A stretch of DNA of 64,000 nt from a virus. Below, one piece after another: positions 1 to 64,000 of the stretch. The notes below the pieces were generated by a model. The model made no database searches, was not told the DNA's origin, and saw only the letters and a list, made by a program, of their open reading frames with translations. Positions within the stretch are counted from its first letter, which is position 1. Each line of letters opens with the position of its first letter. The DNA lies in the IMG/VR virus record IMGVR_UViG_3300013136_000003, positions 23,382 through 87,381 of that record. The stretch is one strand, 5' to 3'. The translations under genes were made by a program, and so were the position numbers.

Positions 1-651
1 GCAACTTTAAACTTCGCTCCACGTGAAAACGAAGTTTTCACCAGGGGCCGTCACCTCGAAATATCCTTTGCCATCAACGAATCCGGAAACCTCCAACTGA
101 AACTCAACGGAAAAGTGGTTGATGATCTAACGAAGGTTGACCTTACTCAAACTTTCATGATGGAACAGGTCGAGGCTAGAGCAAAACTAGTGAAACTGTT
201 CAATCACCTGGACGCTATCGTAAACTTGGAATTCGCAAAACGCCTCATAAACGAAAGGCTCGGTGCAGATTCGTACGTTTTCACTATCGGTGAAACTCAG
301 TACGTTTTCGAACGTCTGGGAAACACTAGAGTCATAAAGAAAATGCAAGGTTTAGCTTTCCACAATTACGTGATGGAAAATTTCCACTACGACGTTAGCG
401 AACTCTATTCGATCCAACTAACAGAAAGAGAAGACCGGGTAAAGAGAATCGACGAGGAAAAGAGCAAAATCGACAGAGACCTTGAAAAGTTGGAAAAATC
501 GGTCGACCAACTCACAGAAGCTCTCGGAGACAATTCTCTCACGAACGAGTACAGAACTCAGCTCGCAGATCTTAAAGAGTCCATTCAGAAAAACATTGTG
601 GCTCTAAAGAACCATTACATCGAGCTTGACCAGAGCAAAAAAAAAGCCTAA
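1..651 (+). CDS. Coiled-coil protein, 5' end outside window
   Basis: The frame is open from base 1, so the gene starts to the left of the window. The visible 216 residues have a beta-rich start, a globular middle and a C-terminal third of strongly charged heptads (about residues 140-210, rich in E, K, R, D, L) that looks like a coiled coil. The frame stops at 649-651 directly after an A9 run (637-645), and a protein-like continuation exists in the -1 frame (see next entry). I do not recognise the family; scaffold or structural protein is only a guess. Confidence 0.8.
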   Translation, partial: ATLNFAPRENEVFTRGRHLEISFAINESGNLQLKLNGKVVDDLTKVDLTQTFMMEQVEARAKLVKLFNHLDAIVNLEFAKRLINERLGADSYVFTIGETQYVFERLGNTRVIKKMQGLAFHNYVMENFHYDVSELYSIQLTEREDRVKRIDEEKSKIDRDLEKLEKSVDQLTEALGDNSLTNEYRTQLADLKESIQKNIVALKNHYIELDQSKKKA

Positions 652-941
652 ATGAAGCAGAGGACATAACTCTGGTTAATCCTCGAACTTCAAAGTACGG
701 CGCCGGTCAAAAGGTCGTCCTAAAAGACGACAAATCTGCTACCATTCTCGGAGTTGATCCAATCAACAACATTTACCAGCTAATGACTTTAGACAATAAG
801 TCGATTAGCGTGAAGGGCACCGAGATAAAGAAGTTGGAAAAGCCAAAGAACCAAGATTACCAACCATCTGGAATAGATCCGGAAGATCAAACTCAACTTA
901 ACATCAAGGATACGCCGTTCGACTTAGACCCAGAAAAGTAA
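630..941 (+). CDS. -1 frame extension of the preceding gene
   Basis: This frame opens at 630, overlaps the A9 run at 637-645 and runs to TAA at 939-941. It has no ATG, GTG or TTG near its beginning, yet the translation is protein-like (ITLVNPRTSKYGAGQKVVLK, then a Val/Ile-rich stretch and an acidic tail), like a small SH3/KOW-type barrel. A AAA AAA heptamers in the run are classic -1 slippery sites (as in dnaX), so I infer a frameshifted C-terminal extension of about 100 residues. The alternative is one A missing from the assembly. Confidence 0.65.
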   Translation, partial: PEQKKSLNEAEDITLVNPRTSKYGAGQKVVLKDDKSATILGVDPINNIYQLMTLDNKSISVKGTEIKKLEKPKNQDYQPSGIDPEDQTQLNIKDTPFDLDPEK

Positions 942-971
942 ACGTTGGTAAGTTAGTTCAAAAATAGGCTA

Positions 972-1376
972 ATGAGCCCATACCAACTCTTACAAGAAAT
1001 CTACTATCACAATCCTTGGAAATCAATGGTCTGCTGCATTCTCCTTAACCGGACGAAGCGCGCGCAGGTAGATAGAGTGCGTGAAGAGCTTTTTAGAACG
1101 TACGGTGATGCTCTTGATATGGCTGACGCTGACGCTGACCCTTTGGCCAAAATACTTCAGCCGCTTGGTTTTCAAAACAGACGAGCAAACACGCTCATCA
1201 AGTTCAGCGAGGACTGGGTTAGTAAGGATTGGACAGATCCCAAGGAACTTCACGGAATCGGTCAGTACGCGGCAGACTCGTACTATATTTTTTACAATAG
1301 CAAGCTTGACATAAATCCAAACGACGGGGTTTTAGTAAAATATCTAGAGTGGAAAAAAACCAACCTAAACGAATAA
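972..1376 (+). CDS. HhH-GPD DNA glycosylase, MBD4-like
   Basis: A 134-residue protein that aligns along its length with the glycosylase domain of MBD4 and related G:T mismatch glycosylases: NPWK near residue 14, the ILLNRT segment, PLGFQNRRA, then the helix-hairpin-helix ELHGIGQYAADSY and a following NPND whose Asp sits where the catalytic Asp of MBD4 lies. Family role: removal of T or U opposite G from DNA. It lies directly before a putative glycosyltransferase, which suggests DNA base chemistry in this phage. Assignment to the superfamily is firm; the substrate is inferred. Confidence 0.8.
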   Translation: MSPYQLLQEIYYHNPWKSMVCCILLNRTKRAQVDRVREELFRTYGDALDMADADADPLAKILQPLGFQNRRANTLIKFSEDWVSKDWTDPKELHGIGQYAADSYYIFYNSKLDINPNDGVLVKYLEWKKTNLNE

Positions 1377-1381
1377 AGAAC

Positions 1382-2437
1382 ATGAAAACATTGTACGCAT
1401 ACTTCGGCGAATTTGGAATCTTCGATCAGAACATTCCAGGTCATTCCTTTTACCAGATCGGCTTGTTATCTTCAATCGCCGAAACGTACGACATCAAAAA
1501 GTTCGATGTTTACAATTATTTGGACGGAGATACAGTTGAACCTAACCTTGGGCCAAAATACCCAGACGGAAAAATAGGAGAACTAATGCAGTCCGTAACC
1601 GACCAGCTTGTCGATTCGTACAGAATACCATTGAACCACGTTATGAAGAACATAGCAAACGGAAAAGTGTACGATTACATCATCCTAAAAGCAAGGTTTA
1701 GAAACTTATCAACTCTTGCAAAAAAGATGGAAGATGCGAAACGGTTTGAGCTGATAATACAGTATGCGTTATCGACTGGGCATAAGCCTGAAAACATAAT
1801 AGTTCTCGATACAGACCTGTCAATGAGTCCAGGCGTGTCAAAACGACTAACTGATCTTAAGATTCAGGTGCTAGTTCCGTCAATTAATTTTCCAGGAATA
1901 GGCAGAGCTTTTTTGAAAGAGTGTTTGCAGATTCACAGAGAACGTTCGGTAAAAAAAGAACAATCTATCGTTTATCACGGAAACATTGATTTTTCCAACT
2001 ACAAGGAAGGCCATTCAAAGAATCCTATCGTTCATGAGATAATCGGAGCGGTGAATCACGAGTTCATGTTCGATCAGTCAGTGTTTCACATGTTCCTGTG
2101 TGCAAAAGATACCCAAGAACTCGTGGCTACCTTGACTGATATGCCAAGAGTTACGCTGGTTCCACGAAACGATAGAGCCTCCATCTGGAAGCACCTCAGT
2201 GAATCAATAGTTTCATTGACCGTTAGCAAGGATCTCTACTTGGAGCGCGGGTTCATTCCTGCAAGAGTTTATGAAGCGATCATTGCTGGTACAATCCCAG
2301 TTTCTTACAAAGCGGGTCAACACCCAGCTATGACATTTGAAACCAGTTCACAGTTTTACGAAATTTGCAAGTTCTTAGCTGAGTGTTCACCGGTTGATTA
2401 CTACAAGATCCTGGAAACTATCGCGAAAAAACTTTAA
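1382..2437 (+). CDS. Putative GT-B glycosyltransferase
   Basis: I start at ATG 1382 rather than the upstream 1349, which overlaps the glycosylase gene. About 351 residues. The C-terminal part has the donor-site pattern of GT-B enzymes (RGFIPARVYEAIIAGTIPVS, then FYEICKFL), similar in layout to phage T4 DNA beta-glucosyltransferase (LRVWETMASDAV). The middle has a new Rossmann-like start, SIVYHGNIDFS. It could glucosylate a modified DNA base or a virion or cell-surface sugar; the neighbouring DNA glycosylase favours DNA but does not prove it. Confidence 0.55.
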   Translation: MKTLYAYFGEFGIFDQNIPGHSFYQIGLLSSIAETYDIKKFDVYNYLDGDTVEPNLGPKYPDGKIGELMQSVTDQLVDSYRIPLNHVMKNIANGKVYDYIILKARFRNLSTLAKKMEDAKRFELIIQYALSTGHKPENIIVLDTDLSMSPGVSKRLTDLKIQVLVPSINFPGIGRAFLKECLQIHRERSVKKEQSIVYHGNIDFSNYKEGHSKNPIVHEIIGAVNHEFMFDQSVFHMFLCAKDTQELVATLTDMPRVTLVPRNDRASIWKHLSESIVSLTVSKDLYLERGFIPARVYEAIIAGTIPVSYKAGQHPAMTFETSSQFYEICKFLAECSPVDYYKILETIAKKL

Positions 2438-2451
2438 ACCCAGGCTGCGCC

Positions 2452-2459
2452 TATAAATA
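2452..2459 (+). promoter_or_regulatory. T4-type late promoter TATAAATA
   Basis: Perfect TATAAATA 21 bases before the ATG at 2481. Octamers of this kind recur before late genes throughout the window. Confidence 0.7.
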
Positions 2460-2480
2460 ATACAAATGACCCATTAGTAA

Positions 2481-4811
2481 ATGAATCACGTATTATCAGT
2501 AGGCGAATACCTCATACACGAAGATCCAAAGTTAAAGGTTCTAAGAGAAGCTCTCTTGAGCTTACCAGTTTACGAGAACATTGCTCCGCTTTCGATGCAG
2601 CCGTTTAGCTTGGCTCCAACCAGCGAGGATCGACTCATCTCTCACCAAATTTACCTGCTAGATCACTTTGACACTCTCGAACAGATAAACGTGAACGAAA
2701 ATCTACTTCTCGTTCATAATTACTCTCCGATTCTTTTAACCGAACTTGGAACGTACGAAAAATCTCTAACTTACTTAGAGTCTCTAAACGAAAGTTTTCT
2801 GTCCAAGTTGAAATCTGTTCTAAGCCTGATGACCGAGGGCGGTTCTGCTATCGGCATTTTCCAATTTGTGTTGGACCTTATCGGCATGATTCCCGCATCG
2901 TGGTTCGGCTTTCCGATCGACATAGCTGCTAACAGTCTAAACGGCATAATATACTTGATTCGTGAACAGTACTTGATGGCCATCATCAACTTCATTGCGA
3001 TGGTCGACATGACCAAAATATTTGCACCGTTAAAGTTTGGAATAAAGACCGTTGCAAAACCGGCAACTAAACTATTTTCAAAATTATTCTCAAAGGGATT
3101 AGGTAAAACAGAAGCTGCGGCATTCAAAGCATCCAGCGAAGCTGCCGCAAACCCAGGAATAGTTAAAATGCTAGGTCAAGCTCTAGGAAAAGTAGTAAAG
3201 TGGTTATCTGAAACAGGCATAAAATTATTAAAGAGCATAGTTCCAACAATCGTTAAGGCCGTAGATAAACTAACGTTCGGAGCATTCAAATTGGATAGGT
3301 ACATTCCAAAGATGACAGCTGCGTTCGACACGCAGATCGCAAAGCTTAACACTTTCGCTAAGGAAGCAGATGATGCTAGCAAGATTTTACTATCAGACGC
3401 GACTGCCAAAAAAGCAGCGTCAACGCTTGGAGATGCATCAGTCGCCGCAAAGAAAGCAGAAAAGCCTCTAAACATAGGAGCGGAAAGAGCTGTAAGAACT
3501 GGAGCAGAACAGTCGATGTACAAAACAGCAAAAGGCGGAAAGATCGGCGGGTTCAGCTCGGACATATTAGCAAAGTCCGAAGCTAAATTCACCAAACTTT
3601 TCCCTGGCGTAACCAATCCAGCCGTGAAGAAGAATTTCATGTACAACGATGCAACTAAACAGTTGGTAGAAAACATTTTGAGCAAGCAGAGCGGATTGAT
3701 TTCGATGACAAAAAACAAGAAGATCATGGCAGCTCTGTCCACTGGAAAGACCTGGAAAGGTGCTGATAGAATGCTAGCTAGCGCTATACGAAAGGGCGAT
3801 CCTACTGAGCTTGGAAACGTGATGCAGAAGATGTTAGACGATCCAGAATTCTTCGCTTTGATCAAGAAAACATCGCCCGACGTTGTCAAAACCATGTCAC
3901 TGTTCAGAAACGCGCCAGAAGCTCTGATAAACGGTTCGAAAAAATTCTCGGATTTTGGAAAGGTCGCTGTAAAAAGCGCGTTTAACTATCGAAAATTCAC
4001 TCTTCAGCTATTACCTATCTTCTTATTAAAGGTTGCTCTTAAAGGAACTGAGTGCGGACGATACATAACTCGAGCAAAGTCAGCAGAAGAAGTAGCAGAC
4101 TTGGCTAAGGGTGCAGCGATCCAGACCATTACTCCTGACATGGCAGCTGTGGACGAAATTCTTTCCAGAGTTTACGAACAAACGGAAGAAGAACTGCTTC
4201 AACTGTCTCAGCAGGAATTGGACAACCTTCGTTCTGAAAATCCGCAGGCTTACACGGAATTCGTAAAAACGCAGACCGAAACAGACCAAAAGATAGAAGA
4301 ACTCAAGCAGAAAACCGATTCAGCCAATCCGTGCTACGAAAAAACGGCAATAGCTCAAGCTGAGGTAGGAGCAATTCTCGATACTAACAACAAAGCTTGG
4401 AAGCAAGGTCAAGTAGCAGTTGACCTAACCAGCCCAGAAGAATTCGATGCTTCGAACTTGAACAATTATTCTAAGGGTGTACTAAGCATGCTAAAGCAGG
4501 ACACCAACATAGACGTTCAGCACCCGTTGGCAGATCAGAACCCAGTAGTTCAAGCTTACTTTTCCGACGTGGTCAAATCCAACGGAGAGATCTCGTACAA
4601 CGAGAGCGATGAATCTAGGCTAGAAGAGATGCTTAACACGTTAGTCAAGCAAGGAAAAATGACGTTAGCCGAAAAAGAAGACAACAGAAAACGAATCATG
4701 GACTCTTGGAAAACTAACACTGTACCGCCTGAGGTGATAAACGCGGCTGAAGAGACCCCAAATCCGAACGAATCGGTATTTAAGGTAGGAAAATTTATCA
4801 CAGTACGATGA
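2481..4811 (+). CDS. Large putative virion protein with N-terminal tag
   Basis: 776 residues, led by a late promoter. The N-terminus MNHVLSVGEYLIHED fits the tag shared by many proteins here (F/V-x-x-F/Y-hydrophobic-x-E). Residues about 110-180 contain hydrophobic stretches (IGIFQFVLDLIGMIPASWFG), followed by a long Ala/Lys-rich region and a Gln/Glu-rich helical region with likely coiled coils. The next gene overlaps its stop by four bases (ATGA). Function unknown; large packaged or pilot-like internal protein is an inference. Confidence 0.75.
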   Translation: MNHVLSVGEYLIHEDPKLKVLREALLSLPVYENIAPLSMQPFSLAPTSEDRLISHQIYLLDHFDTLEQINVNENLLLVHNYSPILLTELGTYEKSLTYLESLNESFLSKLKSVLSLMTEGGSAIGIFQFVLDLIGMIPASWFGFPIDIAANSLNGIIYLIREQYLMAIINFIAMVDMTKIFAPLKFGIKTVAKPATKLFSKLFSKGLGKTEAAAFKASSEAAANPGIVKMLGQALGKVVKWLSETGIKLLKSIVPTIVKAVDKLTFGAFKLDRYIPKMTAAFDTQIAKLNTFAKEADDASKILLSDATAKKAASTLGDASVAAKKAEKPLNIGAERAVRTGAEQSMYKTAKGGKIGGFSSDILAKSEAKFTKLFPGVTNPAVKKNFMYNDATKQLVENILSKQSGLISMTKNKKIMAALSTGKTWKGADRMLASAIRKGDPTELGNVMQKMLDDPEFFALIKKTSPDVVKTMSLFRNAPEALINGSKKFSDFGKVAVKSAFNYRKFTLQLLPIFLLKVALKGTECGRYITRAKSAEEVADLAKGAAIQTITPDMAAVDEILSRVYEQTEEELLQLSQQELDNLRSENPQAYTEFVKTQTETDQKIEELKQKTDSANPCYEKTAIAQAEVGAILDTNNKAWKQGQVAVDLTSPEEFDASNLNNYSKGVLSMLKQDTNIDVQHPLADQNPVVQAYFSDVVKSNGEISYNESDESRLEEMLNTLVKQGKMTLAEKEDNRKRIMDSWKTNTVPPEVINAAEETPNPNESVFKVGKFITVR

Positions 4812-5542
4812 AATTAAAAACGTTCGACACGTTTCAACCGAGCGTTGAAACATACGCAAAGAAAGTAGGTTTGGTCGGAGAAAACGAGATGAGAGATCTC
4901 TTCGGAGATAGAACATCTGACGTTGTGATAAAGATCTCACCTAACGCTTTTTCAACGTACCAGGTGTTTAGTAGACTACCTGGTGCAAATTTTATCCCTA
5001 AGTACGTTTCTAATCGGTTGCACGCAACTAGGTTAAAAACGCCGGTAACAGTCATCTCTCCGCTTTCAGAAATAAGAACTTACACGACCTATCGAAAACT
5101 CAGGTCAGACGAACTCTTAAAGAACTCTATCTACTTCCACACTCCCAAGGTACTGGAACAATTCCAGATCACAGCACACGAAGGAAAGATAGTAGGACTT
5201 CGCCAGATAATCGATCGTCAGCCAGTTCACATAAACTCTAATCGCTTTCCGACGACAGCTAGACTTCAGGAAATATCTGAATCTTTATACGAAGCTCTAA
5301 AAACTGATCTAATGAGGTTCAGAGTCGGAATGACTAAAAACGGACCGGTCCTTTTGGCTATGGAAGATTTCAAACTCCAAGCTCCTGAGATGGCAAAAAT
5401 CTACGTGAACGTTTACGAAAATTTTGTTGGTCACATGCCTGAGTGGTTCAAACACCACATTGAGAGTAGCACGGTCATGCCTTTCCTGAGCGAGTACATA
5501 AACCGGGAAGAAATGAGCAAAAAATGTCCCTACTTGCTCTAA
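4808..5542 (+). CDS. Unknown protein, possibly virion
   Basis: 244 residues; ATG overlaps the preceding stop, so the two are co-transcribed and probably translationally coupled. The N-terminus MKLKTFDTFQPSVET loosely resembles the shared tag. The body is mixed alpha/beta without a motif I recognise. Confidence 0.75.
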   Translation: MKLKTFDTFQPSVETYAKKVGLVGENEMRDLFGDRTSDVVIKISPNAFSTYQVFSRLPGANFIPKYVSNRLHATRLKTPVTVISPLSEIRTYTTYRKLRSDELLKNSIYFHTPKVLEQFQITAHEGKIVGLRQIIDRQPVHINSNRFPTTARLQEISESLYEALKTDLMRFRVGMTKNGPVLLAMEDFKLQAPEMAKIYVNVYENFVGHMPEWFKHHIESSTVMPFLSEYINREEMSKKCPYLL

Positions 5543-5559
5543 TTCTAAAACTTTTTGCT

Positions 5560-5590
5560 TGGTTTTAAGTACAATTTCATAAATTACAAA
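5560..5590 (+). promoter_or_regulatory. Probable promoter, TTGCTTGG / TACAATTT
   Basis: TTTTTGCTTGG and TAAGTACAATTT lie upstream of ATG 5600 with spacing like a Bacteroidetes -33/-7 pair. A similar TTTTTAGTACAATTT precedes the gene at 19984. Confidence 0.4.
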
Positions 5591-5599
5591 ACCAAGACA

Positions 5600-6250
5600 A
5601 TGGACGAAAAGCTTGTTACAGATCAGCTGCCTACTGAAAACAGCGAGGCAATCGAAACTCAACTTCCTGTAGTTGATTCAAACGAAGAAACCATTTCACC
5701 AGAAGTTACCGAAGAAACGGCGACTGACGAAGTTACCTGTGATCTGGAAATATCTGACCCAACCGCAGAAGGTCAGCCCGACCAGGAGGAACAACCGGAA
5801 CCTCAAGAAGAACTCACAGAACTCGAAAAACTAACGCAGAGGAGAACTGGCTTTTGGCAAGTAAATCTCCAGGAGCCGGACGTTAAGTGGATCAAAAATT
5901 CATGCAACGGAAAGTTCGAATTTACCGGTCCAAACGAAGCTTTCATGCTCATGAACTGCTTCCTTGGTTTTTCCAGCGCTCACACTAGAATGGCTCCAGC
6001 AAACGGTGAAGAAAGCCAGCCTTGCGTGGTCCAAGCGTCCGCTATCGAAGCATGCGGTTATTTCATGAACCGCGTTTCTGGAAATAACATGGAAGCAGCA
6101 CAACGCGCTTTCAGAATCGCAATGGCGCTCAACCCAATCATCATGGAAATGAGAAACCTTGACACAAAGATCCAGGAGCTTCACGCTATCGAAGAAGAAC
6201 AGAAGAAAGCAGAACCTGCACCGACCGAACTTCAGGAACCAGCAGAGTAA
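5600..6250 (+). CDS. Acidic-N-terminus protein, unknown
   Basis: Start chosen at ATG 5600 because the upstream part of the frame covers the promoter. The first 75 residues are low-complexity and very acidic (E, T, P, D). A folded part follows (from about RRTGFWQVNLQEPDVKWIK) with a helical Ala-rich segment, then a charged tail. No known domain recognised. Confidence 0.75.
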   Translation: MDEKLVTDQLPTENSEAIETQLPVVDSNEETISPEVTEETATDEVTCDLEISDPTAEGQPDQEEQPEPQEELTELEKLTQRRTGFWQVNLQEPDVKWIKNSCNGKFEFTGPNEAFMLMNCFLGFSSAHTRMAPANGEESQPCVVQASAIEACGYFMNRVSGNNMEAAQRAFRIAMALNPIIMEMRNLDTKIQELHAIEEEQKKAEPAPTELQEPAE

Positions 6251-6260
6251 GGAGGGTATC

Positions 6261-6485
6261 ATGGGATTGAACAAGCGGTACTACTGCATGAAACACGTGT
6301 CCGACCACGCAAAACAGTCGGACTTTCAATCCTTTAACCTCTACATGACTTTCAGCGATGTTCACCTTTACCTGGACGAAGATTGCAAAAAAGTTCACGA
6401 AGAATACTCAAAGGCTGACATGGTTGAAAGGGAACGAATCTACGAACGAATTAAAAAATTCCAGCAGGTTGACCAGACCAGCTGA
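6261..6485 (+). CDS. Small charged protein, unknown
   Basis: 74 residues. The start is fixed by a strong Shine-Dalgarno, AAGGAGGG, six bases before ATG 6261; this is unusual here, as most genes have only A-rich leaders. Sequence contains YYCMKH and a charged helical C-terminus. Ends just before a bidirectional terminator. Confidence 0.75.
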   Translation: MGLNKRYYCMKHVSDHAKQSDFQSFNLYMTFSDVHLYLDEDCKKVHEEYSKADMVERERIYERIKKFQQVDQTS

Positions 6486-6510
6486 AATAATCACGAATGA
6501 CGTATTCCAT

Positions 6511-6540
6511 AAAAAAGAGAGCCGATAAGCTCTCTTTTTT
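6511..6540. terminator. Bidirectional terminator
   Basis: GAGAGC-CGATAA-GCTCTC flanked by A6 and T6, between two convergent genes; works in both directions. Confidence 0.9.
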
Positions 6541-7657
6541 ATTTGTGAGTTTCTAATAAGTACTTAGCGTACTCGACCGGCCGTTTTATAGCAGCTTCTC
6601 TAATGTCTGGCAGTATCTTAAACAAATTTCTTCCAGGAACGGAATTCACTTCTATCAGGTGAATCTTACCAGTCTGATCGATCAAAAAGTCCATTCCTAC
6701 TTCGCCTATTGGTCCGACTTTATTTTCAAGTATCGTAAACAATCTCTTAGCATAGGACCGTATCGATTCAGCAATAGGTCCTTTCATATCTTGGTTGAAC
6801 AGGGTTTCAAGTATCGAACTTAGTGGGGCTTTTCCTCCTCCCTGGTGCAAGTTTGCAGTTATCCGGTTCGGTGCAGCGGTTCTGGCAGCCATGCCAGTTC
6901 TAATAGGTTTTCCATCAGATCCTTTTTGGTAAATGACCCTAACGTCGAAGACAGAGTTCTGGTACTTCGGAAGAGCTATCTTTTCCTGAACGATGTATCG
7001 TCTTGAAAAGGTTCTCATTCTTTCGCGTATTGATTTTATTCGGTCTAACAGCTGATCTTCTGAACACACGATTGATTTATCCTCGTAAACCAATTCGTAA
7101 GATTTTCCGTTCTTGGTCACGCTTATTATTCCTTTTCCACCGGAACCGAACCGTGGTTTCAAGATTGCTTTAGGTCTCTGTTGAAGAAATGGGATCAAAC
7201 CCTCATCTGTGTATTTTTCTGTGTACGGAAGACCTAATTCTCCAAGGTCCTCGTTTACCAAGCTCTCGTAAGTTAGTTGTTTGTCCAAAGCTAACTTTCT
7301 AAAGTTCGCTGAGTTTAACGGAATGCAGCCTAATTCAGCCAAGTACTTTGTGCTGGATTTTCCTTCCATGTACTTTCTAACTCTAAAGCTGCGGTTGTAA
7401 AAAACCTTAGGAAGTCCGCGTTTTTCTGAGATCCACCGGCCGTCTCTAAACTTCCAACCTATCGTTCCGTTTTTTGAAAAATCCGTGAAAACAAAAGCAT
7501 CTAGACCGATCTTTTCGGCTTTTTCCAGCAATCTCTTGAAATAACCAGTCTGCTCTCCAAATTTTGAGCTTCTGCCCTTGTCCCCTAATATCCCAAAGGA
7601 TCGTTCGATTTGGGGTTGGTTAATGTACTGGTTGAATTCGAATACGTACTGGTTCAT
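6539..7657 (-). CDS. YheC/YheD-type ATP-grasp protein
   Basis: 372 residues. Shows the ATP-grasp layout: KPRFGSGGKGI (ATP-binding loop), YIVQEKI, FDVRVIYQK, then NITANLHQGG-like NRITANLHQGG and a C-terminal metal site GMDFLIDQTGKIHLIEVNS. The arrangement, including the early PKVFYNRS segment, matches the YheC/YheD family known from Bacillus spore coats and some phages. ATP-grasp enzymes join a carboxylate to an amine through an acyl phosphate; the substrate here is unknown. Confidence 0.8.
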   Translation of the reverse strand: MNQYVFEFNQYINQPQIERSFGILGDKGRSSKFGEQTGYFKRLLEKAEKIGLDAFVFTDFSKNGTIGWKFRDGRWISEKRGLPKVFYNRSFRVRKYMEGKSSTKYLAELGCIPLNSANFRKLALDKQLTYESLVNEDLGELGLPYTEKYTDEGLIPFLQQRPKAILKPRFGSGGKGIISVTKNGKSYELVYEDKSIVCSEDQLLDRIKSIRERMRTFSRRYIVQEKIALPKYQNSVFDVRVIYQKGSDGKPIRTGMAARTAAPNRITANLHQGGGKAPLSSILETLFNQDMKGPIAESIRSYAKRLFTILENKVGPIGEVGMDFLIDQTGKIHLIEVNSVPGRNLFKILPDIREAAIKRPVEYAKYLLETHK

Positions 7658-7706
7658 CTGATTTATTTATTCGAAAATACTGAGGTGAAACGCGTATGGC
7701 TAGGTG

Positions 7707-7718
7707 AATAAATAAATA
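7707..7718 (+). promoter_or_regulatory. Late promoter AATAAATA (tandem)
   Basis: GAATAAATAAATAAC before the tagged gene at 7736/7745. Confidence 0.65.
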
Positions 7719-7735
7719 ACAAAGTCCAAAAATAC

Positions 7736-9568
7736 ATGACACACATGAACGATCTAAACATCAAGAGCTTTGACGAATTCGTAAAAACCGTGAACGAATC
7801 GGCAAACGAAACCGAAAAAGTAACGGAAAAGGAAGTTTGGAGACTTTCTGGAAAAAGAACGGATGCTGCTGGCGGTGAGGACGAGTACAGTAAGCTGACG
7901 ATAAAGGACGAAGGCAAAAAGATAAAAGTTGTCGTTTCCAAACCAGTCGCGCCTGATGAAAAGATACGATACGATTTTAAAGTGGTAACTTCCTCCCCTG
8001 ACGATCAAGTAGCAGAACAGGAAGCAATGAACCACATCGCTAACCTAATAGCTGACCAGGTAAATCAGAAAAAGATAACAGCTGACATGGTCGGTTTCAT
8101 AAACACCGAAAAGGCTCAAAGACGCGCTCTTGGCGATTACATAGTCGCTGGAGTTCTATCCTTTTACCCAGTCACCAAGTTTACCAATTTGGACAAAGTT
8201 ACGCCAGTCAATAAATTTCCGGTTCCGACTACTGAAGAAAAAACAGAAACTAACGTTCCTGTAACTAGCCGAGTGGTAGAAGCGGATAAATCGATTAATG
8301 AGGCGGCTGACGTTAAGATTTACAAATACGATCAAATGAAAGACCTTTTATCTTCTAGCGCTCAGCCAGGAATGAACATCGCTTCTGCCTCAGCTGTGTC
8401 AGGCGAAAAAGTAGAAGACCCAGGAACAGATAAATCTCAACCTGACGCTAGTACTACTCAAACTACTACAGTTGCCCCTACTCAAACGGCTGCCGAAGCT
8501 GAACCAACTGAAAGAGCTATATCTTTCGAGTATATTAGGAGTAGTATGACTGTCGATCCAAGAGTAAAAGAGCTCCAGTCACGGATTCTATCAAAGGGTG
8601 AAACTGATCCGAAGATTAAAGTAGCAGCAGATTTCATACGAGCAAAAGGCGGAGCCGACGGAAAATTCGGAGATGCAACAGGCCGAGCTATTTCACAGAT
8701 ATTGAAAGGAAACCCAGAACCACCAACTCTATACATTGATAATGTTACTTCAGATAGGTTGGTAACTGCTTTGCGCGGAACTATTTACAATAGAGAGCAG
8801 CAAACTCCGCAAACTACACAAGCGCCAGTCACGCAACCGAATACGCAGTCAGAGCAACCTGTTCAAACTGAACAGCCTCTAGCTACAACTCCGCCAGGCG
8901 GTGCAGTTCAAGTAAAGACTCCTGCCGGAAGCACATTTAACGTTCTTCTAGAGGCTAAAAAGTTCAACTATTTTAACTACGCTCGAACTGTCGAACTTCT
9001 AAAGTTTCGGCCAGTGAACGAAGGAAAGCTCGAACTTTTGAAATCCGGAGCACGCGGAGGTCAGTACAAATGGGCATGGGACACTTTGATGAATGGAATA
9101 GGTACTCAGATCGATAGTGGAGTAACTTACGGAGCGATAAACACCCAGCTCGTTCAGAACGATCCAAAATCGGTGGTCCAAGTACGATGGTCGATGGACG
9201 CTAGCAGAAACGTTTCGCTTTACGTAGTAGGAGAATTTACCAGAACGCAAGCCGACGATACAAAAGCTACTGAAATATGCGAACTTATAAAAGCGCAGTT
9301 TTCAAACGAAGTCTTTTGGAAACCGGCTAAAGGCTGGCCGAACGATAACGAACGTACCGCTCAGGAGCTGTACAACAATTGGTACACCAAAAACATTCTC
9401 CCAAGACTCAGGTCAATGAACCAAGCTGATCCGAACGTTGCAGCTATTAAAAACGCAGACGTCGACATCAGAAGAAGATTGTGGGGTAACACAGGAAACG
9501 ATACAGCTAGGTGGCAGATCGAAACTCTGGACGGGCCTATGAGTTATTCAGTTAACACAGACTTCTAA
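7736..9568 (+). CDS. Tagged virion protein with PG-binding-like motif
   Basis: 610 residues. ATG 7736 or 7745 both possible; the second gives MNDLNIKSFDEFVKTVNE, one of the best copies of the shared capsid-targeting-like tag. Residues about 300-325 carry KGGADGKFGDATGRAISQIL, the pattern of the PG_binding_1 fold (G-x-DG-x-FG-x-x-T-x-x-AI). Pro/Thr/Gln-rich linkers surround it. The C-terminal 170 residues are folded but unrecognised. Likely packaged or structural; late promoter and terminator enclose it as a single gene. Confidence 0.8.
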   Translation: MTHMNDLNIKSFDEFVKTVNESANETEKVTEKEVWRLSGKRTDAAGGEDEYSKLTIKDEGKKIKVVVSKPVAPDEKIRYDFKVVTSSPDDQVAEQEAMNHIANLIADQVNQKKITADMVGFINTEKAQRRALGDYIVAGVLSFYPVTKFTNLDKVTPVNKFPVPTTEEKTETNVPVTSRVVEADKSINEAADVKIYKYDQMKDLLSSSAQPGMNIASASAVSGEKVEDPGTDKSQPDASTTQTTTVAPTQTAAEAEPTERAISFEYIRSSMTVDPRVKELQSRILSKGETDPKIKVAADFIRAKGGADGKFGDATGRAISQILKGNPEPPTLYIDNVTSDRLVTALRGTIYNREQQTPQTTQAPVTQPNTQSEQPVQTEQPLATTPPGGAVQVKTPAGSTFNVLLEAKKFNYFNYARTVELLKFRPVNEGKLELLKSGARGGQYKWAWDTLMNGIGTQIDSGVTYGAINTQLVQNDPKSVVQVRWSMDASRNVSLYVVGEFTRTQADDTKATEICELIKAQFSNEVFWKPAKGWPNDNERTAQELYNNWYTKNILPRLRSMNQADPNVAAIKNADVDIRRRLWGNTGNDTARWQIETLDGPMSYSVNTDF

Positions 9569-9585
9569 TAGTTGCTAAATATTAC

Positions 9586-9614
9586 AAAAACCGCATCTTT
9601 GGTGCGGTTTTTTT
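9586..9614 (+). terminator. Rho-independent terminator
   Basis: AACCGCA-loop-TGCGGTT followed by T7. Confidence 0.9.
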
Positions 9615-9649
9615 ATGCCCAAAGAGTTGCTGGTTAGTATAATAACCGC

Positions 9650-10942
9650 ATGAAAAACGAACTTACACACGTGGCCAATTTCGTCGAGGAAATGAAAGCC
9701 ACTTCTTCAACCAACGCAAAGAAAGAAATCATTGCAAAGTACGATTCTCCGTTTCTTAGGAAACTGTTCGAGTACGTCTACAATCCGTTCAAACAGTACT
9801 ATGTCACTTCTTCGAGTTTGATAAAGCACCCAGAGCTTTCAACAAACGGCCACGATGATCTGTTCGCTCTACTTGATGATCTGAGCTCACGGCGCATCAC
9901 TGGTCATGCTGCAATCTCAGCGGTGAATGGTTTTATTGAAAAGAACAGCGAGTTCGCAAGCATCCTCTACGATGTCATCGATCGCAACATCAAAACACGA
10001 GCAACTACTTCCCTGATCAACAAAGTTCTTCCTGGAACGATACCTACCTTCGAGGTTGCTCTAGCACAAAAGTTCAGGGACCACGTAAAGAAAGTAAAGT
10101 TCGAATCAAAGCTCTGGTGGGCTAGCCGAAAACTCGACGGGCTCCGTTGCATTGTCATATTTGACGCAGACGGAGAAGTACGGTTCTTCTCTCGTAAAGG
10201 AAAGGAATTTTTCACGCTTTCTGTCCTAGCAGAGGATCTGAAGAAGCTCAACCTTCGTAACAAGGTTCTCGACGGAGAAATATGCATCATGAAGGAAGAC
10301 GGTCTGGAAGATTTCCAGGGAATTTTGAAAGAAGCCAGAACAGACGATCACACAATAGAAAACCCAATGTACCAGGTGTTCGATTTCCTGGAACTCGAAG
10401 AGTTTGTTAACGAAGAAGGCCAGGTGACTTTCACCGCTAGACAGATCATGCTCAATGCTCTTTTCGGAATGCACCAACTAAAAAACGCAAAAGTTCTCGA
10501 ACAGATCCAAGTCGAAAGTCAAGAACACTTTGACCAACTAGTAAAGGACGCAGAAACCGCAGGTTACGAGGGCATCATGCTACGTAAGGACGTTGGGTAC
10601 GAGGGAAAGAGGACTGCTAACTTATTGAAAGTAAAACAAATGGAAGATGCTGAGTATGTGGTTATCGATTACGAAGTAGGACCTATGAGAATCATCGAAA
10701 ACGGAGTTGAGATCGAAGAAGTGATGCTGCGTAACGTTAGAATTCTTCACAAAGGCGATCCGGTTGACGTCGGCTCAGGTTTTTCTCTTGAACAAAGACG
10801 TCGCTTTTTTCAAAACCCTGAGGAAATTATGAATAAGACAATAACAGTCAACTACTTCGAAGAAACAAAAGACCAGCACGGAAAAAATTCACTTAGGTTT
10901 CCAGTATTTAAGGGAATATACGGAGACGATCGTGACATGTAG
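9650..10942 (+). CDS. ATP-dependent DNA ligase
   Basis: 430 residues. The nucleotidyltransferase core begins with motif I, SRKLDGLRC, whose Lys161 would be adenylated; FFSRKGKEF is motif Ia/III region, LDGEICI and FDFLE follow, GYEGIMLRKD is motif IV, and LLKVKQMEDAEYVVID motif V. An OB-fold tail completes the usual size for phage ligases. Seals nicks in replication and repair. Confidence 0.95.
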   Translation: MKNELTHVANFVEEMKATSSTNAKKEIIAKYDSPFLRKLFEYVYNPFKQYYVTSSSLIKHPELSTNGHDDLFALLDDLSSRRITGHAAISAVNGFIEKNSEFASILYDVIDRNIKTRATTSLINKVLPGTIPTFEVALAQKFRDHVKKVKFESKLWWASRKLDGLRCIVIFDADGEVRFFSRKGKEFFTLSVLAEDLKKLNLRNKVLDGEICIMKEDGLEDFQGILKEARTDDHTIENPMYQVFDFLELEEFVNEEGQVTFTARQIMLNALFGMHQLKNAKVLEQIQVESQEHFDQLVKDAETAGYEGIMLRKDVGYEGKRTANLLKVKQMEDAEYVVIDYEVGPMRIIENGVEIEEVMLRNVRILHKGDPVDVGSGFSLEQRRRFFQNPEEIMNKTITVNYFEETKDQHGKNSLRFPVFKGIYGDDRDM

Positions 10943-10961
10943 ATATTTCGAAGAGGCCTAG

Positions 10962-10969
10962 GATAAATA
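10962..10969 (+). promoter_or_regulatory. Late-type promoter GATAAATA
   Basis: 12 bases before the homing endonuclease gene; mobile endonuclease genes in T4 also carry late promoters. Confidence 0.65.
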
Positions 10970-10981
10970 AACATAAATTGT

Positions 10982-11752
10982 ATGATTATGAAATATTATG
11001 TTTATGTCTATTACGATCCTATTGTAGATATTCCGAGATATGTTGGGAAAGGTACAAAAAATAGAGATACGTCACATTGGCTACGACGAAAAAATCATAA
11101 TAATAGATTGTTTAGAGAATTTTTAATATCTCTAGAAACTCAAAATCTTCAACCAAAAATAAAAAGAATTAAAGAAGGTCTTTCTAATTTTGAAGCTTTT
11201 TTATTAGAAAATCAACTGATTAAAAAGTACGGTAGATTAGAGTTTGATAAAAACGGAACATTATTTAATCGATCATTGAGCTTCGAATTTGCCGAACAAT
11301 CTTATCTTAATTCACAGACATCCACCGACCGATACTTTAATAGTAAACATTTTAATTGCATAGATTTAACAGATGATGAAATTAAAGAAATCATTCACTT
11401 ATATGTCGATAAAAAATTTGGAATAGTTAGTATCGCTAAAATGTTTTGTCATGGACCTGACAAAATAAAAAAAATTTTGACAGATAACAATATTTTGATA
11501 CGAAATAGAGGTGGACAAATCGGTACTGACAACGGAATGTATGGAAAAACTCGTGTAAAAAACGATTTTTTTAAAGGAAAATTTCACACAAGTGCCTCCA
11601 AATTAAAAATTTCTAATTCTCTTAAAAAACCGGTGACTATAAACGATGTAAAATATTCAAGTATGAAGGACGCCGCTGATTTTTTAGGTTTCGCTTACTC
11701 CACGTTTAAGAGATTAGTAAAAATAGGAAAAATTAAAATCCAAAAAGAATAA
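10982..11752 (+). CDS. GIY-YIG homing endonuclease
   Basis: 256 residues. GIY-YIG catalytic domain at the N-terminus: YYVYVYYDP, then RYVGKGTKNR with the catalytic Arg region, and a Glu in NFEAFLLENQLI. The C-terminal half has HTH-like DNA-binding modules (VSIAKMFCHGPDKIKKIL; a NUMOD/IENR-like MKDAADFLGFAYSTFKRLV). Base composition is clearly more AT-rich than the flanking ligase gene, which marks it as an inserted element. Free-standing, between ligase and a conserved phage gene. ATG 10988 is an alternative start. Confidence 0.9.
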   Translation: MIMKYYVYVYYDPIVDIPRYVGKGTKNRDTSHWLRRKNHNNRLFREFLISLETQNLQPKIKRIKEGLSNFEAFLLENQLIKKYGRLEFDKNGTLFNRSLSFEFAEQSYLNSQTSTDRYFNSKHFNCIDLTDDEIKEIIHLYVDKKFGIVSIAKMFCHGPDKIKKILTDNNILIRNRGGQIGTDNGMYGKTRVKNDFFKGKFHTSASKLKISNSLKKPVTINDVKYSSMKDAADFLGFAYSTFKRLVKIGKIKIQKE

Positions 11753-12183
11753 TGGAACACAGATTAATGATCGATAACGATCTCCTAGCGCCGCACAATC
11801 TAGTTGCGGACCTTGATAAGATACTTTCTCCACTGGGAGTACACCTCGAAATAGAGAACAAAGAGCACGACGGTTACGATGTGTGCATAGTCACAGTCCC
11901 GGAAAAAACGCAGACAGGCGTAGACCTGATCGCAGCTGAAAGAAAAAGGCAGATTGAGGAAGAAGGTTGGCCTGCCGAACACGATGACAAGCACACTAAC
12001 GAATCTATTTCTATCGCTGCCGCTTGTTACGCATTACCTGCTAATTTGCGTTTTACCATCATGCATCTCTGGCCCTGGGACAGAAAATGGTTCAAACCGT
12101 CAATCGACCGCATAAGAGACCTGGTAAAAGCTGGGGCTCTTATCGCTGCTGAAATAGACAGAGGAAAACGATTAAACCAGTAA
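11752..12183 (+). CDS. Conserved phage protein (ERxRQI/WPW type)
   Basis: 143 residues; start overlaps the end of the endonuclease gene by one base. The second half, LIAAERKRQIEEEGWP, then HDDKH, WPWDRKWFKP and LVKAGALIAAEIDR, is a widespread phage protein of unknown function. Confidence 0.85.
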   Translation: MEHRLMIDNDLLAPHNLVADLDKILSPLGVHLEIENKEHDGYDVCIVTVPEKTQTGVDLIAAERKRQIEEEGWPAEHDDKHTNESISIAAACYALPANLRFTIMHLWPWDRKWFKPSIDRIRDLVKAGALIAAEIDRGKRLNQ

Positions 12184-12185
12184 CT

Positions 12186-13313
12186 ATGAACACTAACGTG
12201 TACAACATTGACGCGATTGCTGTTGAAAACGGCATAGAACGATACTGGGACTACGTCAAGAAGAATAATCCAGCGAACGATAAACCGTATCATAACTTTT
12301 GGCACACAAGCTGTGTTGTGAATTACTGTAACGAGATAGCTGAGGACGAAGAGCTTGACGGTCTTTCAAAAAAGAAGCTTCTCCTAGCTGCTATGTTTCA
12401 CGATTTTGCGCACCACTCAAAGGACGATGCTCGAAACGTAACCGTGGCTAAGGAAATGTTCAAAATCGCTACGTACATTCTTGAACCGAACCTCTACAAT
12501 ACGCCGGACTTCGGCCGATTGATCATGGACGTTTGCAACATAATTGATGCTACAAAGTACCCGTACGCAGTTCCAGAAGATCGACTGACTCTAAGCCAAA
12601 AAGTTATACGAGATGCTGACCTGCTACAGTGGACGGAAGCAACTATCACCGAACACACTTTTGCTGGGCTAGCAAAGGAAATGGAGATTCCTCTGACCAT
12701 GTTCCTGCCAAAGAACAAACAGTTCATTCTTAACATCAAGTACCACACCGAGTGGGCAAATCACAGAGCAAGCATCATGCTTCCTCACCAACTTGAAAAG
12801 CTTGAAGTGTTCGAAAAGATGATAGCTGAACTCGGTCACAAGCGCATCGTTCTAGTTGCTAGGGCTGCTTCTAGAAAAGATTTTTTACGAAACAAATTCG
12901 AAGCTCGAGGTTTCAAACCATCCATCAGCATCACAAACCGGCCTCCAAGACCAGGAGAAATAGAAGGTAAGGATTACTTCTTCATCACGGAATCGAAAGC
13001 CGAGCAGATGATAGAGAACGACGAGTTCTACGAGTACGTTAGGTTCAACACCTGGCTTTACGGAACGACAAAGAAACAATTCATGGAAGATGACGTTTTC
13101 ATCATGACGCCTGCCGGAGTTTCAAAGATTCAACCTGAAGACAGAAAGAGTTGTTTCATCATTTACTTGGACATACCAGAAGACACACGAAAGCTCAGAC
13201 TTCTTCAGAGACAGATGCCAGGAGATACGGTTGACCGACGAATAGAGGCCGACGAGGAAGATTTTCGAAATTTCAAGGATTACGACATGCGGGTAACTAA
13301 TCCAGATTTCTAA
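12186..13313 (+). CDS. HD phosphohydrolase fused to guanylate-kinase-like domain
   Basis: 375 residues. Residues 1-210 form an HD domain: His36 and His40 in YHNFWH, His72-Asp73 in MFHDFAHH, Asp in RDADLLQW. Residues about 217-375 resemble guanylate kinase: the GMP-binding part SITNRPPRPGEIEGKDYFF and LYGTTKKQF are well kept. The P-loop is degenerate: the expected G-x-x-G-x-GKS is VARAASRKD. The fusion suggests nucleotide turnover or sensing; whether the kinase half still phosphorylates is doubtful. Preceded by a three-base gap in an operon of nucleotide and DNA genes. Confidence 0.85.
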   Translation: MNTNVYNIDAIAVENGIERYWDYVKKNNPANDKPYHNFWHTSCVVNYCNEIAEDEELDGLSKKKLLLAAMFHDFAHHSKDDARNVTVAKEMFKIATYILEPNLYNTPDFGRLIMDVCNIIDATKYPYAVPEDRLTLSQKVIRDADLLQWTEATITEHTFAGLAKEMEIPLTMFLPKNKQFILNIKYHTEWANHRASIMLPHQLEKLEVFEKMIAELGHKRIVLVARAASRKDFLRNKFEARGFKPSISITNRPPRPGEIEGKDYFFITESKAEQMIENDEFYEYVRFNTWLYGTTKKQFMEDDVFIMTPAGVSKIQPEDRKSCFIIYLDIPEDTRKLRLLQRQMPGDTVDRRIEADEEDFRNFKDYDMRVTNPDF

Positions 13314-13324
13314 AATAATTAAAA

Positions 13325-13681
13325 ATGAAGAAATGCATCATCATCACGGCTGACACAAACGATGCCGATTACATTACTAAGAAAACAGAAATCACAGATG
13401 AACAGATCGAACAGATCAAACCTGTGATAGCTGCTATCCAAGCTAGACGTGATAAACTAAATGAGGATCGCCATACTAATTGGAATAAGTGGGGACACAA
13501 TTGGGAGACGTCTGAATACGGAAAACTTGGAACGCCAAGTAAGATGTACGTTGACACTGGGATATTGACGGAAGAACAAGTTCAACTATTTAATGAATTC
13601 GTGCCGTATGGCGAATACGGGGTTCACACAATAAAAACCGTTGACATCCTGGTAGTATCAGAAGAAATACAATTATTTTAA
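13325..13681 (+). CDS. Unknown small protein
   Basis: 118 residues, MKKCIIITADTNDADYI at the start, mixed alpha/beta; 11 bases after the previous stop and 9 before the next ATG, so part of the same operon. No family recognised. Confidence 0.75.
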   Translation: MKKCIIITADTNDADYITKKTEITDEQIEQIKPVIAAIQARRDKLNEDRHTNWNKWGHNWETSEYGKLGTPSKMYVDTGILTEEQVQLFNEFVPYGEYGVHTIKTVDILVVSEEIQLF

Positions 13682-13690
13682 CATACGAAA

Positions 13691-14104
13691 ATGAACACAT
13701 TTGAATTAACTGGAAACATTGTCGAGATCATGTCGACACAGACCTTTAACAAAGGCTTCAAAAAAAGAGAATTTGTCATCGAGACAGAAGACGGCAGGTT
13801 CACGCAAAAAATTCTGTTCCAAGCGGTTCAGGACAAGTGTGACATGCTGGATTCGTTCGGCATAGGCGACACAGTGAAGATCGCTTTTAACGTGAAGGGC
13901 AGAGAGTTCAACGGAAAGTACTACAACGCTTTGGAAGCGTTCAGAGTTTTTGGAGAAAAGAGAGCTGACCCTATTTCCGACGAGCAGGACATCGACATTC
14001 TCGACGACCCTGAGCTCTTTCCTGAAAAAGGAAAACACTCTCCCAGAAAGAGCGAACTCGAAAAGGTTCCTATGCTCGACCAGGAGGATGAGTTACCATT
14101 TTGA
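13691..14104 (+). CDS. DUF3127 OB-fold protein with SSB-type tail
   Basis: 137 residues. Matches DUF3127: FNKGFKKREFVIET, the DKCDMLD segment, the GDTVKIAFNVKGRE core and KYYNALEAFRV. This family is largely Bacteroidetes-specific. The C-terminus is acidic and ends DELPF, like the protein-docking tip of single-stranded DNA-binding proteins (DDDIPF). I infer a phage SSB. Confidence 0.85.
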   Translation: MNTFELTGNIVEIMSTQTFNKGFKKREFVIETEDGRFTQKILFQAVQDKCDMLDSFGIGDTVKIAFNVKGREFNGKYYNALEAFRVFGEKRADPISDEQDIDILDDPELFPEKGKHSPRKSELEKVPMLDQEDELPF

Positions 14105-14116
14105 ACAGAACGTAAA

Positions 14117-14563
14117 ATGGACATAGGATCCGGGAACGCATACCCAGCCAACGCGCTTAGCAACTTTGCTCCGCACCCTTTCGAGTTCGATGGGGTGCAG
14201 TGCAATTCTATGGAAGGCCTTCTACAGAGCTTCAAATTTTCTAGCGTTGACATGCAAAGAGAGGTTTGCAAGTTAGTCGGAAAGGCTGCTAAGTTTAAAG
14301 GAAAACGAAAAAATTGGCAATCAACTCAGAAACTCTACTGGAACGGTACAGAATACGACAGATCGTCTGACGAGTACCAAGAATTGTTGGACAGAGCGTA
14401 CGACGCACTGTTCGCCAACGATTCCTTTAGAAAAGCTCTGGCTGCTTCCGGTTCCGCAACGTTAACCCACGAGATAGGACGCTCCAACGAGAAAGAAACT
14501 GTTCTCACTAAGCGAGAATTCGTCTCGAGGCTAAAAAAATTAAGAGAAAGGTTATCACAATGA
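14117..14563 (+). CDS. NADAR (YbiA/RibX-like) family protein
   Basis: 148 residues. NALSNFAPHPFEFDG, then NSMEGLLQSFKF and KAAKFKGK match the NADAR fold (DUF1768). Members cleave N-glycosidic bonds of riboflavin intermediates or reverse ADP-ribosylation of guanine in DNA. In a phage, undoing a host ADP-ribosylating defence is a reasonable inference. Overlaps the next gene by four bases. Confidence 0.8.
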   Translation: MDIGSGNAYPANALSNFAPHPFEFDGVQCNSMEGLLQSFKFSSVDMQREVCKLVGKAAKFKGKRKNWQSTQKLYWNGTEYDRSSDEYQELLDRAYDALFANDSFRKALAASGSATLTHEIGRSNEKETVLTKREFVSRLKKLRERLSQ

Positions 14564-15417
14564 TTTGCATTTATCACGGAATAGACCTGGACGGTTGGTG
14601 CAGCGCAGCGATTGTCAAGAACAAGTACCCTGATTGTAAGATGGTCCCGTACGACTACGGCCAGCCCGTTCCGGAGTTGGAAGAAGGAGAGGATCTAATC
14701 CTCGTTGACGTTTCCTTCTCGATGGACACTTTTAGAAAGTTTCTAGCGGAAGGACGCACCATTACCTGGCTAGATCATCACATCTCGGCAATACGAGAAT
14801 TCGACAGAGATCTCAGGTACGAAGTTCAAGGAAATAAAAAATTCCTCTTTTCACTAGACCCAAAGAAAGCAGCTTGCGAAATTACTTGGGAATTCATAAA
14901 TCCTGACCTCGACATTCCGCGAGGTGTTCACCTTCTTGGAAGGTATGACTGCTTCGGCCACAAGGGAACGAGCGAGGAGTTTGCAGTCCTAGTGTTTCAG
15001 TACGCAGCACGAGCTCGTTGGAACGGGTGGAAAGAGACTAGCGAAGTTCTTCGTCTAACCAGAGAAGATCTCGTTCAGATGCACAATGCTGGACTCTACA
15101 TCTACCAGAGCTTGTGCACAGAAGCAAAGCAATCCTACGCTAAGGGTTTTGTCATCGAGTTCGACGGTTACCGATTCCTTGCAGTTAACAAGGAAAGGTT
15201 CAACCCGATCAATTTCGAGATCAATTATCACAAAGATGGGTACGACGGGTTCGCTAGCTTTTATTTTGCGGATGGCCATTGGAAATTTTCACTGTACAAT
15301 GACAACGGCAAAGTTGACTGCTCAGAGATCTGCACGCGCAGAGGTGGAGGAGGTCACGCTGGAGCAGCAGGATTCGTAACCAAAAACATAAACGATTATG
15401 TCCAAGCAGGAGTTTAA
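14560..15417 (+). CDS. DHH/DHHA1-family phosphoesterase
   Basis: 285 residues. DHH motifs: HGIDLDGWCSAA (residues 6-17), VDVSF (about 50), LDHH (about 70), and the DHHA1 signature GGGGHAGAAGF near the end. Such enzymes hydrolyse short oligonucleotides or cyclic dinucleotides. It could salvage nanoRNA or degrade a signalling nucleotide; the sequence does not decide. Confidence 0.9.
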   Translation: MICIYHGIDLDGWCSAAIVKNKYPDCKMVPYDYGQPVPELEEGEDLILVDVSFSMDTFRKFLAEGRTITWLDHHISAIREFDRDLRYEVQGNKKFLFSLDPKKAACEITWEFINPDLDIPRGVHLLGRYDCFGHKGTSEEFAVLVFQYAARARWNGWKETSEVLRLTREDLVQMHNAGLYIYQSLCTEAKQSYAKGFVIEFDGYRFLAVNKERFNPINFEINYHKDGYDGFASFYFADGHWKFSLYNDNGKVDCSEICTRRGGGGHAGAAGFVTKNINDYVQAGV

Positions 15418-15688
15418 CAAAGTCAGCGAGTACAAACGTTATCGGTTCAACACAAAGGTTCAGCTTAATCACTCAGCAGTTCGTACCCCAGGAGGAGTAG
15501 TAACACACTTGATCACCATAAACGACATGGGTGTAACGACCTACTACCGAACGTACGAATGCGTTTCGGGTGACCTGGAAAAGACGATCAACCTTGCTTA
15601 CGCTAACGCGTGCGCTTGGGTTGATGACAGAGAGCACAAAGGAAAATCTGTCGAACAGATAACTCTAGAAAAATTGGGATTCGAATAA
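15398..15688 (+). CDS. Unknown small protein
   Basis: 96 residues, overlaps the end of the DHH gene by 20 bases. Contains HLITINDMGVTTYYRTYEC and an Ala-rich helix. No family recognised. Confidence 0.75.
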   Translation: MSKQEFNKVSEYKRYRFNTKVQLNHSAVRTPGGVVTHLITINDMGVTTYYRTYECVSGDLEKTINLAYANACAWVDDREHKGKSVEQITLEKLGFE

Positions 15689-15689
15689 G

Positions 15690-15986
15690 ATGGAAACAAA
15701 AGTAGTTCACTGTAAGAAAGAACCGTACGATGTTTACATCGGCCGGCCCAGCAAGTGGGGAAACCCGTTCACTCACTTGAACGATACGACTCGGGCTCAG
15801 TTCAAAGTGGCAACACGAGAAGAAGCGATCGAAAAGTACGAAGAATGGATACGTCAGCAGCCTCAGCTGTTAGCAGACCTTCACGAACTTGACGGAAAAG
15901 TTCTTGGTTGTTGGTGCAAGCCGCAGGCCTGCCACGGAGACGTATTAGTTAAACTGATAAACGAACAAAAAAATCAACAAGCATGA
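15690..15986 (+). CDS. DUF4326 family protein
   Basis: 98 residues with the family hallmarks VYIGRPSKWGNPF, the REEAIEKYEEWI helix and GCWCKPQACHGDVL. Common in phages; function unknown, though the conserved Cys/His end suggests a metal or nucleotide site. Confidence 0.9.
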   Translation: METKVVHCKKEPYDVYIGRPSKWGNPFTHLNDTTRAQFKVATREEAIEKYEEWIRQQPQLLADLHELDGKVLGCWCKPQACHGDVLVKLINEQKNQQA

Positions 15987-16201
15987 CAGTAAGAGCAAAA
16001 TTCAAGTGCACGGAAGTGACGATTACCGAGAGCGGTAAGAAGGTCACGTTAGTTCCAGTAACAGGCGGAAGCGCAGAAAACGAAACCTTTTTCAAATGGA
16101 CGCCGTACGGCAAGCTTGAAATGGGAACTGTAAACGAAGAAGCAGCCGCGCAGTTTGAACCAGGGAAAGAGTATTACATCGATTTCACAAAAGCCGAGTA
16201 G
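15983..16201 (+). CDS. Conserved small phage protein
   Basis: 72 residues, overlaps the DUF4326 stop (ATGA). FKCTEVTITESG, the SAENETFFKWTPYG turn and GKEYYIDFT resemble a small beta-barrel protein frequent in phages. Function unknown. Confidence 0.8.
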   Translation: MTVRAKFKCTEVTITESGKKVTLVPVTGGSAENETFFKWTPYGKLEMGTVNEEAAAQFEPGKEYYIDFTKAE

Positions 16202-16238
16202 TGAAATACGTCTCAATTGAATCGGTGAACACTTCACT

Positions 16239-16246
16239 AATAAATA
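16239..16246 (+). promoter_or_regulatory. Late-type promoter AATAAATA
   Basis: 15 bases before the second homing endonuclease gene. Confidence 0.6.
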
Positions 16247-16261
16247 AAGATAAAGTGAAGT

Positions 16262-16882
16262 ATGAAATTAGTAAAAATATACGTTCTTAAAGATCCAAAA
16301 ACAGACGAAGTTCAATATGTCGGTAGGTCAACTCAACCCGATACTAGGTATCGTCAACACATTTATTTAGCAAGAAAGCCAGGTAAAAAAGACATAAAGA
16401 CCGCATGGATTCGAAGTTTGCTTGATGAAAATCAAAAACCGGTACTTGAAATAATTGACGAATGCGATCAATTTGACGCTCAAATTAGAGAAACTTATTG
16501 GATCGGCGAATATAAAAAACTGGGAAATCTTAAAAATCAACGAGATTTTGTAGAAAATGGGTATTTATTTTCTGAAGAAAGTCGAAAGAAAATGTCAGAG
16601 TCAGCTAAAGGAAATACTAATACTAGAGGTAAAAAAAGATCAGCTGAACAGGCATATCGGTGTGGTAATGCAAATAGAGGAAAACATAAATCAATAGAAT
16701 CTATATTAAAAGTAAGTAAACCAATTTTTCAATTAACTATTGAAAATGTATTAATCTGTGAATGGTCATCTCAGAAGGAAGCAGCAAAGACCTTGTCAAT
16801 AAATCAAAGAAATATTTCATCGGTTTGTAATGGGATTAGACAAACCGCCGGTGGATATAAATGGAAATTCAAAAATACCTAA
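16262..16882 (+). CDS. GIY-YIG homing endonuclease with NUMOD domains
   Basis: 206 residues. Catalytic part: VKIYVLKDP, QYVGRSTQPDTRYRQH. The middle SEESRKKMSESAKGN / RGKKRSAEQ / NRGKHKS is a NUMOD3 repeat, and the C-terminus KPIFQLTIENVLICEWSS, then EAAKTLSINQRNISSVCNG is a NUMOD1/IENR-type DNA-binding unit. AT-rich relative to neighbours and with its own promoter: an inserted mobile endonuclease gene. Its stop is four bases before the exonuclease ATG. Confidence 0.92.
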   Translation: MKLVKIYVLKDPKTDEVQYVGRSTQPDTRYRQHIYLARKPGKKDIKTAWIRSLLDENQKPVLEIIDECDQFDAQIRETYWIGEYKKLGNLKNQRDFVENGYLFSEESRKKMSESAKGNTNTRGKKRSAEQAYRCGNANRGKHKSIESILKVSKPIFQLTIENVLICEWSSQKEAAKTLSINQRNISSVCNGIRQTAGGYKWKFKNT

Positions 16883-16886
16883 AATT

Positions 16887-17534
16887 ATGCGTTTTGTTTC
16901 TATAGACATCGAAACTACTGGGTTAGACCCAGAAACCTGCCAGATCCTTCAGATCGGAGCAGTTATCGAAGACACTCTAAACGTGAAGCCCACCTCGGAA
17001 CTTCCGTCCTTTTCGTGCATCATCGATCACCAAACAATAACAGGCCGGCCATTTGCTCTCAACATGAACAACTGGATCATGAAGATCCTTGCTTCTTTGG
17101 AAACAGCGTCTAAGGAAGAACGTGCTGAGATAAGAAAATCGAATCACATCATGGGAGAAGGCTTAGTGGCCAGAGCACTTTACGAGTGGTTAAGAGGTCA
17201 AGGAATTCACCCAAGAGCCGATTCGAAGACTGAACAAGTGAACATAAACGTTGCTGGCAAAAACTTTGCCACGTTCGATAAACTTTTCCTAGAAAAGCTT
17301 CCTAGCTGGTCAAGCTTCATCCAAGTCAACCAGAGGATAATCGATCCAGGCATTATCTTCACAGATTGGCAAACCGACGAAAAACTTCCGAGTTTGGGAG
17401 TTTGCATGAAGAGAATTGGAGTAGACGGAGAAGTCACTCACGATGCTGTGCAAGATGCAATCGACGTGATTCGCGTGATTCGTAAGGTGACATCGGACTA
17501 TCAGAACGTTCTGTATCTGAGTCCGAATAGATAA
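16887..17534 (+). CDS. DnaQ-like 3'-5' exonuclease
   Basis: I place the start at ATG 16887, giving MRFVSIDIETTGLDP, because the upstream part of the frame lies inside the endonuclease gene. DEDDh motifs: DIETTG, AGKNFATFDKLFLE, and HDAVQDAID. 215 residues. Likely proofreading-type or oligonucleotide exonuclease. Confidence 0.9.
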   Translation: MRFVSIDIETTGLDPETCQILQIGAVIEDTLNVKPTSELPSFSCIIDHQTITGRPFALNMNNWIMKILASLETASKEERAEIRKSNHIMGEGLVARALYEWLRGQGIHPRADSKTEQVNINVAGKNFATFDKLFLEKLPSWSSFIQVNQRIIDPGIIFTDWQTDEKLPSLGVCMKRIGVDGEVTHDAVQDAIDVIRVIRKVTSDYQNVLYLSPNR

Positions 17535-17541
17535 CCTTACT

Positions 17542-17781
17542 ATGACATGCTGTAACGGCGAAAAACCTAAACCTAACCCAACTTTCCTCAGCCGAATCCT
17601 AGATAAGGTGTTCGTTTCTGAAGCTGAGAAGAATCGTCGCATGTCCATCTGTAGGGCATGCGATCATTTTAACCCGACATTCGTTCAGTGCAAGCTGTGC
17701 GGGTGTTTTCTTGAAGCAAAAACCCGTCTTCAGGGGTTTCACTGCGCGTTAGACCTCATCGGCGAGCAACCGGCTTGGTGA
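17542..17781 (+). CDS. Small zinc-ribbon phage protein
   Basis: 79 residues. Four-cysteine site: CRACDHFNP, then CKLCGCFLEAKTRL and a later Cys. Similar CxxC proteins ending in C-P-x-x-KW-like tails are common in T4-like phages. Role unknown. Confidence 0.8.
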   Translation: MTCCNGEKPKPNPTFLSRILDKVFVSEAEKNRRMSICRACDHFNPTFVQCKLCGCFLEAKTRLQGFHCALDLIGEQPAW

Positions 17782-17787
17782 TAAATA
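17780..17787 (+). promoter_or_regulatory. Late-type promoter GATAAATA
   Basis: Overlaps the stop of the preceding gene; a GAAGCA/TGCTTC hairpin follows at about 17793-17811. Confidence 0.55.
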
Positions 17788-17861
17788 ACACTGAAGCAGA
17801 CTTGTGCTTCCTTAACTGGTGAGGAAAATCCCAGCTATGAAAACCGGTACTCCGGTGGACA

Positions 17862-18122
17862 GTGACGTTAATAAACAGGAAAATAAAACGATTGAGCAAC
17901 CTAGCGAACTGGGCGATGATGATCGGGCTGTTTTTCAACCCGTTTGGCTTCGACGCTGTGCAGTATTCTTTGATCCGCCTAACTGGGGATCTCTGGTACG
18001 CCAATTTTATTATGTACTGTGCGGCGGCATCGTTTTTTGGACTTGCCTTCTTCTTTCGCTTTAGGTACAAACGGATCGAAAGAAACCTAAAAATTCAGGA
18101 AGAGTTAAATGGAAATAGTTAA
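17862..18122 (+). CDS. Small two-helix membrane protein
   Basis: 86 residues with two membrane segments (MMIGLFFNPFGFDAVQYS; ANFIMYCAAASFFGLAFFF) and a basic C-terminus. The NPFG(F/Y)DA turn recurs in small phage membrane proteins I have seen. Start is GTG at 17862; an ATG at 17837 lies in another frame whose product is not protein-like. Confidence 0.75.
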   Translation: MTLINRKIKRLSNLANWAMMIGLFFNPFGFDAVQYSLIRLTGDLWYANFIMYCAAASFFGLAFFFRFRYKRIERNLKIQEELNGNS

Positions 18123-18339
18123 AACGTTCGACGGTTTTGTAAACGAAAACAATTCAAGGTTTCCACACGAGATAAAATCCGAAAAGTACTGGAGGCAGAT
18201 GGCATACGGTGATAAATTTCTAAACGACGTGCTGGATACGATAATGAAAAAGCAAAAAGGCTTTGCTTCGGACAGACAGATGGCACTGCTAAAAAGAAAA
18301 GCCAGCGGCGATACTACTCCGTATTCCACCAAAAATTAG
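18109..18339 (+). CDS. Short tagged protein, putative internal virion protein
   Basis: 76 residues, overlaps the preceding gene. Begins MEIVKTFDGFVNENNS, a clear copy of the shared tag (F-x-x-F-V-N-E). The remainder is a basic helical peptide. If cleaved after NE, about 60 residues would remain in the capsid. Confidence 0.75.
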   Translation: MEIVKTFDGFVNENNSRFPHEIKSEKYWRQMAYGDKFLNDVLDTIMKKQKGFASDRQMALLKRKASGDTTPYSTKN

Positions 18340-18408
18340 AGCCAGCTCTTAGGTACGTCTATCATATTCACTGAGTGTTAATTGCAAGAAGTTTTCTGGT
18401 TGTTTTTG

Positions 18409-18416
18409 AATAAATA
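18409..18416 (+). promoter_or_regulatory. Late-type promoter AATAAATA
   Basis: 15 bases before the lipoprotein ATG at 18432. Confidence 0.65.
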
Positions 18417-18431
18417 AAAACAAAAATCACC

Positions 18432-18989
18432 ATGAAGAAATTATTGTTTTTGGTAGCTTTTGTTCTGCTAGCTATTAGCTGCGAAAAAGAACAAACGCCA
18501 GAACAGATCCTACCGAAACCTACACAGGTTTCGCAAATCGAATTAGATGCGGGTTATACACAGTACGTTCTTCCGAACATTACGCTAACTCAGCTAAAAG
18601 CTGGCAACGGCAATGGAAATGGAAACAACCCAAGAGTAGATAACGGTATTAGAATCGTTTGGGATTCAAATCTCAACAACGGAACCTCGCCAGATGGTCC
18701 AATTTACTTGGAAGAAGGAGAGAACATGCAGTTGAGCATCGAATGGTTGGCTGATGAAATTCCAGGAGCAACTGTAAATTGGTACACAAACGATCAGCAA
18801 GTAGCTAGTGTAAATTGGTTGGGCGTGCTATCTGAATCCTGGATAGGTTCTTGGTACCCAGGTTATTCGACAGTAACGGTTATTACAGCAGTCATTTACC
18901 GCCCGAAACCTAATTACAACGGACCACACCCATGGAACGGTTGGCTTCAGCCTTACCAAGATAACGTCGTCGTACACATCGTTCCATAA
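18432..18989 (+). CDS. Lipoprotein
   Basis: 185 residues. Signal peptide MKKLLFLVAFVLLAI ending in the lipobox SCEKE, so the Cys is probably lipidated and the protein held at the cell envelope. A Gly/Asn-rich linker precedes a Trp-rich beta domain (NWYTNDQQVASVNW). Envelope lipoproteins of phages often block superinfection; here this is only an inference. Confidence 0.85.
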   Translation: MKKLLFLVAFVLLAISCEKEQTPEQILPKPTQVSQIELDAGYTQYVLPNITLTQLKAGNGNGNGNNPRVDNGIRIVWDSNLNNGTSPDGPIYLEEGENMQLSIEWLADEIPGATVNWYTNDQQVASVNWLGVLSESWIGSWYPGYSTVTVITAVIYRPKPNYNGPHPWNGWLQPYQDNVVVHIVP

Positions 18990-19029
18990 TTTTTTACTGA
19001 AGAAAAACCGATTGATAAGATCATAGTAT

Positions 19030-19505
19030 ATTATCAACCTAAGTTCTTAAACATTTTGCGTTCGGTAGAGGAATCAGGAAGTCATGAGCCTGGTTCTAGT
19101 GCGTGCCAGAACAACCTGTATTGCAAAAGCAGGTAATGGCTCGAGCTAGGGGGATGCCCCACATGCAATGAAAAAGGCGGCCAAGCGGTCGGCATGAACT
19201 GTCTAACCAGCAGAGCTTGAGGTTTCGATCAGATACTTAAATGGTATCTTGCAAACGACGTACGGGTATACAAGATCCCCGTCTTGTGGCCGAATAATTT
19301 TCGTTGCGTGAAATAAGGCACGCAGTTTGTTGTGGTGACACAGCAGCGGTTCATGGAGCAGCTAACCTGCTTTGAGCTGCCCTCGACAGAGGGAACTGAT
19401 GGTCGTCGTACACACTTGCAGCGCAACATCGAACTGGAGGTAAAACCTAACCCTTCCGTACGTTCTACTGAGCGATATTAAACCGGCCACAGTGCCGGTT
19501 TTTTT
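19030..19505 (+). ncRNA. Large structured RNA candidate
   Basis: About 475 bases without a credible gene, ending in a strong terminator. Many paired elements are visible: GTTCT/AGAAC, CCTG/CAGG, GGGG-ATG-CCCC, GATAC/GTATC, GCGTG/CACGC, GCAGC/GCTGC and CCCTC/GAGGG. Two look like pseudoknots: ACGGG/CCCGT interleaved with CAAGA/TCTTG near 19260-19300, and ATTGCA (about 19119) with TGCAAT (about 19163). I checked for tmRNA, RNase P and tRNA signatures and saw none that convince. It could belong to a known large phage RNA class (GOLLD, ROOL) that I cannot identify by eye. Confidence 0.65.
19481..19505 (+). terminator. Terminator of the structured RNA
   Basis: AACCGGC-loop-GCCGGTT followed by a T run. 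Confidence 0.9.
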
Positions 19506-19522
19506 ATGCGACTCGCGCTGCA

Positions 19523-19550
19523 CAAAAAAAAGCCGGACTGGCCGGCTTTT
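19523..19550. terminator. Bidirectional terminator
   Basis: AAAAGCCGG-ACTGG-CCGGCTTTT with an A8 run on the left; mainly serves the leftward DUF4494 gene. Confidence 0.85.
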
Positions 19551-19568
19551 AAGTTCGGTTGGTAGAAG

Positions 19569-19769
19569 TTACTCCTCCAAAACGCTCATGATCTTTGATT
19601 CCTGAACGCTCTCGATAAAGCACGGAGAGATTCCATGAGAGAAACGCTTTAACGCTTTGTCTTCTGCATCTCCGACCGAGTCGGCATCCACCAAGTGTTG
19701 TTCTTTCACTTTCTTGACCTTTCCGTTTTCCTGGTCAACTTCAAATCTGATTTTTACTAAGTAGTACAT
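19569..19769 (-). CDS. DUF4494 family protein
   Basis: 66 residues. MYYLVKIRFEVDQENGKVKK, VKEQHLVDADSVGDAE and ESKIMSV match DUF4494, a family found mainly in Bacteroidetes and their phages. Function unknown. Confidence 0.85.
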   Translation of the reverse strand: MYYLVKIRFEVDQENGKVKKVKEQHLVDADSVGDAEDKALKRFSHGISPCFIESVQESKIMSVLEE

Positions 19770-19822
19770 TGTTCTTCGATTTTGTTTGCTTATTTTACTA
19801 GAGCTGTGCCCTAGGTTTCATT

Positions 19823-19830
19823 TATTTATC
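19823..19830 (-). promoter_or_regulatory. Late-type promoter GATAAATA (minus strand)
   Basis: Reads toward the DUF4494 gene 53 bases away. The 150 bases to its right (19831-19980) hold no gene that I can support. Confidence 0.5.
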
Positions 19831-19983
19831 CAGACAGCCAGACTAACCTAGGATCCCACAGGAGACCCCCAGACCTCATCCTACTGAGAAGTCACTGTGT
19901 AACACATCTTCAGTATGCGCACACGCCTGAGCCCTCTAACGAATCGTAAACTTCAATCGACTTTTTAGTACAATTTAAAGATT

Positions 19984-20640
19984 ATGAAAGTTAGAGAAGA
20001 ATTGATTTACGAACCAGACAAGACCTGGTTCATCAGCGATACCCACTTCGGACACGATAACGTGCTGAAGTTTGAAGCAGGGTACCACAATTTTGCAAAC
20101 ATCGAGGATCACGACAAAACGATCGTCGCAAATTGGTTTGCAACAGTTTACGATGACGATACTGTATTTTTCTTGGGCGATGCTTCTATGCCAAGAGTTA
20201 AATTGGACTACGTTAGAAGCATCTTTGCTCAGCTTCCAGGGAAGATAGTGTGGGTGACAGGAAATCACGATTATCACATCGATGATTTTTGGAAGAAAGA
20301 ACTGATCAGAGTAGCAAACATAGTGGAATTCACGAGCTACAAAGAAATTTTTATCAAGTGCAAGGAACGGACAAACTATCCGCACGGTTACGATTTTCTT
20401 CGGCACATCGTTCTGTTTCACTACCCTATCGCAGAATTTAACGGCTCCTTTAGGGACACGTTTCACGTGTACGGTCACACGCACGAAAATTTGTACCCGA
20501 TAAAGAACGCCTACACAGCTACTGCATGTTTAACTGGTTACAAACCGGTGAATTATGCATGGCTTGCTGAAAAAATAGCCGAACACAATGAAGGACTTGA
20601 TAGACCTGGGAAACCAAGTATTCAACGTTTTAAAGGATAA
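19984..20640 (+). CDS. Calcineurin-like metallophosphoesterase
   Basis: 218 residues. Metal-binding motifs in order: SDTHFGHDN, FLGDASM, TGNHDYHID, LFHYPI and YGHTHE. Small phage phosphoesterases of this type act on nucleotides or on polynucleotide ends; the substrate here is unknown. Preceded by TTTTTAGTACAATTT, a probable promoter. Confidence 0.92.
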   Translation: MKVREELIYEPDKTWFISDTHFGHDNVLKFEAGYHNFANIEDHDKTIVANWFATVYDDDTVFFLGDASMPRVKLDYVRSIFAQLPGKIVWVTGNHDYHIDDFWKKELIRVANIVEFTSYKEIFIKCKERTNYPHGYDFLRHIVLFHYPIAEFNGSFRDTFHVYGHTHENLYPIKNAYTATACLTGYKPVNYAWLAEKIAEHNEGLDRPGKPSIQRFKG

Positions 20641-20947
20641 ACACGGAGAGATCGAAGAATCTCGAATGCTTTTTCTGTACTTCATCACTCAAAAAAATAA
20701 GTGGGACATATTGGGTTCTAACCATTGGATCATCTTAGAAGTAAATGGAATAATCAAGAATTTCGCGGATCCGGCGATCGATCAGTTGAACCAAGAATGG
20801 TTAGCCCTAAAAGAACGAGTGGATTACGAATTTCTCATCAACAAGCTTAACCACCTCAGAAAAGAGTACGACCGTCCTGCGCCAAAGGATGGAGACATTT
20901 GGGAATTTGGCTCAAATTCTGGAACATTTAGAAACATTTCTATATGA
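20588..20947 (+). CDS. Unknown protein
   Basis: 119 residues, overlaps the phosphoesterase gene by 53 bases. A mainly helical, charged protein with a conserved-looking LLFLYFITQKNKWD-like core. Not recognised. Confidence 0.7.
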   Translation: MKDLIDLGNQVFNVLKDKHGEIEESRMLFLYFITQKNKWDILGSNHWIILEVNGIIKNFADPAIDQLNQEWLALKERVDYEFLINKLNHLRKEYDRPAPKDGDIWEFGSNSGTFRNISI

Positions 20948-21129
20948 GCAAATCCATCTTCAATAAGGATTGGGAAGAATTCGTAAAGACGTTAACCCCA
21001 GAACAGCAAGAAGCTCTAAAACAATACGACGAAGCTGTTTTTAAAGCTCAGCAAAGAAAACCATTTATCGTTTGCTCAGCTAAGCTGGCTGAAGAATTGC
21101 AAAAATTACAAGAACAACCGAATGAATAA
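20944..21129 (+). CDS. Unknown small protein
   Basis: 61 residues, overlaps both neighbours by a few bases (ATGA-type), so translationally coupled to thymidylate synthase downstream. Helical, charged; no motif. Confidence 0.7.
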   Translation: MSKSIFNKDWEEFVKTLTPEQQEALKQYDEAVFKAQQRKPFIVCSAKLAEELQKLQEQPNE

Positions 21130-21829
21130 CTTAGATAAGCAATACTTTGAACTGTTGGAAGACATTCTAAGTAACGGAACACAAAAAGGAGACCGGACCG
21201 GCACTGGAAACATCTCAGTGTTCGGTAGAATGATTCGCCACAAGATGAGCGAAGGTTTTCCGCTCATCACAACCAAGAAAGTTTATTTCAAGGGGGTTCT
21301 CGTCGAACTTCTCTGGTTCCTCAAAGGTGGGACCAACATCAAGTACATGGTGGAAAATGACTGCACCATCTGGGTAGGAGATGCTTACAAAAAATTTCAA
21401 AGCGTTCAGAACGCCATCATTGGGTTAAAGCCGCCTGCGTCTGATGAAGCACTCGCTAAGTACATCGATTGGTACGAAAACATTAAGACTAAAGACGATT
21501 TTATCGAAAAAATAAAAACAGACGACCAGTTTGCACAAAGGCATGGTGATCTTGGCCCAGTTTATGGAAAGCAATGGAGAGAATGGCAAGGATCAATTCC
21601 ATCAATCGATCAGATAAAAGATCTCATAGACAAATTAAAAAATAATCCAGAAGATCGTCGAATGATCGTAAGCGCATGGAACGTTCAGGAAATTCCATTA
21701 ATGACTCTACCTCCGTGCCACTATTCATTTCAGTGTTACGCTAGGCCATTAAGTTCAAAAGAGCGAGTTAATTTATGGAAGGTAAAACACGGAATGACAG
21801 AATCAGAAGAATTACTTTACCTTTACTAA
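21122..21829 (+). pseudogene. thyA: Thymidylate synthase, N-terminal part (frameshifted)
   Basis: Contains the start of a thymidylate synthase: DRTGTGNISVFG, FPLITTKKVYFKGVLVELLWF, GDLGPVYGKQWREW and the catalytic cysteine in PPCHYSFQCY. The frame ends at 21829 inside the long insertion seen in Bacteroidetes-type enzymes (LSSKERVNLW...). The rest continues in the -1 frame (next entry). A single missing base near 21790-21830 would explain it. The region is more AT-rich than the rest of the gene. Confidence 0.85.
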
Positions 21830-22191
21830 ATTCAACATTAGAGGAACAAAATATTCCAAAATATGAGTTATCTCTAATGTTTAACATTCGCAGCAATGAC
21901 GTTCCGTTGGGCTTGCCTTTCAACTTGGCTTCCTACGGCCTCCTTCTTGAGATCTTAGCGAAACACGTGAACATGGTTCCTGGAGAGCTGATAGCATCTA
22001 TCGGAGACACTCACATCTACTTGAACCAAGTGCCGATGATCAAGGAACAGTTGGAAAGAGAATCTTTTCCATTACCAACTATAAAGATAGATGACCGCCA
22101 AGTCGACGACATTTCTGAGTACAAGATAGAGGATTTCGAGATCTTTGGTTACCAATCTCAGTCGGCGATAAAAATACCTCTTTCTAATTAG
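21775..22191 (+). pseudogene. thyA: Thymidylate synthase, C-terminal part (frameshifted)
   Basis: Carries the remaining motifs: SLMFNIRSNDVPLGLPFNLA (substrate binding, with the Asn that selects dUMP over dCMP) and SIGDTHIYLN. Correct enzyme sequence resumes at about 21820 (LLNSTLEEQNIPKYELS). Either a broken gene, a programmed frameshift, or an assembly error; the ATG at 21775 is probably not used. Confidence 0.8.
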
Positions 22192-23516
22192 GCAGTAGGA
22201 ATTGCTGGTGGGTTGATAGTTCCGCCAGCTAAGACGCGTTTTACGCCGTCACCTGTTCCCCAGGTTCTAAGATCTGGGCAATCTGCCAATTGTTGAGCAG
22301 TCACTGAATCATTCCTAAGAAGAGCTAACAGTCTAGCGTAGTACGGGAGTTTTAGAGTAGCAACCGTTGCTGCTAACCCGGCCGCTGGATTTGGATATTC
22401 CTTAACCCCAGCCGAACTGTAATTTCTAATTCCTTTAATTTTCAACTTTTTGGTAGTGTTGAACGGATTGTAGTCTGCTTGACCTCCTTCGGCTTGACGC
22501 CATGCTTTTAAGAACTTCATCTTTTCTGGAGTTTCGTTAGTACCAAGCATTCTAAGAATTGCTCTGTAGAAATTATCATCATTAACAGATCCGCCTACCA
22601 CCACGTCTGCTCCACCGATAGTAGCGTACTTCGAAAGTTCTTCCTTTCCGAAACCTTTGTTTTGTAAGTTAGCAATCAGTCGCTTGACCAAACCGCCATC
22701 GATCAGCGATATTCCAGGAGAACCAGCGGGTTCTCCAGCTGACTGTTTTGCTGCTGACAGACTTGATTTGTGTTCCCAATGCCAGGGTTCTCTCGGTATG
22801 CTGGTAAACCCGTAATTCTTAGCGTTAGTGTTCATCCAAGCTTGAGCTTTAGCGTCCAACTTTAAGTCCAAGGCTGCACCCCAACCATGGTTGGAAGTTC
22901 CAGGAACGGCAGCGTACCCGCCTTGGTTGTATAGGCCCTTTTCCTTTGCCACTTGAACTTGCTGATCGTAATTTCTGTAAGAGTCTGTGATCTGCCAAGT
23001 TACACCATCTTCGGCGGCAGCCTTGACCATTTTTTCATAGTCTTCTTTCGCTTCTTTGTTAAGTCTGTGGTGAGTTTCTCCGTGACCAGGAGTAGAAATA
23101 GTTTCAAGATCGTTTGTACCAAGCCGGCCGTTTTGCGCTTCACCTACTAGTTCTGAAAAACTCTTGAAATTTACAAGAGATTCGTCCGCCGGTTGGTTAG
23201 ATTTAGTAGCAGAGTTAAAATTAGCAATGGCATTTGCTGTTTCTGGGCCAAAGTAACCGTCCACACCGTGTTTTGGCATCTTAAAACCTAGGAAATCCAA
23301 GCCTGCTTGAATTTTCTTGACGAGATCCGAGTACTGCATGTTACCTTTTGACTGAACGGTGATAGTTTTTCCAGAGTTGGCAAAATCCTCGAGCTCAGAA
23401 TAGAATTCCTTATCGTTGGCGGAAAGACCTTTAGTTTCGTCCTTTTTTCCTCTTAACCAATCCCAAAAACCGCCCTCGTTCATCTGCTTTTCAAAATCGT
23501 CGAAGTTCTTTACCAT
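22188..23516 (-). CDS. Tagged three-domain peptidoglycan hydrolase
   Basis: 442 residues. N-terminal tag MVKNFDDFEKQMNEGG. Then a PG_binding_1-like domain (GVDGYFGPETANAIANF, about 85-101). Then an M15/VanY D-Ala-D-Ala carboxypeptidase-like domain with SYRNYDQQ, PGTSNHGWGAALDL and PREPWHWEH supplying the zinc ligands. The C-terminal ~110 residues (AWRQAEGGQADYNPFNTT, then GVKEYPNPAAGLAATVATL) resemble a lysozyme-like virion domain. The tag suggests it is carried in the particle, not made as a free endolysin; no signal peptide or holin is adjacent. Confidence 0.88.
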   Translation of the reverse strand: MVKNFDDFEKQMNEGGFWDWLRGKKDETKGLSANDKEFYSELEDFANSGKTITVQSKGNMQYSDLVKKIQAGLDFLGFKMPKHGVDGYFGPETANAIANFNSATKSNQPADESLVNFKSFSELVGEAQNGRLGTNDLETISTPGHGETHHRLNKEAKEDYEKMVKAAAEDGVTWQITDSYRNYDQQVQVAKEKGLYNQGGYAAVPGTSNHGWGAALDLKLDAKAQAWMNTNAKNYGFTSIPREPWHWEHKSSLSAAKQSAGEPAGSPGISLIDGGLVKRLIANLQNKGFGKEELSKYATIGGADVVVGGSVNDDNFYRAILRMLGTNETPEKMKFLKAWRQAEGGQADYNPFNTTKKLKIKGIRNYSSAGVKEYPNPAAGLAATVATLKLPYYARLLALLRNDSVTAQQLADCPDLRTWGTGDGVKRVLAGGTINPPAIPTA

Positions 23517-23561
23517 GTAAACTATTTCCTTATTTTTTGTACTAGAGTACGGCTGATAAAT

Positions 23562-23569
23562 TATTTATT
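23562..23569 (-). promoter_or_regulatory. Late-type promoter AATAAATA (minus strand)
   Basis: Reads toward the hydrolase gene, 46 bases from its ATG. GATAAATT at 23555-23562 could serve the rightward gene. Confidence 0.5.
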
Positions 23570-23572
23570 TGA

Positions 23573-24343
23573 ATGAGCGAGAAAATAAAAAGAGTCACGA
23601 TAGAGGGTTTCAGGTATTACAAAGTAACTGACGGTTTGGATTTAATAGGGGTGTTCCCCAGCGTGACTACTGTGTTGGGAGAAACTGGAGACAAGGAATG
23701 GCTTGCTCAGTGGAAGGACCGCATCGGACACAGCAAAGCGAACGAGATAAGTTCAGACGCTACAAAGAGAGGAACGGTCATGCACAGACTGTGCGAGATT
23801 TATCTGAACCTTCCTCAGTCGCTGTCGAGTCACGATAAGCTGAATGAAACCTTAGCTCTTTCACGATTGGACGATGAGATCGATAAGTTTGACAATAGAG
23901 CAAAAATCGTTGGCGGAGCTCTTTTTTACAATTACATCAGAGCTGGCGTGTTCAATGACATTCAAAAAGTGATCGCTCAGGAAAAATTTTTGTGGACAGC
24001 TAGGGACGGCGGTTTTGCTGGAACGCTGGACAATTTGTCCCTTTTAACGACCAACGAACACGCTGTAATAGATTTCAAAACAGCAAAAAAGCCGAAAGAT
24101 GAAGCTTGGATCAAAGATTACAAACTGCAAGTTGCAGCGTACGTGATAGCTGCATGGGATCGGCTTCGGATAAAATCAACGTCCTGCAGAATTCTCATAT
24201 CGAATGAAACATCTCACGTTCCTCAGACGTTCACTCTAAACGAACGCGACATACGGGATAATTACCTTCTGTTTAGAACAAGGTTAGCTAAGTTCTATGA
24301 GATGCACCCGCCTAAATCACTTGAGGAGCTCCGAGCTTTCTAA
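23573..24343 (+). CDS. PD-(D/E)XK exonuclease (RecB/MGME1-like)
   Basis: 256 residues. FPSVTTVLGETG, RGTVMHRLCEIYL, the FAGTLDNL turn, then VIDFKTAKKPKDEAW with the D-x-K catalytic pair and LQVAAYVIA (the QxxxY-type motif). Typical of single-strand exonucleases such as MGME1 and Cas4 relatives. Overlaps the convergent tagged gene by 32 bases. Confidence 0.85.
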   Translation: MSEKIKRVTIEGFRYYKVTDGLDLIGVFPSVTTVLGETGDKEWLAQWKDRIGHSKANEISSDATKRGTVMHRLCEIYLNLPQSLSSHDKLNETLALSRLDDEIDKFDNRAKIVGGALFYNYIRAGVFNDIQKVIAQEKFLWTARDGGFAGTLDNLSLLTTNEHAVIDFKTAKKPKDEAWIKDYKLQVAAYVIAAWDRLRIKSTSCRILISNETSHVPQTFTLNERDIRDNYLLFRTRLAKFYEMHPPKSLEELRAF

Positions 24344-26225
24344 GAAGGTCCAACCTAACCGAAACGCTTCTTCCTACGTAACCGTAAACATTCAAATAGA
24401 TGAACTGCTGCCTTGACGAATTTACAGCTCCGTACTGACTCTTAGCTATAACTCCGTAAACGTTCTGGTGACCAGCAATGTAAAAATGATCTTGCGCGCG
24501 TGCTCCTATCTTGTCAGCTGTCGTAACTGCAGATAACGGGTAAGCCGTCAAATTTAACCCTGTGTACGGCGGTTGGATCGTTTCTCCGGACACAGCATTT
24601 GTTAACCTAGCTGTTCCGTTTTGTAGATCTTCAATAGATGCATTTCTGGGTCTTCTCATAGGCCCTATAGACCCTGTCCATGCAATGTAAACCGGAATAG
24701 CCCAGCTCTGTCTCATCAATTCTCTCTGTGGCGGACCCAACACGATGAATGGCATTGAGTAATAGAAAACTCTCTCTCTAAACGATTTTAGCAGAGTCCG
24801 GTAATTTTCAACGTTCGGCCGGTTCAACAGAGCGTCCTTTATGCTATTAGCAGAGGACGGAGCAAAACCAAACGTTCTAGGTTCAGTTGCCCTTTCGACG
24901 TTCTGAGTTGTCTGATCCTGCGCTCTTTTTTGACTAGCTGCACGAATTTCTTCCTGCCGCCTAGCTGCTGTTTCCGGAGACAGTTTATCCTCAATGTACT
25001 CTTTTTCTTCTCGGCTGAGATTAACGTTATCTAGGTCAGGAATTTCGTTCAGGTTTACTTTTACCCAAGCAGATTTATCTCTAGTGGTTCGGTTGTCCCT
25101 ACCCTGAAGAGGATCTATCTCGTTACTTTGAACTCTGATCATTTCCTTGATGTTGAGAGCGTAATATTGACCATCCTGGTAAGTTGCAACTTCGCGAATA
25201 GGAAGAGGCTCGTAATCTGGCCGGTATAGGTAATCCTTAACGACTATGAAATCGCCAATGTCCCAATCCGCATCTGGGTCTGCGCCGAACCGTGAAATTC
25301 TGGCGATCAATCTCTTTCTAATCAATCGTTCTTCCCTAGCTGCTCTTTCTCTAGCTTGTTCGGCCTCTCTAGCAGCTCTTTCTCTAGCAGCGATCTCTGC
25401 TCTAGCCCTGGATTCTCTAATCGACCTGTATTTTTCTTCGGTTAATCTGCTGTCTCTCACCAACGACCTAAGGTACTGATCGCTGAGTGTTGACAAAAAT
25501 TCTTCGGGTAGCTGTTGAAACAGTTCATCGTCCATATCAAACTGATCTGGATCAGTTCTTCTGGTACCGATAGCATCATTTATGAATCTCATAGCTGCGC
25601 TGAGCTTGGTGTTCTGGTCCAAATTTTTGTCCAATGCCATCCAGTTACTGGAACCAACGATTGCGTGAACGTCTTCTTCCGTTAAATTTCCGTTAGCGTC
25701 CTTTTTTACTTCAAGCATTGATGCCCACACGTTGTCCTTTTCTCTAGTTCCACTAGGATTGGAAGATATGTAACCGACTGTTCTCACAAGAGCACGGTAC
25801 AGCTTTGCTCCAAGCTTTGTTCCGCGTAAACCCAAAGGAATACCGTCATTTGGAAAGTGGCTCCTTTGGTAAGAATCAGGAGCGTCAGTTTTCATGTAAA
25901 TTGCGTCCGAGTCGTTAGGGTAAACGTCCTTCCATTTTCCAACCACCTTAATCAAACGACTTTCGTTATCACGTTTCATTTCTTGCATGATCTGTGCAAT
26001 TTCAGGATTATTAAACCTAGGATAGTACTTTCTCTCGCCGCCTGATCTTTCCATTGTGATGTCTGAACTTCGTGTCGCTTTCAACAAGGCAAGCAACCGT
26101 CCTAACTTTTGAGTAAATTGACGAACATCAGCTAATTTGCTGCCGGTTAACCTAGCAACGCTAGGAACACCCATTTCGGTGACTTCAGCCGATTCATTCA
26201 CCAAATCTATGAACGATTTGATCAT
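24312..26225 (-). CDS. Large tagged virion protein
   Basis: 637 residues with the tag MIKSFIDLVNESAEVTE. The middle has a long Arg/Ala/Glu helix (about 275-310) likely to be a coiled coil. The C-terminal part is beta-rich with a PFIVLGPPQREL segment. No family recognised. Late promoter at 26246-26253 and the tag point to a packaged structural or internal protein. Confidence 0.8.
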   Translation of the reverse strand: MIKSFIDLVNESAEVTEMGVPSVARLTGSKLADVRQFTQKLGRLLALLKATRSSDITMERSGGERKYYPRFNNPEIAQIMQEMKRDNESRLIKVVGKWKDVYPNDSDAIYMKTDAPDSYQRSHFPNDGIPLGLRGTKLGAKLYRALVRTVGYISSNPSGTREKDNVWASMLEVKKDANGNLTEEDVHAIVGSSNWMALDKNLDQNTKLSAAMRFINDAIGTRRTDPDQFDMDDELFQQLPEEFLSTLSDQYLRSLVRDSRLTEEKYRSIRESRARAEIAARERAAREAEQARERAAREERLIRKRLIARISRFGADPDADWDIGDFIVVKDYLYRPDYEPLPIREVATYQDGQYYALNIKEMIRVQSNEIDPLQGRDNRTTRDKSAWVKVNLNEIPDLDNVNLSREEKEYIEDKLSPETAARRQEEIRAASQKRAQDQTTQNVERATEPRTFGFAPSSANSIKDALLNRPNVENYRTLLKSFRERVFYYSMPFIVLGPPQRELMRQSWAIPVYIAWTGSIGPMRRPRNASIEDLQNGTARLTNAVSGETIQPPYTGLNLTAYPLSAVTTADKIGARAQDHFYIAGHQNVYGVIAKSQYGAVNSSRQQFIYLNVYGYVGRSVSVRLDLLRKLGAPQVI

Positions 26226-26245
26226 TAAGTTTTACCTTTTTTCTT

Positions 26246-26253
26246 TATTTATT
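26246..26253 (-). promoter_or_regulatory. Late-type promoter AATAAATA (minus strand)
   Basis: 21 bases before the leftward gene at 26225; back to back with a rightward copy at 26278. Confidence 0.65.
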
Positions 26254-26277
26254 CGGCAAGTCGGTAGCAACCTGAGC

Positions 26278-26285
26278 TATAAATA
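26278..26285 (+). promoter_or_regulatory. T4-type late promoter TATAAATA
   Basis: Perfect octamer only five bases before ATG 26291, so the transcript would be nearly leaderless. Confidence 0.65.
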
Positions 26286-26290
26286 TTTAC

Positions 26291-26992
26291 ATGCAGACAG
26301 TAACTATAAAAAAGGATGGAATTTTCTTCTCGTTTTGGGACGAGCAGGTCGCTTCGTGGGTAGATAGAAACATACTGGACTCAGATTTTCCTATCTCTCA
26401 CTACTTGCCATATAACACCAGAGTAGAAGGCGAGATAACAATACGAGATTTTCTGAAACACCTTTCTCACTTTAGACCGCAAGTCCAACAGATATTTGCA
26501 AACGCTCTATCTGGAATAACCTGCGATCAGATTGCTGAGATCATAGAAACGTCAAAGAAACCGAAATCAAACGTTCCGATGAACGCTGTTTACTTATTCA
26601 AAATGGGTAAAGTCTTTCCGGTAAAGGATGAGGAAATTGATTACCTCAGCACGTACTCAGTTCTCATGGGTTTGTTCGTGGAAGAAAACGTCGAAGAGGA
26701 TAAAGTTTATCACCTGTCAGCGTTCGACGTTAGAGATTGGGTTGATCTGCCGTTCGCTATCGATAGTTTTATGGAATACACTGACGTGCAGACCGAAGAA
26801 ATCCTGCTAAACGGATTGATCGATTGGAAATTTTTCGAAGTGATTCACGCAGTTCTCAACCAGATAACTCTAACTTTTCAGATCAGGCAGATGACGTCAA
26901 CCGTCGATTTAAAGAAATTGGAAAGCGGTCCTATGCTGATAGGCGAATTATTAGTGTGGATCGATGAACTAGATAGAATATTTGCTAACTAA
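26291..26992 (+). CDS. Unknown late protein
   Basis: 233 residues, acidic, mainly helical (FAIDSFMEYTDVQTEEIL). Late promoter. No tag and no motif I recognise; T4-like tail or neck completion proteins have this size, but the evidence is context only. Confidence 0.75.
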   Translation: MQTVTIKKDGIFFSFWDEQVASWVDRNILDSDFPISHYLPYNTRVEGEITIRDFLKHLSHFRPQVQQIFANALSGITCDQIAEIIETSKKPKSNVPMNAVYLFKMGKVFPVKDEEIDYLSTYSVLMGLFVEENVEEDKVYHLSAFDVRDWVDLPFAIDSFMEYTDVQTEEILLNGLIDWKFFEVIHAVLNQITLTFQIRQMTSTVDLKKLESGPMLIGELLVWIDELDRIFAN

Positions 26993-27544
26993 TTAAGTAG
27001 GGTAAGAAGTTCTTCCAGCATCTGGCGGTGGAGGAGTTGGTTCTGGATCCTGACCGGTTTGATCTCCTCTAGACTGTCCGCTTGGGTAAGGTCGTTGATC
27101 ATAACCGTATCCCTGATCGTAGCCGCCGTTATCATAGCCTTGATCATAACCATATCCCTGATCGTAACCGTAACCATTTCCGTAACCTCCGCCGTATCTA
27201 GGATCGTAATCGCCAAACCGTTTCTGTCTCTGTATCTGCCACGTGATGTACCCTCCGACCGCAAACTCAAGAGATGCCCACATGATGAAATCGTACATTG
27301 TGAGATCCTGGTACTTAAAGATCAAGAAGAGTATCATCCCCAACTGGCCGACGATAAACGAAAAACCTGACTCCATTCTCTTCTTTGAAAAGTAAGATGG
27401 TTGACTTGAATAGAGTTTGCCTATCTCTTGAATGAACCACTTGGTGTTGTTCCAGCCAAAGAACCAATCGTTCCTTCCTCTAGGAGGTGGAGTTGGCCTA
27501 GGTCTAGGTCTTGGTCTGTGATTTCGGTTACGGTTCGAAGTCAT
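26993..27544 (-). CDS. Membrane protein with Gly/Tyr/Asp/Gln repeats
   Basis: 183 residues. Arg/Pro-rich N-terminus (RPRPRPRPTPPPRG), two membrane segments (FSFIVGQLGMILFLIF; FIMWASLEFAVGGYITW) and a C-terminal run of GYGYDQ-type repeats. Ends close to the convergent gene at 26992. Unknown function. Confidence 0.75.
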   Translation of the reverse strand: MTSNRNRNHRPRPRPRPTPPPRGRNDWFFGWNNTKWFIQEIGKLYSSQPSYFSKKRMESGFSFIVGQLGMILFLIFKYQDLTMYDFIMWASLEFAVGGYITWQIQRQKRFGDYDPRYGGGYGNGYGYDQGYGYDQGYDNGGYDQGYGYDQRPYPSGQSRGDQTGQDPEPTPPPPDAGRTSYPT

Positions 27545-27872
27545 TGCTCTCTGATACGTTGTACTTTTTCATCGGTGCTGACCGCTGGTCAGTTAGATCT
27601 CGCCACAGGTCTCTAACATCTGGTTGTCCAAGAGCCCCGGTCTGAACCATCGTGTAAAATTCATTGTCAGAATTTTGCATCATGCTAAACCAAGTCTCAA
27701 GGCTGGGTTTTTTGTCCAGCTCTTTCACTCTGACCTTTAGCCGTCTGAACCTTGGAAAAAGTTCAAACTCGTAACGCGTTCCCTTGTACCGACGGTTCAT
27801 GTCCAAGTCCGAGAGGTTTCTTAAAGGCCTAGCATTTTCGCTAATCCATTGATCGAATGTTAAAATGTCCAT
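27528..27872 (-). CDS. Tagged protein, putative internal virion protein
   Basis: Start chosen at ATG 27872, downstream of the late promoter, giving 114 residues beginning MDILTFDQWISENARPL, a good copy of the tag (F-x-x-W-I-x-E-N). The rest is charged, with an Arg-rich middle. Overlaps the next leftward gene by 17 bases. Confidence 0.75.
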   Translation of the reverse strand: MDILTFDQWISENARPLRNLSDLDMNRRYKGTRYEFELFPRFRRLKVRVKELDKKPSLETWFSMMQNSDNEFYTMVQTGALGQPDVRDLWRDLTDQRSAPMKKYNVSESNDFEP

Positions 27873-27880
27873 GCTACTGT

Positions 27881-27888
27881 TATTTATT
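27881..27888 (-). promoter_or_regulatory. Late-type promoter AATAAATA (minus strand)
   Basis: Eight bases before ATG 27872; half of a divergent late promoter pair. Confidence 0.65.
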
Positions 27889-27898
27889 CTGAGAAGCG

Positions 27899-27906
27899 GA
27901 TAAATA
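27899..27906 (+). promoter_or_regulatory. Late-type promoter GATAAATA
   Basis: 20 bases before ATG 27927; other half of the divergent pair. Confidence 0.65.
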
Positions 27907-27926
27907 AAGAAAAAGAATCTAGCCAC

Positions 27927-28376
27927 ATGCCTATTCAAATGTATGAGGAATGGTTGAAAGAGTCGGAAAAAGTCGATCCTCAAGCTGTTCCAACCGCTAG
28001 CCCAACTACTCAACCGGCTCCTAGCACTGATGTTCCGCCAGTCGGAGACATTCCGCTAGAAATCTCTCCAGAGGGTTCGCCTGAACCTACGACTGACTCT
28101 GTTGGTGAACCTGCTTCCGAATTGGAAGAGTTCGAACAGATAGACACTACTAGGAGAGACGCGATAAAAGCATTCAAAGACAAGCAGAAAGAGTACATGG
28201 AAATTCCGATCGAAATTAGGAACAGTCCTACTACCGACGAGGATAAGACGAAAGTTGAGAGCATAAAAGCTGAACTACAGACTCTAAACACAGCAATGAA
28301 AGATGCTGTTGCTGCTTACGACGCTTTTAACGATAAGATGCTAGGTTCCTCATCTGATGCAAACGAAGAGCCGTAA
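27927..28376 (+). CDS. Tagged Pro/Thr-rich protein
   Basis: 149 residues beginning MPIQMYEEWLKESEKVD, matching the tag with Y/W in the aromatic positions. A Pro/Thr/Ser-rich linker (about 20-65) leads to a helical domain with MKDAVAAYDAFNDKML. First gene of a late cluster of three tagged proteins. Confidence 0.75.
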   Translation: MPIQMYEEWLKESEKVDPQAVPTASPTTQPAPSTDVPPVGDIPLEISPEGSPEPTTDSVGEPASELEEFEQIDTTRRDAIKAFKDKQKEYMEIPIEIRNSPTTDEDKTKVESIKAELQTLNTAMKDAVAAYDAFNDKMLGSSSDANEEP

Positions 28377-28393
28377 AATAATCACGCAAGTTC

Positions 28394-28615
28394 ATGAAAC
28401 AGTTAGTTCTCGGCTTTGGACAGTTCGTTAACGAGATGTTCGCCCAAAATGAGAGCCATGAAAAGAAATCTGCCTGCTGCGGAGCAGCCGTGTTGGAAGA
28501 CGGTTGTTGCTCTGACTGCGGTGCAGCTGAACCGAAGGAAGTAAATGAAAACCCAGAAGCAGCAGGTGCTGCTCACATACACAAATCCACCGGCACAGAG
28601 CCTAAGGACGTGTAA
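28394..28615 (+). CDS. Tagged small zinc-ribbon protein
   Basis: 73 residues beginning MKQLVLGFGQFVNEMFAQNE. After the tag comes CCGAAVLEDGCCSDCGAAE, a rubredoxin-like pair of Cys knuckles that should bind zinc. The tail is Glu/Ala-rich. A packaged zinc protein is an inference from the tag. Confidence 0.8.
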   Translation: MKQLVLGFGQFVNEMFAQNESHEKKSACCGAAVLEDGCCSDCGAAEPKEVNENPEAAGAAHIHKSTGTEPKDV

Positions 28616-28632
28616 AAAGAACGCTAAACAGC

Positions 28633-29391
28633 ATGAAACAGTTTATTTTAGATTTTAAGGGATTCGTCAACGAGAATTTCGATCCAGAAAACGAACCTAT
28701 CGTTTCAGGAGAAGGCGGAGTTGAAACCGCTGAACTGCCAAAGGAAGTCGGAGACATCGCAGCGTCCATCATCAACGGAAATTTTGAAGGTCACAAGATC
28801 ATCGGAGTAGACGGGGATACGATAAGAGTGAAAACTTCAAAGCAAGATTTCAAGTATGCTCCAGACGTTCTCACGCTAAGGGACATGGGATTTGAAGCAT
28901 GGAGTGGTAAACCGTACGACGTAAAGTTGGAACTCGACGATGCTGATCCAGCAACCGGCGAACTTTCGTACTTCATAGAGTTCACACCAAAAGCAGCCAG
29001 GAGAGCAAAGGTTGAAACCGGAGAGGATGACAACGAGGTAGAGGACGAGTACACAAAACCTAGTGAGTTTGAAGATCTTCCGGAAACTCCCGAAGAAGAT
29101 ACAACTGGTGTGGTTGGTAAGGGTGATAACTTGTTCAAGGACGAGGATGAACTCCCACCATCAGAAGACGAAGAAGATGAACTTTACGAGGGTCGTAAGA
29201 AAGCTCAGACCGGCGGATTCCCAAAGCTGAAGATCAAGCAAGCTCCTAAGAAGGACAACCCTAATCTCAACATACCTAAGGTTAAAGGAAAGGGATTTAA
29301 GCCTGAAACTAAGTTCGATCTCATGAAGAAAGACCCGAAAAAGATGGTCGAGGTTGACAAAGAAAAGAAAGAACCTCCTATCAAAAAGTAA
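28633..29391 (+). CDS. Tagged acidic/basic bipartite protein
   Basis: 252 residues beginning MKQFILDFKGFVNENFDPE, nearly the same leader as the gene before. Residues 30-130 form a beta-rich domain, 135-185 are very acidic, and the last 65 are Lys/Pro-rich. A basic tail would suit DNA binding inside the head. Confidence 0.8.
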   Translation: MKQFILDFKGFVNENFDPENEPIVSGEGGVETAELPKEVGDIAASIINGNFEGHKIIGVDGDTIRVKTSKQDFKYAPDVLTLRDMGFEAWSGKPYDVKLELDDADPATGELSYFIEFTPKAARRAKVETGEDDNEVEDEYTKPSEFEDLPETPEEDTTGVVGKGDNLFKDEDELPPSEDEEDELYEGRKKAQTGGFPKLKIKQAPKKDNPNLNIPKVKGKGFKPETKFDLMKKDPKKMVEVDKEKKEPPIKK

Positions 29392-29402
29392 ATCAGACAC
29401 TT

Positions 29403-29429
29403 AAAAAGCCGGCTAGTCCGGCTTTTTTT
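29403..29429 (+). terminator. Rho-independent terminator
   Basis: AAAAAGCCGG-CTAGT-CCGGCTTTTTTT. Confidence 0.9.
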
Positions 29430-29463
29430 GTTAAAGATTGGTACATTATCTAAAAACGCAGAC

Positions 29464-30012
29464 ATGAAAAAAGCAATCCTAGCAGCGGTTTTTACTATAC
29501 TATCGATTGCCGCTATTTCCCAAACCATCGAGCAAGCCTTCGTAGACAAGCTCAACGAAGTAAGAAAGGAAAAGAACCTTCCTGCTTTCGTAAGAGCAAG
29601 TGAGTTTGATTCAGCAGCCAAAGTTCAATCAACGTGGATGGTCAAGACCGTAACATTAAGTCACCAGCAAACCGTTCAGGTTCCAGGAATGAAATTGTTA
29701 GCTTACCCATGGGACCGTGGTCGTGAGTACGGAGTGGATGTTCTTTCAGAAAATTTGATACTGGCCGTGCAGTACAAAAACAACGGAATGACCGATTCTC
29801 TGTCTGTTGGAAATTCGATATTCCAAGTGTGGCACGATTCGAAGAACCACTTACAGAACATGATGGTCAATTACGGATCCGCTGTCGTTCCGACGATAGG
29901 CATAGCCATCACGGAATTTCCGGAGAGTAACAGTTGTTCAGTGGTTGCCGTGTTCGGAGTTAGACCTTTCCCGTCTGAGCTAGCAAGTTCGGAACATTCT
30001 CCGAACAAATAG
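29464..30012 (+). CDS. Secreted CAP-domain protein
   Basis: I start at ATG 29464, which gives a clean signal peptide, MKKAILAAVFTILSIAAISQ. The rest has CAP/SCP features: VDKLNEVRKEKNLPAFVRAS, the VWHDSKNHLQNMM helix and a beta core. 182 residues. CAP proteins are secreted and bind lipid or cleave peptides in some cases; why a phage would export one is unclear. Its 3' end overlaps the convergent gene by 53 bases. Confidence 0.8.
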   Translation: MKKAILAAVFTILSIAAISQTIEQAFVDKLNEVRKEKNLPAFVRASEFDSAAKVQSTWMVKTVTLSHQQTVQVPGMKLLAYPWDRGREYGVDVLSENLILAVQYKNNGMTDSLSVGNSIFQVWHDSKNHLQNMMVNYGSAVVPTIGIAITEFPESNSCSVVAVFGVRPFPSELASSEHSPNK

Positions 30013-31042
30013 TTGATATTGAAAATCTTGTAGCTTCCAGAGGTGAAAACACTCTGATCTTAAAGGAATCGTTTTCCCAACCTTTCGTAACAGTAACCGC
30101 GTAAACTCCCTCTTCTGCTCTCTGGTATTGACCTTTGACCACGTTCCAAGTGCCGTCCTGGTTTATTGCATTGGGCTGCAACTCTCTAACTGTCTTAGTG
30201 CTACCAAGCGCTCTTAACTCTGCGTTTATTTTTTCTTCAAGGTCAGGAATGGCTGATAACTTAGAGGCTAAAGTTGCAGATCCTTGAAAAGCACTCAAAA
30301 ATTCAGTGTCCTTATACTTCACGTAAAACATATCAGGTATGTGAAGAGAATTAAAGGATAGCGTTATCGTGTTTCCTGCGGCTATCGTGAGTACCAAGTC
30401 AGCTGAGTAACCGGCGTAATTGTTTTCGGCTGTCCCCATCTTGCCGTTAAAAAGACGATCTCTTAAACCGCAAGGAACTTTGATAGCTTCAGGAATTGGA
30501 GTTCCTGTCTGGACTAACTTCATCGATACGTACTGCCATTGCTTTCTTTCTTCTGGTGTATTTCCTGCACCCTGGTTAGGTTTTAGAACCTTTCTAAATT
30601 CTACTTTAGTCAACAGTCCCTGAGGAGTAGTCTTTAGAGATTCAGATAAGATGTTAGTTATCAACTGTTCCATGGTAGTTAACCTAGCTTCGCACAGCAG
30701 AGCGTTTCCGCTCGGATCGTTCTGTCCATTCCCTGTGTAACCCTCACTTTGCAACTTTTGAACGAGCTGAGGAGTCAACCGTAAAGTTGAGGTGGACGCG
30801 GTGAGTTCGATGATTGTCTTGCCGTTCATGTACTTTGGAATGAGAAGTTCAGCAAAAACAGGTTTAAGATCGGTTTTCAAAATTTCTACCTGGTTAGGTG
30901 GGATTTCGGACGCCAGGTACCTACCACTTTCGAAGTTAAAGGCAAACTTTACTTCCTGGTTTAAGCCCACCTGAAAGGCCTCAGTCACCTCAGAGAACAA
31001 TGATTCGAACAGCTGTATGTACTTGGTTTTCATGCTAGACAA
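29960..31042 (-). CDS. Tagged virion protein
   Basis: 360 residues (357 from ATG 31033, which gives MKTKYIQLFESLFSEVTEA). The leader fits the tag. The body is an alpha/beta protein with a Leu-rich first half and a beta-rich second half; no known domain. Led by a minus-strand late promoter. Confidence 0.78.
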   Translation of the reverse strand: MSSMKTKYIQLFESLFSEVTEAFQVGLNQEVKFAFNFESGRYLASEIPPNQVEILKTDLKPVFAELLIPKYMNGKTIIELTASTSTLRLTPQLVQKLQSEGYTGNGQNDPSGNALLCEARLTTMEQLITNILSESLKTTPQGLLTKVEFRKVLKPNQGAGNTPEERKQWQYVSMKLVQTGTPIPEAIKVPCGLRDRLFNGKMGTAENNYAGYSADLVLTIAAGNTITLSFNSLHIPDMFYVKYKDTEFLSAFQGSATLASKLSAIPDLEEKINAELRALGSTKTVRELQPNAINQDGTWNVVKGQYQRAEEGVYAVTVTKGWENDSFKIRVFSPLEATRFSISTICSENVPNLLAQTGKV

Positions 31043-31060
31043 AAATGGGGCGATTTTAGT

Positions 31061-31068
31061 TATTTATC
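31061..31068 (-). promoter_or_regulatory. Late-type promoter GATAAATA (minus strand)
   Basis: 18 bases before the leftward gene at 31042. Confidence 0.65.
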
Positions 31069-31097
31069 TCCTCACGTATTCTAATTAGCTATCGATC

Positions 31098-31426
31098 CTA
31101 CAGGCGAAGAAGTATCTTCAACTGGCCGTCGTAGGTGTACTGCATGGTGATGGCCGATCCCGACAGAGTGTACGTGTTGGTTGAGCTGTCGCCCCAGTCG
31201 GTGTCGATTACCGCCCCCGAATTTCCAGCTATGGAGAACCCCTGAGGGTACGATGTCGGAAAGCTGTAGTTGTCTGACGGAGCATCGACGAAGAAGGCAA
31301 TGACCGGCCCTCCGCCCGGAGTCTCCGGTAACAGCAGGACCTGGTTGGCCGGGCTAGGGTCGACCGTGTCCAGTTCCACCGTGCTGTTGGTTTAGTAGCT
31401 CTAACTACGACTCTCGCGTGCGCCAT
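31098..31426 (-). pseudogene. Small late gene with apparent frameshift
   Basis: Starts at ATG 31426 (MAHARVVVRATKPT) just after a late promoter. Convincing protein then continues in the -1 frame from about 31391 (VELDTVDPSPANQVLLLPET, GFSIAGNSGAVIDTDWGDSS) to 31098. The +0 frame gives an Arg-rich, implausible product. One base lost near 31385-31400 would explain it. The product resembles small beta-rich tail or head decoration proteins, but this is a guess. Confidence 0.55.
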
Positions 31427-31452
31427 GTTCCGGTAAGTTAAGGTTCTTTCAT

Positions 31453-31460
31453 TTATCTAT
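31453..31460 (-). promoter_or_regulatory. Late-type promoter AGATAAAT (minus strand)
   Basis: ATAGATAAATG on the minus strand, about 26 bases before ATG 31426. Confidence 0.5.
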
Positions 31461-31570
31461 TCGCAGCACCCGCTCGCGCCCAAGTGTGGGGTAACTCGGC
31501 GGGTGCACAGCACTGCAAACCCAAAACCGGGGCTCGGTAAGGCAGTAAAAGACCCAAAATTCAGAACTAT

Positions 31571-31969
31571 ATGCCGAACCGCAAGGAAAAGTTAAAAGAG
31601 CTCGAAAAGTTCGCCGAAGCTCTGGCCAAGGACGTGATCTCCAAGGACCTTGACAAGCTCAAGAGCGACATCATACTGGTCCTGTACCTGTCGGTAGCGG
31701 GCATGTCACCGAGCAAAGTGCCGATCCTAGCGAGGTCAGCGGCAGAGGGCCTTCACCAAGCCGTCCCGGACGCCAGGCTGGTCGTCATACCGACGAGCAA
31801 CCAGGATACCCGGCTTGAGTGCATCAACCCCCGCTTAGCCGAGCCTGAAGAGAGAGCAAAACTCCTCGAAACCATGGAAAAAGTGGACCGAGACTTCCAG
31901 GAGTTCCTAAAAGCGGTAAGTTTGCCAAAAGAAGAAAAAAGTGAAACACACCAAGAGAACCGTGCTTAG
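31571..31969 (+). CDS. Unknown charged protein
   Basis: 132 residues, strongly helical and charged, with a short hydrophobic stretch LVLYLSVAGMSPSKVP. Start overlaps nothing; no clear promoter. First gene of the long rightward early block, with higher GC than the genes to the left. Confidence 0.65.
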   Translation: MPNRKEKLKELEKFAEALAKDVISKDLDKLKSDIILVLYLSVAGMSPSKVPILARSAAEGLHQAVPDARLVVIPTSNQDTRLECINPRLAEPEERAKLLETMEKVDRDFQEFLKAVSLPKEEKSETHQENRA

Positions 31970-32267
31970 GGTCCTTTACTGGGTTCAAGTGCTCCTTTTC
32001 GTACCAGCTCAAATTGCTCTGGTAATCCACTTAATCTGGATCCCGTACTGGCTCCTGACTGGGCGCAACGTCTTCAGCGATTACACCAACTGGCAGCCCC
32101 TATCGTTTTACGGGTTCTTACCGAGCAACAAGGAGCTTGACATGGTCGGAAAGAGCAAGCACACCAGAGACAGGAAAGGTCACCGCACGAACACGTGCTT
32201 CGGAACAGGATACGACAGCGCTTTCGGGTTCGGCGACAGGAGCCTGTGGGACCGGCTCGACGATTAA
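31941..32267 (+). CDS. Small membrane protein
   Basis: 108 residues from GTG 31941, overlapping the previous gene. Membrane segment VLYWVQVLLFVPAQIALVIH near the start; the C-terminus is Arg/Asp/Gly-rich. Start codon and function uncertain. Confidence 0.6.
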   Translation: MKHTKRTVLRVLYWVQVLLFVPAQIALVIHLIWIPYWLLTGRNVFSDYTNWQPLSFYGFLPSNKELDMVGKSKHTRDRKGHRTNTCFGTGYDSAFGFGDRSLWDRLDD

Positions 32268-32281
32268 AGGAATAAATAGGG

Positions 32282-32500
32282 TAAACAAGCCCAACCAAAT
32301 TAAAAAACAGAGATACTTTCTTCAGCAACCTTTGCCGGATAAATGCCAGGCGGTTCATAAGCGCTTTAGTAGTGCTAGCGATAGCAGCTTACTTGCTGAG
32401 AGCTGGACTGAACCCGCTGGAAGTCTTCGTAGCTGAGTTCGTCCCAGCTTTCCTAGTCTTCCTTGACTGGTACCTAACCGATTGCAAAAAAAAGCGATAG
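32282..32500 (+). CDS. Possible membrane protein without a standard start
   Basis: Open frame ending at TAG 32498-32500. Its translation, FISALVVLAIAAYLLRAG, then LEVFVAEFVPAFLVFLDWYL and a KKKR end, is a convincing double membrane helix. No ATG, GTG or TTG lies upstream of the first helix within the frame, which opens after TAA at 32282. A late-type AATAAATA (32271-32278) lies just before. Start may be non-standard or the 5' end may be altered. Confidence 0.4.
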
Positions 32501-32571
32501 AAACAGACCCCCAGCCCGGGGAGAATTTCCAACCCAGAGAAACGATACATTCAGAAACGCGAAAACCCAGA

Positions 32572-32600
32572 CCGGCCCCCAATAGGGGCCGGCTTTGCTT
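32572..32600 (+). terminator. GC-rich terminator
   Basis: CCGGCCCC-CAATA-GGGGCCGG followed by a T-rich run. Confidence 0.8.
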
Positions 32601-32615
32601 TAACCGAGAAAAAAG

Positions 32616-32733
32616 GTACCGGGAGCTCTCCTGGACCTGGGGAACTCAGGAAACCGAAAAAGCTCGGGGATCGGACCCCAGGACTTGGGGATTTGGGAAA
32701 AAAACAAAAGTGCACTTGCCGAGCTCCCGGTAC
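32616..32733. repeat. Long inverted repeat
   Basis: Perfect 13-bp arms GTACCGGGAGCTC (32616-32628) and its complement (32721-32733). Nested inside is CCTGGGG/CCCCAGG. Non-coding; would form a long stem in RNA or a cruciform in DNA. Confidence 0.75.
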
Positions 32734-32768
32734 ATCTTTTTACCAGTGCATATAAGGCCCCCAGGCAC

Positions 32769-32880
32769 CTCCCGGAGTGACCCTGGCGCACCTCCTGGAG
32801 TAGCCTGGGGTGACCTCCAGGAGTCACCTGGCAGGCCTTCTTGGAGCAGCCCTGGCCGGTGCCAGGCCAACCTCCCGGAG
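32769..32880. repeat. Five phased CTCCnGGAG palindromes
   Basis: Short palindromes CTCC-N-GGAG begin at 32769, 32792, 32815, 32838 (TTCTTGGAG) and 32872, i.e. spaced 23, 23, 23 and 34 bases. Each is followed by a C-C-T-G-G-like segment. Looks like an iteron or operator array. The 32501-32908 stretch has no gene I can support. Confidence 0.65.
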
Positions 32881-32908
32881 TAGACACCCGCCTGGCGGGC
32901 TTGGCCGC

Positions 32909-33019
32909 CTAGGTACCGTCGGCTACCAGGCCGGCGTACGGGTCCAGGCTCTTGGCAGGCTTGAGGATTCCGAGCTTGCGCATGGCGCGGTACTTGAGGG
33001 TTAGGAGCTTGAGCTTCAT
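32909..33019 (-). CDS. Very small basic protein
   Basis: 36 residues from ATG 33019: MKLKLLTLKYRAMRKLGILK and a short tail. Supported by a full phage-type promoter just upstream on the minus strand. Unknown function. Confidence 0.55.
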   Translation of the reverse strand: MKLKLLTLKYRAMRKLGILKPAKSLDPYAGLVADGT

Positions 33020-33039
33020 GGCTTCTGCAATTTGGTTAA

Positions 33040-33073
33040 GTAAATATAAGACCTTTTCGCGAAAGGAAAAAAT
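33040..33073 (-). promoter_or_regulatory. Early-type phage promoter (minus strand)
   Basis: Reverse strand reads ATTTTTTCCTTTCGCG then CTTATATTTAC. Confidence 0.85.
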
Positions 33074-33393
33074 CAGGCCTGACCTTTCTTGACCTCGTTC
33101 ATCACGCACTCGATCATGCGGTTGATGTACTCCTCGTACTTCGGCTCCGGCTTCGGCATCCCGCCCAGCATGTACATGTTCTCGAGCGCGGCTCTCAGCT
33201 GGTTCCTGATACTCGACTCGTTCTTCAGCGGCTGGCCGGTCAGCTCAGCGTAAGCGCTGTTGAACTCGTCAAGCGTCAGTTCCCGTTGGTTAGCGTAATT
33301 GACCTCGTGAAAGGTCACAATCGCTCCGCGTACCTGAAGAACCTTGACCTGAACGGCCGGGTTCGAGTTCTTGGTGTAAGTCTTTCCTACCAT
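33073..33393 (-). CDS. Unknown small protein
   Basis: 106 residues. N-terminal beta part (VLQVRGAIVTFHEVNY) and helical C-terminus (LRAALENMYMLGG). Own promoter upstream. Not recognised. Confidence 0.75.
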   Translation of the reverse strand: MVGKTYTKNSNPAVQVKVLQVRGAIVTFHEVNYANQRELTLDEFNSAYAELTGQPLKNESSIRNQLRAALENMYMLGGMPKPEPKYEEYINRMIECVMNEVKKGQA

Positions 33394-33410
33394 AAGTTAG
33401 TTAGTTTGTA

Positions 33411-33447
33411 AGGTAAAAGTAACCAAAGAAACTGACAGGAAAAAATC
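33411..33447 (-). promoter_or_regulatory. Early-type phage promoter (minus strand)
   Basis: Reverse strand reads ATTTTTTCCTGTCAG then GTTACTTTTACC. Confidence 0.85.
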
Positions 33448-33832
33448 AGTCGTTGGAACCTTCCCACCTCACGTGGCCGTTGCCGACCACTTCCAAGCGG
33501 ACGGCGTACTCTATGTCGTTGTAACCGCAGGTCACGGTGTTGCCCCGCACGTCGAATACTTCCATGGGTACCGAGTGCTGAAGGTCGCGAGCGTAAACGT
33601 CTATGAACTGACCGACTCGCGGAGCTTTAGCTCTCAGCTTTGGGCTGGTGGCCGTGACGACAGGGTCGCGGGGCAAGCTCCTCAGCTCCGACTCTTCCGC
33701 GTTGATGGCTGCTTCTATGTCAGCCACGATGCTGTCCAAGTTGGCGATGTCGAATTCCTGGTGCTGGATCCCCTCGCAACGGTCAAGGATCGCGTCCTTG
33801 ATCCTCTGCTTGGTCTTTTCTGAAAAGTTCAA
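33446..33832 (-). CDS. Unknown protein
   Basis: The longer frame to 33904 would run through the promoter, so I take TTG at 33832 (LNFSEKTKQRIKDAILD...). 128 residues; the C-terminus (FDVRGNTVTCGYNDIEYAVR) resembles that of the adjacent leftward gene (VRGAIVTFHEVNY), so the two may be distant paralogues. Confidence 0.65.
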   Translation of the reverse strand: MNFSEKTKQRIKDAILDRCEGIQHQEFDIANLDSIVADIEAAINAEESELRSLPRDPVVTATSPKLRAKAPRVGQFIDVYARDLQHSVPMEVFDVRGNTVTCGYNDIEYAVRLEVVGNGHVRWEGSND

Positions 33833-33850
33833 GTTGTTCGATTTGATAAG

Positions 33851-33884
33851 GTAAAAGTAACCAATCCAGCTGAAAGGAAAAAAC
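33851..33884 (-). promoter_or_regulatory. Early-type phage promoter (minus strand)
   Basis: Reverse strand reads TTTTTTCCTTTCAGC then GTTACTTTTACC. Confidence 0.8.
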
Positions 33885-33922
33885 TCCGCGCGCAGCCGCT
33901 TCAACGTGACGCCCGCGCCGCC

Positions 33923-33955
33923 TGCCTTAAGCTAAAGCTTAAGGGCAGGCCAAGG
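33923..33955. terminator. Long hairpin between divergent regions
   Basis: GCCTGCC-TTAAGCT-AA-AGCTTAAG-GGCAGGC is an almost perfect stem at about 33923-33955. The rest of 33905-34184 holds three GGTTGGAC repeats near 34012-34040 and no supportable gene. Confidence 0.6.
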
Positions 33956-34120
33956 TTACTGAAGTAGAACCTTTGGTTGGCGCCCTACCGGCCGCCAACT
34001 GATGAGTAGCCGGTTGGACGGACTGGTTGGACAGGTTGGACTGGCCGTTCGGTACTCGTGCGAGAGAAGGGTAGTAGTAACGTTGTTGTAGCAATTGAAA
34101 ACTTGTTGCCCTCATTCGGT

Positions 34121-34128
34121 AATAAATA
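34121..34128 (+). promoter_or_regulatory. Late-type promoter AATAAATA
   Basis: 57 bases before ATG 34185. Confidence 0.5.
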
Positions 34129-34184
34129 ACAGAGACCGACAACTCCGCCATAGAGCGGCCTAACTAATTGAAACCTAACTACCT

Positions 34185-34490
34185 ATGAGAGAACCAGTCG
34201 ATAGCATGAAGGAACGAGTACTGGCGGTCCTATCCAAAGCTGGACGCAACAAGCGCCAGATCAACAGGACGTTGGACAAGCTGGAAAGAGAGATAAGACA
34301 GCAGACAGGAGAGAAGGACAAGGAATGGACGGAGGAATACTACCTTTACCTTTTAGAAACGTACGCGCGGGCGATAGAGGCTGCAATACCGATCGCCGTG
34401 AAGCGTGAGGAGTACGAGTGGGCTGAGATACTGACCGAGCGCAAAGCCAACGTTGAGTCCACGATCGATCTCATGTCCGTGGAAAAGTAA
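34185..34490 (+). CDS. Unknown helical protein
   Basis: 101 residues, highly charged helices (INRTLDKLEREIRQQTGEKD), possibly a coiled coil. No family recognised. Confidence 0.75.
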   Translation: MREPVDSMKERVLAVLSKAGRNKRQINRTLDKLEREIRQQTGEKDKEWTEEYYLYLLETYARAIEAAIPIAVKREEYEWAEILTERKANVESTIDLMSVEK

Positions 34491-34495
34491 GCAGA

Positions 34496-34530
34496 ATTTT
34501 TTCCTTTCGCGGATTCGTGGTACTTTAGCT
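34496..34530 (+). promoter_or_regulatory. Early-type phage promoter
   Basis: ATTTTTTCCTTTCGCG then GGTACTTTAGC. Confidence 0.88.
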
Positions 34531-34544
34531 TAAAATCAAACGAC

Positions 34545-34748
34545 ATGCTGAACTTATTAATCACAATCGCGATCATTGCCCTCGGGCTCAACATGCTGAG
34601 GTTCCTCTTCGGAGCCGGTTACATAATCGTCAAGGGTGAAGCCAACGGAAAGAAGGTTGGACGCTGGTTCCAGCTATTAAACCTCCTCGAAGCTACAGCT
34701 ATCGTAGCTGCGTACGTGATCCTAATCGTAACCTACTATTCCAAGTAA
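34545..34748 (+). CDS. Small two-helix membrane protein
   Basis: 67 residues; membrane helices LLITIAIIALGLNMLRFLFG and LLEATAIVAAYVILIVTYY. First gene after a phage promoter. Confidence 0.75.
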   Translation: MLNLLITIAIIALGLNMLRFLFGAGYIIVKGEANGKKVGRWFQLLNLLEATAIVAAYVILIVTYYSK

Positions 34749-34749
34749 C

Positions 34750-35007
34750 GTGAGAAAGAAGAAACTGTACGCAGTCCTTTCCTTCGCAAGGATAGGCTGC
34801 TTTCGTGGGTTCGCGAGTGGGTTCACGAAAACTCAGGCCGGAAGGATCGCTTTCGACGAAAGTTTCAACGGCCACAGACTCGTGCTCGTGATACCGGACG
34901 AGGACATGCGAAAAGTACCGAGCAAGATGATCGAATCAAGTTACTGGCAGCTGTCCACCGACACGACCGACCTGCAGCAGGTTATAGACGGGTTGAACCA
35001 GTTTTAA
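34750..35007 (+). CDS. Unknown small protein
   Basis: 85 residues from GTG 34750, one base after the previous stop. Basic N-terminus MRKKKLYAVLSFARIG; alpha/beta. Not recognised. Confidence 0.7.
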   Translation: MRKKKLYAVLSFARIGCFRGFASGFTKTQAGRIAFDESFNGHRLVLVIPDEDMRKVPSKMIESSYWQLSTDTTDLQQVIDGLNQF

Positions 35008-35009
35008 CC

Positions 35010-35044
35010 GTTTTTTCCTGTCAGAAATTCTGGTTACTTTAGCT
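35010..35044 (+). promoter_or_regulatory. Early-type phage promoter
   Basis: TTTTTTCCTGTCAG then GGTTACTTTAGC. Confidence 0.85.
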
Positions 35045-35063
35045 TAAACATAAAAACAACAAC

Positions 35064-35297
35064 ATGAAAAAGATTCTCTTTGCAATCCTTGCCCTTGCTC
35101 TGGTCGCTACCGTAGCGACGAGCTGCTGCCCGAATTCCTGCGAAGCCAACACGGTTCCTGAGCCAGGACCCGCGCCGACCACGATGTACCTCGTCGCTGA
35201 GGGTCCGGACTTTAAGGTCTATTTCTCGCAAGTAAGCGGCCGTAATGTTTACGTGATTACTCGGACCGGCGGAGGAGTCGGTATCTCAGCGAACTAA
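35064..35297 (+). CDS. Small lipoprotein
   Basis: 77 residues. Signal peptide MKKILFAILALALVATVATS with lipobox ending at CC, a Pro-rich linker and a short beta domain. Likely envelope-anchored. Confidence 0.8.
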   Translation: MKKILFAILALALVATVATSCCPNSCEANTVPEPGPAPTTMYLVAEGPDFKVYFSQVSGRNVYVITRTGGGVGISAN

Positions 35298-35298
35298 C

Positions 35299-35472
35299 AT
35301 GAGAGCGAAAAGAAACAAGCGCTACTGCAAGAAAAGGCCGGCCGTCTCGTCCAAGCTGGCCAAAGTACCGGCCGGCCTGGACTGGGGCGTGCAGGACAGG
35401 AACGTCAGTACTCTTCGCAACTTGGAAAAATCCATAGCGAGTGAGGCCGAATTCAAGCAAACTGAAGTATAA
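35299..35472 (+). CDS. Small basic protein
   Basis: 57 residues from ATG 35299: MRAKRNKRYCKKRP, then a less charged end. One base after the lipoprotein stop. Arg/Lys-rich; possibly nucleic-acid binding. Confidence 0.6.
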   Translation: MRAKRNKRYCKKRPAVSSKLAKVPAGLDWGVQDRNVSTLRNLEKSIASEAEFKQTEV

Positions 35473-35495
35473 TACCGACCTAACACATTCGAACC

Positions 35496-35750
35496 ATGAA
35501 ATACCCAGCCAGACTCCTTTACTTCTTCGGCTTGTTAGTCTCGACTTACGTCGTTCTTCCGGCCGTTTTCTTCGTCTTCCAGTTGATTTACCTTATGTGG
35601 AACCTGCATTGGATCCCCAAGGGCAAGATGAAGTGCGTGACGAAGGGCTGGCAAGAGGTTCAGATCGGCGGCTTGCCCGGCTTTCCGGACAAGGTCTACG
35701 CCAACCCGTACCATTACCTAATCAGAAAAGAAAAAGTAAATGAAGAGTAA
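35496..35750 (+). CDS. Small membrane protein
   Basis: 84 residues. Two adjacent membrane stretches (LLYFFGLLVSTYVVL; AVFFVFQLIYLMW), then a soluble basic tail. Overlaps the next gene by 11 bases. Confidence 0.75.
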   Translation: MKYPARLLYFFGLLVSTYVVLPAVFFVFQLIYLMWNLHWIPKGKMKCVTKGWQEVQIGGLPGFPDKVYANPYHYLIRKEKVNEE

Positions 35751-36015
35751 AGTGCTAGCGGCTCTAGCCGCGTTCATCATCGTGATCCTAGTTGGGCTCG
35801 TGATAGGTCGGTTAATAATCCAATCGGACCTGAAGGAAGCTTCCGACCAGATGCTCGGAAAGACCGTCGTTCTTGACGGTCAGTGCTACACGATTACTGA
35901 CCATTCGCGCGATTCGAAAACTTGGACCCTGTCGAACGGGGCGACCATCAGCTGGGAACTGCTCAAGAACTTGAAAAGGTACGATGCGTGCTCTGAAGAA
36001 AACTCGAAAAAGTAA
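35740..36015 (+). CDS. Small membrane-anchored protein
   Basis: 91 residues. One N-terminal anchor (VLAALAAFIIVILVGLVIG) followed by a small beta domain (TVVLDGQCYTITDHS, TWTLSNGATISWELL). Confidence 0.75.
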   Translation: MKSKVLAALAAFIIVILVGLVIGRLIIQSDLKEASDQMLGKTVVLDGQCYTITDHSRDSKTWTLSNGATISWELLKNLKRYDACSEENSKK

Positions 36016-36047
36016 AACTTATTACTGACCGATTGTAAGATAGAACC

Positions 36048-36266
36048 ATGGAAGAAAAAACTAAAAACTTAAGGCGCAACGATCCGGAATACATCGAGAT
36101 CAAGGCACACAAGCTGAGCTACAACGACGGTATTCGTCGGTTATTTCTCAACCTGCCGAACTGAAAACAGCTCTCGCGAGCTACCGGAATTCTGAACGTG
36201 CCGACCGACCTGGACGACAGGCTCAGGGTTCAAGCCGACCTGAAGAGAAAATACGGCAAGAAGTAA
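36048..36266 (+). pseudogene. Small gene with in-frame TGA
   Basis: ATG 36048 opens a 38-codon frame (MEEKTKNLRRNDPEYIEIKA...) that meets TGA at 36162-36164. The same frame then stays open for 33 codons of convincing protein (ATGILNVPTDLDDRLRVQAD, KRKYGKK) to TAA at 36264-36266. One gene of 72 codons with an internal stop: nonsense change, read-through, or sequence error. Unknown function. Confidence 0.6.
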
Positions 36267-36285
36267 TTAAAACCAATACTGACAA

Positions 36286-36543
36286 ATGAAGAAACTGCAG
36301 ACTGCAACGGTCCTGCCGCAAGCGCCGGCACCCGTGAACGAACGGCCGGAAGGCATGAGCTTTGAGGACTACAAGAAGCTGAGGAAAGAGACCAACAAAA
36401 CCATACGGGACAGAGTGAAGAAGGGGTTCCTTGTGTTCCTCTCGAATGAGATCCTGCTTGACGACATGAAGAGACCGACCGGCATGAAGTACCGCCACGG
36501 AAAGACCTTCGTCGGTAATACCAAGTTCCTGCAACTGGTTTAA
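36286..36543 (+). CDS. Unknown basic protein
   Basis: 85 residues; MSFEDYKKLRKETNKTI and a basic C-terminus with KYRHGKTFVGN. Not recognised. Confidence 0.75.
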   Translation: MKKLQTATVLPQAPAPVNERPEGMSFEDYKKLRKETNKTIRDRVKKGFLVFLSNEILLDDMKRPTGMKYRHGKTFVGNTKFLQLV

Positions 36544-36548
36544 ACCCC

Positions 36549-36583
36549 ATTTTTTCCTTTCGCGAATTTGTGGTACATTAGCT
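36549..36583 (+). promoter_or_regulatory. Early-type phage promoter
   Basis: ATTTTTTCCTTTCGCG then GGTACATTAGC. Confidence 0.88.
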
Positions 36584-36616
36584 TTAACAAATTCAGTTAA
36601 CCAACTCAGCACGACC

Positions 36617-36712
36617 ATGAAAAGAATCTAAAGAAATTCAAGAAGCGAAAACCAACCGTAAAGTCCTATAGAGGGGCCGAGACCGGAGACCGCGGTAAGT
36701 CTGTCGGCTGAC
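36617..36712 (+). pseudogene. Tiny basic gene with frameshift after four codons
   Basis: ATG 36617 is at the right distance from the promoter but meets TAA after AAA AGA ATC. With one extra A in the A4 run the frame would read MKKNLKKFKKRKPTVKSYRG and end at TGA about 36710. This lies in a 319-base stretch (36544-36862) otherwise empty apart from the promoter and a terminator. Confidence 0.4.
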
Positions 36713-36772
36713 TCTCGGATCGCGAGGCGGCAATGGTTGCTAGCTGGGCATTCCGGCCCAACGGAAAGCTGG

Positions 36773-36807
36773 TAAAAAAGCCGGGTCCAAAAGGTCCGGC
36801 TTTTTCG
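36773..36807 (+). terminator. Rho-independent terminator
   Basis: AAAAAGCCGG-loop-CCGGCTTTTT. Confidence 0.88.
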
Positions 36808-36862
36808 TTTTCAAAACTTTTCGAGAACCTGTCGTAGAATATACAAAACAACAAAACTTCAA

Positions 36863-37129
36863 ATGGAAAAACCGTTGCTAGATCCAAAGACCGTGGCTAA
36901 GAACCAGGTCAAGATCGCTTTACTGTCGGTATTCGGCGGAATCCTAATCTCCTTTCTGCTCGCGTTTCCTATCAAGTGGCTTTGGAACTGGCTGGTTCCT
37001 GGCCTGTTTGCCGGCCCAGAAATATCTGCTATCCAGGCATGGGGATTGACCTTCCTGACTCGCATGATAATACCGACCAACGTGACGTTGACGGAACCAA
37101 AGAAGGACGATAAAAATAATCCAAGGTAA
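36863..37129 (+). CDS. Small membrane protein
   Basis: 88 residues. Membrane helices ALLSVFGGILISFLLAFPIK and, less certain, the AWGLTFLTRMIIP region. Charged tail. Next ATG follows directly. Confidence 0.75.
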   Translation: MEKPLLDPKTVAKNQVKIALLSVFGGILISFLLAFPIKWLWNWLVPGLFAGPEISAIQAWGLTFLTRMIIPTNVTLTEPKKDDKNNPR

Positions 37130-37411
37130 ATGCCAACGTACGACAACCAACCAGCAGCAAGCACCCAAACTTTTTTGAGTTCGATAGAATCTCGAATCAG
37201 AGAAGCTAGCATTCACATGCAGGAAAATAACGCTGACCTTTGCAACAAGATCAACGAGATCTTCGGAGCCGAGCCGGCCAACAAGCTGAGCGAAACCGAA
37301 AAAGCTCCGCAGCCGAACTGTGCAGCTGACGCGATAAACGCGAGAATGACCGAACTGTTCGACCAGATCGACAGAGTTAGGTACGAAATCAACAGACTTT
37401 CACGAGTATAA
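37130..37411 (+). CDS. Unknown helical protein
   Basis: 93 residues, two Cys, helical with coiled-coil propensity (MTELFDQIDRVRYEINRL). Starts immediately after the preceding stop. Confidence 0.7.
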   Translation: MPTYDNQPAASTQTFLSSIESRIREASIHMQENNADLCNKINEIFGAEPANKLSETEKAPQPNCAADAINARMTELFDQIDRVRYEINRLSRV

Positions 37412-37432
37412 ACCATTCAATATCAATCAAGT

Positions 37433-37669
37433 ATGAGCACAGACAACCAAGCAAAAGTCGGTATGAAGTACCGCAAGCTGAACGTTGCCGCTAAACGGGC
37501 GGTAATCAAATCGAGACAGAGACGCTACGATCGCGCGAAGATCGCCAGCGCTCTGGGTTACAATGAAGTCTACGTCGGTAACGTGATCAACGGCCACTAC
37601 CCGAACGAGAGGATCGTCAACTACGCGTACAACATGGTCCGCAGCAGGAAGAAGAACTCTGACCGTTAA
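37433..37669 (+). CDS. Small HTH DNA-binding protein
   Basis: 78 residues, very basic. RAKIASALGYNEVYVGNVIN reads as a helix-turn-helix of the Cro/XRE kind. Probably binds phage or host DNA as a regulator. Confidence 0.7.
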   Translation: MSTDNQAKVGMKYRKLNVAAKRAVIKSRQRRYDRAKIASALGYNEVYVGNVINGHYPNERIVNYAYNMVRSRKKNSDR

Positions 37670-37680
37670 TTCGGAATACT

Positions 37681-37704
37681 GATCGCTCGAAAGAGCGGTC
37701 TTTT
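37681..37704 (+). terminator. Terminator
   Basis: GATCGCTC-GAAA-GAGCGGTC-TTTT; a second hairpin (AGGGGCC/GGCCCCT) lies at 37731-37757. Confidence 0.75.
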
Positions 37705-37799
37705 AAGGCCGGCACCTTTGCCTGCCAGTGACAGGGGCCAACCGCTTGGGCCCCTTGCCTCGTTTAATTGGTAAGATAGTACCGAAGAAATAGATAACT

Positions 37800-38048
37800 A
37801 TGTACTCAATTGCCGTATACCATAATGGGCGCGAGGTCGTCTACCAGGAACTAGAGAACGCTGACTCTCACAACGACGTGAAGTACGTTCTTAGCAACCT
37901 GCTAGAAATTGATAAACCGGAAGACGGTTTCGAATACGCGGTATTCAGGGGCGGAAAGGAATACTGGAACCCTACCCAGGTACTGAAGGAGATGAAGGGG
38001 TTCAGCCCAACAAAATATCTCATGAATCCCTATGCCGAACAAAGGTGA
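37800..38048 (+). CDS. Unknown small protein
   Basis: 82 residues, alpha/beta (MYSIAVYHNGREVVYQEL). Preceded by GGTAAGATAGT, a weak promoter-like element. Overlaps the next gene by 17 bases. Confidence 0.72.
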   Translation: MYSIAVYHNGREVVYQELENADSHNDVKYVLSNLLEIDKPEDGFEYAVFRGGKEYWNPTQVLKEMKGFSPTKYLMNPYAEQR

Positions 38049-38283
38049 TAGACAGAGAATGACCACCTTAAAGTTCTTCAAGCGGCTGAAGAAATACTGC
38101 TTGCTCGAGGATTTTAGGAAGGGTAAAGGTAACTTCTTCGTTTTCAAATCGACCGGATCGCCGTGCAGCTGTGAAGCTTGCGCAGGAAAGAAGTACTCAA
38201 GAAAGATCAAGCACAAGGACCAAGAATTACCGATCAGCAACCAAGGTAAAATTCCAAAGAAATTTTTTCCTGACAAGAGATAG
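38032..38283 (+). CDS. Small basic Cys-containing protein
   Basis: 83 residues, Lys-rich, with CSCEACAGKK which may bind metal. ATG 38059 is an alternative start (MTTLKFFKRLKK). Confidence 0.65.
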   Translation: MPNKGDRQRMTTLKFFKRLKKYCLLEDFRKGKGNFFVFKSTGSPCSCEACAGKKYSRKIKHKDQELPISNQGKIPKKFFPDKR

Positions 38284-38297
38284 TGGTAAATTAGCTT
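38262..38297 (+). promoter_or_regulatory. Early-type phage promoter
   Basis: ATTTTTTCCTGACAAG then GGTAAATTAGC; overlaps the end of the preceding gene. Confidence 0.85.
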
Positions 38298-38311
38298 CAA
38301 ATTCTAACGGT

Positions 38312-38485
38312 ATGTCCGACTTAAAACAAGTCCTAATGAACCGGGACGGAATGTCCTCGGAAGAAGCTGATTCAGCCATCAGCGATATGCGGGAAAGAGT
38401 TCTCGAAGGAGAGGATCCCGAAGAGATACTGATGGACGATTACGGTCTCGAACCGGATTACGTGTTCGACATCATAACTTTCTGA
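38312..38485 (+). CDS. Small acidic protein
   Basis: 57 residues from ATG 38312, placed by the promoter. Acidic helices (EEADSAISDMRERVLEGEDP) ending LEPDYVFDIITF. Unknown. Confidence 0.75.
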   Translation: MSDLKQVLMNRDGMSSEEADSAISDMRERVLEGEDPEEILMDDYGLEPDYVFDIITF

Positions 38486-38487
38486 CC

Positions 38488-38724
38488 GTGGCTATAGGTT
38501 GGTCAGCTGTCAGAGACCGTCACGCGAGCGGTAACACGGAACTTGGTAAAGTCTGGCTGAGAACCGACCGAGCTGGTCTGGTTACCGGCGTTTACACGCT
38601 GTTCGGCCGGACGAGAAAGTACGTTCCAAAACCGGAAGAGAGCTGGACAGTAGAAGACGGTAAAGTCGTCGCTGAGCTAGCTCTTGAGGACGCGATAGCT
38701 TTTAGAGAAAGGTTTCCAAATTAA
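38488..38724 (+). CDS. Unknown small protein
   Basis: 78 residues from GTG 38488, two bases after the previous stop. Beta-rich (GKVWLRTDRAGLVTGVYTLF). Not recognised. Confidence 0.7.
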   Translation: MAIGWSAVRDRHASGNTELGKVWLRTDRAGLVTGVYTLFGRTRKYVPKPEESWTVEDGKVVAELALEDAIAFRERFPN

Positions 38725-38736
38725 AAACAGACAACA

Positions 38737-38892
38737 ATGGCACTAGCATTTTTCTTAACATTAGTCCTTGCCTTCGTGGCAGGGTGGGCAGTAGGCGCGA
38801 TCTTCGGATTCGGAGCAGGACCGGCATGGCGTCGGTACAAGAAGAGCATCATCGAGGAGTACGAGAACTCTAAAAATCAACAGCCCAAGTAA
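38737..38892 (+). CDS. Tiny single-helix membrane protein
   Basis: 51 residues: MALAFFLTLVLAFVAGWAVG with further Gly, then a charged tail. Type of small inner membrane protein common in phage early regions. Confidence 0.7.
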   Translation: MALAFFLTLVLAFVAGWAVGAIFGFGAGPAWRRYKKSIIEEYENSKNQQPK

Positions 38893-38896
38893 TTCG

Positions 38897-38930
38897 ATTT
38901 TTTCCTGTCGTCAGTTTTGGGTACTTTAGC
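38897..38930 (+). promoter_or_regulatory. Early-type phage promoter
   Basis: ATTTTTTCCTGTCGTC then GGTACTTTAGC. Confidence 0.88.
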
Positions 38931-38953
38931 TTTACATCAATGAAGCTACTCGT

Positions 38954-39259
38954 ATGCAAACCACCCAGTCGACTGCCAACTGCGCTTACAGTTTACCTAA
39001 GCCCGATGCTTGGAAAAGGCGCGACAACTCGATCCTACTCGATGTAAACACCGGAAATTACAGGGTTCACAACCGAACTCGTGGAAGACTTCGTCTCTAC
39101 CTTGGATCTTTCCAAGATGGAGACTTTTTTATCACTGTGCCGACGATCAAGGCGGTCCCTTTTGAAACCGATCAGATGATTCGCGAGATAGTGAGAGAAG
39201 CAATTGTTGATCTTAACTACGTGAGAGTGGAACTAGCAAGAAGGAAATTAGCAAGATGA
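38954..39259 (+). CDS. Unknown protein upstream of sigma factor
   Basis: 101 residues; beta core NYRVHNRTRGRLRLYLGSF and a basic helical end. Overlaps the sigma gene by four bases, so the two are co-translated. Confidence 0.75.
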   Translation: MQTTQSTANCAYSLPKPDAWKRRDNSILLDVNTGNYRVHNRTRGRLRLYLGSFQDGDFFITVPTIKAVPFETDQMIREIVREAIVDLNYVRVELARRKLAR

Positions 39260-40137
39260 AACAACTGAAGATCTCAAGGTTACTGACGGATTCTGAGAAG
39301 ACCGAAACTTTGAACCGTTACTTGAAGGACGTTAAGGAGCTTAGTTTCGCGCTGACCGCGGAAGAAGAAGCTAGCTTGGCGAGAAGGATAAGAGCAGGAG
39401 ACAGAACAGCTCTCAACGAGCTGGTCAACTCCAACCTCCGGTTCGTGATAAGCGTAGCAAACCAGTACAGCGCGTACGCTTCGCTTGAGGACTTGATAAA
39501 CGAGGGCAACCTCGGCCTGATCAAGGCTGCTGAAAGGTTTGACGAATCAAGAGGAGTGAAGTTCATATCCTACGCTGTCTGGTGGGTAAGGGACAGCATC
39601 GTTCGTTACGTGGCTCAAGTCCACCCGATCGTCAGAGTACCGTTCGTAAAGAGCAACGACTCTTTCAAGTACCGAACGGCTGAACGCTTGCTCGAGCAAG
39701 CTTTCGAAAGAAAACCGACCGTGTCAGAGATAGCAGAATCCCTGAGCTTGATCTCAGGAAAGAAGTACTCTGACTCGTACGTTGAAGTACTGGCGGAGAC
39801 GGCAAACCAGGCCAGAGTCTCGATAACCGACGCGTTCGACTTCGAGCTGGAGCTAGATACCGACGTCGAAGGAGCGGTCAGTATTCCAGAACCAGCGGAA
39901 GAGACCAGCCCGCAGGTTACCGTTCGTCGCGAGCTGCTCAACAGCTTGAAGAAGTTGGACGATCGTGAACGTTACATCGTGACAGAGTTCTTCGGCCTAG
40001 CTGGAGAAGCCAAGACCTTGGAACAGATAGGTCAGTACTTGGGAATATCAAGGGAACGAGTTCGCCAGCTGAGAAACGAGACTCTTCTCAAGCTGAGAGA
40101 GACGGTCAGCGAAGAGTTCAGGTTCTTTGAATCCTAA
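39256..40137 (+). CDS. RNA polymerase sigma factor, RpoD type
   Basis: 293 residues. N-terminus MKQLKISRLLTD resembles Bacteroidetes RpoD (MRQLKI). Region 2: NLRFVISVANQY, LINEGNLGLIKAAERFD and the -10-binding KFISYAVWWVRDSI. Region 3 includes PTVSEIAESL. Region 4 HTH: TLEQIGQYLGISRERVRQLR. It may replace host sigma to drive the repeated phage promoter of this region, which is the main inference. Its operon starts with one of those promoters. Confidence 0.93.
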   Translation: MKQLKISRLLTDSEKTETLNRYLKDVKELSFALTAEEEASLARRIRAGDRTALNELVNSNLRFVISVANQYSAYASLEDLINEGNLGLIKAAERFDESRGVKFISYAVWWVRDSIVRYVAQVHPIVRVPFVKSNDSFKYRTAERLLEQAFERKPTVSEIAESLSLISGKKYSDSYVEVLAETANQARVSITDAFDFELELDTDVEGAVSIPEPAEETSPQVTVRRELLNSLKKLDDRERYIVTEFFGLAGEAKTLEQIGQYLGISRERVRQLRNETLLKLRETVSEEFRFFES

Positions 40138-40170
40138 TTTTTTCCTTTCGAGTAATAGTCTTATATTTGC
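40137..40170 (+). promoter_or_regulatory. Early-type phage promoter
   Basis: ATTTTTTCCTTTCGAG then CTTATATTTGCC, a near-consensus copy. Confidence 0.9.
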
Positions 40171-40192
40171 CCTATCAATCAACTATAAAGCT

Positions 40193-40378
40193 ATGATAGA
40201 AAAAGTTCGCGATTTTTTCAGAGAGCGCTACGCTCACGTAAATTTTCAGGCCATCAGCGATGCCACCATCGAGGAATTCATGAGCCGCTCCTACATCAAG
40301 GACCGTGCCTTCGAGAGCCAGATGGACCTCCTCTACGACATGATCCTGGCCAACGACATGGCGGAGGTGGAAGAATGA
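40193..40378 (+). CDS. Small helical protein
   Basis: 61 residues from ATG 40193: MIEKVRDFFRERYAHVNFQA and an acidic end. Overlaps the next gene (ATGA). Confidence 0.75.
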   Translation: MIEKVRDFFRERYAHVNFQAISDATIEEFMSRSYIKDRAFESQMDLLYDMILANDMAEVEE

Positions 40379-40581
40379 GCCTCATCGACGAAGCGGGAGC
40401 CAAGTCTCTGATGACCTGGCTCCCGACCCGCGGGATGGACCCGGTGGAAGTGACCATCACGAAGGGCGAGGAAACCCTGACCCTCACGGTCACGAAGGAT
40501 TCCGACCTGGCAATGCTAAAGATACTGTGCGCTCAGAACGGCGCGAAACTTGAAACAATGGAATTAGTGTCAGCTAACTAA
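40375..40581 (+). CDS. Small beta-rich protein
   Basis: 68 residues; VEVTITKGEETLTLTVTKDS looks like two antiparallel strands. Not recognised. Confidence 0.72.
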   Translation: MSLIDEAGAKSLMTWLPTRGMDPVEVTITKGEETLTLTVTKDSDLAMLKILCAQNGAKLETMELVSAN

Positions 40582-40591
40582 AAATGAAAAC

Positions 40592-40741
40592 ATGAAATGG
40601 ATCCCGTTCGTCGGCATCTTCCTCGTGAAGTTCCCGATCCCAGGAAAGCAGTGGAACCTCTGGTTCTGGTACCAAACTTCGGTAATAATAGCTAGCCTCT
40701 TGGGTCTCTTGGCCTGGACGGTCTGGCCAGTATTCGTGTAA
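40592..40741 (+). CDS. Tiny membrane protein
   Basis: 49 residues, Trp-rich, one membrane helix (TSVIIASLLGLLAWTVWPVF). Confidence 0.6.
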   Translation: MKWIPFVGIFLVKFPIPGKQWNLWFWYQTSVIIASLLGLLAWTVWPVFV

Positions 40742-40748
40742 CCTTCCT

Positions 40749-40949
40749 GTGGCGGGAAGTTTAAACCCAAAAGATATAAACCCTCAAGAATTCAAGGAAG
40801 CGCTCAGCCGGTGCAAGACCGAGCAGGAAATAGACAGCCTTTGTCAAAGGGAAGTTAAAGTCCTGTTTCTCAGCCCGCAAACGAGCGAACTGATGAAAGC
40901 AGTTTACGCTGCAAGGTACGTGATAATTACGAAAAGAATCGCGGCCTGA
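40749..40949 (+). CDS. Small helical protein
   Basis: 66 residues from GTG 40749: NPQEFKEALSRCKTEQEID. Unknown. Confidence 0.65.
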   Translation: MAGSLNPKDINPQEFKEALSRCKTEQEIDSLCQREVKVLFLSPQTSELMKAVYAARYVIITKRIAA

Positions 40950-40983
40950 TTTTTTCCTGTCGAGAAGTCGTGGTACTTTTACC
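40949..40983 (+). promoter_or_regulatory. Early-type phage promoter for small RNA
   Basis: ATTTTTTCCTGTCGAG then GGTACTTTTACC; no gene follows before the next promoter. Confidence 0.88.
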
Positions 40984-40990
40984 TAGTTAT

Positions 40991-41069
40991 CTTGCTAAAG
41001 GCAAGCTCTGACGGGCCGAACCTACGGGACCTTGGGAGAGTGTACTCCGCTCTACACTTTATTTTTTTA
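40991..41069 (+). ncRNA. Small structured RNA, copy 1
   Basis: Starts about ten bases after a phage promoter. CTTGC-TAAAG-GCAAG hairpin, then CTCTGACGGG, then AGAG-TGTACTCCG-CTCT hairpin and a T-rich end. Shares all three elements with copies at 51975 and 54080. Loop UCCG could pair with upstream CGGG as a pseudoknot. Confidence 0.65.
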
Positions 41070-41099
41070 GAGAAAATTTTTCGAAAATTTTTTACCCGG

Positions 41100-41134
41100 A
41101 TTTTTTCCGCTCGTGCCGGATGATTAATTTTACC
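41100..41134 (+). promoter_or_regulatory. Early-type phage promoter, variant
   Basis: ATTTTTTCCGCTCGTG then GATTAATTTTACC; drives the DUF6011-like gene. Confidence 0.8.
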
Positions 41135-41159
41135 CCATAATCAATCAACAACCCGCCAC

Positions 41160-41699
41160 ATGAGACACAATCACGCAGCACCCCGTCCGAACCTCAACCC
41201 CAAGGCCCTTCCCACCCTCGCTCTGGCAGGCCGCGCAGTGTTGACGTTTCGTAATACCGAAGCCGGCACCCACTTCACCGCCCGCATTCGTCAGAAGCGC
41301 GACAAGAAGGACCGCAAGGTCAAGCTGCCAGCTTACAACGTCGAGATCAGCCTCCTTCAGGACGGCGTACAGCGCTACCGCTACACTGGCATGATCTTCA
41401 CCGATGAGCCTCAGATCCGCATCTGGATCGCTCGTGAGCTCAACGAGTCCCGTCCGAACGATGCACGTCTCATCGCAGTGTTCCGCTGGATGATCCGCGC
41501 CATCCAGAATCCTGAGATCCTTCGCGGTCGCGTCGGTCTCTTCCACGAAGGTCGCTGCTGCCACTGCAGCATGCCTCTCACCCATCCTGAATCCGTCTAC
41601 ACCGGCCTCGGCCCAGTCTGCCTCAAGCACATGCAAGCTGACCTCGCTCGTCAGAACGTAACCATCGCTGAGGTCTTCGCTCCGGTCGAGCAGATTTAA
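41160..41699 (+). CDS. DUF6011-like zinc protein
   Basis: 179 residues, Arg-rich. The C-terminal part GRCCHCSMPLTHPESVYTGL, then GPVCLKH is a Cys4-type zinc site found in many phage and actinobacterial proteins (DUF6011). Codon use is richer in C-ending codons than its neighbours. Function unknown. Confidence 0.8.
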   Translation: MRHNHAAPRPNLNPKALPTLALAGRAVLTFRNTEAGTHFTARIRQKRDKKDRKVKLPAYNVEISLLQDGVQRYRYTGMIFTDEPQIRIWIARELNESRPNDARLIAVFRWMIRAIQNPEILRGRVGLFHEGRCCHCSMPLTHPESVYTGLGPVCLKHMQADLARQNVTIAEVFAPVEQI

Positions 41700-41762
41700 C
41701 CGACCCAGGTCGGTAGGCCGGCTCCGAAGAGGAGTCGGTCCGGCTCGTTCGAGGACGAGGAT

Positions 41763-41779
41763 AGGGTATACTCCGCCCT
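41763..41779 (+). ncRNA. Isolated copy of the UAUACUCCG hairpin
   Basis: AGGG-TATACTCCG-CCCT. Same 9-base loop as in the small RNA family but with a different, still paired stem. Lies in the 3' UTR of the preceding gene, near an ACTCCCTAGTA motif. Confidence 0.55.
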
Positions 41780-41798
41780 GCCCATCAGTATCTAAAGT

Positions 41799-41809
41799 AC
41801 TCCCTAGTA
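41799..41809 (+). repeat. ACTCCCTAGTA motif
   Basis: Perfect copy, intergenic. First of the set. Confidence 0.85.
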
Positions 41810-41834
41810 AACTGTTGCAAAATTTTTAGCCCAG

Positions 41835-41869
41835 ATTTTTTCCTTCCAACAGTTCGTGTTATATTAGCT
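41835..41869 (+). promoter_or_regulatory. Early-type phage promoter
   Basis: ATTTTTTCCTTCCAAC then GTTATATTAGC. Confidence 0.88.
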
Positions 41870-41897
41870 TCATATTAATCAACTAACACTTTTCACC

Positions 41898-42155
41898 ATG
41901 GCATTCAGACACCAACCCATTTCGACCGAAGACCTTCAGGCTCGCCTCCGCAGCGGAGTCGTTAGGTTCGCCTTTGTGAAGCTTGATGGCTCTCTGAGGG
42001 AAGTTCAGGGAACGCTTAACTTGAACCACATCCCTGCGACCAAGCACCCCAACGGGAACGGAAGCCCTTCTCCGAGAGCGGTGCGGTTTTTCGACTACCT
42101 CGTCGGAGAGTGGAGAAGCTTCCGCATAGACAGTCAACTGTTCGTATTAGAATAG
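41898..42155 (+). CDS. DUF2693 family protein
   Basis: 85 residues. LQARLRSGVVRFAFVKLDGS, LREVQGTLNL, a disordered loop and GEWRSFRIDS match DUF2693, small proteins common in Bacteroidetes and their mobile elements. Function unknown; probably a small barrel. Confidence 0.85.
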   Translation: MAFRHQPISTEDLQARLRSGVVRFAFVKLDGSLREVQGTLNLNHIPATKHPNGNGSPSPRAVRFFDYLVGEWRSFRIDSQLFVLE

Positions 42156-42200
42156 TCTCAGCCACACACCCGAGCCCTTCAGATTGGCTCGGGTAGGAGG

Positions 42201-42208
42201 GATAAATA
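42201..42208 (+). promoter_or_regulatory. Late-type promoter GATAAATA
   Basis: 18 bases before ATG 42227; a late promoter inside the early block, for a tagged gene. Confidence 0.65.
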
Positions 42209-42226
42209 GAACAAAAGGCCCTCCAC

Positions 42227-42802
42227 ATGTCACACGTAATGTCATTTAATGAGTTCATAACCGAATCGATACAACCCATAAACGAGATGCCAAGACACCA
42301 CAGGTACGGCGGTTACCGCAGCAGGTATAACGGATCAGCAGAGTACTACAACGTCCTTCCTCGCGACGAGATGAGAGCACGTAAGCTGAGCAAGAGACCA
42401 TCCAACTGGAGAGCTAACATTTCCGACGAGGAGGTAGCCATCATCAATGCCAAGAAGATGGCCAAAGCGATTACCGACGAGGGCAAGATGATCGCTCGCA
42501 TGGAAGCGGTGTACAACCAGTGGGGTCCGGGTCCAGTGCTGCAGCCTTTTATCGACCGGATAATGGAAGCCATGCCGAACAGGAAGTACACAGCAGCGTG
42601 GAGGATCGGTACTCAGGACGGAGCGGTCGCAGCAAACCCTGAAGGCCACATGTCCGCAGACGATGACGCAGCTATCGCTCACATACTCGCGGACCTTGGA
42701 GTCCTGCCGGACGAGCACAAGTTCAAGGGTAACAGTGCCGAGCAGATAATCTACCAGGTAGCCTACAACAAGGCCATGGAAGAGGAACTAGCTAGGGCTT
42801 AA
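42227..42802 (+). CDS. Tagged protein in early block
   Basis: 191 residues; tag MSHVMSFNEFITESIQPINE (ATG 42239 gives MSFNEFITES directly). An Arg/Tyr-rich segment follows, then a helical domain. Unlike its neighbours it has a late promoter, consistent with being a virion component. Confidence 0.78.
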   Translation: MSHVMSFNEFITESIQPINEMPRHHRYGGYRSRYNGSAEYYNVLPRDEMRARKLSKRPSNWRANISDEEVAIINAKKMAKAITDEGKMIARMEAVYNQWGPGPVLQPFIDRIMEAMPNRKYTAAWRIGTQDGAVAANPEGHMSADDDAAIAHILADLGVLPDEHKFKGNSAEQIIYQVAYNKAMEEELARA

Positions 42803-42805
42803 GTT

Positions 42806-42816
42806 ACTCCCTAGTA
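42806..42816 (+). repeat. ACTCCCTAGTA motif
   Basis: Perfect copy, four bases after the stop of the tagged gene. Confidence 0.85.
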
Positions 42817-42824
42817 CCGGTCTG

Positions 42825-42964
42825 ATTTTTTCCTTTCAAAAGTTATTGTTAAATTAGCAATCTCAATACTAGAGATATGAGATCCAACAAGATAATTTTT
42901 TCCTTTCAAAAGTTATTGTTAAATTAGCAATCTCAATACTAGAGATATGAGATCCAACAAGATA
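42825..42964 (+). repeat. Perfect 70-bp tandem duplication of a promoter
   Basis: Bases 42825-42894 are repeated exactly as 42895-42964. Each unit has a complete phage promoter (ATTTTTTCCTTTC, TTAAATTAGC) and the first codons of the deacetylase-like gene. The first ATG (42877) makes a 16-codon peptide that ends inside unit 2. Confidence 0.95.
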
Positions 42965-44122
42965 AAAGTATTTTACAACCCGAAGCAAGTCCTATCAGCG
43001 GACGCGAAAAAGAACTTCAGCAAGAGCCCGCTCAAGCCGAAGCTTCTGCTCGATCATTTAGCTGATAACGGGTTGGCTGACCACTTGACCATGGTCAGTA
43101 ACTTCAGACCGTACAATGCTTACGATTTTCAGATAGCCCACACGGTCGAGTACGTCAACTCTTTCTTCAAGGGCGGTTACTTAGCTTCGACCAACGGCCT
43201 GGCTTGGAGCCAGCAGTTCGCTGACTCTGTTAGGTACACGAACGCCAGCCTGTGGGAAGCTATAAAGAACTCCCTAGTAAACCCTGACGAGGTAAGCTTC
43301 AGCCCGACCAGCGGGTTCCACCACGCTCGTCCGAACAAGGGTTCAGGGTTCTGCACGTTCAGCGGGCAGGTCATAGCGAGCGTCAAGGCTTACCGCAAGT
43401 TCGGAGCGGTTGGCTGCTACATAGACTTGGACGGACACTTCGGCAACAGCCTCGAAGATTCCCGGTACTTCCAGCCTGACCTCAACGAGGCAGTACCTGT
43501 TGGATTCAATTTTAACTCGCGCCTGCAGGGAGAAGCTTACTACAAGGATTTAACCAACTTCGTTTTAAAGAGACTAACTCCTGCCATAATCAACGGCGAG
43601 ATCGATTACGTGGTGTGGTGCCACGGAGCTGACAGCCACGAGTGGGACCAGCTCGGCTACCAGGTAAATACCGAACAGTGGGTACGCTGCTCCAAGTTCT
43701 TCTGGACGTGGGTGAAGGAGATGGACCAGGCTCTGGGCCGCCCGCTCTCCGTAGTAGCTTCCCTATTCGGTGGTTACAGGTCGGACGATTACGATTCGGT
43801 CTTAAGCCTCCACGCTAGCGACTTACGCGAGTGCATGAACTGCTTGCTCGGCTTGGACGTCTACTACGAGACAGACGTTAAGCCTGCTCCGAAGAGAGAC
43901 TACTTCAACACTCACAGAGACTTCTACGTCGGCCGGACCGAGGGGTCAACCATAGACCGTAGTCTCTACCGTCCTTCCACTGATCGCGGGACGAGACTCT
44001 CCGACCAAGCCATGCTCGACATCAGGAGAAAGGAATGGGAAAGAGAACGCGACCGCCAGAACGAGGAGGAGTTCGAGAAGTACTACGCTCTGAGACAGAA
44101 GTTAAACGGCAGGTCAGAGTAG
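42947..44122 (+). CDS. Histone-deacetylase-fold amidohydrolase
   Basis: 391 residues. Class I/AcuC-type deacetylase motifs: SGFHHARPNKGSGFC with the catalytic His125-His126, YIDLDGHFGN with metal ligands Asp162 and His164, CHGADSHEWDQLG with the third metal Asp, and FGGYRSDD with the catalytic Tyr. All catalytic positions appear present. Bacterial relatives remove acetyl groups from polyamines, acetoin-pathway proteins or other small amides. Phage target unknown. The C-terminal 60 residues are a charged helix. Two promoters in tandem precede it. Confidence 0.85.
   Translation: MRSNKIKVFYNPKQVLSADAKKNFSKSPLKPKLLLDHLADNGLADHLTMVSNFRPYNAYDFQIAHTVEYVNSFFKGGYLASTNGLAWSQQFADSVRYTNASLWEAIKNSLVNPDEVSFSPTSGFHHARPNKGSGFCTFSGQVIASVKAYRKFGAVGCYIDLDGHFGNSLEDSRYFQPDLNEAVPVGFNFNSRLQGEAYYKDLTNFVLKRLTPAIINGEIDYVVWCHGADSHEWDQLGYQVNTEQWVRCSKFFWTWVKEMDQALGRPLSVVASLFGGYRSDDYDSVLSLHASDLRECMNCLLGLDVYYETDVKPAPKRDYFNTHRDFYVGRTEGSTIDRSLYRPSTDRGTRLSDQAMLDIRRKEWERERDRQNEEEFEKYYALRQKLNGRSE
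43269..43279 (+). repeat. ACTCCCTAGTA motif inside a gene
   Basis: Perfect copy within the deacetylase-like gene, encoding N-S-L-V-N. Confidence 0.8.
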
Positions 44123-44157
44123 ATTTTTTCCTGTCAGAGATTCTTTTTACTTTTACT
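44123..44157 (+). promoter_or_regulatory. Early-type phage promoter
   Basis: ATTTTTTCCTGTCAG then TTTACTTTTAC. Confidence 0.88.
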
Positions 44158-44173
44158 TTAAATTATTAAAGCA

Positions 44174-44485
44174 ATGAACTTAACAGAAGTCAAAGTCCGC
44201 AAGTCAGAACGCCCGCAGAAAACAAGGATATTCATCTTCGAAAAGGGCGAAGGAATTCTTGAAAACTTAATGAAGCGGCACAGCCGCCCGTACGAAGCGT
44301 ACAAGAAGGAAGTCCTTCCTCTCGTGAAAGCATGGCTCGCCGCCAACCGGCCAGACGTCAACGAACTGGAAATCGGCAGAAGCATAGGCTGGAGCCAGAA
44401 AGCTGGCTGCTCGTGCGGCTGCTCTCCAGGGTTTATCGTCGACTACTTCGGCTGCCGAGACATTTACGTAACCATCTCGAACTGA
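44174..44485 (+). CDS. Unknown Cys-containing protein
   Basis: 103 residues. GWSQKAGCSCGCSPGFIVDY is a distinctive CxCxC loop, perhaps a metal site. The remainder is a basic helical domain. Confidence 0.75.
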   Translation: MNLTEVKVRKSERPQKTRIFIFEKGEGILENLMKRHSRPYEAYKKEVLPLVKAWLAANRPDVNELEIGRSIGWSQKAGCSCGCSPGFIVDYFGCRDIYVTISN

Positions 44486-44490
44486 GGTGG

Positions 44491-44544
44491 CCATGCCCGC
44501 CCGGCATGGGTATCTCAGGGTCCCCTCTACCGAGGGGATTTTTG
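44491..44544 (+). terminator. Two stacked hairpins, terminator
   Basis: CCATGCC/GGCATGG at 44491-44509, then TCCCCTC-TACC-GAGGGGA-TTTTTG at 44521-44544. A CCCATGCC/GGCATGGG hairpin also recurs at 57368. Confidence 0.85.
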
Positions 44545-44564
44545 TTAAGAGAGAATTGAGCCCG

Positions 44565-44600
44565 ATTTTTTCCTGTCAACCAGTCGAATTATATTAGCAG
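44565..44600 (+). promoter_or_regulatory. Early-type phage promoter
   Basis: ATTTTTTCCTGTCAAC then ATTATATTAGC. Confidence 0.9.
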
Positions 44601-44617
44601 CATCAATCAACAAAACT

Positions 44618-45214
44618 ATGAGCGCAGAAACTACGACAAAAGTCACCACCCTTACCGAAGCCAGAGCAGCCATCGCCGGAATACCAGGTCTTCACCAAGG
44701 CGGGTGCGGCATTGCTGCTCTTGCCCTAGCTCGTTGGATAAAGAACAGCAACATGGCCGCTACCACTCTGTTCGTCCTAGGTGACAACAGCGGCTGCTAT
44801 TACAGGACCAACGTTAGCGCGATAATCGATTCGTCGATCGAACCCGACTCGTGCTCGCACATAGGGCTGATAGTATACGACTTCAACAACAACAACCAAC
44901 AGTACATAATCGATGCTCGTGGAATATACGACATGGGTGAGTACCTCTACATCAACATCGTTTCGAAGGAACAGATAATGGTCAGGTCCATAAACCGAGT
45001 CGACCGGTGGAACGATTCTTTCGACCGTCGTAACGTTGCTGAGATAGCTAAGCGCCTAGGCATAGACCTTTCCGACATCGATTGCAGAACTCGCAGCGAG
45101 TTCTGTGAAGCTGCGGCTAAGGAAACTAAGATCGAAGAAACTCAGACGGTCGAAGGCTACCAGTCCCTTCTCTGGGAAATGCTGCAGCCCACGTCCCTGC
45201 TGATGTCAATGTAA
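44618..45214 (+). CDS. Possible Cys-peptidase-like protein
   Basis: 198 residues. LHQGGCGIAALALARWI places a Cys at the start of a helix, and CSHIGLIVYDFNN and QQYIIDARGIYD give later His and Asp, as in papain/transglutaminase-type folds. The family is not recognised with certainty, so the enzymatic role is tentative. Confidence 0.6.
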   Translation: MSAETTTKVTTLTEARAAIAGIPGLHQGGCGIAALALARWIKNSNMAATTLFVLGDNSGCYYRTNVSAIIDSSIEPDSCSHIGLIVYDFNNNNQQYIIDARGIYDMGEYLYINIVSKEQIMVRSINRVDRWNDSFDRRNVAEIAKRLGIDLSDIDCRTRSEFCEAAAKETKIEETQTVEGYQSLLWEMLQPTSLLMSM

Positions 45215-45245
45215 GTATATTATTAACAACTTAAAATCAACCGAC

Positions 45246-45503
45246 ACGAAGAAAATCTTTTCGTTACTGCTCTTGACCTTGATGGTCGCGATCGTTCTCC
45301 CGTCCTGCACAGACAACCAAAGAGCCAAGAGGTTCGGCGGAACCATGGAGTACCAGGTACCGAAGGGCGAGGAGTTCGTCAACGCTACGTGGAAGGACAA
45401 CAACCTGTGGGTCATCACGAAGAACCAAACTACCGGAACGTTTTACATGCATGAGGTCTCTGATTACGGAGTCATGCAGGGGAACGTCGTCATCACGCCA
45501 TGA
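45246..45503 (+). CDS. Lipoprotein with ACG start position
   Basis: The complete signal peptide, KKIFSLLLLTLMVAIVLPSC, needs a start at 45246, where the codon is ACG. Starting at TTG 45273 removes the basic n-region. So either ACG initiates, or ATG was mutated or misread to ACG. The mature part is a small beta domain (EYQVPKGEEFVNATWKDNNL). 85 residues. Confidence 0.6.
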   Translation, partial: TKKIFSLLLLTLMVAIVLPSCTDNQRAKRFGGTMEYQVPKGEEFVNATWKDNNLWVITKNQTTGTFYMHEVSDYGVMQGNVVITP

Positions 45504-45721
45504 AGAAAGAGCATGCCATCATCCTTGACCTGATCCGCCAGTACCTAGAGGACAAACCAACCCTAAGGTTTGGGCAAGCCCTCTTCAACATGGGAATCCT
45601 GGACCAGGAAAAGAAACTGGACGAGAGCGGGATCCACCGGCCGCGAGACATTCACGCGGACCAAGATCAACAGATCATAAGCAGAATCAGAGAACAAGCA
45701 AAAAAGAATCCGGGAATTTAA
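45500..45721 (+). CDS. Small conserved phage protein
   Basis: 73 residues, overlaps the lipoprotein stop. IRQYLEDKPTLRFGQALFNM and the R-D-I-H segment are familiar from small Bacteroidetes phage proteins. Function unknown. Confidence 0.75.
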   Translation: MKKEHAIILDLIRQYLEDKPTLRFGQALFNMGILDQEKKLDESGIHRPRDIHADQDQQIISRIREQAKKNPGI

Positions 45722-45726
45722 CCCGG

Positions 45727-45760
45727 ATTTTTTCGTTTCAGAGAATAGACTTATATTTGC
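45727..45760 (+). promoter_or_regulatory. Early-type phage promoter
   Basis: ATTTTTTCGTTTCAG then CTTATATTTGC. Confidence 0.88.
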
Positions 45761-45778
45761 TTATCAAATTTAACTAAC

Positions 45779-46162
45779 ATGCAAGAGCACCAGATCGAAA
45801 CAATGCACAGGGAATTGAAGGAAGCCGCACGCACCGTCCTAGCCAAGTACGGCATGGACCTCATGTCATCCTCTCTTTCCTACAGCCGCAAGCTTGACCG
45901 CAGCGGAGTTGAAGGTTTCCATGTCTAGATCAAAGGTATAACCCAGGTTACCTCTGAGACTGCCAAGACAGCTGACGATGGAATGATCCGCTCAGGTTTT
46001 GCTGGACCCAACACCAAAGCATGGGTTACTGATCGTAACGGTCGTCGCCGCGAGGTGATCATCACCGAAGCTAAGAGGTCGAAGTATGCCTTTTACTTTG
46101 CTGACGACCAACGTAAGAGCCCGATGCTCGGGCACTTCCGTCTGTTCTCCGCTACTCAGTAG
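45779..46162 (+). pseudogene. Gene with in-frame amber stop
   Basis: ATG 45779 follows a promoter and reads 49 codons (MQEHQIETMHRELKEAARTV...) to TAG at 45926-45928. The same frame continues for 77 codons of clear protein (IKGITQVTSETAKTADDGMI, SKYAFYFADDQRKSPMLGHF) to TAG at 46160-46162. There is no intervening promoter. Best read as one 127-codon gene with one internal stop; CAG to TAG would be a single transition. Confidence 0.65.
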
Positions 46163-46172
46163 CGGGGACAGG

Positions 46173-46207
46173 ATTTTTTCCTTTCGAGAAAAGGTCTTAT
46201 ATTAGCT
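46173..46207 (+). promoter_or_regulatory. Early-type phage promoter
   Basis: ATTTTTTCCTTTCGAG then CTTATATTAGC. Confidence 0.9.
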
Positions 46208-46223
46208 CCATAATCAATCAACA

Positions 46224-46550
46224 ATGGGAAAGAAGTTAAATAAGTTCGCAAAGCAGATGATCGACGCCGGCATGCCGATGAAAGCCGTATCAGAGCTTAC
46301 CGATCTCTACCTTGACCAGAATTTTACTGGCGTCGTGGAGATTAAGATAAAGGAAGACCCATACGTCGAGGGAACGTTCGCCATAAGGATCGTGCAGATG
46401 CAGGAAGTGTACTACCGGCACGAGAACGAGGAAAAGAAGATAGAGTACTTATCCGACCTCGACCTCCTCTGGAACAAAGGCGATTACGGCGAAGTCGAAT
46501 TCAACACCTGGCCGCCTACTGCCGGTCCAAATAACCTCCAATTCTTATAG
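46224..46550 (+). CDS. Unknown protein
   Basis: 108 residues; basic helical start (KKLNKFAKQMIDAGMPMKAV) and beta-rich acidic end. Not recognised. Confidence 0.78.
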   Translation: MGKKLNKFAKQMIDAGMPMKAVSELTDLYLDQNFTGVVEIKIKEDPYVEGTFAIRIVQMQEVYYRHENEEKKIEYLSDLDLLWNKGDYGEVEFNTWPPTAGPNNLQFL

Positions 46551-46575
46551 CCAATCATTCAACCCATAAAAAGAC

Positions 46576-46947
46576 ATGAACAAAGTACCTATTGACAAAG
46601 ACGGTCACCGTATCCTTACGAAGGAACAGCGCCGGAGAGTTTACGAAAGAGCTCTCAAAACTTTCAAGAAGCACGTCGAGACAGTGATCGAAGAAAAACG
46701 GGGACAGTGTAACGGAATGTGCGTGCACGTCGACCGTGCAGTCAGTTACCTGGGATACGACAGGTACTGGCCGGTAAAAAGATCGTACAGCCGGAAAGCC
46801 TGGCCGGAATACAAGTCGTTCGAGCCGAAAGCCGGCTGGAAGAAGAACACCAGCTTCTGGCTGACCAGGAACGTCAAAGCCAACGGACACACAAAACGAA
46901 TTGCCATCCTGACCGCCCTAGCCGAGGGCAAGTCAAAAGGCGAGTAG
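46576..46947 (+). CDS. Unknown basic protein
   Basis: 123 residues, rich in Lys/Arg and aromatics. Pattern RGQCNGMCVHVDRAVSYLGY suggests a conserved Cys pair. Not recognised. Confidence 0.75.
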   Translation: MNKVPIDKDGHRILTKEQRRRVYERALKTFKKHVETVIEEKRGQCNGMCVHVDRAVSYLGYDRYWPVKRSYSRKAWPEYKSFEPKAGWKKNTSFWLTRNVKANGHTKRIAILTALAEGKSKGE

Positions 46948-46997
46948 TTGATTGATTCTGAAAGAGATGGGGCTTCTGTGGCGGAGGTCCCATTTTT

Positions 46998-47031
46998 ATT
47001 TTTTCCTTTCAAAGAAAATTGTTACTTTTAC
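46998..47031 (+). promoter_or_regulatory. Early-type phage promoter
   Basis: ATTTTTTCCTTTCAAAG then GTTACTTTTAC. Confidence 0.88.
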
Positions 47032-47049
47032 TTCATAATCAATCAACCT

Positions 47050-47319
47050 ATGGAAAGAACAGGACTAGCTAAAATCGATTTTAACCGCAAGGTCGAGCAG
47101 ATTGCAAGGCAGGATCGCAATAACCGGATGAGAACCGGCCAATACAAGCCTCTGCCCATGTGTCGTAAGGATGCAAAAGCCAAGGTTGAGGAACTACACT
47201 TCATCACAGCCCACAGGAAGTACATGGGCATGAGAGAGTACGATTACCTCGTTAACCGTGCAGTTGAGTGCGGCGAGGGAACCATCTTCTACAAGGGTCG
47301 AACCATAAGCATAATGTAA
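47050..47319 (+). CDS. Small basic protein
   Basis: 89 residues from ATG 47050, placed by the promoter: MERTGLAKIDFNRKVEQIAR. Basic; unknown. Confidence 0.75.
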   Translation: MERTGLAKIDFNRKVEQIARQDRNNRMRTGQYKPLPMCRKDAKAKVEELHFITAHRKYMGMREYDYLVNRAVECGEGTIFYKGRTISIM

Positions 47320-47320
47320 C

Positions 47321-47767
47321 ATGAACGAGATAAATTCAAAAGGATTTTCGATCAAGCTGTGCGGAGACAGCAGCGTTGGCATATTCGATGCTTACTACAA
47401 GCTGGAAGGCGACTTCTGCTTCGAGTCAATGGAAGATCTCCAGGAATTCAAGGAATCCCTTCACAAGACCTTCGAACTTTTGACCGACATGGGAATGGAG
47501 ATTGACACGTTCGAGGAGTTGGAAAAGTCCGACCAGTACGAAAGAGAAGTCGACGAAAGACTCAACGATTGGGAGAAGATCGAAGCTAGTGACGACCTTA
47601 AATCCAACTTTCGTTCTTGGGAAATCGACCATAACGACGAACAATCAGCTGACGCTCTGTTCTACACGATGACTGCACGTCATCCTCAGTGCAAGTCGAG
47701 CTGGCTGCAGAAACTGTGTGATAACTGGGTAGGTTATGAAAGAGACCCAAACGAAGATGTCGACTGA
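47321..47767 (+). CDS. Acidic protein, unknown
   Basis: 148 residues, strongly acidic helices (FEELEKSDQYEREVDERLND). Could mimic DNA, but there is no specific evidence. Its stop overlaps the next promoter. Confidence 0.75.
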   Translation: MNEINSKGFSIKLCGDSSVGIFDAYYKLEGDFCFESMEDLQEFKESLHKTFELLTDMGMEIDTFEELEKSDQYEREVDERLNDWEKIEASDDLKSNFRSWEIDHNDEQSADALFYTMTARHPQCKSSWLQKLCDNWVGYERDPNEDVD

Positions 47768-47800
47768 TTTTTTCCTGTCGAGAATAATTAGTACATTTAC
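47767..47800 (+). promoter_or_regulatory. Early-type phage promoter
   Basis: ATTTTTTCCTGTCGAG then AGTACATTTACC. Confidence 0.85.
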
Positions 47801-47816
47801 CAAATAACTTACTGAA

Positions 47817-48158
47817 ATGAAAACATTTGTATTACTTCTCATCGCTGGTTTGCTGCTCGTTACCGGCTGCCAAAAAGACGACACAGTGGTCGTTCGGAAC
47901 GACCACACAGCTCAAGTAACGGTCAAAGCTTATGGAGACAGCTCATTCATCTTTGGCTGGAGAACTTCCGACATGGAAGACGGATACTGGAACAAGTGGT
48001 TGGAAGAAGACAGTTTAACTCTAGTCGTTGCTCTTAATGTGATGGACACCCTGGAAGTAGGTAGTTACGGCAATCGAGTGGTAGCTTACTTCGACGACGT
48101 TCTCTACGTGGACACAGCTTTCTCCGAGTACACTTACCTAAGGTTACCGATGCAATGA
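47817..48158 (+). CDS. Lipoprotein
   Basis: 113 residues. Signal peptide MKTFVLLLIAGLLLVTGCQK with lipobox TGC, then a beta-sandwich-like domain. Overlaps the following lipoprotein gene (ATGA). Confidence 0.82.
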   Translation: MKTFVLLLIAGLLLVTGCQKDDTVVVRNDHTAQVTVKAYGDSSFIFGWRTSDMEDGYWNKWLEEDSLTLVVALNVMDTLEVGSYGNRVVAYFDDVLYVDTAFSEYTYLRLPMQ

Positions 48159-48301
48159 AATTGATAGCTTTACTATTAACTGTGCTAGCTCTGGTTAGTT
48201 GTGAAGCGATAAAGCCAGTGGTTCAAGAAGTCGAAGAGTGGGACACAGTCTACCAAGCCAAACAAGGGTGCGTGTGGACTCAAGTAAACGACAGCACGTG
48301 A
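48155..48301 (+). CDS. Tiny lipoprotein
   Basis: 48 residues. MKLIALLLTVLALVSCEAIK has a lipobox VSC, followed by an acidic tail. Paired with the lipoprotein before it, in the manner of overlapping lysis or exclusion gene pairs; Rz/Rz1-like overlap was considered but the first partner has no coiled coil. Confidence 0.7.
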   Translation: MKLIALLLTVLALVSCEAIKPVVQEVEEWDTVYQAKQGCVWTQVNDST

Positions 48302-48321
48302 GTAAAAGATACCATTCCTTG

Positions 48322-48355
48322 ATTTTTTCCTTTCGCCGAATTGTTCTATATTAAC
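48322..48355 (+). promoter_or_regulatory. Early-type phage promoter
   Basis: ATTTTTTCCTTTCGCCG then TCTATATTAAC. Confidence 0.85.
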
Positions 48356-48388
48356 TCTATCAAATTCAACTAATACAAAAAACAGATC

Positions 48389-48730
48389 ATGATCGAACTG
48401 AACATCAACCAAATTTTCGTGACGGATGACATCACACAGCTGCCGTTGTCCGTGCAGAAAAAGGTTCTCGAAGAGTTGGTGATCGCTCACATCCGTAAGG
48501 AAAGCAGGCCGGACGACCTGGACGTTCCAATCGACATCTTCGACGGACACCTCGTTCGCATTCCGCTTCCTCAGGAACCCAACGCAAAGTGGACCTTCCG
48601 CAACTGGGAATGGGCCAAAGGTTTTTGCGAAGCTCACCCAGGCGCCGTTCCTTGCCATGACGAGGACCTCGACCACTCGAGCTATACTTTCATCGACTGC
48701 AGCCAGCTGCGAGTAAGGCCGATGGAATAA
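48389..48730 (+). CDS. Unknown protein
   Basis: 113 residues, mixed alpha/beta, Trp-rich centre (KWTFRNWEWAKGFCEAHPGA). Not recognised. Confidence 0.78.
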   Translation: MIELNINQIFVTDDITQLPLSVQKKVLEELVIAHIRKESRPDDLDVPIDIFDGHLVRIPLPQEPNAKWTFRNWEWAKGFCEAHPGAVPCHDEDLDHSSYTFIDCSQLRVRPME

Positions 48731-48750
48731 GCTGACATCTTCTCAACGGA

Positions 48751-48781
48751 AGTGGAGCCCAAAAGGCTCCACTTTTGTTTT
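48751..48781 (+). terminator. Rho-independent terminator
   Basis: GTGGAGCC-CAAAA-GGCTCCAC-TTTTGTTTT. Confidence 0.92.
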
Positions 48782-48787
48782 ACCTGG

Positions 48788-48822
48788 ATTTTTTCGTCTC
48801 GTTAAAACTTGTTAATTTTACA
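48788..48822 (+). promoter_or_regulatory. Early-type phage promoter
   Basis: ATTTTTTCGTCTCG then GTTAATTTTACAGC. Confidence 0.85.
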
Positions 48823-48839
48823 GCATAATCATTAACAAC

Positions 48840-49046
48840 ATGGCAAAAGAACTAATTGTAGCCCACTTCGCAGCCGATTACAAGGACACTGAGGAACTGA
48901 TCGACGGATTCAAGGAAGCTCTCACGCGTTTTGGAATCAAAGTGTACGACGATCCGAACTGCGAAGGAACTGACACATACGGTTTTCTTCTCTCGAACGA
49001 GGAACTGACCGAGGACGAAGTAAAAACTTTAACTAACGTATCATGA
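48840..49046 (+). CDS. Small acidic protein
   Basis: 68 residues, ferredoxin-like alternation (ELIVAHFAADY, FKEALTRFGIKVYDDPN). Overlaps the next gene (ATGA). Confidence 0.75.
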   Translation: MAKELIVAHFAADYKDTEELIDGFKEALTRFGIKVYDDPNCEGTDTYGFLLSNEELTEDEVKTLTNVS

Positions 49047-49324
49047 AGCAGCCGCTCGACGTTACCCACCCAGCCATTCACTGGAACGCAGCTGACCAGA
49101 GTTTTTCTTGCGAGCTGTCAAGCATAAGCTTGAACCACATTGACCTTCAGTGCCACCGTCACGAACCGATCGAGCTCGTGAACCCGAATACTGGTGCAAA
49201 GGTTACAATAACCTGGGTCAAGGACGACAAGGACGGAAGCGGCGAGGACACTTACGGGTTCAATTACATCGGTTACAATAAGAGTACAAACCGTCACTTT
49301 ACATTTTTGTTCATAAATGATTAA
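49043..49324 (+). CDS. Unknown beta-rich protein
   Basis: 93 residues, aromatic and His-rich strands (SLNHIDLQCHRHEPIELV). Not recognised. Confidence 0.72.
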   Translation: MKQPLDVTHPAIHWNAADQSFSCELSSISLNHIDLQCHRHEPIELVNPNTGAKVTITWVKDDKDGSGEDTYGFNYIGYNKSTNRHFTFLFIND

Positions 49325-49338
49325 CACTTTTGAACCGA

Positions 49339-49372
49339 ATTTTTTCCTGTCAGAGATTCAATTTATATTTGC
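49339..49372 (+). promoter_or_regulatory. Early-type phage promoter
   Basis: ATTTTTTCCTGTCAG then TTTATATTTGC; drives the second sigma gene. Confidence 0.88.
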
Positions 49373-49395
49373 TTCATACATTCTAAACAACCACA

Positions 49396-50115
49396 ATGGC
49401 ACAGAGATTTGAAACATCGGAAACCCTTCCACCGTACTTCAAGGAGATCTCGCTCGTCGAGGACCACATGACTAAGGAGGAAGAGCAAGCCTTAGCTCGT
49501 AGGATTCAAAGAGGGGACGAAGCTGCTCTCAACAAGCTCGTGAGCGCGAACCTTAAGTACGTCGTGACCATGGCCAACAAGTTCATCGGCATGGGAGTTT
49601 CGGTCGACGACCTGATTCAGGAAGGAAACCTCGGCCTCATCGAAGCTGCCAAGAGGTACCGCCCGACAGCTGACACGAAGTTCCTCACCTATGCCAAGTT
49701 CTGGATCAGAAAGAGCCTCAACCTCGCTCTGTGCAACCACGGAAGGACCGTTCGATTACCAGTCAACCAGGAATACGACATCTACAAGCAGAAGATGAGG
49801 GGCGAGACCCCGAACCTTGCCAACGTTCGCATCGACATTAAGGTCGGCGAGGACAAGGACGTCAGCCTTGGAGACCTCGTTCTTCGCGACGAGTTCAACG
49901 ATCCGTTCGCAAACCAGGACACTGATCGCATCATGAAAGCTCTTCTCGAAATCCTGAAACCTGCCGAGAAAAGGATAGTTGAACTCTTCTACGGCTTGAA
50001 CGGCGGTGACGGTATGTCGACCAAGGAAGTAGCTGAGCAGGTCGGAAAGACCGCAGCTGAAGTCAACCGCGCTCTGAAAGTCGCGAGAGCGAAGATGAAA
50101 CGAATCGTCAAGTAA
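49396..50115 (+). CDS. Second sigma-70-family factor, short
   Basis: 239 residues. Region 2 is clear: NLKYVVTMANKFIG, LIQEGNLGLIEAAKRY and the -10-binding KFLTYAKFWIRKSL, followed by RTVRLPVNQ. Region 3 is short. Region 4 HTH is STKEVAEQVGKTAAEVNRAL, without the usual R-E-R-V-R-Q core. The altered region 4 suggests a different -35 preference; a role in late (TATAAATA) transcription, like T4 gp55, is possible but unproven. Confidence 0.9.
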   Translation: MAQRFETSETLPPYFKEISLVEDHMTKEEEQALARRIQRGDEAALNKLVSANLKYVVTMANKFIGMGVSVDDLIQEGNLGLIEAAKRYRPTADTKFLTYAKFWIRKSLNLALCNHGRTVRLPVNQEYDIYKQKMRGETPNLANVRIDIKVGEDKDVSLGDLVLRDEFNDPFANQDTDRIMKALLEILKPAEKRIVELFYGLNGGDGMSTKEVAEQVGKTAAEVNRALKVARAKMKRIVK

Positions 50116-50149
50116 TTTTTTCCTTTCTTAAAATAGTTCTACTTTTACC
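50115..50149 (+). promoter_or_regulatory. Early-type phage promoter
   Basis: ATTTTTTCCTTTCTTAA then TCTACTTTTACC. Confidence 0.85.
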
Positions 50150-50151
50150 AC

Positions 50152-50379
50152 ATGGAAACTCCAAAACTGAGAACATCAACGGAAGATACTGCTCGCTGCT
50201 GGGCAAAGACGGGAACGGACATTCTATTCTCGGAATCAGACCCCTTCGACTGCAAAGTCTCGAAGGAAAAGCTTGAGCGGAACTTGTACAACCGAATACT
50301 GATCAACCTCGTAGACCTGGAAACCCCAGAAGTAAGCGAGGTTCAGCTCAAGGAATGCATCGAACTATCAAAGAATTAA
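50152..50379 (+). CDS. Small acidic protein
   Basis: 75 residues; ATG only two bases after the promoter's -7 element, so the mRNA is nearly leaderless, or initiation is slightly downstream. Unknown function. Confidence 0.7.
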   Translation: METPKLRTSTEDTARCWAKTGTDILFSESDPFDCKVSKEKLERNLYNRILINLVDLETPEVSEVQLKECIELSKN

Positions 50380-50398
50380 AGGTATACATTCTGATCAC

Positions 50399-50436
50399 AA
50401 AAGAGTTGCTAGGATCTTACCTTTCAACTCTTTTTT
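50399..50436 (+). terminator. Rho-independent terminator
   Basis: AAAGAGTTG-loop-CAACTCTTTTTT. Confidence 0.85.
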
Positions 50437-50480
50437 AGTATATTATTAGTAGATAGACCAAAAAAGACTGAGCGCACCAG

Positions 50481-50750
50481 ATGGAAACTAACAAACCTAT
50501 AGACCCGAATAAAAGAACGTATCACGAACTTCTCATGGAGCTGTTTAACCTCAAGGAGAAGGATTACGATAAGTTCATGCACAAGCTTTACGAAGCTTTG
50601 ACAGGCGAAGCTCGAGACGCGCTTCAAAGTCCTGACCCAGTCTCAGAAAAGAAGAAAGCTCTGTGGACCATGATCCAATACTTCCAGAACAAGGAAGAGT
50701 ACGAGAAGTGCGCTGAGCTGAAAAAAATGGCTGATTCATTACAAGATTAA
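50481..50750 (+). CDS. Small helical protein
   Basis: 89 residues, charged helices (RTYHELLMELFNLKEKDYDK; YEKCAELKKMAD, the last resembling UvrB/UvrC-type motifs). TAGTATATTATTAG at about 50435-50449 may be its promoter. Confidence 0.72.
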   Translation: METNKPIDPNKRTYHELLMELFNLKEKDYDKFMHKLYEALTGEARDALQSPDPVSEKKKALWTMIQYFQNKEEYEKCAELKKMADSLQD

Positions 50751-50755
50751 ACGAT

Positions 50756-50875
50756 ATGACAACTCTTTGGACACAATCATGCACGGACCAGTTTTTGGCT
50801 GCAGCAGTAGTAGTGATAGCAGTGGTGATAACGATCGCTGTTGCTTCCTGGATAATCAAAAGGATAAGAAAATAG
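50756..50875 (+). CDS. Tiny membrane protein
   Basis: 39 residues with one helix (AAAVVVIAVVITIAVASWII) and a basic end. Confidence 0.65.
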   Translation: MTTLWTQSCTDQFLAAAVVVIAVVITIAVASWIIKRIRK

Positions 50876-50876
50876 G

Positions 50877-51170
50877 ATGCCTAGCCAGCTAAGAAAGAGC
50901 AAGAAAGTCTGGATCATAACCGTTCGAACGGTGGACAAGGAAACGCCGACCGGAGTAGCCACCACGTTCAGGTCAGCTTACAAGCTAGCTCTTCTTGACG
51001 GAAAGATAAGCAAGCCCTGCTTGGAAGAGAGACTCGCGAGGATCCTGTACAGGAAGACTGGATTCTGCCTGATCTGGAATACCGACGAGTTCGAATCCTT
51101 GGAAGAAGCAATGTACTCGCCGGTCGGTCGGTTGGTTAAGATACAAGAGGTACCAGTAAGACGTACCTAG
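50877..51170 (+). CDS. Small basic protein
   Basis: 97 residues, one base after the previous stop. SKKVWIITVRTVDKETPTGV begins an alpha/beta domain. Not recognised. Confidence 0.75.
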   Translation: MPSQLRKSKKVWIITVRTVDKETPTGVATTFRSAYKLALLDGKISKPCLEERLARILYRKTGFCLIWNTDEFESLEEAMYSPVGRLVKIQEVPVRRT

Positions 51171-51190
51171 CAGTTGGTTGATTGATGCAC

Positions 51191-51215
51191 GAGAGGAACC
51201 CAAACGGTTCCTCTC
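51191..51215 (+). terminator. Hairpin next to late promoter
   Basis: GAGAGGAACC-CAAAC-GGTTCCTCTC, no T run; placed five bases before TATAAATA. Confidence 0.5.
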
Positions 51216-51219
51216 GCTG

Positions 51220-51227
51220 TATAAATA
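51220..51227 (+). promoter_or_regulatory. T4-type late promoter TATAAATA
   Basis: Perfect octamer seven bases before ATG 51235. Confidence 0.7.
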
Positions 51228-51234
51228 GAAGTAT

Positions 51235-51933
51235 ATGTCAGTCGTACTAAACCTTCAGATACATGGGCAAGGAGCAATGGTAACGTTGCAAGTGTACAGC
51301 CCGTCCAGCTACTACCGCGGAGCTCTATTCTCCAGCAAGGATACGAAGCTAGACCTGTTCTTCGAAACGATAGGCAAGGTGGAAGTTGACTTCCCGTCGG
51401 TCGAATATCGATCTACTTTCTTAACTGACCTGCGAGCCGGGTTAGACGGAGCGGCTGATTTTACCCTATCCAACCTAGGGCCGATCGCAACGACTACTAC
51501 CACGACATCCGGCCCGACTACCACGACCACTACCGATTCTCCGACAACAACGACGACAACCGCTGGAGCTACAACGACCACGACGACAGAATCTCCTACT
51601 ACAACGACCACGACTGAGGCAGCCACGACTACCACTACGACCGCGGCTACTACCACTACGACGACTCTCGTGCCGGAAGTCTACTCGCTATCCAATAGTT
51701 CTTACGGAACCACCGGAGCGGCTTGCGCGATAGACACGCTGAGCCAGACAGTTTACGTTGCTAACGGTATAAACCTTAACAGCTTGAACGGCAACACAAT
51801 CTTTACTGACTCTAGCCTGACTACCAAGATGGTAGGAGATGGTAACTACTACACCATATCAGACGGTGTCAACAAGCACGCGATCATGATCGATTCTGAA
51901 GGACTGATGTCCAACAACTTTACTTGCACGTAA
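51235..51933 (+). CDS. Late protein with Thr-rich stalk
   Basis: 232 residues in three parts: beta-rich N-terminus (about 1-80), a stalk of repeated T6 blocks separated by S/A/E/G-P (about 85-145), and a beta-rich C-terminal domain (VYSLSNSSYGTTGAACAIDT). Thr-rich stalks occur in phage fibres and head decoration proteins and can be glycosylated. Late promoter agrees with a virion surface role. Confidence 0.78.
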   Translation: MSVVLNLQIHGQGAMVTLQVYSPSSYYRGALFSSKDTKLDLFFETIGKVEVDFPSVEYRSTFLTDLRAGLDGAADFTLSNLGPIATTTTTTSGPTTTTTTDSPTTTTTTAGATTTTTTESPTTTTTTEAATTTTTTAATTTTTTLVPEVYSLSNSSYGTTGAACAIDTLSQTVYVANGINLNSLNGNTIFTDSSLTTKMVGDGNYYTISDGVNKHAIMIDSEGLMSNNFTCT

Positions 51934-51966
51934 TTTTTTCCTTTCGCGGATTCTTCTTACTTTTAC
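51933..51966 (+). promoter_or_regulatory. Early-type phage promoter for small RNA
   Basis: ATTTTTTCCTTTCGCG then CTTACTTTTAC; drives RNA copy 2. Confidence 0.88.
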
Positions 51967-51974
51967 ATCGTTAT

Positions 51975-52040
51975 CTTGCTGAAGACAAGCTCTAACGGGT
52001 TCGCAGAACAAGCGCAGAGGGTATACTCCGACCTACACCG
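51975..52040 (+). ncRNA. Small structured RNA, copy 2
   Basis: CTTG-loop-CAAG hairpin, CTCTAACGGG, then AGG-GTATACTCCGA-CCT. Same order as copies 1 and 3; stem bases differ but still pair. Confidence 0.62.
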
Positions 52041-52069
52041 AACTTTGGCAGAAAAAATATTTCGCTGAG

Positions 52070-52105
52070 ATTTTTTCCTTTCGCCAGCTTTAGTTAATTT
52101 TACAG
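52070..52105 (+). promoter_or_regulatory. Early-type phage promoter
   Basis: ATTTTTTCCTTTCGCC then GTTAATTTTACAGC. Confidence 0.88.
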
Positions 52106-52129
52106 CATCAATCAACAAATACTGAAACT

Positions 52130-52540
52130 ATGAGAAAGATCGTTATCTTAAGGTTCGGCCCGCCCATTCCGATTCCGGAAATAAACGCGGCCCTGCGTCC
52201 TCACTTCGCTAACGACCAGTCCGCGAAAGCGTTCCCAGTACCAGGTGGAGTCATGTCGGTCTTCAACACCGATTCAACCCCCGAGCAGATCGCCGAGTCG
52301 ATCAAGGCACTCAGCTTGGACATTCCGTTCTTCGTGTTCCCTTACGATAGTAAGGCCAGCTCCCTACCTCAGCCTCTTGAGGACGCCATCAACAGCGAAT
52401 CGGTACCGTCAAACGGTGCTCAGCCAACTACTCAGACACTCACAGTGGACGAGATTCTGGAGAAGATATCCGATCACGGAATCGAATCGCTCACCGAGGA
52501 CGAACGTGCAACTCTTAACGCTACCAGGTCGGAGGGTTAA
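52130..52540 (+). CDS. Unknown protein with DUF6576-like tail
   Basis: 136 residues. The N-terminal part is a small alpha/beta domain. The C-terminus TVDEILEKISDHGIESLTED, then ERATLN resembles the short motif at the end of Bacteroidetes rhomboid proteases (LDKISKSGYDSLTKEEKEFL). Confidence 0.75.
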   Translation: MRKIVILRFGPPIPIPEINAALRPHFANDQSAKAFPVPGGVMSVFNTDSTPEQIAESIKALSLDIPFFVFPYDSKASSLPQPLEDAINSESVPSNGAQPTTQTLTVDEILEKISDHGIESLTEDERATLNATRSEG

Positions 52541-52573
52541 TCCCTCCGGCCCTAGGCCGAAATACCGAAGACC

Positions 52574-52738
52574 ATGACAAAGCAAGAGAAGGCAAGAAAA
52601 TCTTTTGATTATGCCTGCAAGCAGGCCAGCAAGTGCCGTCACGAGAAGTACCACGTGTCCTGTCACAGCTGCCCTGAGGAAGAGAAGTGCGACATACAGC
52701 AGAGGATCAACAAAGCTCGTGAGGGCATGCACAGCTAG
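52574..52738 (+). CDS. Small Cys/His-rich protein
   Basis: 54 residues with six Cys and four His (YACKQASKCRHEKYHVSCHS), a likely zinc-binding peptide. Confidence 0.7.
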   Translation: MTKQEKARKSFDYACKQASKCRHEKYHVSCHSCPEEEKCDIQQRINKAREGMHS

Positions 52739-52739
52739 T

Positions 52740-52750
52740 ACTCCCTAGTA
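52740..52750 (+). repeat. ACTCCCTAGTA motif
   Basis: Perfect copy, two bases after the preceding stop and just before a promoter. Confidence 0.85.
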
Positions 52751-52756
52751 CCGACT

Positions 52757-52790
52757 ATTTTTTCCTTTCAACAATTAGTATTATATTAGC
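52757..52790 (+). promoter_or_regulatory. Early-type phage promoter
   Basis: ATTTTTTCCTTTCAAC then ATTATATTAGC. Confidence 0.9.
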
Positions 52791-52805
52791 AACAAATTCA
52801 ATAAC

Positions 52806-53105
52806 ATGGCAACAGTAATCGTACCCTTCAGGTTGGGTACCAAGTTTAATTCGCACAAGGTCCACAACCCGGAATGCGACATCATCGAAGGTCACATCGA
52901 CGAGGACACCACACTAATTTACGGAATCTACGTCAAGGGACCGAAAAAGGGTCAGGAATTCTGCGAGTACTACAGCGGCGAAAACTACTGCGTCCGCTCA
53001 AAGAAAAAGAGCTATTCCCGCGCGTGGAGCCCGGTCAACATACCGGTTAAGTACTTCACCCTGTGGCAGTTACTCCGTAGCACGTACGAAACATTACCTA
53101 AATAA
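52806..53105 (+). CDS. Unknown protein
   Basis: 99 residues, beta-rich with basic patch RSKKKSYSRAWSPVNIPVKY. Not recognised. Confidence 0.75.
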   Translation: MATVIVPFRLGTKFNSHKVHNPECDIIEGHIDEDTTLIYGIYVKGPKKGQEFCEYYSGENYCVRSKKKSYSRAWSPVNIPVKYFTLWQLLRSTYETLPK

Positions 53106-53110
53106 ATCGC

Positions 53111-53335
53111 ATGAAAGAGATCGTGAGAATCTACGTCAAAGACCCGAAGACCGGGCGAGAGAGAGGAGAGATGGATCCTGAAAAGATCGTCGCTGCTCTT
53201 TCCAAACCAACAGAAGACATTGAGCTTGACTACGACGACGGCTCCGGACGGAACGTGAGGATGGGAACGAGCATGGAACTTGTCGGAGAGAAGGTCAAAG
53301 TCGGAGACATGGAGATCGAGATCCCAGCCCACTAA
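53111..53335 (+). CDS. Unknown small protein
   Basis: 74 residues, beta-rich (KEIVRIYVKDPKTGRERGEM). Unknown. Confidence 0.72.
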   Translation: MKEIVRIYVKDPKTGRERGEMDPEKIVAALSKPTEDIELDYDDGSGRNVRMGTSMELVGEKVKVGDMEIEIPAH

Positions 53336-53337
53336 GT

Positions 53338-53348
53338 ACTCCCTAGTA
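53338..53348 (+). repeat. ACTCCCTAGTA motif
   Basis: Perfect copy, two bases after a stop codon. Confidence 0.85.
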
Positions 53349-53361
53349 AACAGACAATGAT

Positions 53362-53592
53362 ATGCACACTCTAGCTGAGATTAAGACCGAGGAGGTCAAA
53401 AAGAAGATCGTCGAACGGTGCGGGCCGGAACCTGACAAGCAGGGTCTGGTCTGCCCGTACTGCGGAGCCCACGAGGTTTACGCGGACAGGAAGGAACCGA
53501 ACAATGTCGACAAATGGTTCTGGATGATACGTGCGTTCAGAGTCGACAATTCATCAGAATGCAATAACTGCGGAAGATGGTTCGACCTGTAA
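53362..53592 (+). CDS. Small zinc-ribbon protein
   Basis: 76 residues; CPYCGAHEVY and CNNCGRWFDL form a CxxC...CxxC ribbon. May bind nucleic acid or RNA polymerase; overlaps the next gene by 16 bases. Confidence 0.8.
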   Translation: MHTLAEIKTEEVKKKIVERCGPEPDKQGLVCPYCGAHEVYADRKEPNNVDKWFWMIRAFRVDNSSECNNCGRWFDL

Positions 53593-53825
53593 CAAAGGAC
53601 TCCCTAGTACAGGAGATAGCTAGCCTGAAAGAAAGGTTAGCGACCATCGACGAACGGTGGAAGGGTGCTGTAGTTACCAGCATCTGGGCAGGAAGCACGT
53701 ACAACCATGCTAGGTACTTTCGCGGATTGGAAAGGCAGTCGCTTTATTCCAAGCTGAAAAGACGAGAGCAGAAACTAAGAAAAATACTGAGAGATGAAAG
53801 ACAACCAATTGTACGAGAGAACTGA
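53577..53825 (+). CDS. Helical basic protein
   Basis: 82 residues, Arg/Lys-rich helices (LYSKLKRREQKLRKIL). Contains an ACTCCCTAGTA copy as codons D-S-L-V-Q. Confidence 0.7.
   Translation: MVRPVTKDSLVQEIASLKERLATIDERWKGAVVTSIWAGSTYNHARYFRGLERQSLYSKLKRREQKLRKILRDERQPIVREN
53599..53609 (+). repeat. ACTCCCTAGTA motif inside a gene
   Basis: Perfect copy near the 5' end of the gene at 53577, same reading phase as the other coding copies. Confidence 0.8.
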
Positions 53826-54027
53826 TCCAAGGTTCAAGCACCTCATAGGAAAGAAGGTCAAGTTCGTTTACAAGGGCGAGGTGTGCATCGGCACGCTAGA
53901 CTTCGCAGGAATAAACGACATGCTGCACAGCCAGTTCCAAGTTACCGCTAGCAGGACCCCTCACTGGCCGGTTGACCCAAGTACGATAGAGGAATACGTG
54001 GACGACAGAGTCCGTGTGGGAAAATAA
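53794..54027 (+). CDS. Unknown small protein
   Basis: 77 residues, small-barrel look (GKKVKFVYKGEVCIGTLDFA). Unknown. Confidence 0.72.
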   Translation: MKDNQLYERTDPRFKHLIGKKVKFVYKGEVCIGTLDFAGINDMLHSQFQVTASRTPHWPVDPSTIEEYVDDRVRVGK

Positions 54028-54037
54028 AACTACACGG

Positions 54038-54072
54038 ATTTTTTCGTTTCGTGCAAATGTGGTATATTAGCT
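54038..54072 (+). promoter_or_regulatory. Early-type phage promoter for small RNA
   Basis: ATTTTTTCGTTTCGTG then GGTATATTAGC; drives RNA copy 3. Confidence 0.88.
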
Positions 54073-54079
54073 TTGTTAA

Positions 54080-54155
54080 CTTGCTAAAAGCAAGCTCCAA
54101 CGGGCCGAGCCACATAGGACTTGGGAGAGTATACTCCGTCTTGCTTTTATTTTTA
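54080..54155 (+). ncRNA. Small structured RNA, copy 3
   Basis: CTTGC-TAAAA-GCAAG, CTCCAACGGG, then GAGA-GTATACTCCG-TCTT and a T-rich end. The rest of 54028-54341 holds another TAGTACAATATTAG promoter-like site near 54217 and no supportable gene. Confidence 0.65.
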
Positions 54156-54274
54156 TGTAGCAGTCTTCAGCCGCAAAAGTTTAGTTTGCAGCAGAGGTGC
54201 CGCTGATGTTAGTCTGTAGTACAATATTAGTAACGACAGCGACTCACAAAAATACGCAAATATTTTAGTCCGAG

Positions 54275-54309
54275 ATTTTTTCCTGTCAGTCTTTAGTGTT
54301 ACTTTTACT
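54275..54309 (+). promoter_or_regulatory. Early-type phage promoter
   Basis: ATTTTTTCCTGTCAG then GTTACTTTTAC; drives the RecA-like gene. Confidence 0.88.
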
Positions 54310-54341
54310 ACATCAAATTCAACTAACACAAACTTCAACGT

Positions 54342-55502
54342 ATGCAGCAGAACGAAATTTCAAGAATGGGGAGAAAGGAAATCCTCGTCCGGCAGTTCTT
54401 CACTGAACACCACGGCGGCGCAATTCCGATCGACCGCACGGTTCAACAGCTCTACTCCCAGTTCATGGCCAACACCGAGAACGCGGACGTCAGTTACGGG
54501 CTGTTCAACGGGGTCGTCAAGAAGTTACGCCGCGGGTTCAATGCAATAGCTCCAACAGGTAGGAACCAAACTCCCCTAGGTGAAGGTATCGTCGAATCGG
54601 ACGAACAGGACGTGGTCGAACCAGCCAACGTAATCGAGATCGGAAGCATGGCATTCCCAAACTTCCAACTCTACCCGACCGGAGGACTGATCGACAAGTT
54701 ACTGTCCGATCACACCGAGGATGGCGGACTCTACTCTGGAACTGCGAACATCGTCGTCGGAGAGTCCGGCGTCGGTAAGTCGACAGTGATGCTTCAGATT
54801 CTCGCTAAGATCAAGAGAGAGAAACCTGACGCTAAGATTCTCTACATCTCTTCCGAGATGACTCGCAATGACCTGTTTTTCTTCTACGCTAAGATGCCGA
54901 TCATCGGCACCGTTCCTACCCTGCTCCTCATGGACTACATCATGGGTCGGTTCGACATCGTGCTGAAAAACACCATCAACAGCAATGAGTACGACATCAT
55001 CCTCCTCGATTCTTACCAGGACACCATCGTGAAGATGGCAGACGTCCTTGGTTGGAAGGCAACCCGTGCAGCAACGTGGCTGACCAACATGCTCATCGAA
55101 GCTGCCGATAAGAACGGCAAAGCGATCTTCGCTATTCAGCACCTTACCAAAGGCGGACAGTACGTCGGCTCTACTTACCTCAAGCACGCTACAACAGCGA
55201 TGATGGAGATGAGGTTCGACGAAGCTGGCCGCAGGTACGTGGAATTCTCAAAGAACCGCCGCGGCGGGTCTCACATCAACAAGAGACTGTACTACTCCCT
55301 AGTAGACGGTGAACTCGTCTGGGACGAGGAAGCATGGAACCAGGAAGTCGAAGCAGCCGCGCTCGCAAACGGAGAGAGCTCCCGTCGTTCTGAGCTCGAA
55401 CACAAGTTCAACGATCTGTTCCTGTCGGTCGGTAAGAAAGGAACGGACGGAGAGGCAGAAGAAGTGACGGTGGAGGAAACCGGCGAAGACCAAGAAAATT
55501 AG
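54342..55502 (+). CDS. RecA/RadA-superfamily ATPase
   Basis: 386 residues. Walker A GESGVGKST at 140-148, LYISSEMTRNDL and Walker B YDIILLDSYQD, then IFAIQHLTKGGQYVGSTYLK as in the sensor/L2 region of RecA- and RadA/DnaB-type motors, and EFSKNRRGG like the arginine finger region of DnaB/KaiC proteins. The first 100 residues are a separate helical domain. Either the phage recombinase (UvsX role) or a RadA-like branch-migration motor. C-terminal tail very acidic. Confidence 0.85.
   Translation: MQQNEISRMGRKEILVRQFFTEHHGGAIPIDRTVQQLYSQFMANTENADVSYGLFNGVVKKLRRGFNAIAPTGRNQTPLGEGIVESDEQDVVEPANVIEIGSMAFPNFQLYPTGGLIDKLLSDHTEDGGLYSGTANIVVGESGVGKSTVMLQILAKIKREKPDAKILYISSEMTRNDLFFFYAKMPIIGTVPTLLLMDYIMGRFDIVLKNTINSNEYDIILLDSYQDTIVKMADVLGWKATRAATWLTNMLIEAADKNGKAIFAIQHLTKGGQYVGSTYLKHATTAMMEMRFDEAGRRYVEFSKNRRGGSHINKRLYYSLVDGELVWDEEAWNQEVEAAALANGESSRRSELEHKFNDLFLSVGKKGTDGEAEEVTVEETGEDQEN
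55294..55304 (+). repeat. ACTCCCTAGTA motif inside a gene
   Basis: Perfect copy encoding Y-S-L-V-D in the RecA-like gene. Confidence 0.8.
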
Positions 55503-55529
55503 TAATCAACCAACTTAAAAATTAAGCGC

Positions 55530-56357
55530 ATGATCGGAAACGACGAATTCACAAACATCGTGGTTGCCGAAAGGTACAACCGCTTGACCAACGAGACCCT
55601 CTTCCAGACGACCGAGATGCTCATCAACGAGATACCGGACCTGTCGGTTGAGTCGGTCGACCGCCTCGGAGACGGGAACGTCAGCATCAACCTCGTCCAC
55701 ACCAAGGACGCAGGGTTCGAAAGGCTCTGACCTGACGAGGTCTTCCGCTTCGGAATCTCCCTAGTAAACACGCCTCACACTTCTGAGATCAAGGACTTCA
55801 TGTACCGTCTGGCTTGTTCCAACGGTATGATCAGCCGGACTCCGGTCGATGACGGCCAGAAGTTCAAAGGACCTGGCGGCGGTGGACTCGCAGGGCCAGA
55901 CGCTTTCCGCGACATCATCAACCAGGCCCACATCTGGTCCAACAACGGTTTCATCCCTACCTCGTTTGAGGATAAGCTCGGAAGAGCGATGGACACGCAA
56001 GCCAGCCTTGCCGAACTCAGCAGAGTGTGGAACCTCGTTCAGAGTCAGATCCGCGAGGAAGACCCTGACAGGAAGTTAAAGATCGTGCAGTCCGCAAAGC
56101 TCCAGCTGTTCCCTCACCTTGAGGAGACCGAGCGCAGGCTGATCAAGAAAGGGTTCGACCCGAAAGCTCTCATCCCTGACGAGATGAAGTTCATCCGCAC
56201 CGGCCACACGATCTGGGACCTGGTGAACGACCTTACCTGGCTCGGTTCCCACAATTCGATCTTTGACCTTTCTAACCCGAAATCTTTCAAGGTCGACGGC
56301 TGAAACCTCTTCACGAAGAACTGGGACCTCCAGCACGCAAGACTGGCAACAGTTTAA
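55530..56357 (+). pseudogene. DUF932-like gene with two in-frame TGA codons
   Basis: ATG 55530 opens a frame that meets TGA at 55728-55730, stays open from 55731 (PDEVFRFGISLVNTPHTSE, then YRLACSNGMISRTPVDDG) to TGA at 56301-56303, and again to TAA at 56355-56357 (NLFTKNWDLQHARLATV). The R-L-x-C-S-N-G-M core resembles DUF932 phage/plasmid proteins, which have this length when continuous (275 codons). So one gene with two internal UGA codons: read-through, mutation or sequence error. Confidence 0.65.
55756..55766 (+). repeat. ACTCCCTAGTA motif, one mismatch
   Basis: TCTCCCTAGTA, encoding I-S-L-V-N in the same phase as other coding copies. Confidence 0.65.
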
Positions 56358-56373
56358 GCATACGTTGAATCAC

Positions 56374-56405
56374 AGGGTGGGACGCTGCAGTCCCACCCTT
56401 ACTTT
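56374..56405 (+). terminator. Rho-independent terminator
   Basis: AGGGTGGGAC-GCTGCA-GTCCCACCCT then TACTTT. Confidence 0.85.
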
Positions 56406-56421
56406 AGTTAGGGCAGACTTT

Positions 56422-56432
56422 ACTCCCTAGTA
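56422..56432 (+). repeat. ACTCCCTAGTA motif
   Basis: Perfect copy, intergenic, seven bases before a late promoter. Confidence 0.85.
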
Positions 56433-56438
56433 CAGCAG

Positions 56439-56446
56439 GATAAATA
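56439..56446 (+). promoter_or_regulatory. Late-type promoter GATAAATA
   Basis: 21 bases before ATG 56468. Confidence 0.68.
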
Positions 56447-56467
56447 ATCAAAACAATCTAACTTAAC

Positions 56468-57286
56468 ATGGCGGAAACTAAGCACGTAAAATTATTCGAA
56501 CAGCTGGACCAGGAAGGAGCTTTGAATTCGGAGGAACCGAAGAAGGAGTTGAGACCTGGCCAGAAAGCAGCAGCAAGCAGAGGGGACGACATCCTAACGG
56601 ACGAGCAGTACGCAGCTTGCTACCTAAACGCAATAAGATCGCTCGGAAGGGCTGAAGATACGAGAGGAAGGGGAGATACAGCTCTCACAAGGAACGCGAT
56701 GAAGATGACTCAGGAAACGAGCGATGACTGGCAGAACGTGTCAAGCGCCAAGCTGTCAGCTTACCTGAACCTTAAGCCGCAGACGGTCGAAAGGACCGTG
56801 TCAAAGTTCAAGCTTCTGCTACAGGGCCAGAGAGAAGGCACAGAATCCAACATCATCTGGCCGGAACTCGCCAACCTGTTCGACCGGTTCGAATCCATGC
56901 CAAGGGCGGAAGTACTTTCCATGGCTGAGGAATCCATAACGAGCGAGCCGGACATGACCGCTTACCAAGAGTATCTGGATAAGATGAACGCTCAGTCGAA
57001 GAAGAGCAGGGATAAGCAGAAAGATACCGACGCAAAAGTAAGGCGCGAGATCAGGTCAGTCTTTCTTGGAATGATAAAGAAGTTTGGTGGAGATACCGAG
57101 AAAGCTGCGAGCATAACCAAGAAAGCTCTTGCTAAAGCTTTCAACACGGACCCGTCGGACATAGTAAACCTAGCCAAGCTGGAATTCAAGAACGAGGAGA
57201 GCCTCAGGAAAGCTTGGGTAGCTAGGCGGTTCGACAAGCCAGAACCCGTAGTAGTCGGCAAGGGACAGGAGCAGGAGACAGAGTAG
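56468..57286 (+). CDS. Late helical protein, weakly tagged
   Basis: 272 residues; start MAETKHVKLFEQLDQEG is a weaker form of the tag. Almost entirely charged helix (KKSRDKQKDTDAKVRREIRS). Size, charge and late promoter fit a small-terminase or scaffold type, but I see no decisive motif. Confidence 0.75.
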   Translation: MAETKHVKLFEQLDQEGALNSEEPKKELRPGQKAAASRGDDILTDEQYAACYLNAIRSLGRAEDTRGRGDTALTRNAMKMTQETSDDWQNVSSAKLSAYLNLKPQTVERTVSKFKLLLQGQREGTESNIIWPELANLFDRFESMPRAEVLSMAEESITSEPDMTAYQEYLDKMNAQSKKSRDKQKDTDAKVRREIRSVFLGMIKKFGGDTEKAASITKKALAKAFNTDPSDIVNLAKLEFKNEESLRKAWVARRFDKPEPVVVGKGQEQETE

Positions 57287-57289
57287 TCT

Positions 57290-57300
57290 ACTCCCTAGTA
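57290..57300 (+). repeat. ACTCCCTAGTA motif
   Basis: Perfect copy, just after the preceding stop. Confidence 0.85.
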
Positions 57301-57316
57301 CGGTAAGATTAACCTT

Positions 57317-57359
57317 CCGCGCCCGCGCGTCATGATAACGCGCGGGCGCGGTTGTTTTT
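57317..57359 (+). terminator. Strong GC terminator
   Basis: CCGCGCCCGCGCGT-loop-perfect complement, followed by TTGTTTTT. Confidence 0.92.
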
Positions 57360-57367
57360 ACTGAGAG

Positions 57368-57396
57368 CCCATGCCCTCCCGGCATGGGTATTTTTT
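57368..57396 (+). terminator. Second terminator
   Basis: CCCATGCC-CTCCC-GGCATGGG then TATTTTTT; same stem as the hairpin at 44491. Confidence 0.88.
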
Positions 57397-57452
57397 GTGA
57401 CTCCAGGCTCGAGGGGTTTTCGGGACCAGCCACAAAGGCTGTTTTCGGTTTG

Positions 57453-57460
57453 GATAAATA
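57453..57460 (+). promoter_or_regulatory. Late-type promoter GATAAATA
   Basis: 16 bases before ATG 57477. Confidence 0.68.
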
Positions 57461-57476
57461 ACAAAAACGTTTCTCA

Positions 57477-57791
57477 ATGACCATAAGCAAGGCCATCATC
57501 ACAGACTTTGGGATAGACCTAGCTCACCACGTTACTTTCAACATAGAAGTATACAGAGGTTCCAACCAGCTGGGTTTCAAGCTAAAGGGTTACCCGACCG
57601 CGACCCAGTACAATGACGGCAAGAATTCCATAAAGAACGAGGATTACTTATTCGACTTCTCGGTCCTGCCAGCTTCCGTTCTGACCAAGATAACGGAGCT
57701 GAAAGATACCATAGAGCAAGAAATGATAAACAACCTGCCTGAGTGGGCAGGTGGAACGAGAGTGAACGATGACGGAACGCCAATAGTATAA
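57477..57791 (+). CDS. Late protein, unknown
   Basis: 104 residues, beta-rich first half (HHVTFNIEVYRGSNQLGFKL), helical end. First gene of a four-gene late operon; overlaps the next by one base. Confidence 0.75.
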   Translation: MTISKAIITDFGIDLAHHVTFNIEVYRGSNQLGFKLKGYPTATQYNDGKNSIKNEDYLFDFSVLPASVLTKITELKDTIEQEMINNLPEWAGGTRVNDDGTPIV

Positions 57792-58186
57792 TGCAGGAAA
57801 TGGAAAGTAAAGCACCAGCGATAAGGAAAGAGCAGGTCCAGGACCCAGAACTCAGAGAGTTCCTAGCTTACGCAAGGGAGATCATCAAGTACTCCAAGCC
57901 AGCTAAGATCAGGGTCTTTGATGACCACGGTCTCTCGAAGCAGATGAAGTCCATGGGAGCTTTCTTCCCGAATACCGAAGAGATCTGGATCCTACGCGGC
58001 AGGCGCGTGAGAGCAGATTGGTACCGGACCCTAGCCCACGAGCTGGTCCACCACGGTCAGAGAGAAAAGAACATTGATCTTGACGGAACCGACGGGTCCA
58101 AACACGAGAACGAAGCTAACAGCTTAGCCGCCGTTATCCTACGCGAGTGGGGCAGGCGTCACCCAGAAATATACGATCCAGCATGA
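57791..58186 (+). CDS. HExxH zinc metallopeptidase
   Basis: 131 residues. RTLAHELVHHGQ holds the H-E-x-x-H zinc site and HENEANSLAA supplies the third ligand and helper residues, as in minigluzincins. Expressed late, beside tagged proteins; it could process virion proteins or a host target. It is not the T4 gp21-type serine protease expected to cleave the tags. Confidence 0.8.
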   Translation: MQEMESKAPAIRKEQVQDPELREFLAYAREIIKYSKPAKIRVFDDHGLSKQMKSMGAFFPNTEEIWILRGRRVRADWYRTLAHELVHHGQREKNIDLDGTDGSKHENEANSLAAVILREWGRRHPEIYDPA

Positions 58187-58809
58187 GCAAACTAGTCTAT
58201 AACTTCAAGGAATTCCTAGCCGAGGCGGTCAAGTTCGACGTTCACGGTTTCAACAAGAACGTCAGGGATCCTGAGTACAAGGAGCTGAGGAACATGGGCG
58301 TCCTGAACACGGTCGAGCCGGCTCACCACAAATACCTACACTACCTAAAGATGGAGGTAGACGACGCTAAGCGGTTGATGGACGACATGAACTACGATTC
58401 AGCGATCATGGCTCTAGAGGAAGCTGAGTCCATGCTCAAGATGCTGAAGAAAGCGGTGGAAGACGCGTTCATTGCCAACCAGGAAGAGAACCAACCGCCG
58501 GACGAGGAGGAAGAACAGGTTACCGAGGAGGAGGAAGCTAGCATGAAGGAGTACTGGGACTTAGTAAAAGCAGGCGTGCTGCCAGAACCTGACTTCGAGG
58601 ACTTCAAGAGCTTGCCTTCCCATGCCAAGTGGGTCAAGTGGATCCAAGACGACGGCAACTTCATGATGAGCTTCCTGAAGGACGGTAACTTTAAGATGGT
58701 AAAGCACTACGTCAACGAGATTGAGTGGTTGCTGGGCAAGCTAAGGAGCTCTGCAGAGCAGGCAGCCGCAGAGCAGGAAGCCGAGGCTGGCCGGAAGGGT
58801 ACTCCGTAG
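58183..58809 (+). CDS. Tagged helical late protein
   Basis: 208 residues from ATG 58183, overlapping the peptidase stop. Begins MSKLVYNFKEFLAEAVKFD, very close to T4 internal proteins (F-I-A-E-A). An acidic linker (QPPDEEEEQVTEEEE) divides two helical halves. The stop is within an ACTCCGTAGTA motif. Confidence 0.8.
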   Translation: MSKLVYNFKEFLAEAVKFDVHGFNKNVRDPEYKELRNMGVLNTVEPAHHKYLHYLKMEVDDAKRLMDDMNYDSAIMALEEAESMLKMLKKAVEDAFIANQEENQPPDEEEEQVTEEEEASMKEYWDLVKAGVLPEPDFEDFKSLPSHAKWVKWIQDDGNFMMSFLKDGNFKMVKHYVNEIEWLLGKLRSSAEQAAAEQEAEAGRKGTP

Positions 58810-58811
58810 TA
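58801..58811 (+). repeat. ACTCCGTAGTA motif (variant)
   Basis: One mismatch; the TAG and TAA stops of the tagged gene lie inside it. Confidence 0.7.
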
Positions 58812-58841
58812 AGGCTACTAGCTAAAAGATAGAACAAGACC

Positions 58842-59249
58842 ATGAAGTTAAAGCACGTTCTCCTTTTCGAGAGTTTCCAGGAGCTGAGCAAGTCAGAATT
58901 GCAAGAGCTAGAGGCGGCCGGCATCCTGCCGTCATGGTTCTCTGACGTTGAATCCCTGGTTGAGGACAACCCCAGCTTGGAAGTGGACGAGGAGAACGGT
59001 ACGATAAGGGATTCTGACCAGGATTTCGTCCTGGACTTCAGGAACAGGACCTTCACAGACGAGGAGGAGGGCGAGACCAAGAGCTTCGACGATCCGGACC
59101 TTCTTCCTTTCTTCACGGTACCCAATGGCAAGTCCGACCTCTCGCCCAAGCAGCTGGATCCCATCCTAAACTACGCGGCAGACCGGGTGGAGACCCACAG
59201 GAGGATGAGGGAACTTTTCAGCCAATCTGAGGATCCTGATTGGCGGTAA
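58842..59249 (+). CDS. Acidic late protein, weakly tagged
   Basis: 135 residues beginning MKLKHVLLFESFQELSKSE, which fits the tag with F-x-x-F. The remainder is highly acidic. Similar leader to the gene at 29960-31042 (minus). Confidence 0.72.
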   Translation: MKLKHVLLFESFQELSKSELQELEAAGILPSWFSDVESLVEDNPSLEVDEENGTIRDSDQDFVLDFRNRTFTDEEEGETKSFDDPDLLPFFTVPNGKSDLSPKQLDPILNYAADRVETHRRMRELFSQSEDPDWR

Positions 59250-59263
59250 CTAGCAGGGGTGGG

Positions 59264-59274
59264 ACTCCCTAGTA
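59264..59274 (+). repeat. ACTCCCTAGTA motif
   Basis: Perfect copy, intergenic; a GGCCGG/CCGGCC hairpin follows at about 59284-59299. Confidence 0.85.
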
Positions 59275-59320
59275 CGGGTACCGGGCCGGCTAACCGGCCA
59301 GATTTCTAAGTTCTACCTGC

Positions 59321-59331
59321 ACTCCGTAGTA
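59321..59331 (+). repeat. ACTCCGTAGTA motif (variant)
   Basis: One mismatch, intergenic. Confidence 0.7.
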
Positions 59332-59397
59332 CAGCTACCCAAAAAGCCTGCAGGGGCCGGGAAAAAGATACCTGCAATCTCTCTAACTAATTGATTA

Positions 59398-60084
59398 TCA
59401 ATTTATTTCTCCGAGAGCCCTCTTGGCCTCGTATATGAGTTCGGTCAGGTCCTGCTTGATCTCCTCGCGGTACTCTTCCCTAAGCAGGACAGGCGATGCA
59501 ACGTGGACTTCCACGCCGTGCCATTTCAGGAACCGGTTGAACAGGTGGCCCATGCCCCAGCGAGCTATCCGATCCTCGGTCTCGACGACCAGCAGAGATA
59601 CTTGCTTCCTCATGACCAGCTCTATCAGCTTGTCGTGTCCTTCCAGGGCCTTCCGGCCGTTCACAGGCCCGACCTCACTGATGACTTCATCCACCCGTAT
59701 TCCGGCCCGCACGCAGTACTCCTGCATCCTGTCCACCTGCCTGGCCAAGCGGGCAGGTGCGGATTCGCCCGGCTCGCCTCTACTCCCTAGTACCGCTACC
59801 CTGCAGTAGAGGACCACACGCTTAGTCTGCTTCAGTTTACTCCCTAGTACAGCTACAACGTTCGCTTCAGTGTACATGACCCGGCCGTTAGCTTGGTTCT
59901 TTATAGGTAGTAGGAGACCCCGTTTCTCGTACCGGAGTATCGTAGCTTTCTGAACGCTAAGGAACTTCATGGCGTCCTTTCTGTAGACCATGCGGCCCAA
60001 GGATCCCATGTCTCGCACGTTCTCGAGAGAGTAATAGTTTACAGTGGGCTGGCTGGTGGTCGTTGTGGTAACTTGTTCTTCCAT
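59398..60084 (-). CDS. IS607-like serine recombinase without catalytic Ser
   Basis: 228 residues. MerR-like HTH (MKFLSVQKATILRYEKRGLL) followed by a resolvase-type domain: VVLYCRV, ARQVDRMQEYCVRAGIRVDE, VVETEDRIARWG, WHGVEVHVAS, as in IS607 TnpA. The usual R-V-S is R-V-A, followed by VLGSRGEPGES, so the nucleophilic serine is lost. Both VLGS stretches are encoded by ACTCCCTAGTA motifs. No TnpB or element ends seen. It has a late-type promoter, so it is probably domesticated as a DNA-binding protein. Confidence 0.8.
   Translation of the reverse strand: MEEQVTTTTTSQPTVNYYSLENVRDMGSLGRMVYRKDAMKFLSVQKATILRYEKRGLLLPIKNQANGRVMYTEANVVAVLGSKLKQTKRVVLYCRVAVLGSRGEPGESAPARLARQVDRMQEYCVRAGIRVDEVISEVGPVNGRKALEGHDKLIELVMRKQVSLLVVETEDRIARWGMGHLFNRFLKWHGVEVHVASPVLLREEYREEIKQDLTELIYEAKRALGEIN
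59782..59792 (+). repeat. ACTCCCTAGTA motif inside recombinase gene
   Basis: Perfect plus-strand copy in a minus-strand gene, where it encodes V-L-G-S right after the altered active site. Confidence 0.85.
59839..59849 (+). repeat. ACTCCCTAGTA motif inside recombinase gene
   Basis: Perfect copy, encodes V-L-G-S a second time, 57 bases from the other. Confidence 0.85.
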
Positions 60085-60089
60085 AACCC

Positions 60090-60097
60090 TATTTATC
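60090..60097 (-). promoter_or_regulatory. Late-type promoter GATAAATA (minus strand)
   Basis: Five bases before the recombinase ATG. Confidence 0.6.
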
Positions 60098-60403
60098 CCA
60101 GAACTAGGTATCTTCTCGCACGGTTCTGATACCGCGGGCTGCTTAAAGCTCGGCAGCTACCCCTAGGGCCACGGTCTCTCGCGAATCGTTTGTTCGGGCA
60201 CGCAGAGGGAACCCCCACCACCCGCCCGTATTGGGGTGCCCCTTTGGTACCCGCTGGCTGGGATGAATTTCGGCTGGAGCTAGGTACTTTTTGGGCTAGG
60301 ACTCCCTAGACTCGCTACATCGGGTCACTGGCTTGCCCTAGTAAGGGAACCTGGGGTGCGGGAACTTGGTACTTTTTTAATATCAGCTAGGTACCTTTTA
60401 CGT
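60098..60403. other. Non-coding stretch with short repeats
   Basis: No gene I can support. Holds three copies of (C)TAGGTACTTTTT-like words (near 60281, 60365, 60388), a partial motif ACTCCCTAGAC at 60301, and several short C- or G-runs. Confidence 0.5.
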
Positions 60404-60595
60404 TCATTCCCTGTCCGTGACCTGCTTGATCTGGTTTCCAAGTGACGTGAGAACTTCGTACTTTGCCGTGCTGTTTCTGGTTGGGTTTTTTTCTTTTTCT
60501 GATAATGATGTTGGTGGGGCCGCCTCTCCGATTTTACTCAACTTCGGGCTCGGAAACGTGGAAGCTATGACGAATTCGGTGCTGTAGCGTTTCAC
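60404..60595 (-). CDS. Possible small protein
   Basis: 63 residues from GTG 60595, Ser/Thr/Lys-rich, no promoter visible. Could be spurious. Confidence 0.3.
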   Translation of the reverse strand: MKRYSTEFVIASTFPSPKLSKIGEAAPPTSLSEKEKNPTRNSTAKYEVLTSLGNQIKQVTDRE

Positions 60596-60693
60596 CGTTC
60601 CTTTGGCCTAACTTACTTCTTCCAGCTGAAAAAGAGCAACGGTCTTCATGCGATTATTTTTTTTTTGGTTCGACCTTTATCTGCCTGACCTAG

Positions 60694-60701
60694 AATAAAT
60701 A
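60694..60701 (+). promoter_or_regulatory. Late-type promoter AATAAATA
   Basis: 18 bases before the GTG at 60720. Confidence 0.65.
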
Positions 60702-60719
60702 AATAGAAATAGAAAAACT

Positions 60720-61097
60720 GTGTCAGAGACCAAGGTTTGGCTTGTTTGGAACAGGGACTCGTTCGTTTGGAACAAGGTCCTTCTTACTTGGAAGGATTCG
60801 TACGTCATCGACGAGGTTCTCAAGTACAAGGGCGGAGCGCCCTTCCTTCTTGATGAGGACCAGCCCTGGAAGAGCTTGGAACAGGATCTTGAGGAAGCTA
60901 ACGTTCCTAGCGAAACCGTTGAGAAGCTCTTGGAAGTTGTGGTCAGAGTGAACGGCTTGGACAAGAAAGTGTCCAGAGTTTCAGAAGCTAAGAACCCAAC
61001 GGTCACGGTCGATCACGTTAGAAAAGTTCTTCTTGGGTCAGGCCGAGAAGTAAAGGTGGTCGCTGACCTAGCTAAAATAACCGAATCAGAAAGATGA
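60720..61097 (+). CDS. Late structural protein candidate
   Basis: 125 residues from GTG 60720, Trp-rich start (VWLVWNRDSFVWNKVLLTWK), helical remainder. Overlaps the next gene (ATGA). Confidence 0.72.
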   Translation: MSETKVWLVWNRDSFVWNKVLLTWKDSYVIDEVLKYKGGAPFLLDEDQPWKSLEQDLEEANVPSETVEKLLEVVVRVNGLDKKVSRVSEAKNPTVTVDHVRKVLLGSGREVKVVADLAKITESER

Positions 61098-61702
61098 GCG
61101 GAAGCAGAGTTTCCACGTTTTCGGAGTTCGCTGGAAAACCGACAAGTGAGGTGAAGTTCGCTGAGACTTCCGCCGGACCAAAGAAGGTAGAACCTCAAGA
61201 GGAAGAGGAACTGGCCGATTTTTTAACGAGTTTAGAAGATGAACAGGATTCTTCCGACCTTGTCGAAAGAGCCGATCTCCTCCTTGAAAAACTCAAGGAA
61301 GAACGAAGAGTACAAGAAGAGATCGTTCCGATTAACGAGAGCTTGGTTCCTAAGTTTGAAGGTTATCGGATCGCAAGAGATAAGGACGAAGTTTTCGAGT
61401 GCAAGATCTCGGTCGAAGGGACCACTCTAAACGAAGCTAGAGCGAGGTTAGTCCTTGATTCGGAACCGTGGAACTTAACGTTTTACGGAAAGATACACAC
61501 GGATGGGCATTGCACGGTACCCATAAAGAAAGGCCTTCCGCTGGGAGAAGGTTCAACCGGAAAGATCAGGCTGGAAGTCATAGCAGAGGACCAGCTTTTC
61601 GTGGGTTGGGAGAACGAATTTTTAGTCGAGGTATCGAAGAAGCTCAGCGTCGAGGTGAAGGAACAGAAGAAGGTCAAGGTGAGCTTTGACTCGGTTGGCT
61701 AA
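61094..61702 (+). CDS. Late structural protein candidate
   Basis: 202 residues. The start MSGSRVSTFSEFAGKPTSE weakly recalls the tag (F-S-E-F). An acidic helical part is followed by a beta-rich Ig-like C-terminal domain. Precedes the fibre gene, so a fibre-attachment role is possible. Confidence 0.7.
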   Translation: MSGSRVSTFSEFAGKPTSEVKFAETSAGPKKVEPQEEEELADFLTSLEDEQDSSDLVERADLLLEKLKEERRVQEEIVPINESLVPKFEGYRIARDKDEVFECKISVEGTTLNEARARLVLDSEPWNLTFYGKIHTDGHCTVPIKKGLPLGEGSTGKIRLEVIAEDQLFVGWENEFLVEVSKKLSVEVKEQKKVKVSFDSVG

Positions 61703-61717
61703 AAATATCTTTTTACG

Positions 61718-63991
61718 TTGCCTGAAGAATTTCCAAACGATTTAACGAACAGGAGAATAGCTGACACCTACCAGAACGTGGTACAAGTAGTCGGTGGAAC
61801 CTTTTACGATGGCTTGGGAAACGAAATCGCACCGCCAGGCGGAGGAACTTCAGGATCTTCAGGTACGTCTGGCTCGTCAGGAAGCTCAGGAACTTCAGGT
61901 TCATCCGGAACAAGCGGAGAAGCTGGTAGCTCAGGAACTTCAGGTTCTTCTGGAACAAGTGGATCTTCAGGTTCTTCTGGAACAAGTGGATCTTCAGGTT
62001 CTTCTGGAACAAGCGGAGACTCAGGTTCGAGCGGTAGTTCGGGAACAAGCGGTTCGTCTGGAAGCTCAGGCTCTTCGGGTTCAAGCGGTAGTTCGGGAAC
62101 AAGCGGTTCGTCTGGAAGCTCTGGATCTTCAGGTTCAAGCGGTTCAAGCGGAAGCTCTGGCACAAGCGGTTCAAGCGGAAGCTCTGGTACAAGCGGTTCA
62201 AGCGGAAGCTCTGGTTCGTCTGGTAGTTCGGGAACAAGCGGTTCGTCTGGAAGCTCAGGAACATCGGGAACTGGATCTTCGGGAACATCTGGAAGCTCAG
62301 GCTCAAGCGGTTCGTCTGGAAGCTCAGGCTCTTCGGGTTCAAGCGGTAGTTCGGGAACAAGCGGTTCGTCTGGAAGCTCTGGATCTTCGGGTTCAAGCGG
62401 TAGTTCGGGAACAAGCGGTTCGTCTGGAAGCTCAGGAACATCGGGAACTGGTTCATCTGGAACGTCTGGAAGCTCAGGCTCTTCAGGTTCAAGTGGAACG
62501 TCTGGAAGCTCAGGCTCTTCAGGTTCAAGTGGAACGTCTGGAAGCTCAGGCTCTTCAGGTTCAAGCGGAACGTCTGGAACTGGTTCATCTGGAACGTCTG
62601 GAACATCTGGTGGTGGATCATCTACTAGACAAATTTCTCTTGTCACCAACTTAGCTAATGCAGGAGACACTGGTACTATCAACCAGACTCTAGTTGGAAT
62701 AGGGTACTCTGGAACTATCAGCGGTTGGCACCTCACTTGCTACCCTTCTGCATCAGTCACTGTGGATGTCTGGAAAGTCTCTGGAGCGGTACCGCCAGTT
62801 GCTAACACAATAACAGCATCAGCTAAACCCTCAATATCGTCCAACCGTCTAAACTCTAGTTCAACTCTTACTGGATGGACAACATCTGTCTCAGCTAACG
62901 ATTATTTCATGATGAACGTCGATTCGAATACGGCTGCGACATACATTAACTTGCAACTAATAATAACGTACGGTGCGTTGTTGAATCAAGGCCTCGATGC
63001 AACACTCACATCTACAGGCACAGGTGCAGGTGTGTCAACCTTGAGATTGGAAGTCAGCGAAAATCAAACGCTTACAATCACATCAGGTAATGCACGCTTT
63101 TACACAGATGCAGCCGGGACTTTAGGTGAATCAACAACGTGGGATGTAACAACAGGTGCGCTCAGGACTATCTATTTAAAAGCGCCATCTGGCGAAAGTG
63201 TGTTGAATATTCCGAAGCCTGGCAAAGTTATAGAATTAGGCAATAGCACAACAGATGGCTGGATAAGTTCGACAAATGCCGCACGGTTAAGCATAGAAAT
63301 AGGTAAACTTGCGCTGACACAATTACGCATTGCAGGTACGTCAACACTAACAGGTGCATTGCCGACTGGATTGACTTCATTGACTTTGTACGGTAATTCA
63401 ATCGCATGGACTTATGCAGGTGCATTGCCAAGTGGATTGACTTACTTGCTTTTAGAAGGAAATCTAATCGCATGGACTTACAATGGTGCATTGCCTATTG
63501 GGTTGACTACCCTTTATTTGAACGGTAATTCAATCGCATGGACTTATACAGGTGCATTGCCAACTGGATTGACTTTCTTGTGTTTATCTGGAAATCTAAT
63601 CGCATGGACTTACAATGGTGCATTGCCAACTGGATTGACTTTCTTGTATTTATACGGAAATCTAATCGCATGGACTTATACAGGTTCATTGCCAACTGGA
63701 TTGACTTACTTGACTTTGTCAGGCGACTCAATTGCATGGACTGGATTAGATGTAGGCAATAATGGTAATATAGTAACATTCAACCTTGCAAACTACCGCA
63801 TAACTAAAATGTCAAGTGCTGACATGGTTACACTGTTAACTCAACTAACTAACCGCACAGGCTCACTACCTGCAACTATCACAATCAACGATTACGCTGA
63901 TTATGCAAGCCCGCCGGCTGAGGTAACAGCAGCCGTAGCAGCATTAAAGGCAGCAAAACCAAATATCACAACTGTAACTCTGGGGGCATAA
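61718..63991 (+). CDS. Tail fibre/adhesin with Gly-Ser-Thr repeats and LRRs
   Basis: 757 residues from TTG 61718 (start uncertain). After a 45-residue head (NDLTNRRIADTYQNVVQVVG), about 240 residues are GSSGTS/GSSGSS triplet repeats, a collagen-like or flexible stalk. Then a beta-sandwich (VTVDVWKVSGAVPP...) and six or so 23-residue leucine-rich repeats (GLTYLLLEGNLIAWTYNGAL type). LRRs are rare in phage fibres and would be the binding surface. No tail chaperone or intramolecular peptidase seen inside the window. Confidence 0.82.
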   Translation: MPEEFPNDLTNRRIADTYQNVVQVVGGTFYDGLGNEIAPPGGGTSGSSGTSGSSGSSGTSGSSGTSGEAGSSGTSGSSGTSGSSGSSGTSGSSGSSGTSGDSGSSGSSGTSGSSGSSGSSGSSGSSGTSGSSGSSGSSGSSGSSGSSGTSGSSGSSGTSGSSGSSGSSGSSGTSGSSGSSGTSGTGSSGTSGSSGSSGSSGSSGSSGSSGSSGTSGSSGSSGSSGSSGSSGTSGSSGSSGTSGTGSSGTSGSSGSSGSSGTSGSSGSSGSSGTSGSSGSSGSSGTSGTGSSGTSGTSGGGSSTRQISLVTNLANAGDTGTINQTLVGIGYSGTISGWHLTCYPSASVTVDVWKVSGAVPPVANTITASAKPSISSNRLNSSSTLTGWTTSVSANDYFMMNVDSNTAATYINLQLIITYGALLNQGLDATLTSTGTGAGVSTLRLEVSENQTLTITSGNARFYTDAAGTLGESTTWDVTTGALRTIYLKAPSGESVLNIPKPGKVIELGNSTTDGWISSTNAARLSIEIGKLALTQLRIAGTSTLTGALPTGLTSLTLYGNSIAWTYAGALPSGLTYLLLEGNLIAWTYNGALPIGLTTLYLNGNSIAWTYTGALPTGLTFLCLSGNLIAWTYNGALPTGLTFLYLYGNLIAWTYTGSLPTGLTYLTLSGDSIAWTGLDVGNNGNIVTFNLANYRITKMSSADMVTLLTQLTNRTGSLPATITINDYADYASPPAEVTAAVAALKAAKPNITTVTLGA
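61850..62620 (+). repeat. DNA repeat array encoding Gly-Ser/Thr stalk
   Basis: About 770 bases of 9-18-bp degenerate repeats (GGTTCGTCTGGAAGCTCA-like) within the fibre gene. Prone to length change by slippage. Confidence 0.9.
63370..63745 (+). repeat. Tandem 69-bp repeats encoding LRRs
   Basis: Units contain GATTGACT and AATCGCATGGACTTA at a 69-base period, about five to six copies. Composition differs from the upstream half of the gene (less GC, TTG/CTA codons), suggesting a separate origin. Confidence 0.85.
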
Positions 63992-64000
63992 TGGTAAAGC
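63991..64000 (+). CDS. Start of next gene
   Basis: ATG overlaps the fibre stop (TAATG); only three codons, M-V-K, are inside the window. Confidence 0.4.

Follow-up and report, generated by a model that had tools for sequence, protein, structure and literature searches.

The 64,000-nucleotide stretch of DNA analysed here (the window) sits in an 87-kb IMG/VR record that encodes a T4-like terminase, a baseplate wedge protein, PhoH and two sigma factors. At positions 19030–19505, the initial annotation had placed a large structured non-coding RNA of unknown class, and we find that a structured non-coding RNA fills this gene-free gap of about 475 bases. Its gene extends on the plus strand from about 19040, the putative start of the transcript, to 19507, which corresponds to an RNA of roughly 450 nt that is kept in relatives while its flanks are not. 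On the 5′ side lies a co-oriented, lipoprotein-like open reading frame (ORF; 18432–18989, plus strand) separated from the RNA by about 50 bases. A lipobox-like start (LAISC) agrees with the proposed lipoprotein gene, but the ORF has no Pfam match, and it is not kept beside the RNA in relatives. On the 3′ side, the RNA adjoins the convergent gene of a DUF4494 protein (19569–19769, minus strand; PF14902, E value 1.5e-11), as had been annotated, and homologues of this protein are encoded near the RNA in relatives.

Two intrinsic terminators face each other between the RNA and the DUF4494 gene. The strong terminator described earlier is the one that belongs to the RNA (19480–19507, plus strand), and in relatives a terminator of different sequence takes the equivalent place; the opposing one (19528–19550, minus strand) is assigned to the DUF4494 gene. 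Upstream, a putative promoter of the form AAAACC-N17-TATATT (19004–19032, plus strand) overlaps the element TAGTATATTATC at 19024–19035, which makes the suggestion that an upstream element could be a promoter a good one, and the RNA likely has a promoter of its own. An AAAACC-N16/17-TATAAT-like pair occurs at the equivalent place in nearly all aligned relatives, with weak genome-wide enrichment of the AAAACC/TATAAT pair, and the window contains 17 copies of TAGTATATTATC with at most two mismatches where 2.5 would be expected. Sites resembling TAGTATATTATC (for example at 9635, 29439 and 50436) perhaps represent a phage promoter class, in a record that has two sigma factors. We also observed, further downstream, a thymidylate synthase that is seemingly split into overlapping frames (21122–21829 and 21775–22191) where a relative (contig L274) has one frame of 432 amino acids, by frameshift, sequencing error or something else.

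A protein-coding reading of the gap is ruled out: no conserved reading frame was found among the relatives, whose longest stop-free runs differ and whose indels are mostly of single bases, and this favours an RNA. The minimum free energy of the sequence is −170.8 kcal/mol compared to −142.1 ± 6.1 in dinucleotide shuffles (z = −4.7) and, together with the covariation described below, the RNA is almost certainly real. At gathering thresholds, Rfam gives zero matches in the window, which is also free of tRNA and tmRNA according to ARAGORN. RNase P and group I introns, whose signatures inspection by eye had already failed to show along with those of tmRNA and tRNA, gave no match either, and neither GOLLD nor ROOL, for which no match had been claimed, appears in Rfam results up to an E value of 10.

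The RNA is nevertheless not of an unknown class. A relaxed Rfam search of the window returned the manA motif (RF01745) at full length at 19072–19292 (51.0 bits, E value 3.6e-12), and when RF01745 was searched against the whole record it matched twice in succession, at 19071–19292 (52.2 bits) and 19263–19464 (37.2 bits, E value 1.6e-9). The second match was probably missing from the relaxed listing through the collapsing of overlapping matches; searched without the first core, the second half still matches RF01745 with 26.9 bits (E value 2.1e-5). Neither score in the window, nor those of 34.9–50.5 bits in relatives, reaches the curated gathering score of 55.2 bits, so that routine annotation overlooks this RNA.

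To place the RNA among phages, we turned to the terminase, whose nearest homologues are in uncultured huge phages, Tenacibaculum phages PTm1 and pT24 and Sphingomonas phage PAU, and not in cyanophages. Used as bait, it brought 80 close relatives from IMG/VR, whereas the DUF4494 and UvsX-like proteins brought none. In 50 of these records searched with RF01745, tandem pairs occur in five and one copy at the contig end in a sixth, and a pattern scan yielded further contigs that bear the RNA. In total, twelve IMG/VR contigs besides the window carry the same RNA (two of them cut at the contig end), with one two-core locus per record in the RF01745 search of the window record and its relatives. These give six distinct full-length sequences including that of the window, which is 63–66% identical to the others. 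By RF01745 and by R1, a covariance model built only from the first core of window-type phages, the RNA is missing from four relatives of roughly 270 kb as well as from several partial ones, in some cases also by R2, a model of the second core alone. The carriers are a clade of large T4-like phages.

Searches further afield gave little. With the RNA as query, blastn against phage and plasmid records returned no credible match; the pattern CTAACCAG..GGGTATACA hit 29 chance loci in IMG/VR, of which none had a manA motif; a core-2 pattern search gave a single extra match (L351), again by chance; and a scan of genome contigs found cyanophage-type manA or chance matches only. Among 28 prokaryote genomes and nine phage records, the best RF01745 match not of the cyanophage manA type reached 19.1 bits; it came from Prevotella phage Lak-B5 (MK250024, 128435–128526; L338; E value 0.0025) and is too short for trust.

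Guided by the manA layout and by visual inspection, we drew a nested structure of 115 pairs and then counted it on the alignment. Over the six distinct full-length sequences, 99.2% of cells are paired, and both sides change in 34 pairs, compared to a mean of 11.7 in shuffles, none of 500 of which was as high. This set is small, and four of its sequences are 87–93% alike. Sliding the partners by 1–3 columns lowers pairing to 37–45%, a control that flatters the structure because it was fitted to these few, related sequences; the double changes in P0, P1, P4, P7, P4′ and P7′ are the main support for the predicted fold.

From 5′ to 3′, the helices follow the order P0, P1, P2, core 1, P9, core 2, P9′ and the 3′ strands of P2 and P0. 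P0 closes the whole RNA (19059–19069 with 19464–19474, plus strand; double changes in four pairs, 98% of cells paired), and the terminator follows a few bases 3′ of it without overlap. P1 is a hairpin (19070–19097, plus strand) with double changes in seven of nine pairs. P2 (19099–19103 with 19457–19461, plus strand; 100% of cells paired, one double change) encloses both cores, joining the 5′ side of core 1 to the 3′ side of core 2, and neither of the inner P2 strands required for two separate manA RNAs is present. Each core (core 1 at 19104–19282 and core 2 at 19283–19456, plus strand) has in turn a short P2a, a hairpin P3, a P4 with three hairpins (P5–P7 in core 1), P8 and P9 with an 11-base loop. 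The initial count of at least seven hairpins holds, and the two pseudoknots reported with them find no support, as the long-range helices P0 and P2 are nested. A long-range alternative from RNAalifold (columns 172–177 with 380–385) breaks the manA-like P8 and was not adopted, and a loop–loop pseudoknot of P5 with P7, considered by eye, was set aside as its loops are nearly invariant and the complement is missing in core 1.

For core 1, homology to manA runs in both directions. R1 recovers 35 of 45 cyanophage manA loci offered to it, all at full length (E values 1.9e-9 to 0.011). In a joint alignment of core 1 with cyanophage manA, 88% of cells are paired, double changes affect 33 of 50 pairs, and covariation scores 0.391 compared to 0.128 when shuffled, although this alignment was fitted to the structure and is biased towards it. 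Several of its pairs pass from A-U or U-A in cyanophages to C-G or G-C in window-type phages. Through full-length matches, the reciprocal search and common covarying helices, the core structure and motifs of manA are present, and we consider core 1 very likely to be manA-related.

Core 2 is more diverged, and its homology is one-directional, seen from RF01745 and the joint model R3 towards core 2. It could be that core 1 alone derives from manA, with the 3′ half being an accessory domain, unrelated to manA, within a standalone RNA, as R2 recovers no cyanophage manA and R1 does not recover the second half. We regard this as unlikely in view of the RF01745 matches to the second half (34.9–44.9 bits; the window and five relatives), well beyond the 19.1-bit background, of its recovery by R3 in two sequences (E values 3.3e-4 and 0.0014), and of the helix order and 11-nt P9 loop that both cores have in common. 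Core 2 is thus also likely, from these sequence comparisons, to be manA-related.

The clearest evidence on the putative transcription unit is an empty site. In contig L362, from a relative that lacks the RNA, 91 bases separate the homologues of the two flanking genes (this comparison is drawn from IMG/VR contigs, not isolates), and the downstream gene is directly preceded by a TATAAT-like element both there and where the RNA is present. Therefore, the RNA appears to be a unit that can be separated from that gene and does not serve as its leader, and we hold with high confidence that it is an independent one. A 5′ UTR placement before a gene, as is likely for manA, is not what we see, given the terminator, the convergent gene and the empty site.

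These observations bear on the possibility that the RNA is a cis-acting riboswitch or attenuator whose cores both sense a ligand and set terminator read-through into downstream genes. The original description of the manA motif placed it often in potential 5′ UTRs and took it for a probable cis-regulator and a candidate riboswitch (PMC2864571, 2010), Rfam types RF01745 as Cis-reg, and tandem riboswitches are known (PMC9481103). At the window RNA, where we examined this putative role by gene context, no controlled gene or switching terminator was seen: the terminator overlaps neither P0 nor P2, the next gene (DUF4494) is convergent, and the next gene of relatives has its own promoter-like element and exists without the RNA in a sister clade. 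In cyanophages the picture is mixed. Of 94 cyanophage-type manA loci sorted with a simple classifier, about 55 lead directly into an ORF, about 28 into a terminator-like hairpin first and six into a tRNA, and the next gene in named cyanophages may be purL, talC, gp32 or a small hypothetical gene, or, in P-TIM68, a gene on the opposite strand. Such varied genes poorly match a ligand-specific switch, although some members may still be one, and in the literature covered we found no report of a manA ligand. For the window RNA, we consider a riboswitch improbable.

Within this wider family, a terminator-like element TAGACCTAAGATGCAACT...GGGCAGATGGTCTTTTTT recurs 3′ of cyanophage manA (L050, L052, L058, L080, L084 and L107), and cyanophage-type manA also occurs in contigs of bacterial or archaeal metagenome-assembled or single-cell genomes that are probably phage contigs (L304, L311, L313 and L326).

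Near-perfect sigma-70 promoters, with at least 11 of 12 positions matching TTGACA/TATAAT, end just 5′ of the RNA in 83 of 92 cyanophage-type loci (counted without a shuffled control), which places manA at the start of a transcript and could point to a 5′ leader with a protective or antiterminating effect on its transcript, as cyanophage manA might have. With a terminator immediately 3′ of the window RNA and no co-oriented gene before it, such a leader is quite improbable here. Least probable of all, by a little, is that the upstream gene's mRNA carries the RNA as a structured 3′ UTR or a stability element, a reading which the co-oriented window ORF would allow but which cannot hold in L260, L274 and L280, because there the unconserved upstream gene is divergent and runs away from the RNA (in L257, the neighbour is a small co-oriented ORF). 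A small conserved gene (MGFNKFFVPEP... or MSFNKYFIPEP...) adjoins the RNA in L257, L260, L265, L274 and L280 and is not beside the window RNA.

Our preferred explanation, held with moderate confidence, is that the locus is an independently transcribed non-coding RNA gene, manA-related, whose core was duplicated within one common outer stem. Its support at the sequence level comprises two manA-like cores, a fold with compensatory changes, its own terminator and promoter-like element, and presence or absence as a unit between the same flanking genes. The empty site, these own elements and the changing upstream neighbour are the reasons to favour a standalone, probably trans-acting RNA over a riboswitch or UTR. 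The RNA would be transcribed in infection as a separate, stable species of roughly 450 nt and would probably act in trans, its most likely role being that of a structured platform to which a protein or RNA complex of phage or host would bind. As a proposal for the mechanism, it may serve as a scaffold or built-in dimer, its two pseudo-symmetric lobes carrying out in one molecule a task that a pair of single-core manA RNAs might perform. A bolder and rather doubtful extension is that all manA-type RNAs are trans-acting dimers and not riboswitches, with the window clade carrying a fused dimer made by core duplication within the outer stem.

Two manA folds in an apparently self-standing RNA suggest that RNAs of this type can act alone. 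The motif was previously known singly and as a suspected gene switch; a literature search that covered few subscription journals found no two-core or terminator-bound form. A standalone form with its own terminator and no gene to control poses a question for the family, namely what a manA RNA itself binds, and one RNA with two cores offers a compact object for structural work. It also extends the manA family past cyanophages into another group of large T4-like phages, hidden by present thresholds.

Compared to manA (RF01745; Weinberg et al. 2010, PMC2864571), known from marine metagenomes, gamma-proteobacteria and cyanophages, the window RNA has the same core (GUGnCnGAAyAA, hairpin, UAAnG, multi-hairpin P4, P8 and P9 with an 11-nt loop), starts likewise just 3′ of a promoter-like element and is also carried by T4-like phages, although their terminase does not place them near cyanophages. 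Whereas manA has one core closed by an outer stem (GGGAG/CUCCC), the window RNA has two within one outer stem, an additional closing helix P0, its own terminator, no gene under control and sub-cut-off scores. We do not file it under RF01745 because its score, two-core layout and placement all depart from that family. Another cyanophage RNA, wcaG (RF01761), which is reported to lie near manA in S-CREM1 (PMC9964418), has no match in the window. Tandem riboswitches (PMC9481103) likewise hold a fold twice in one RNA, but they precede a regulated gene, whereas the window RNA precedes none and has its cores within a common outer stem. GOLLD and ROOL (PMC12286853) are similarly large, ornate and phage-encoded; the window RNA differs in being shorter, in lacking an Rfam match to them and a tRNA in the window, and in its homology to manA instead. 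Both form homo-oligomers (PMC12286853), and the notion of a built-in dimer would be akin to this.
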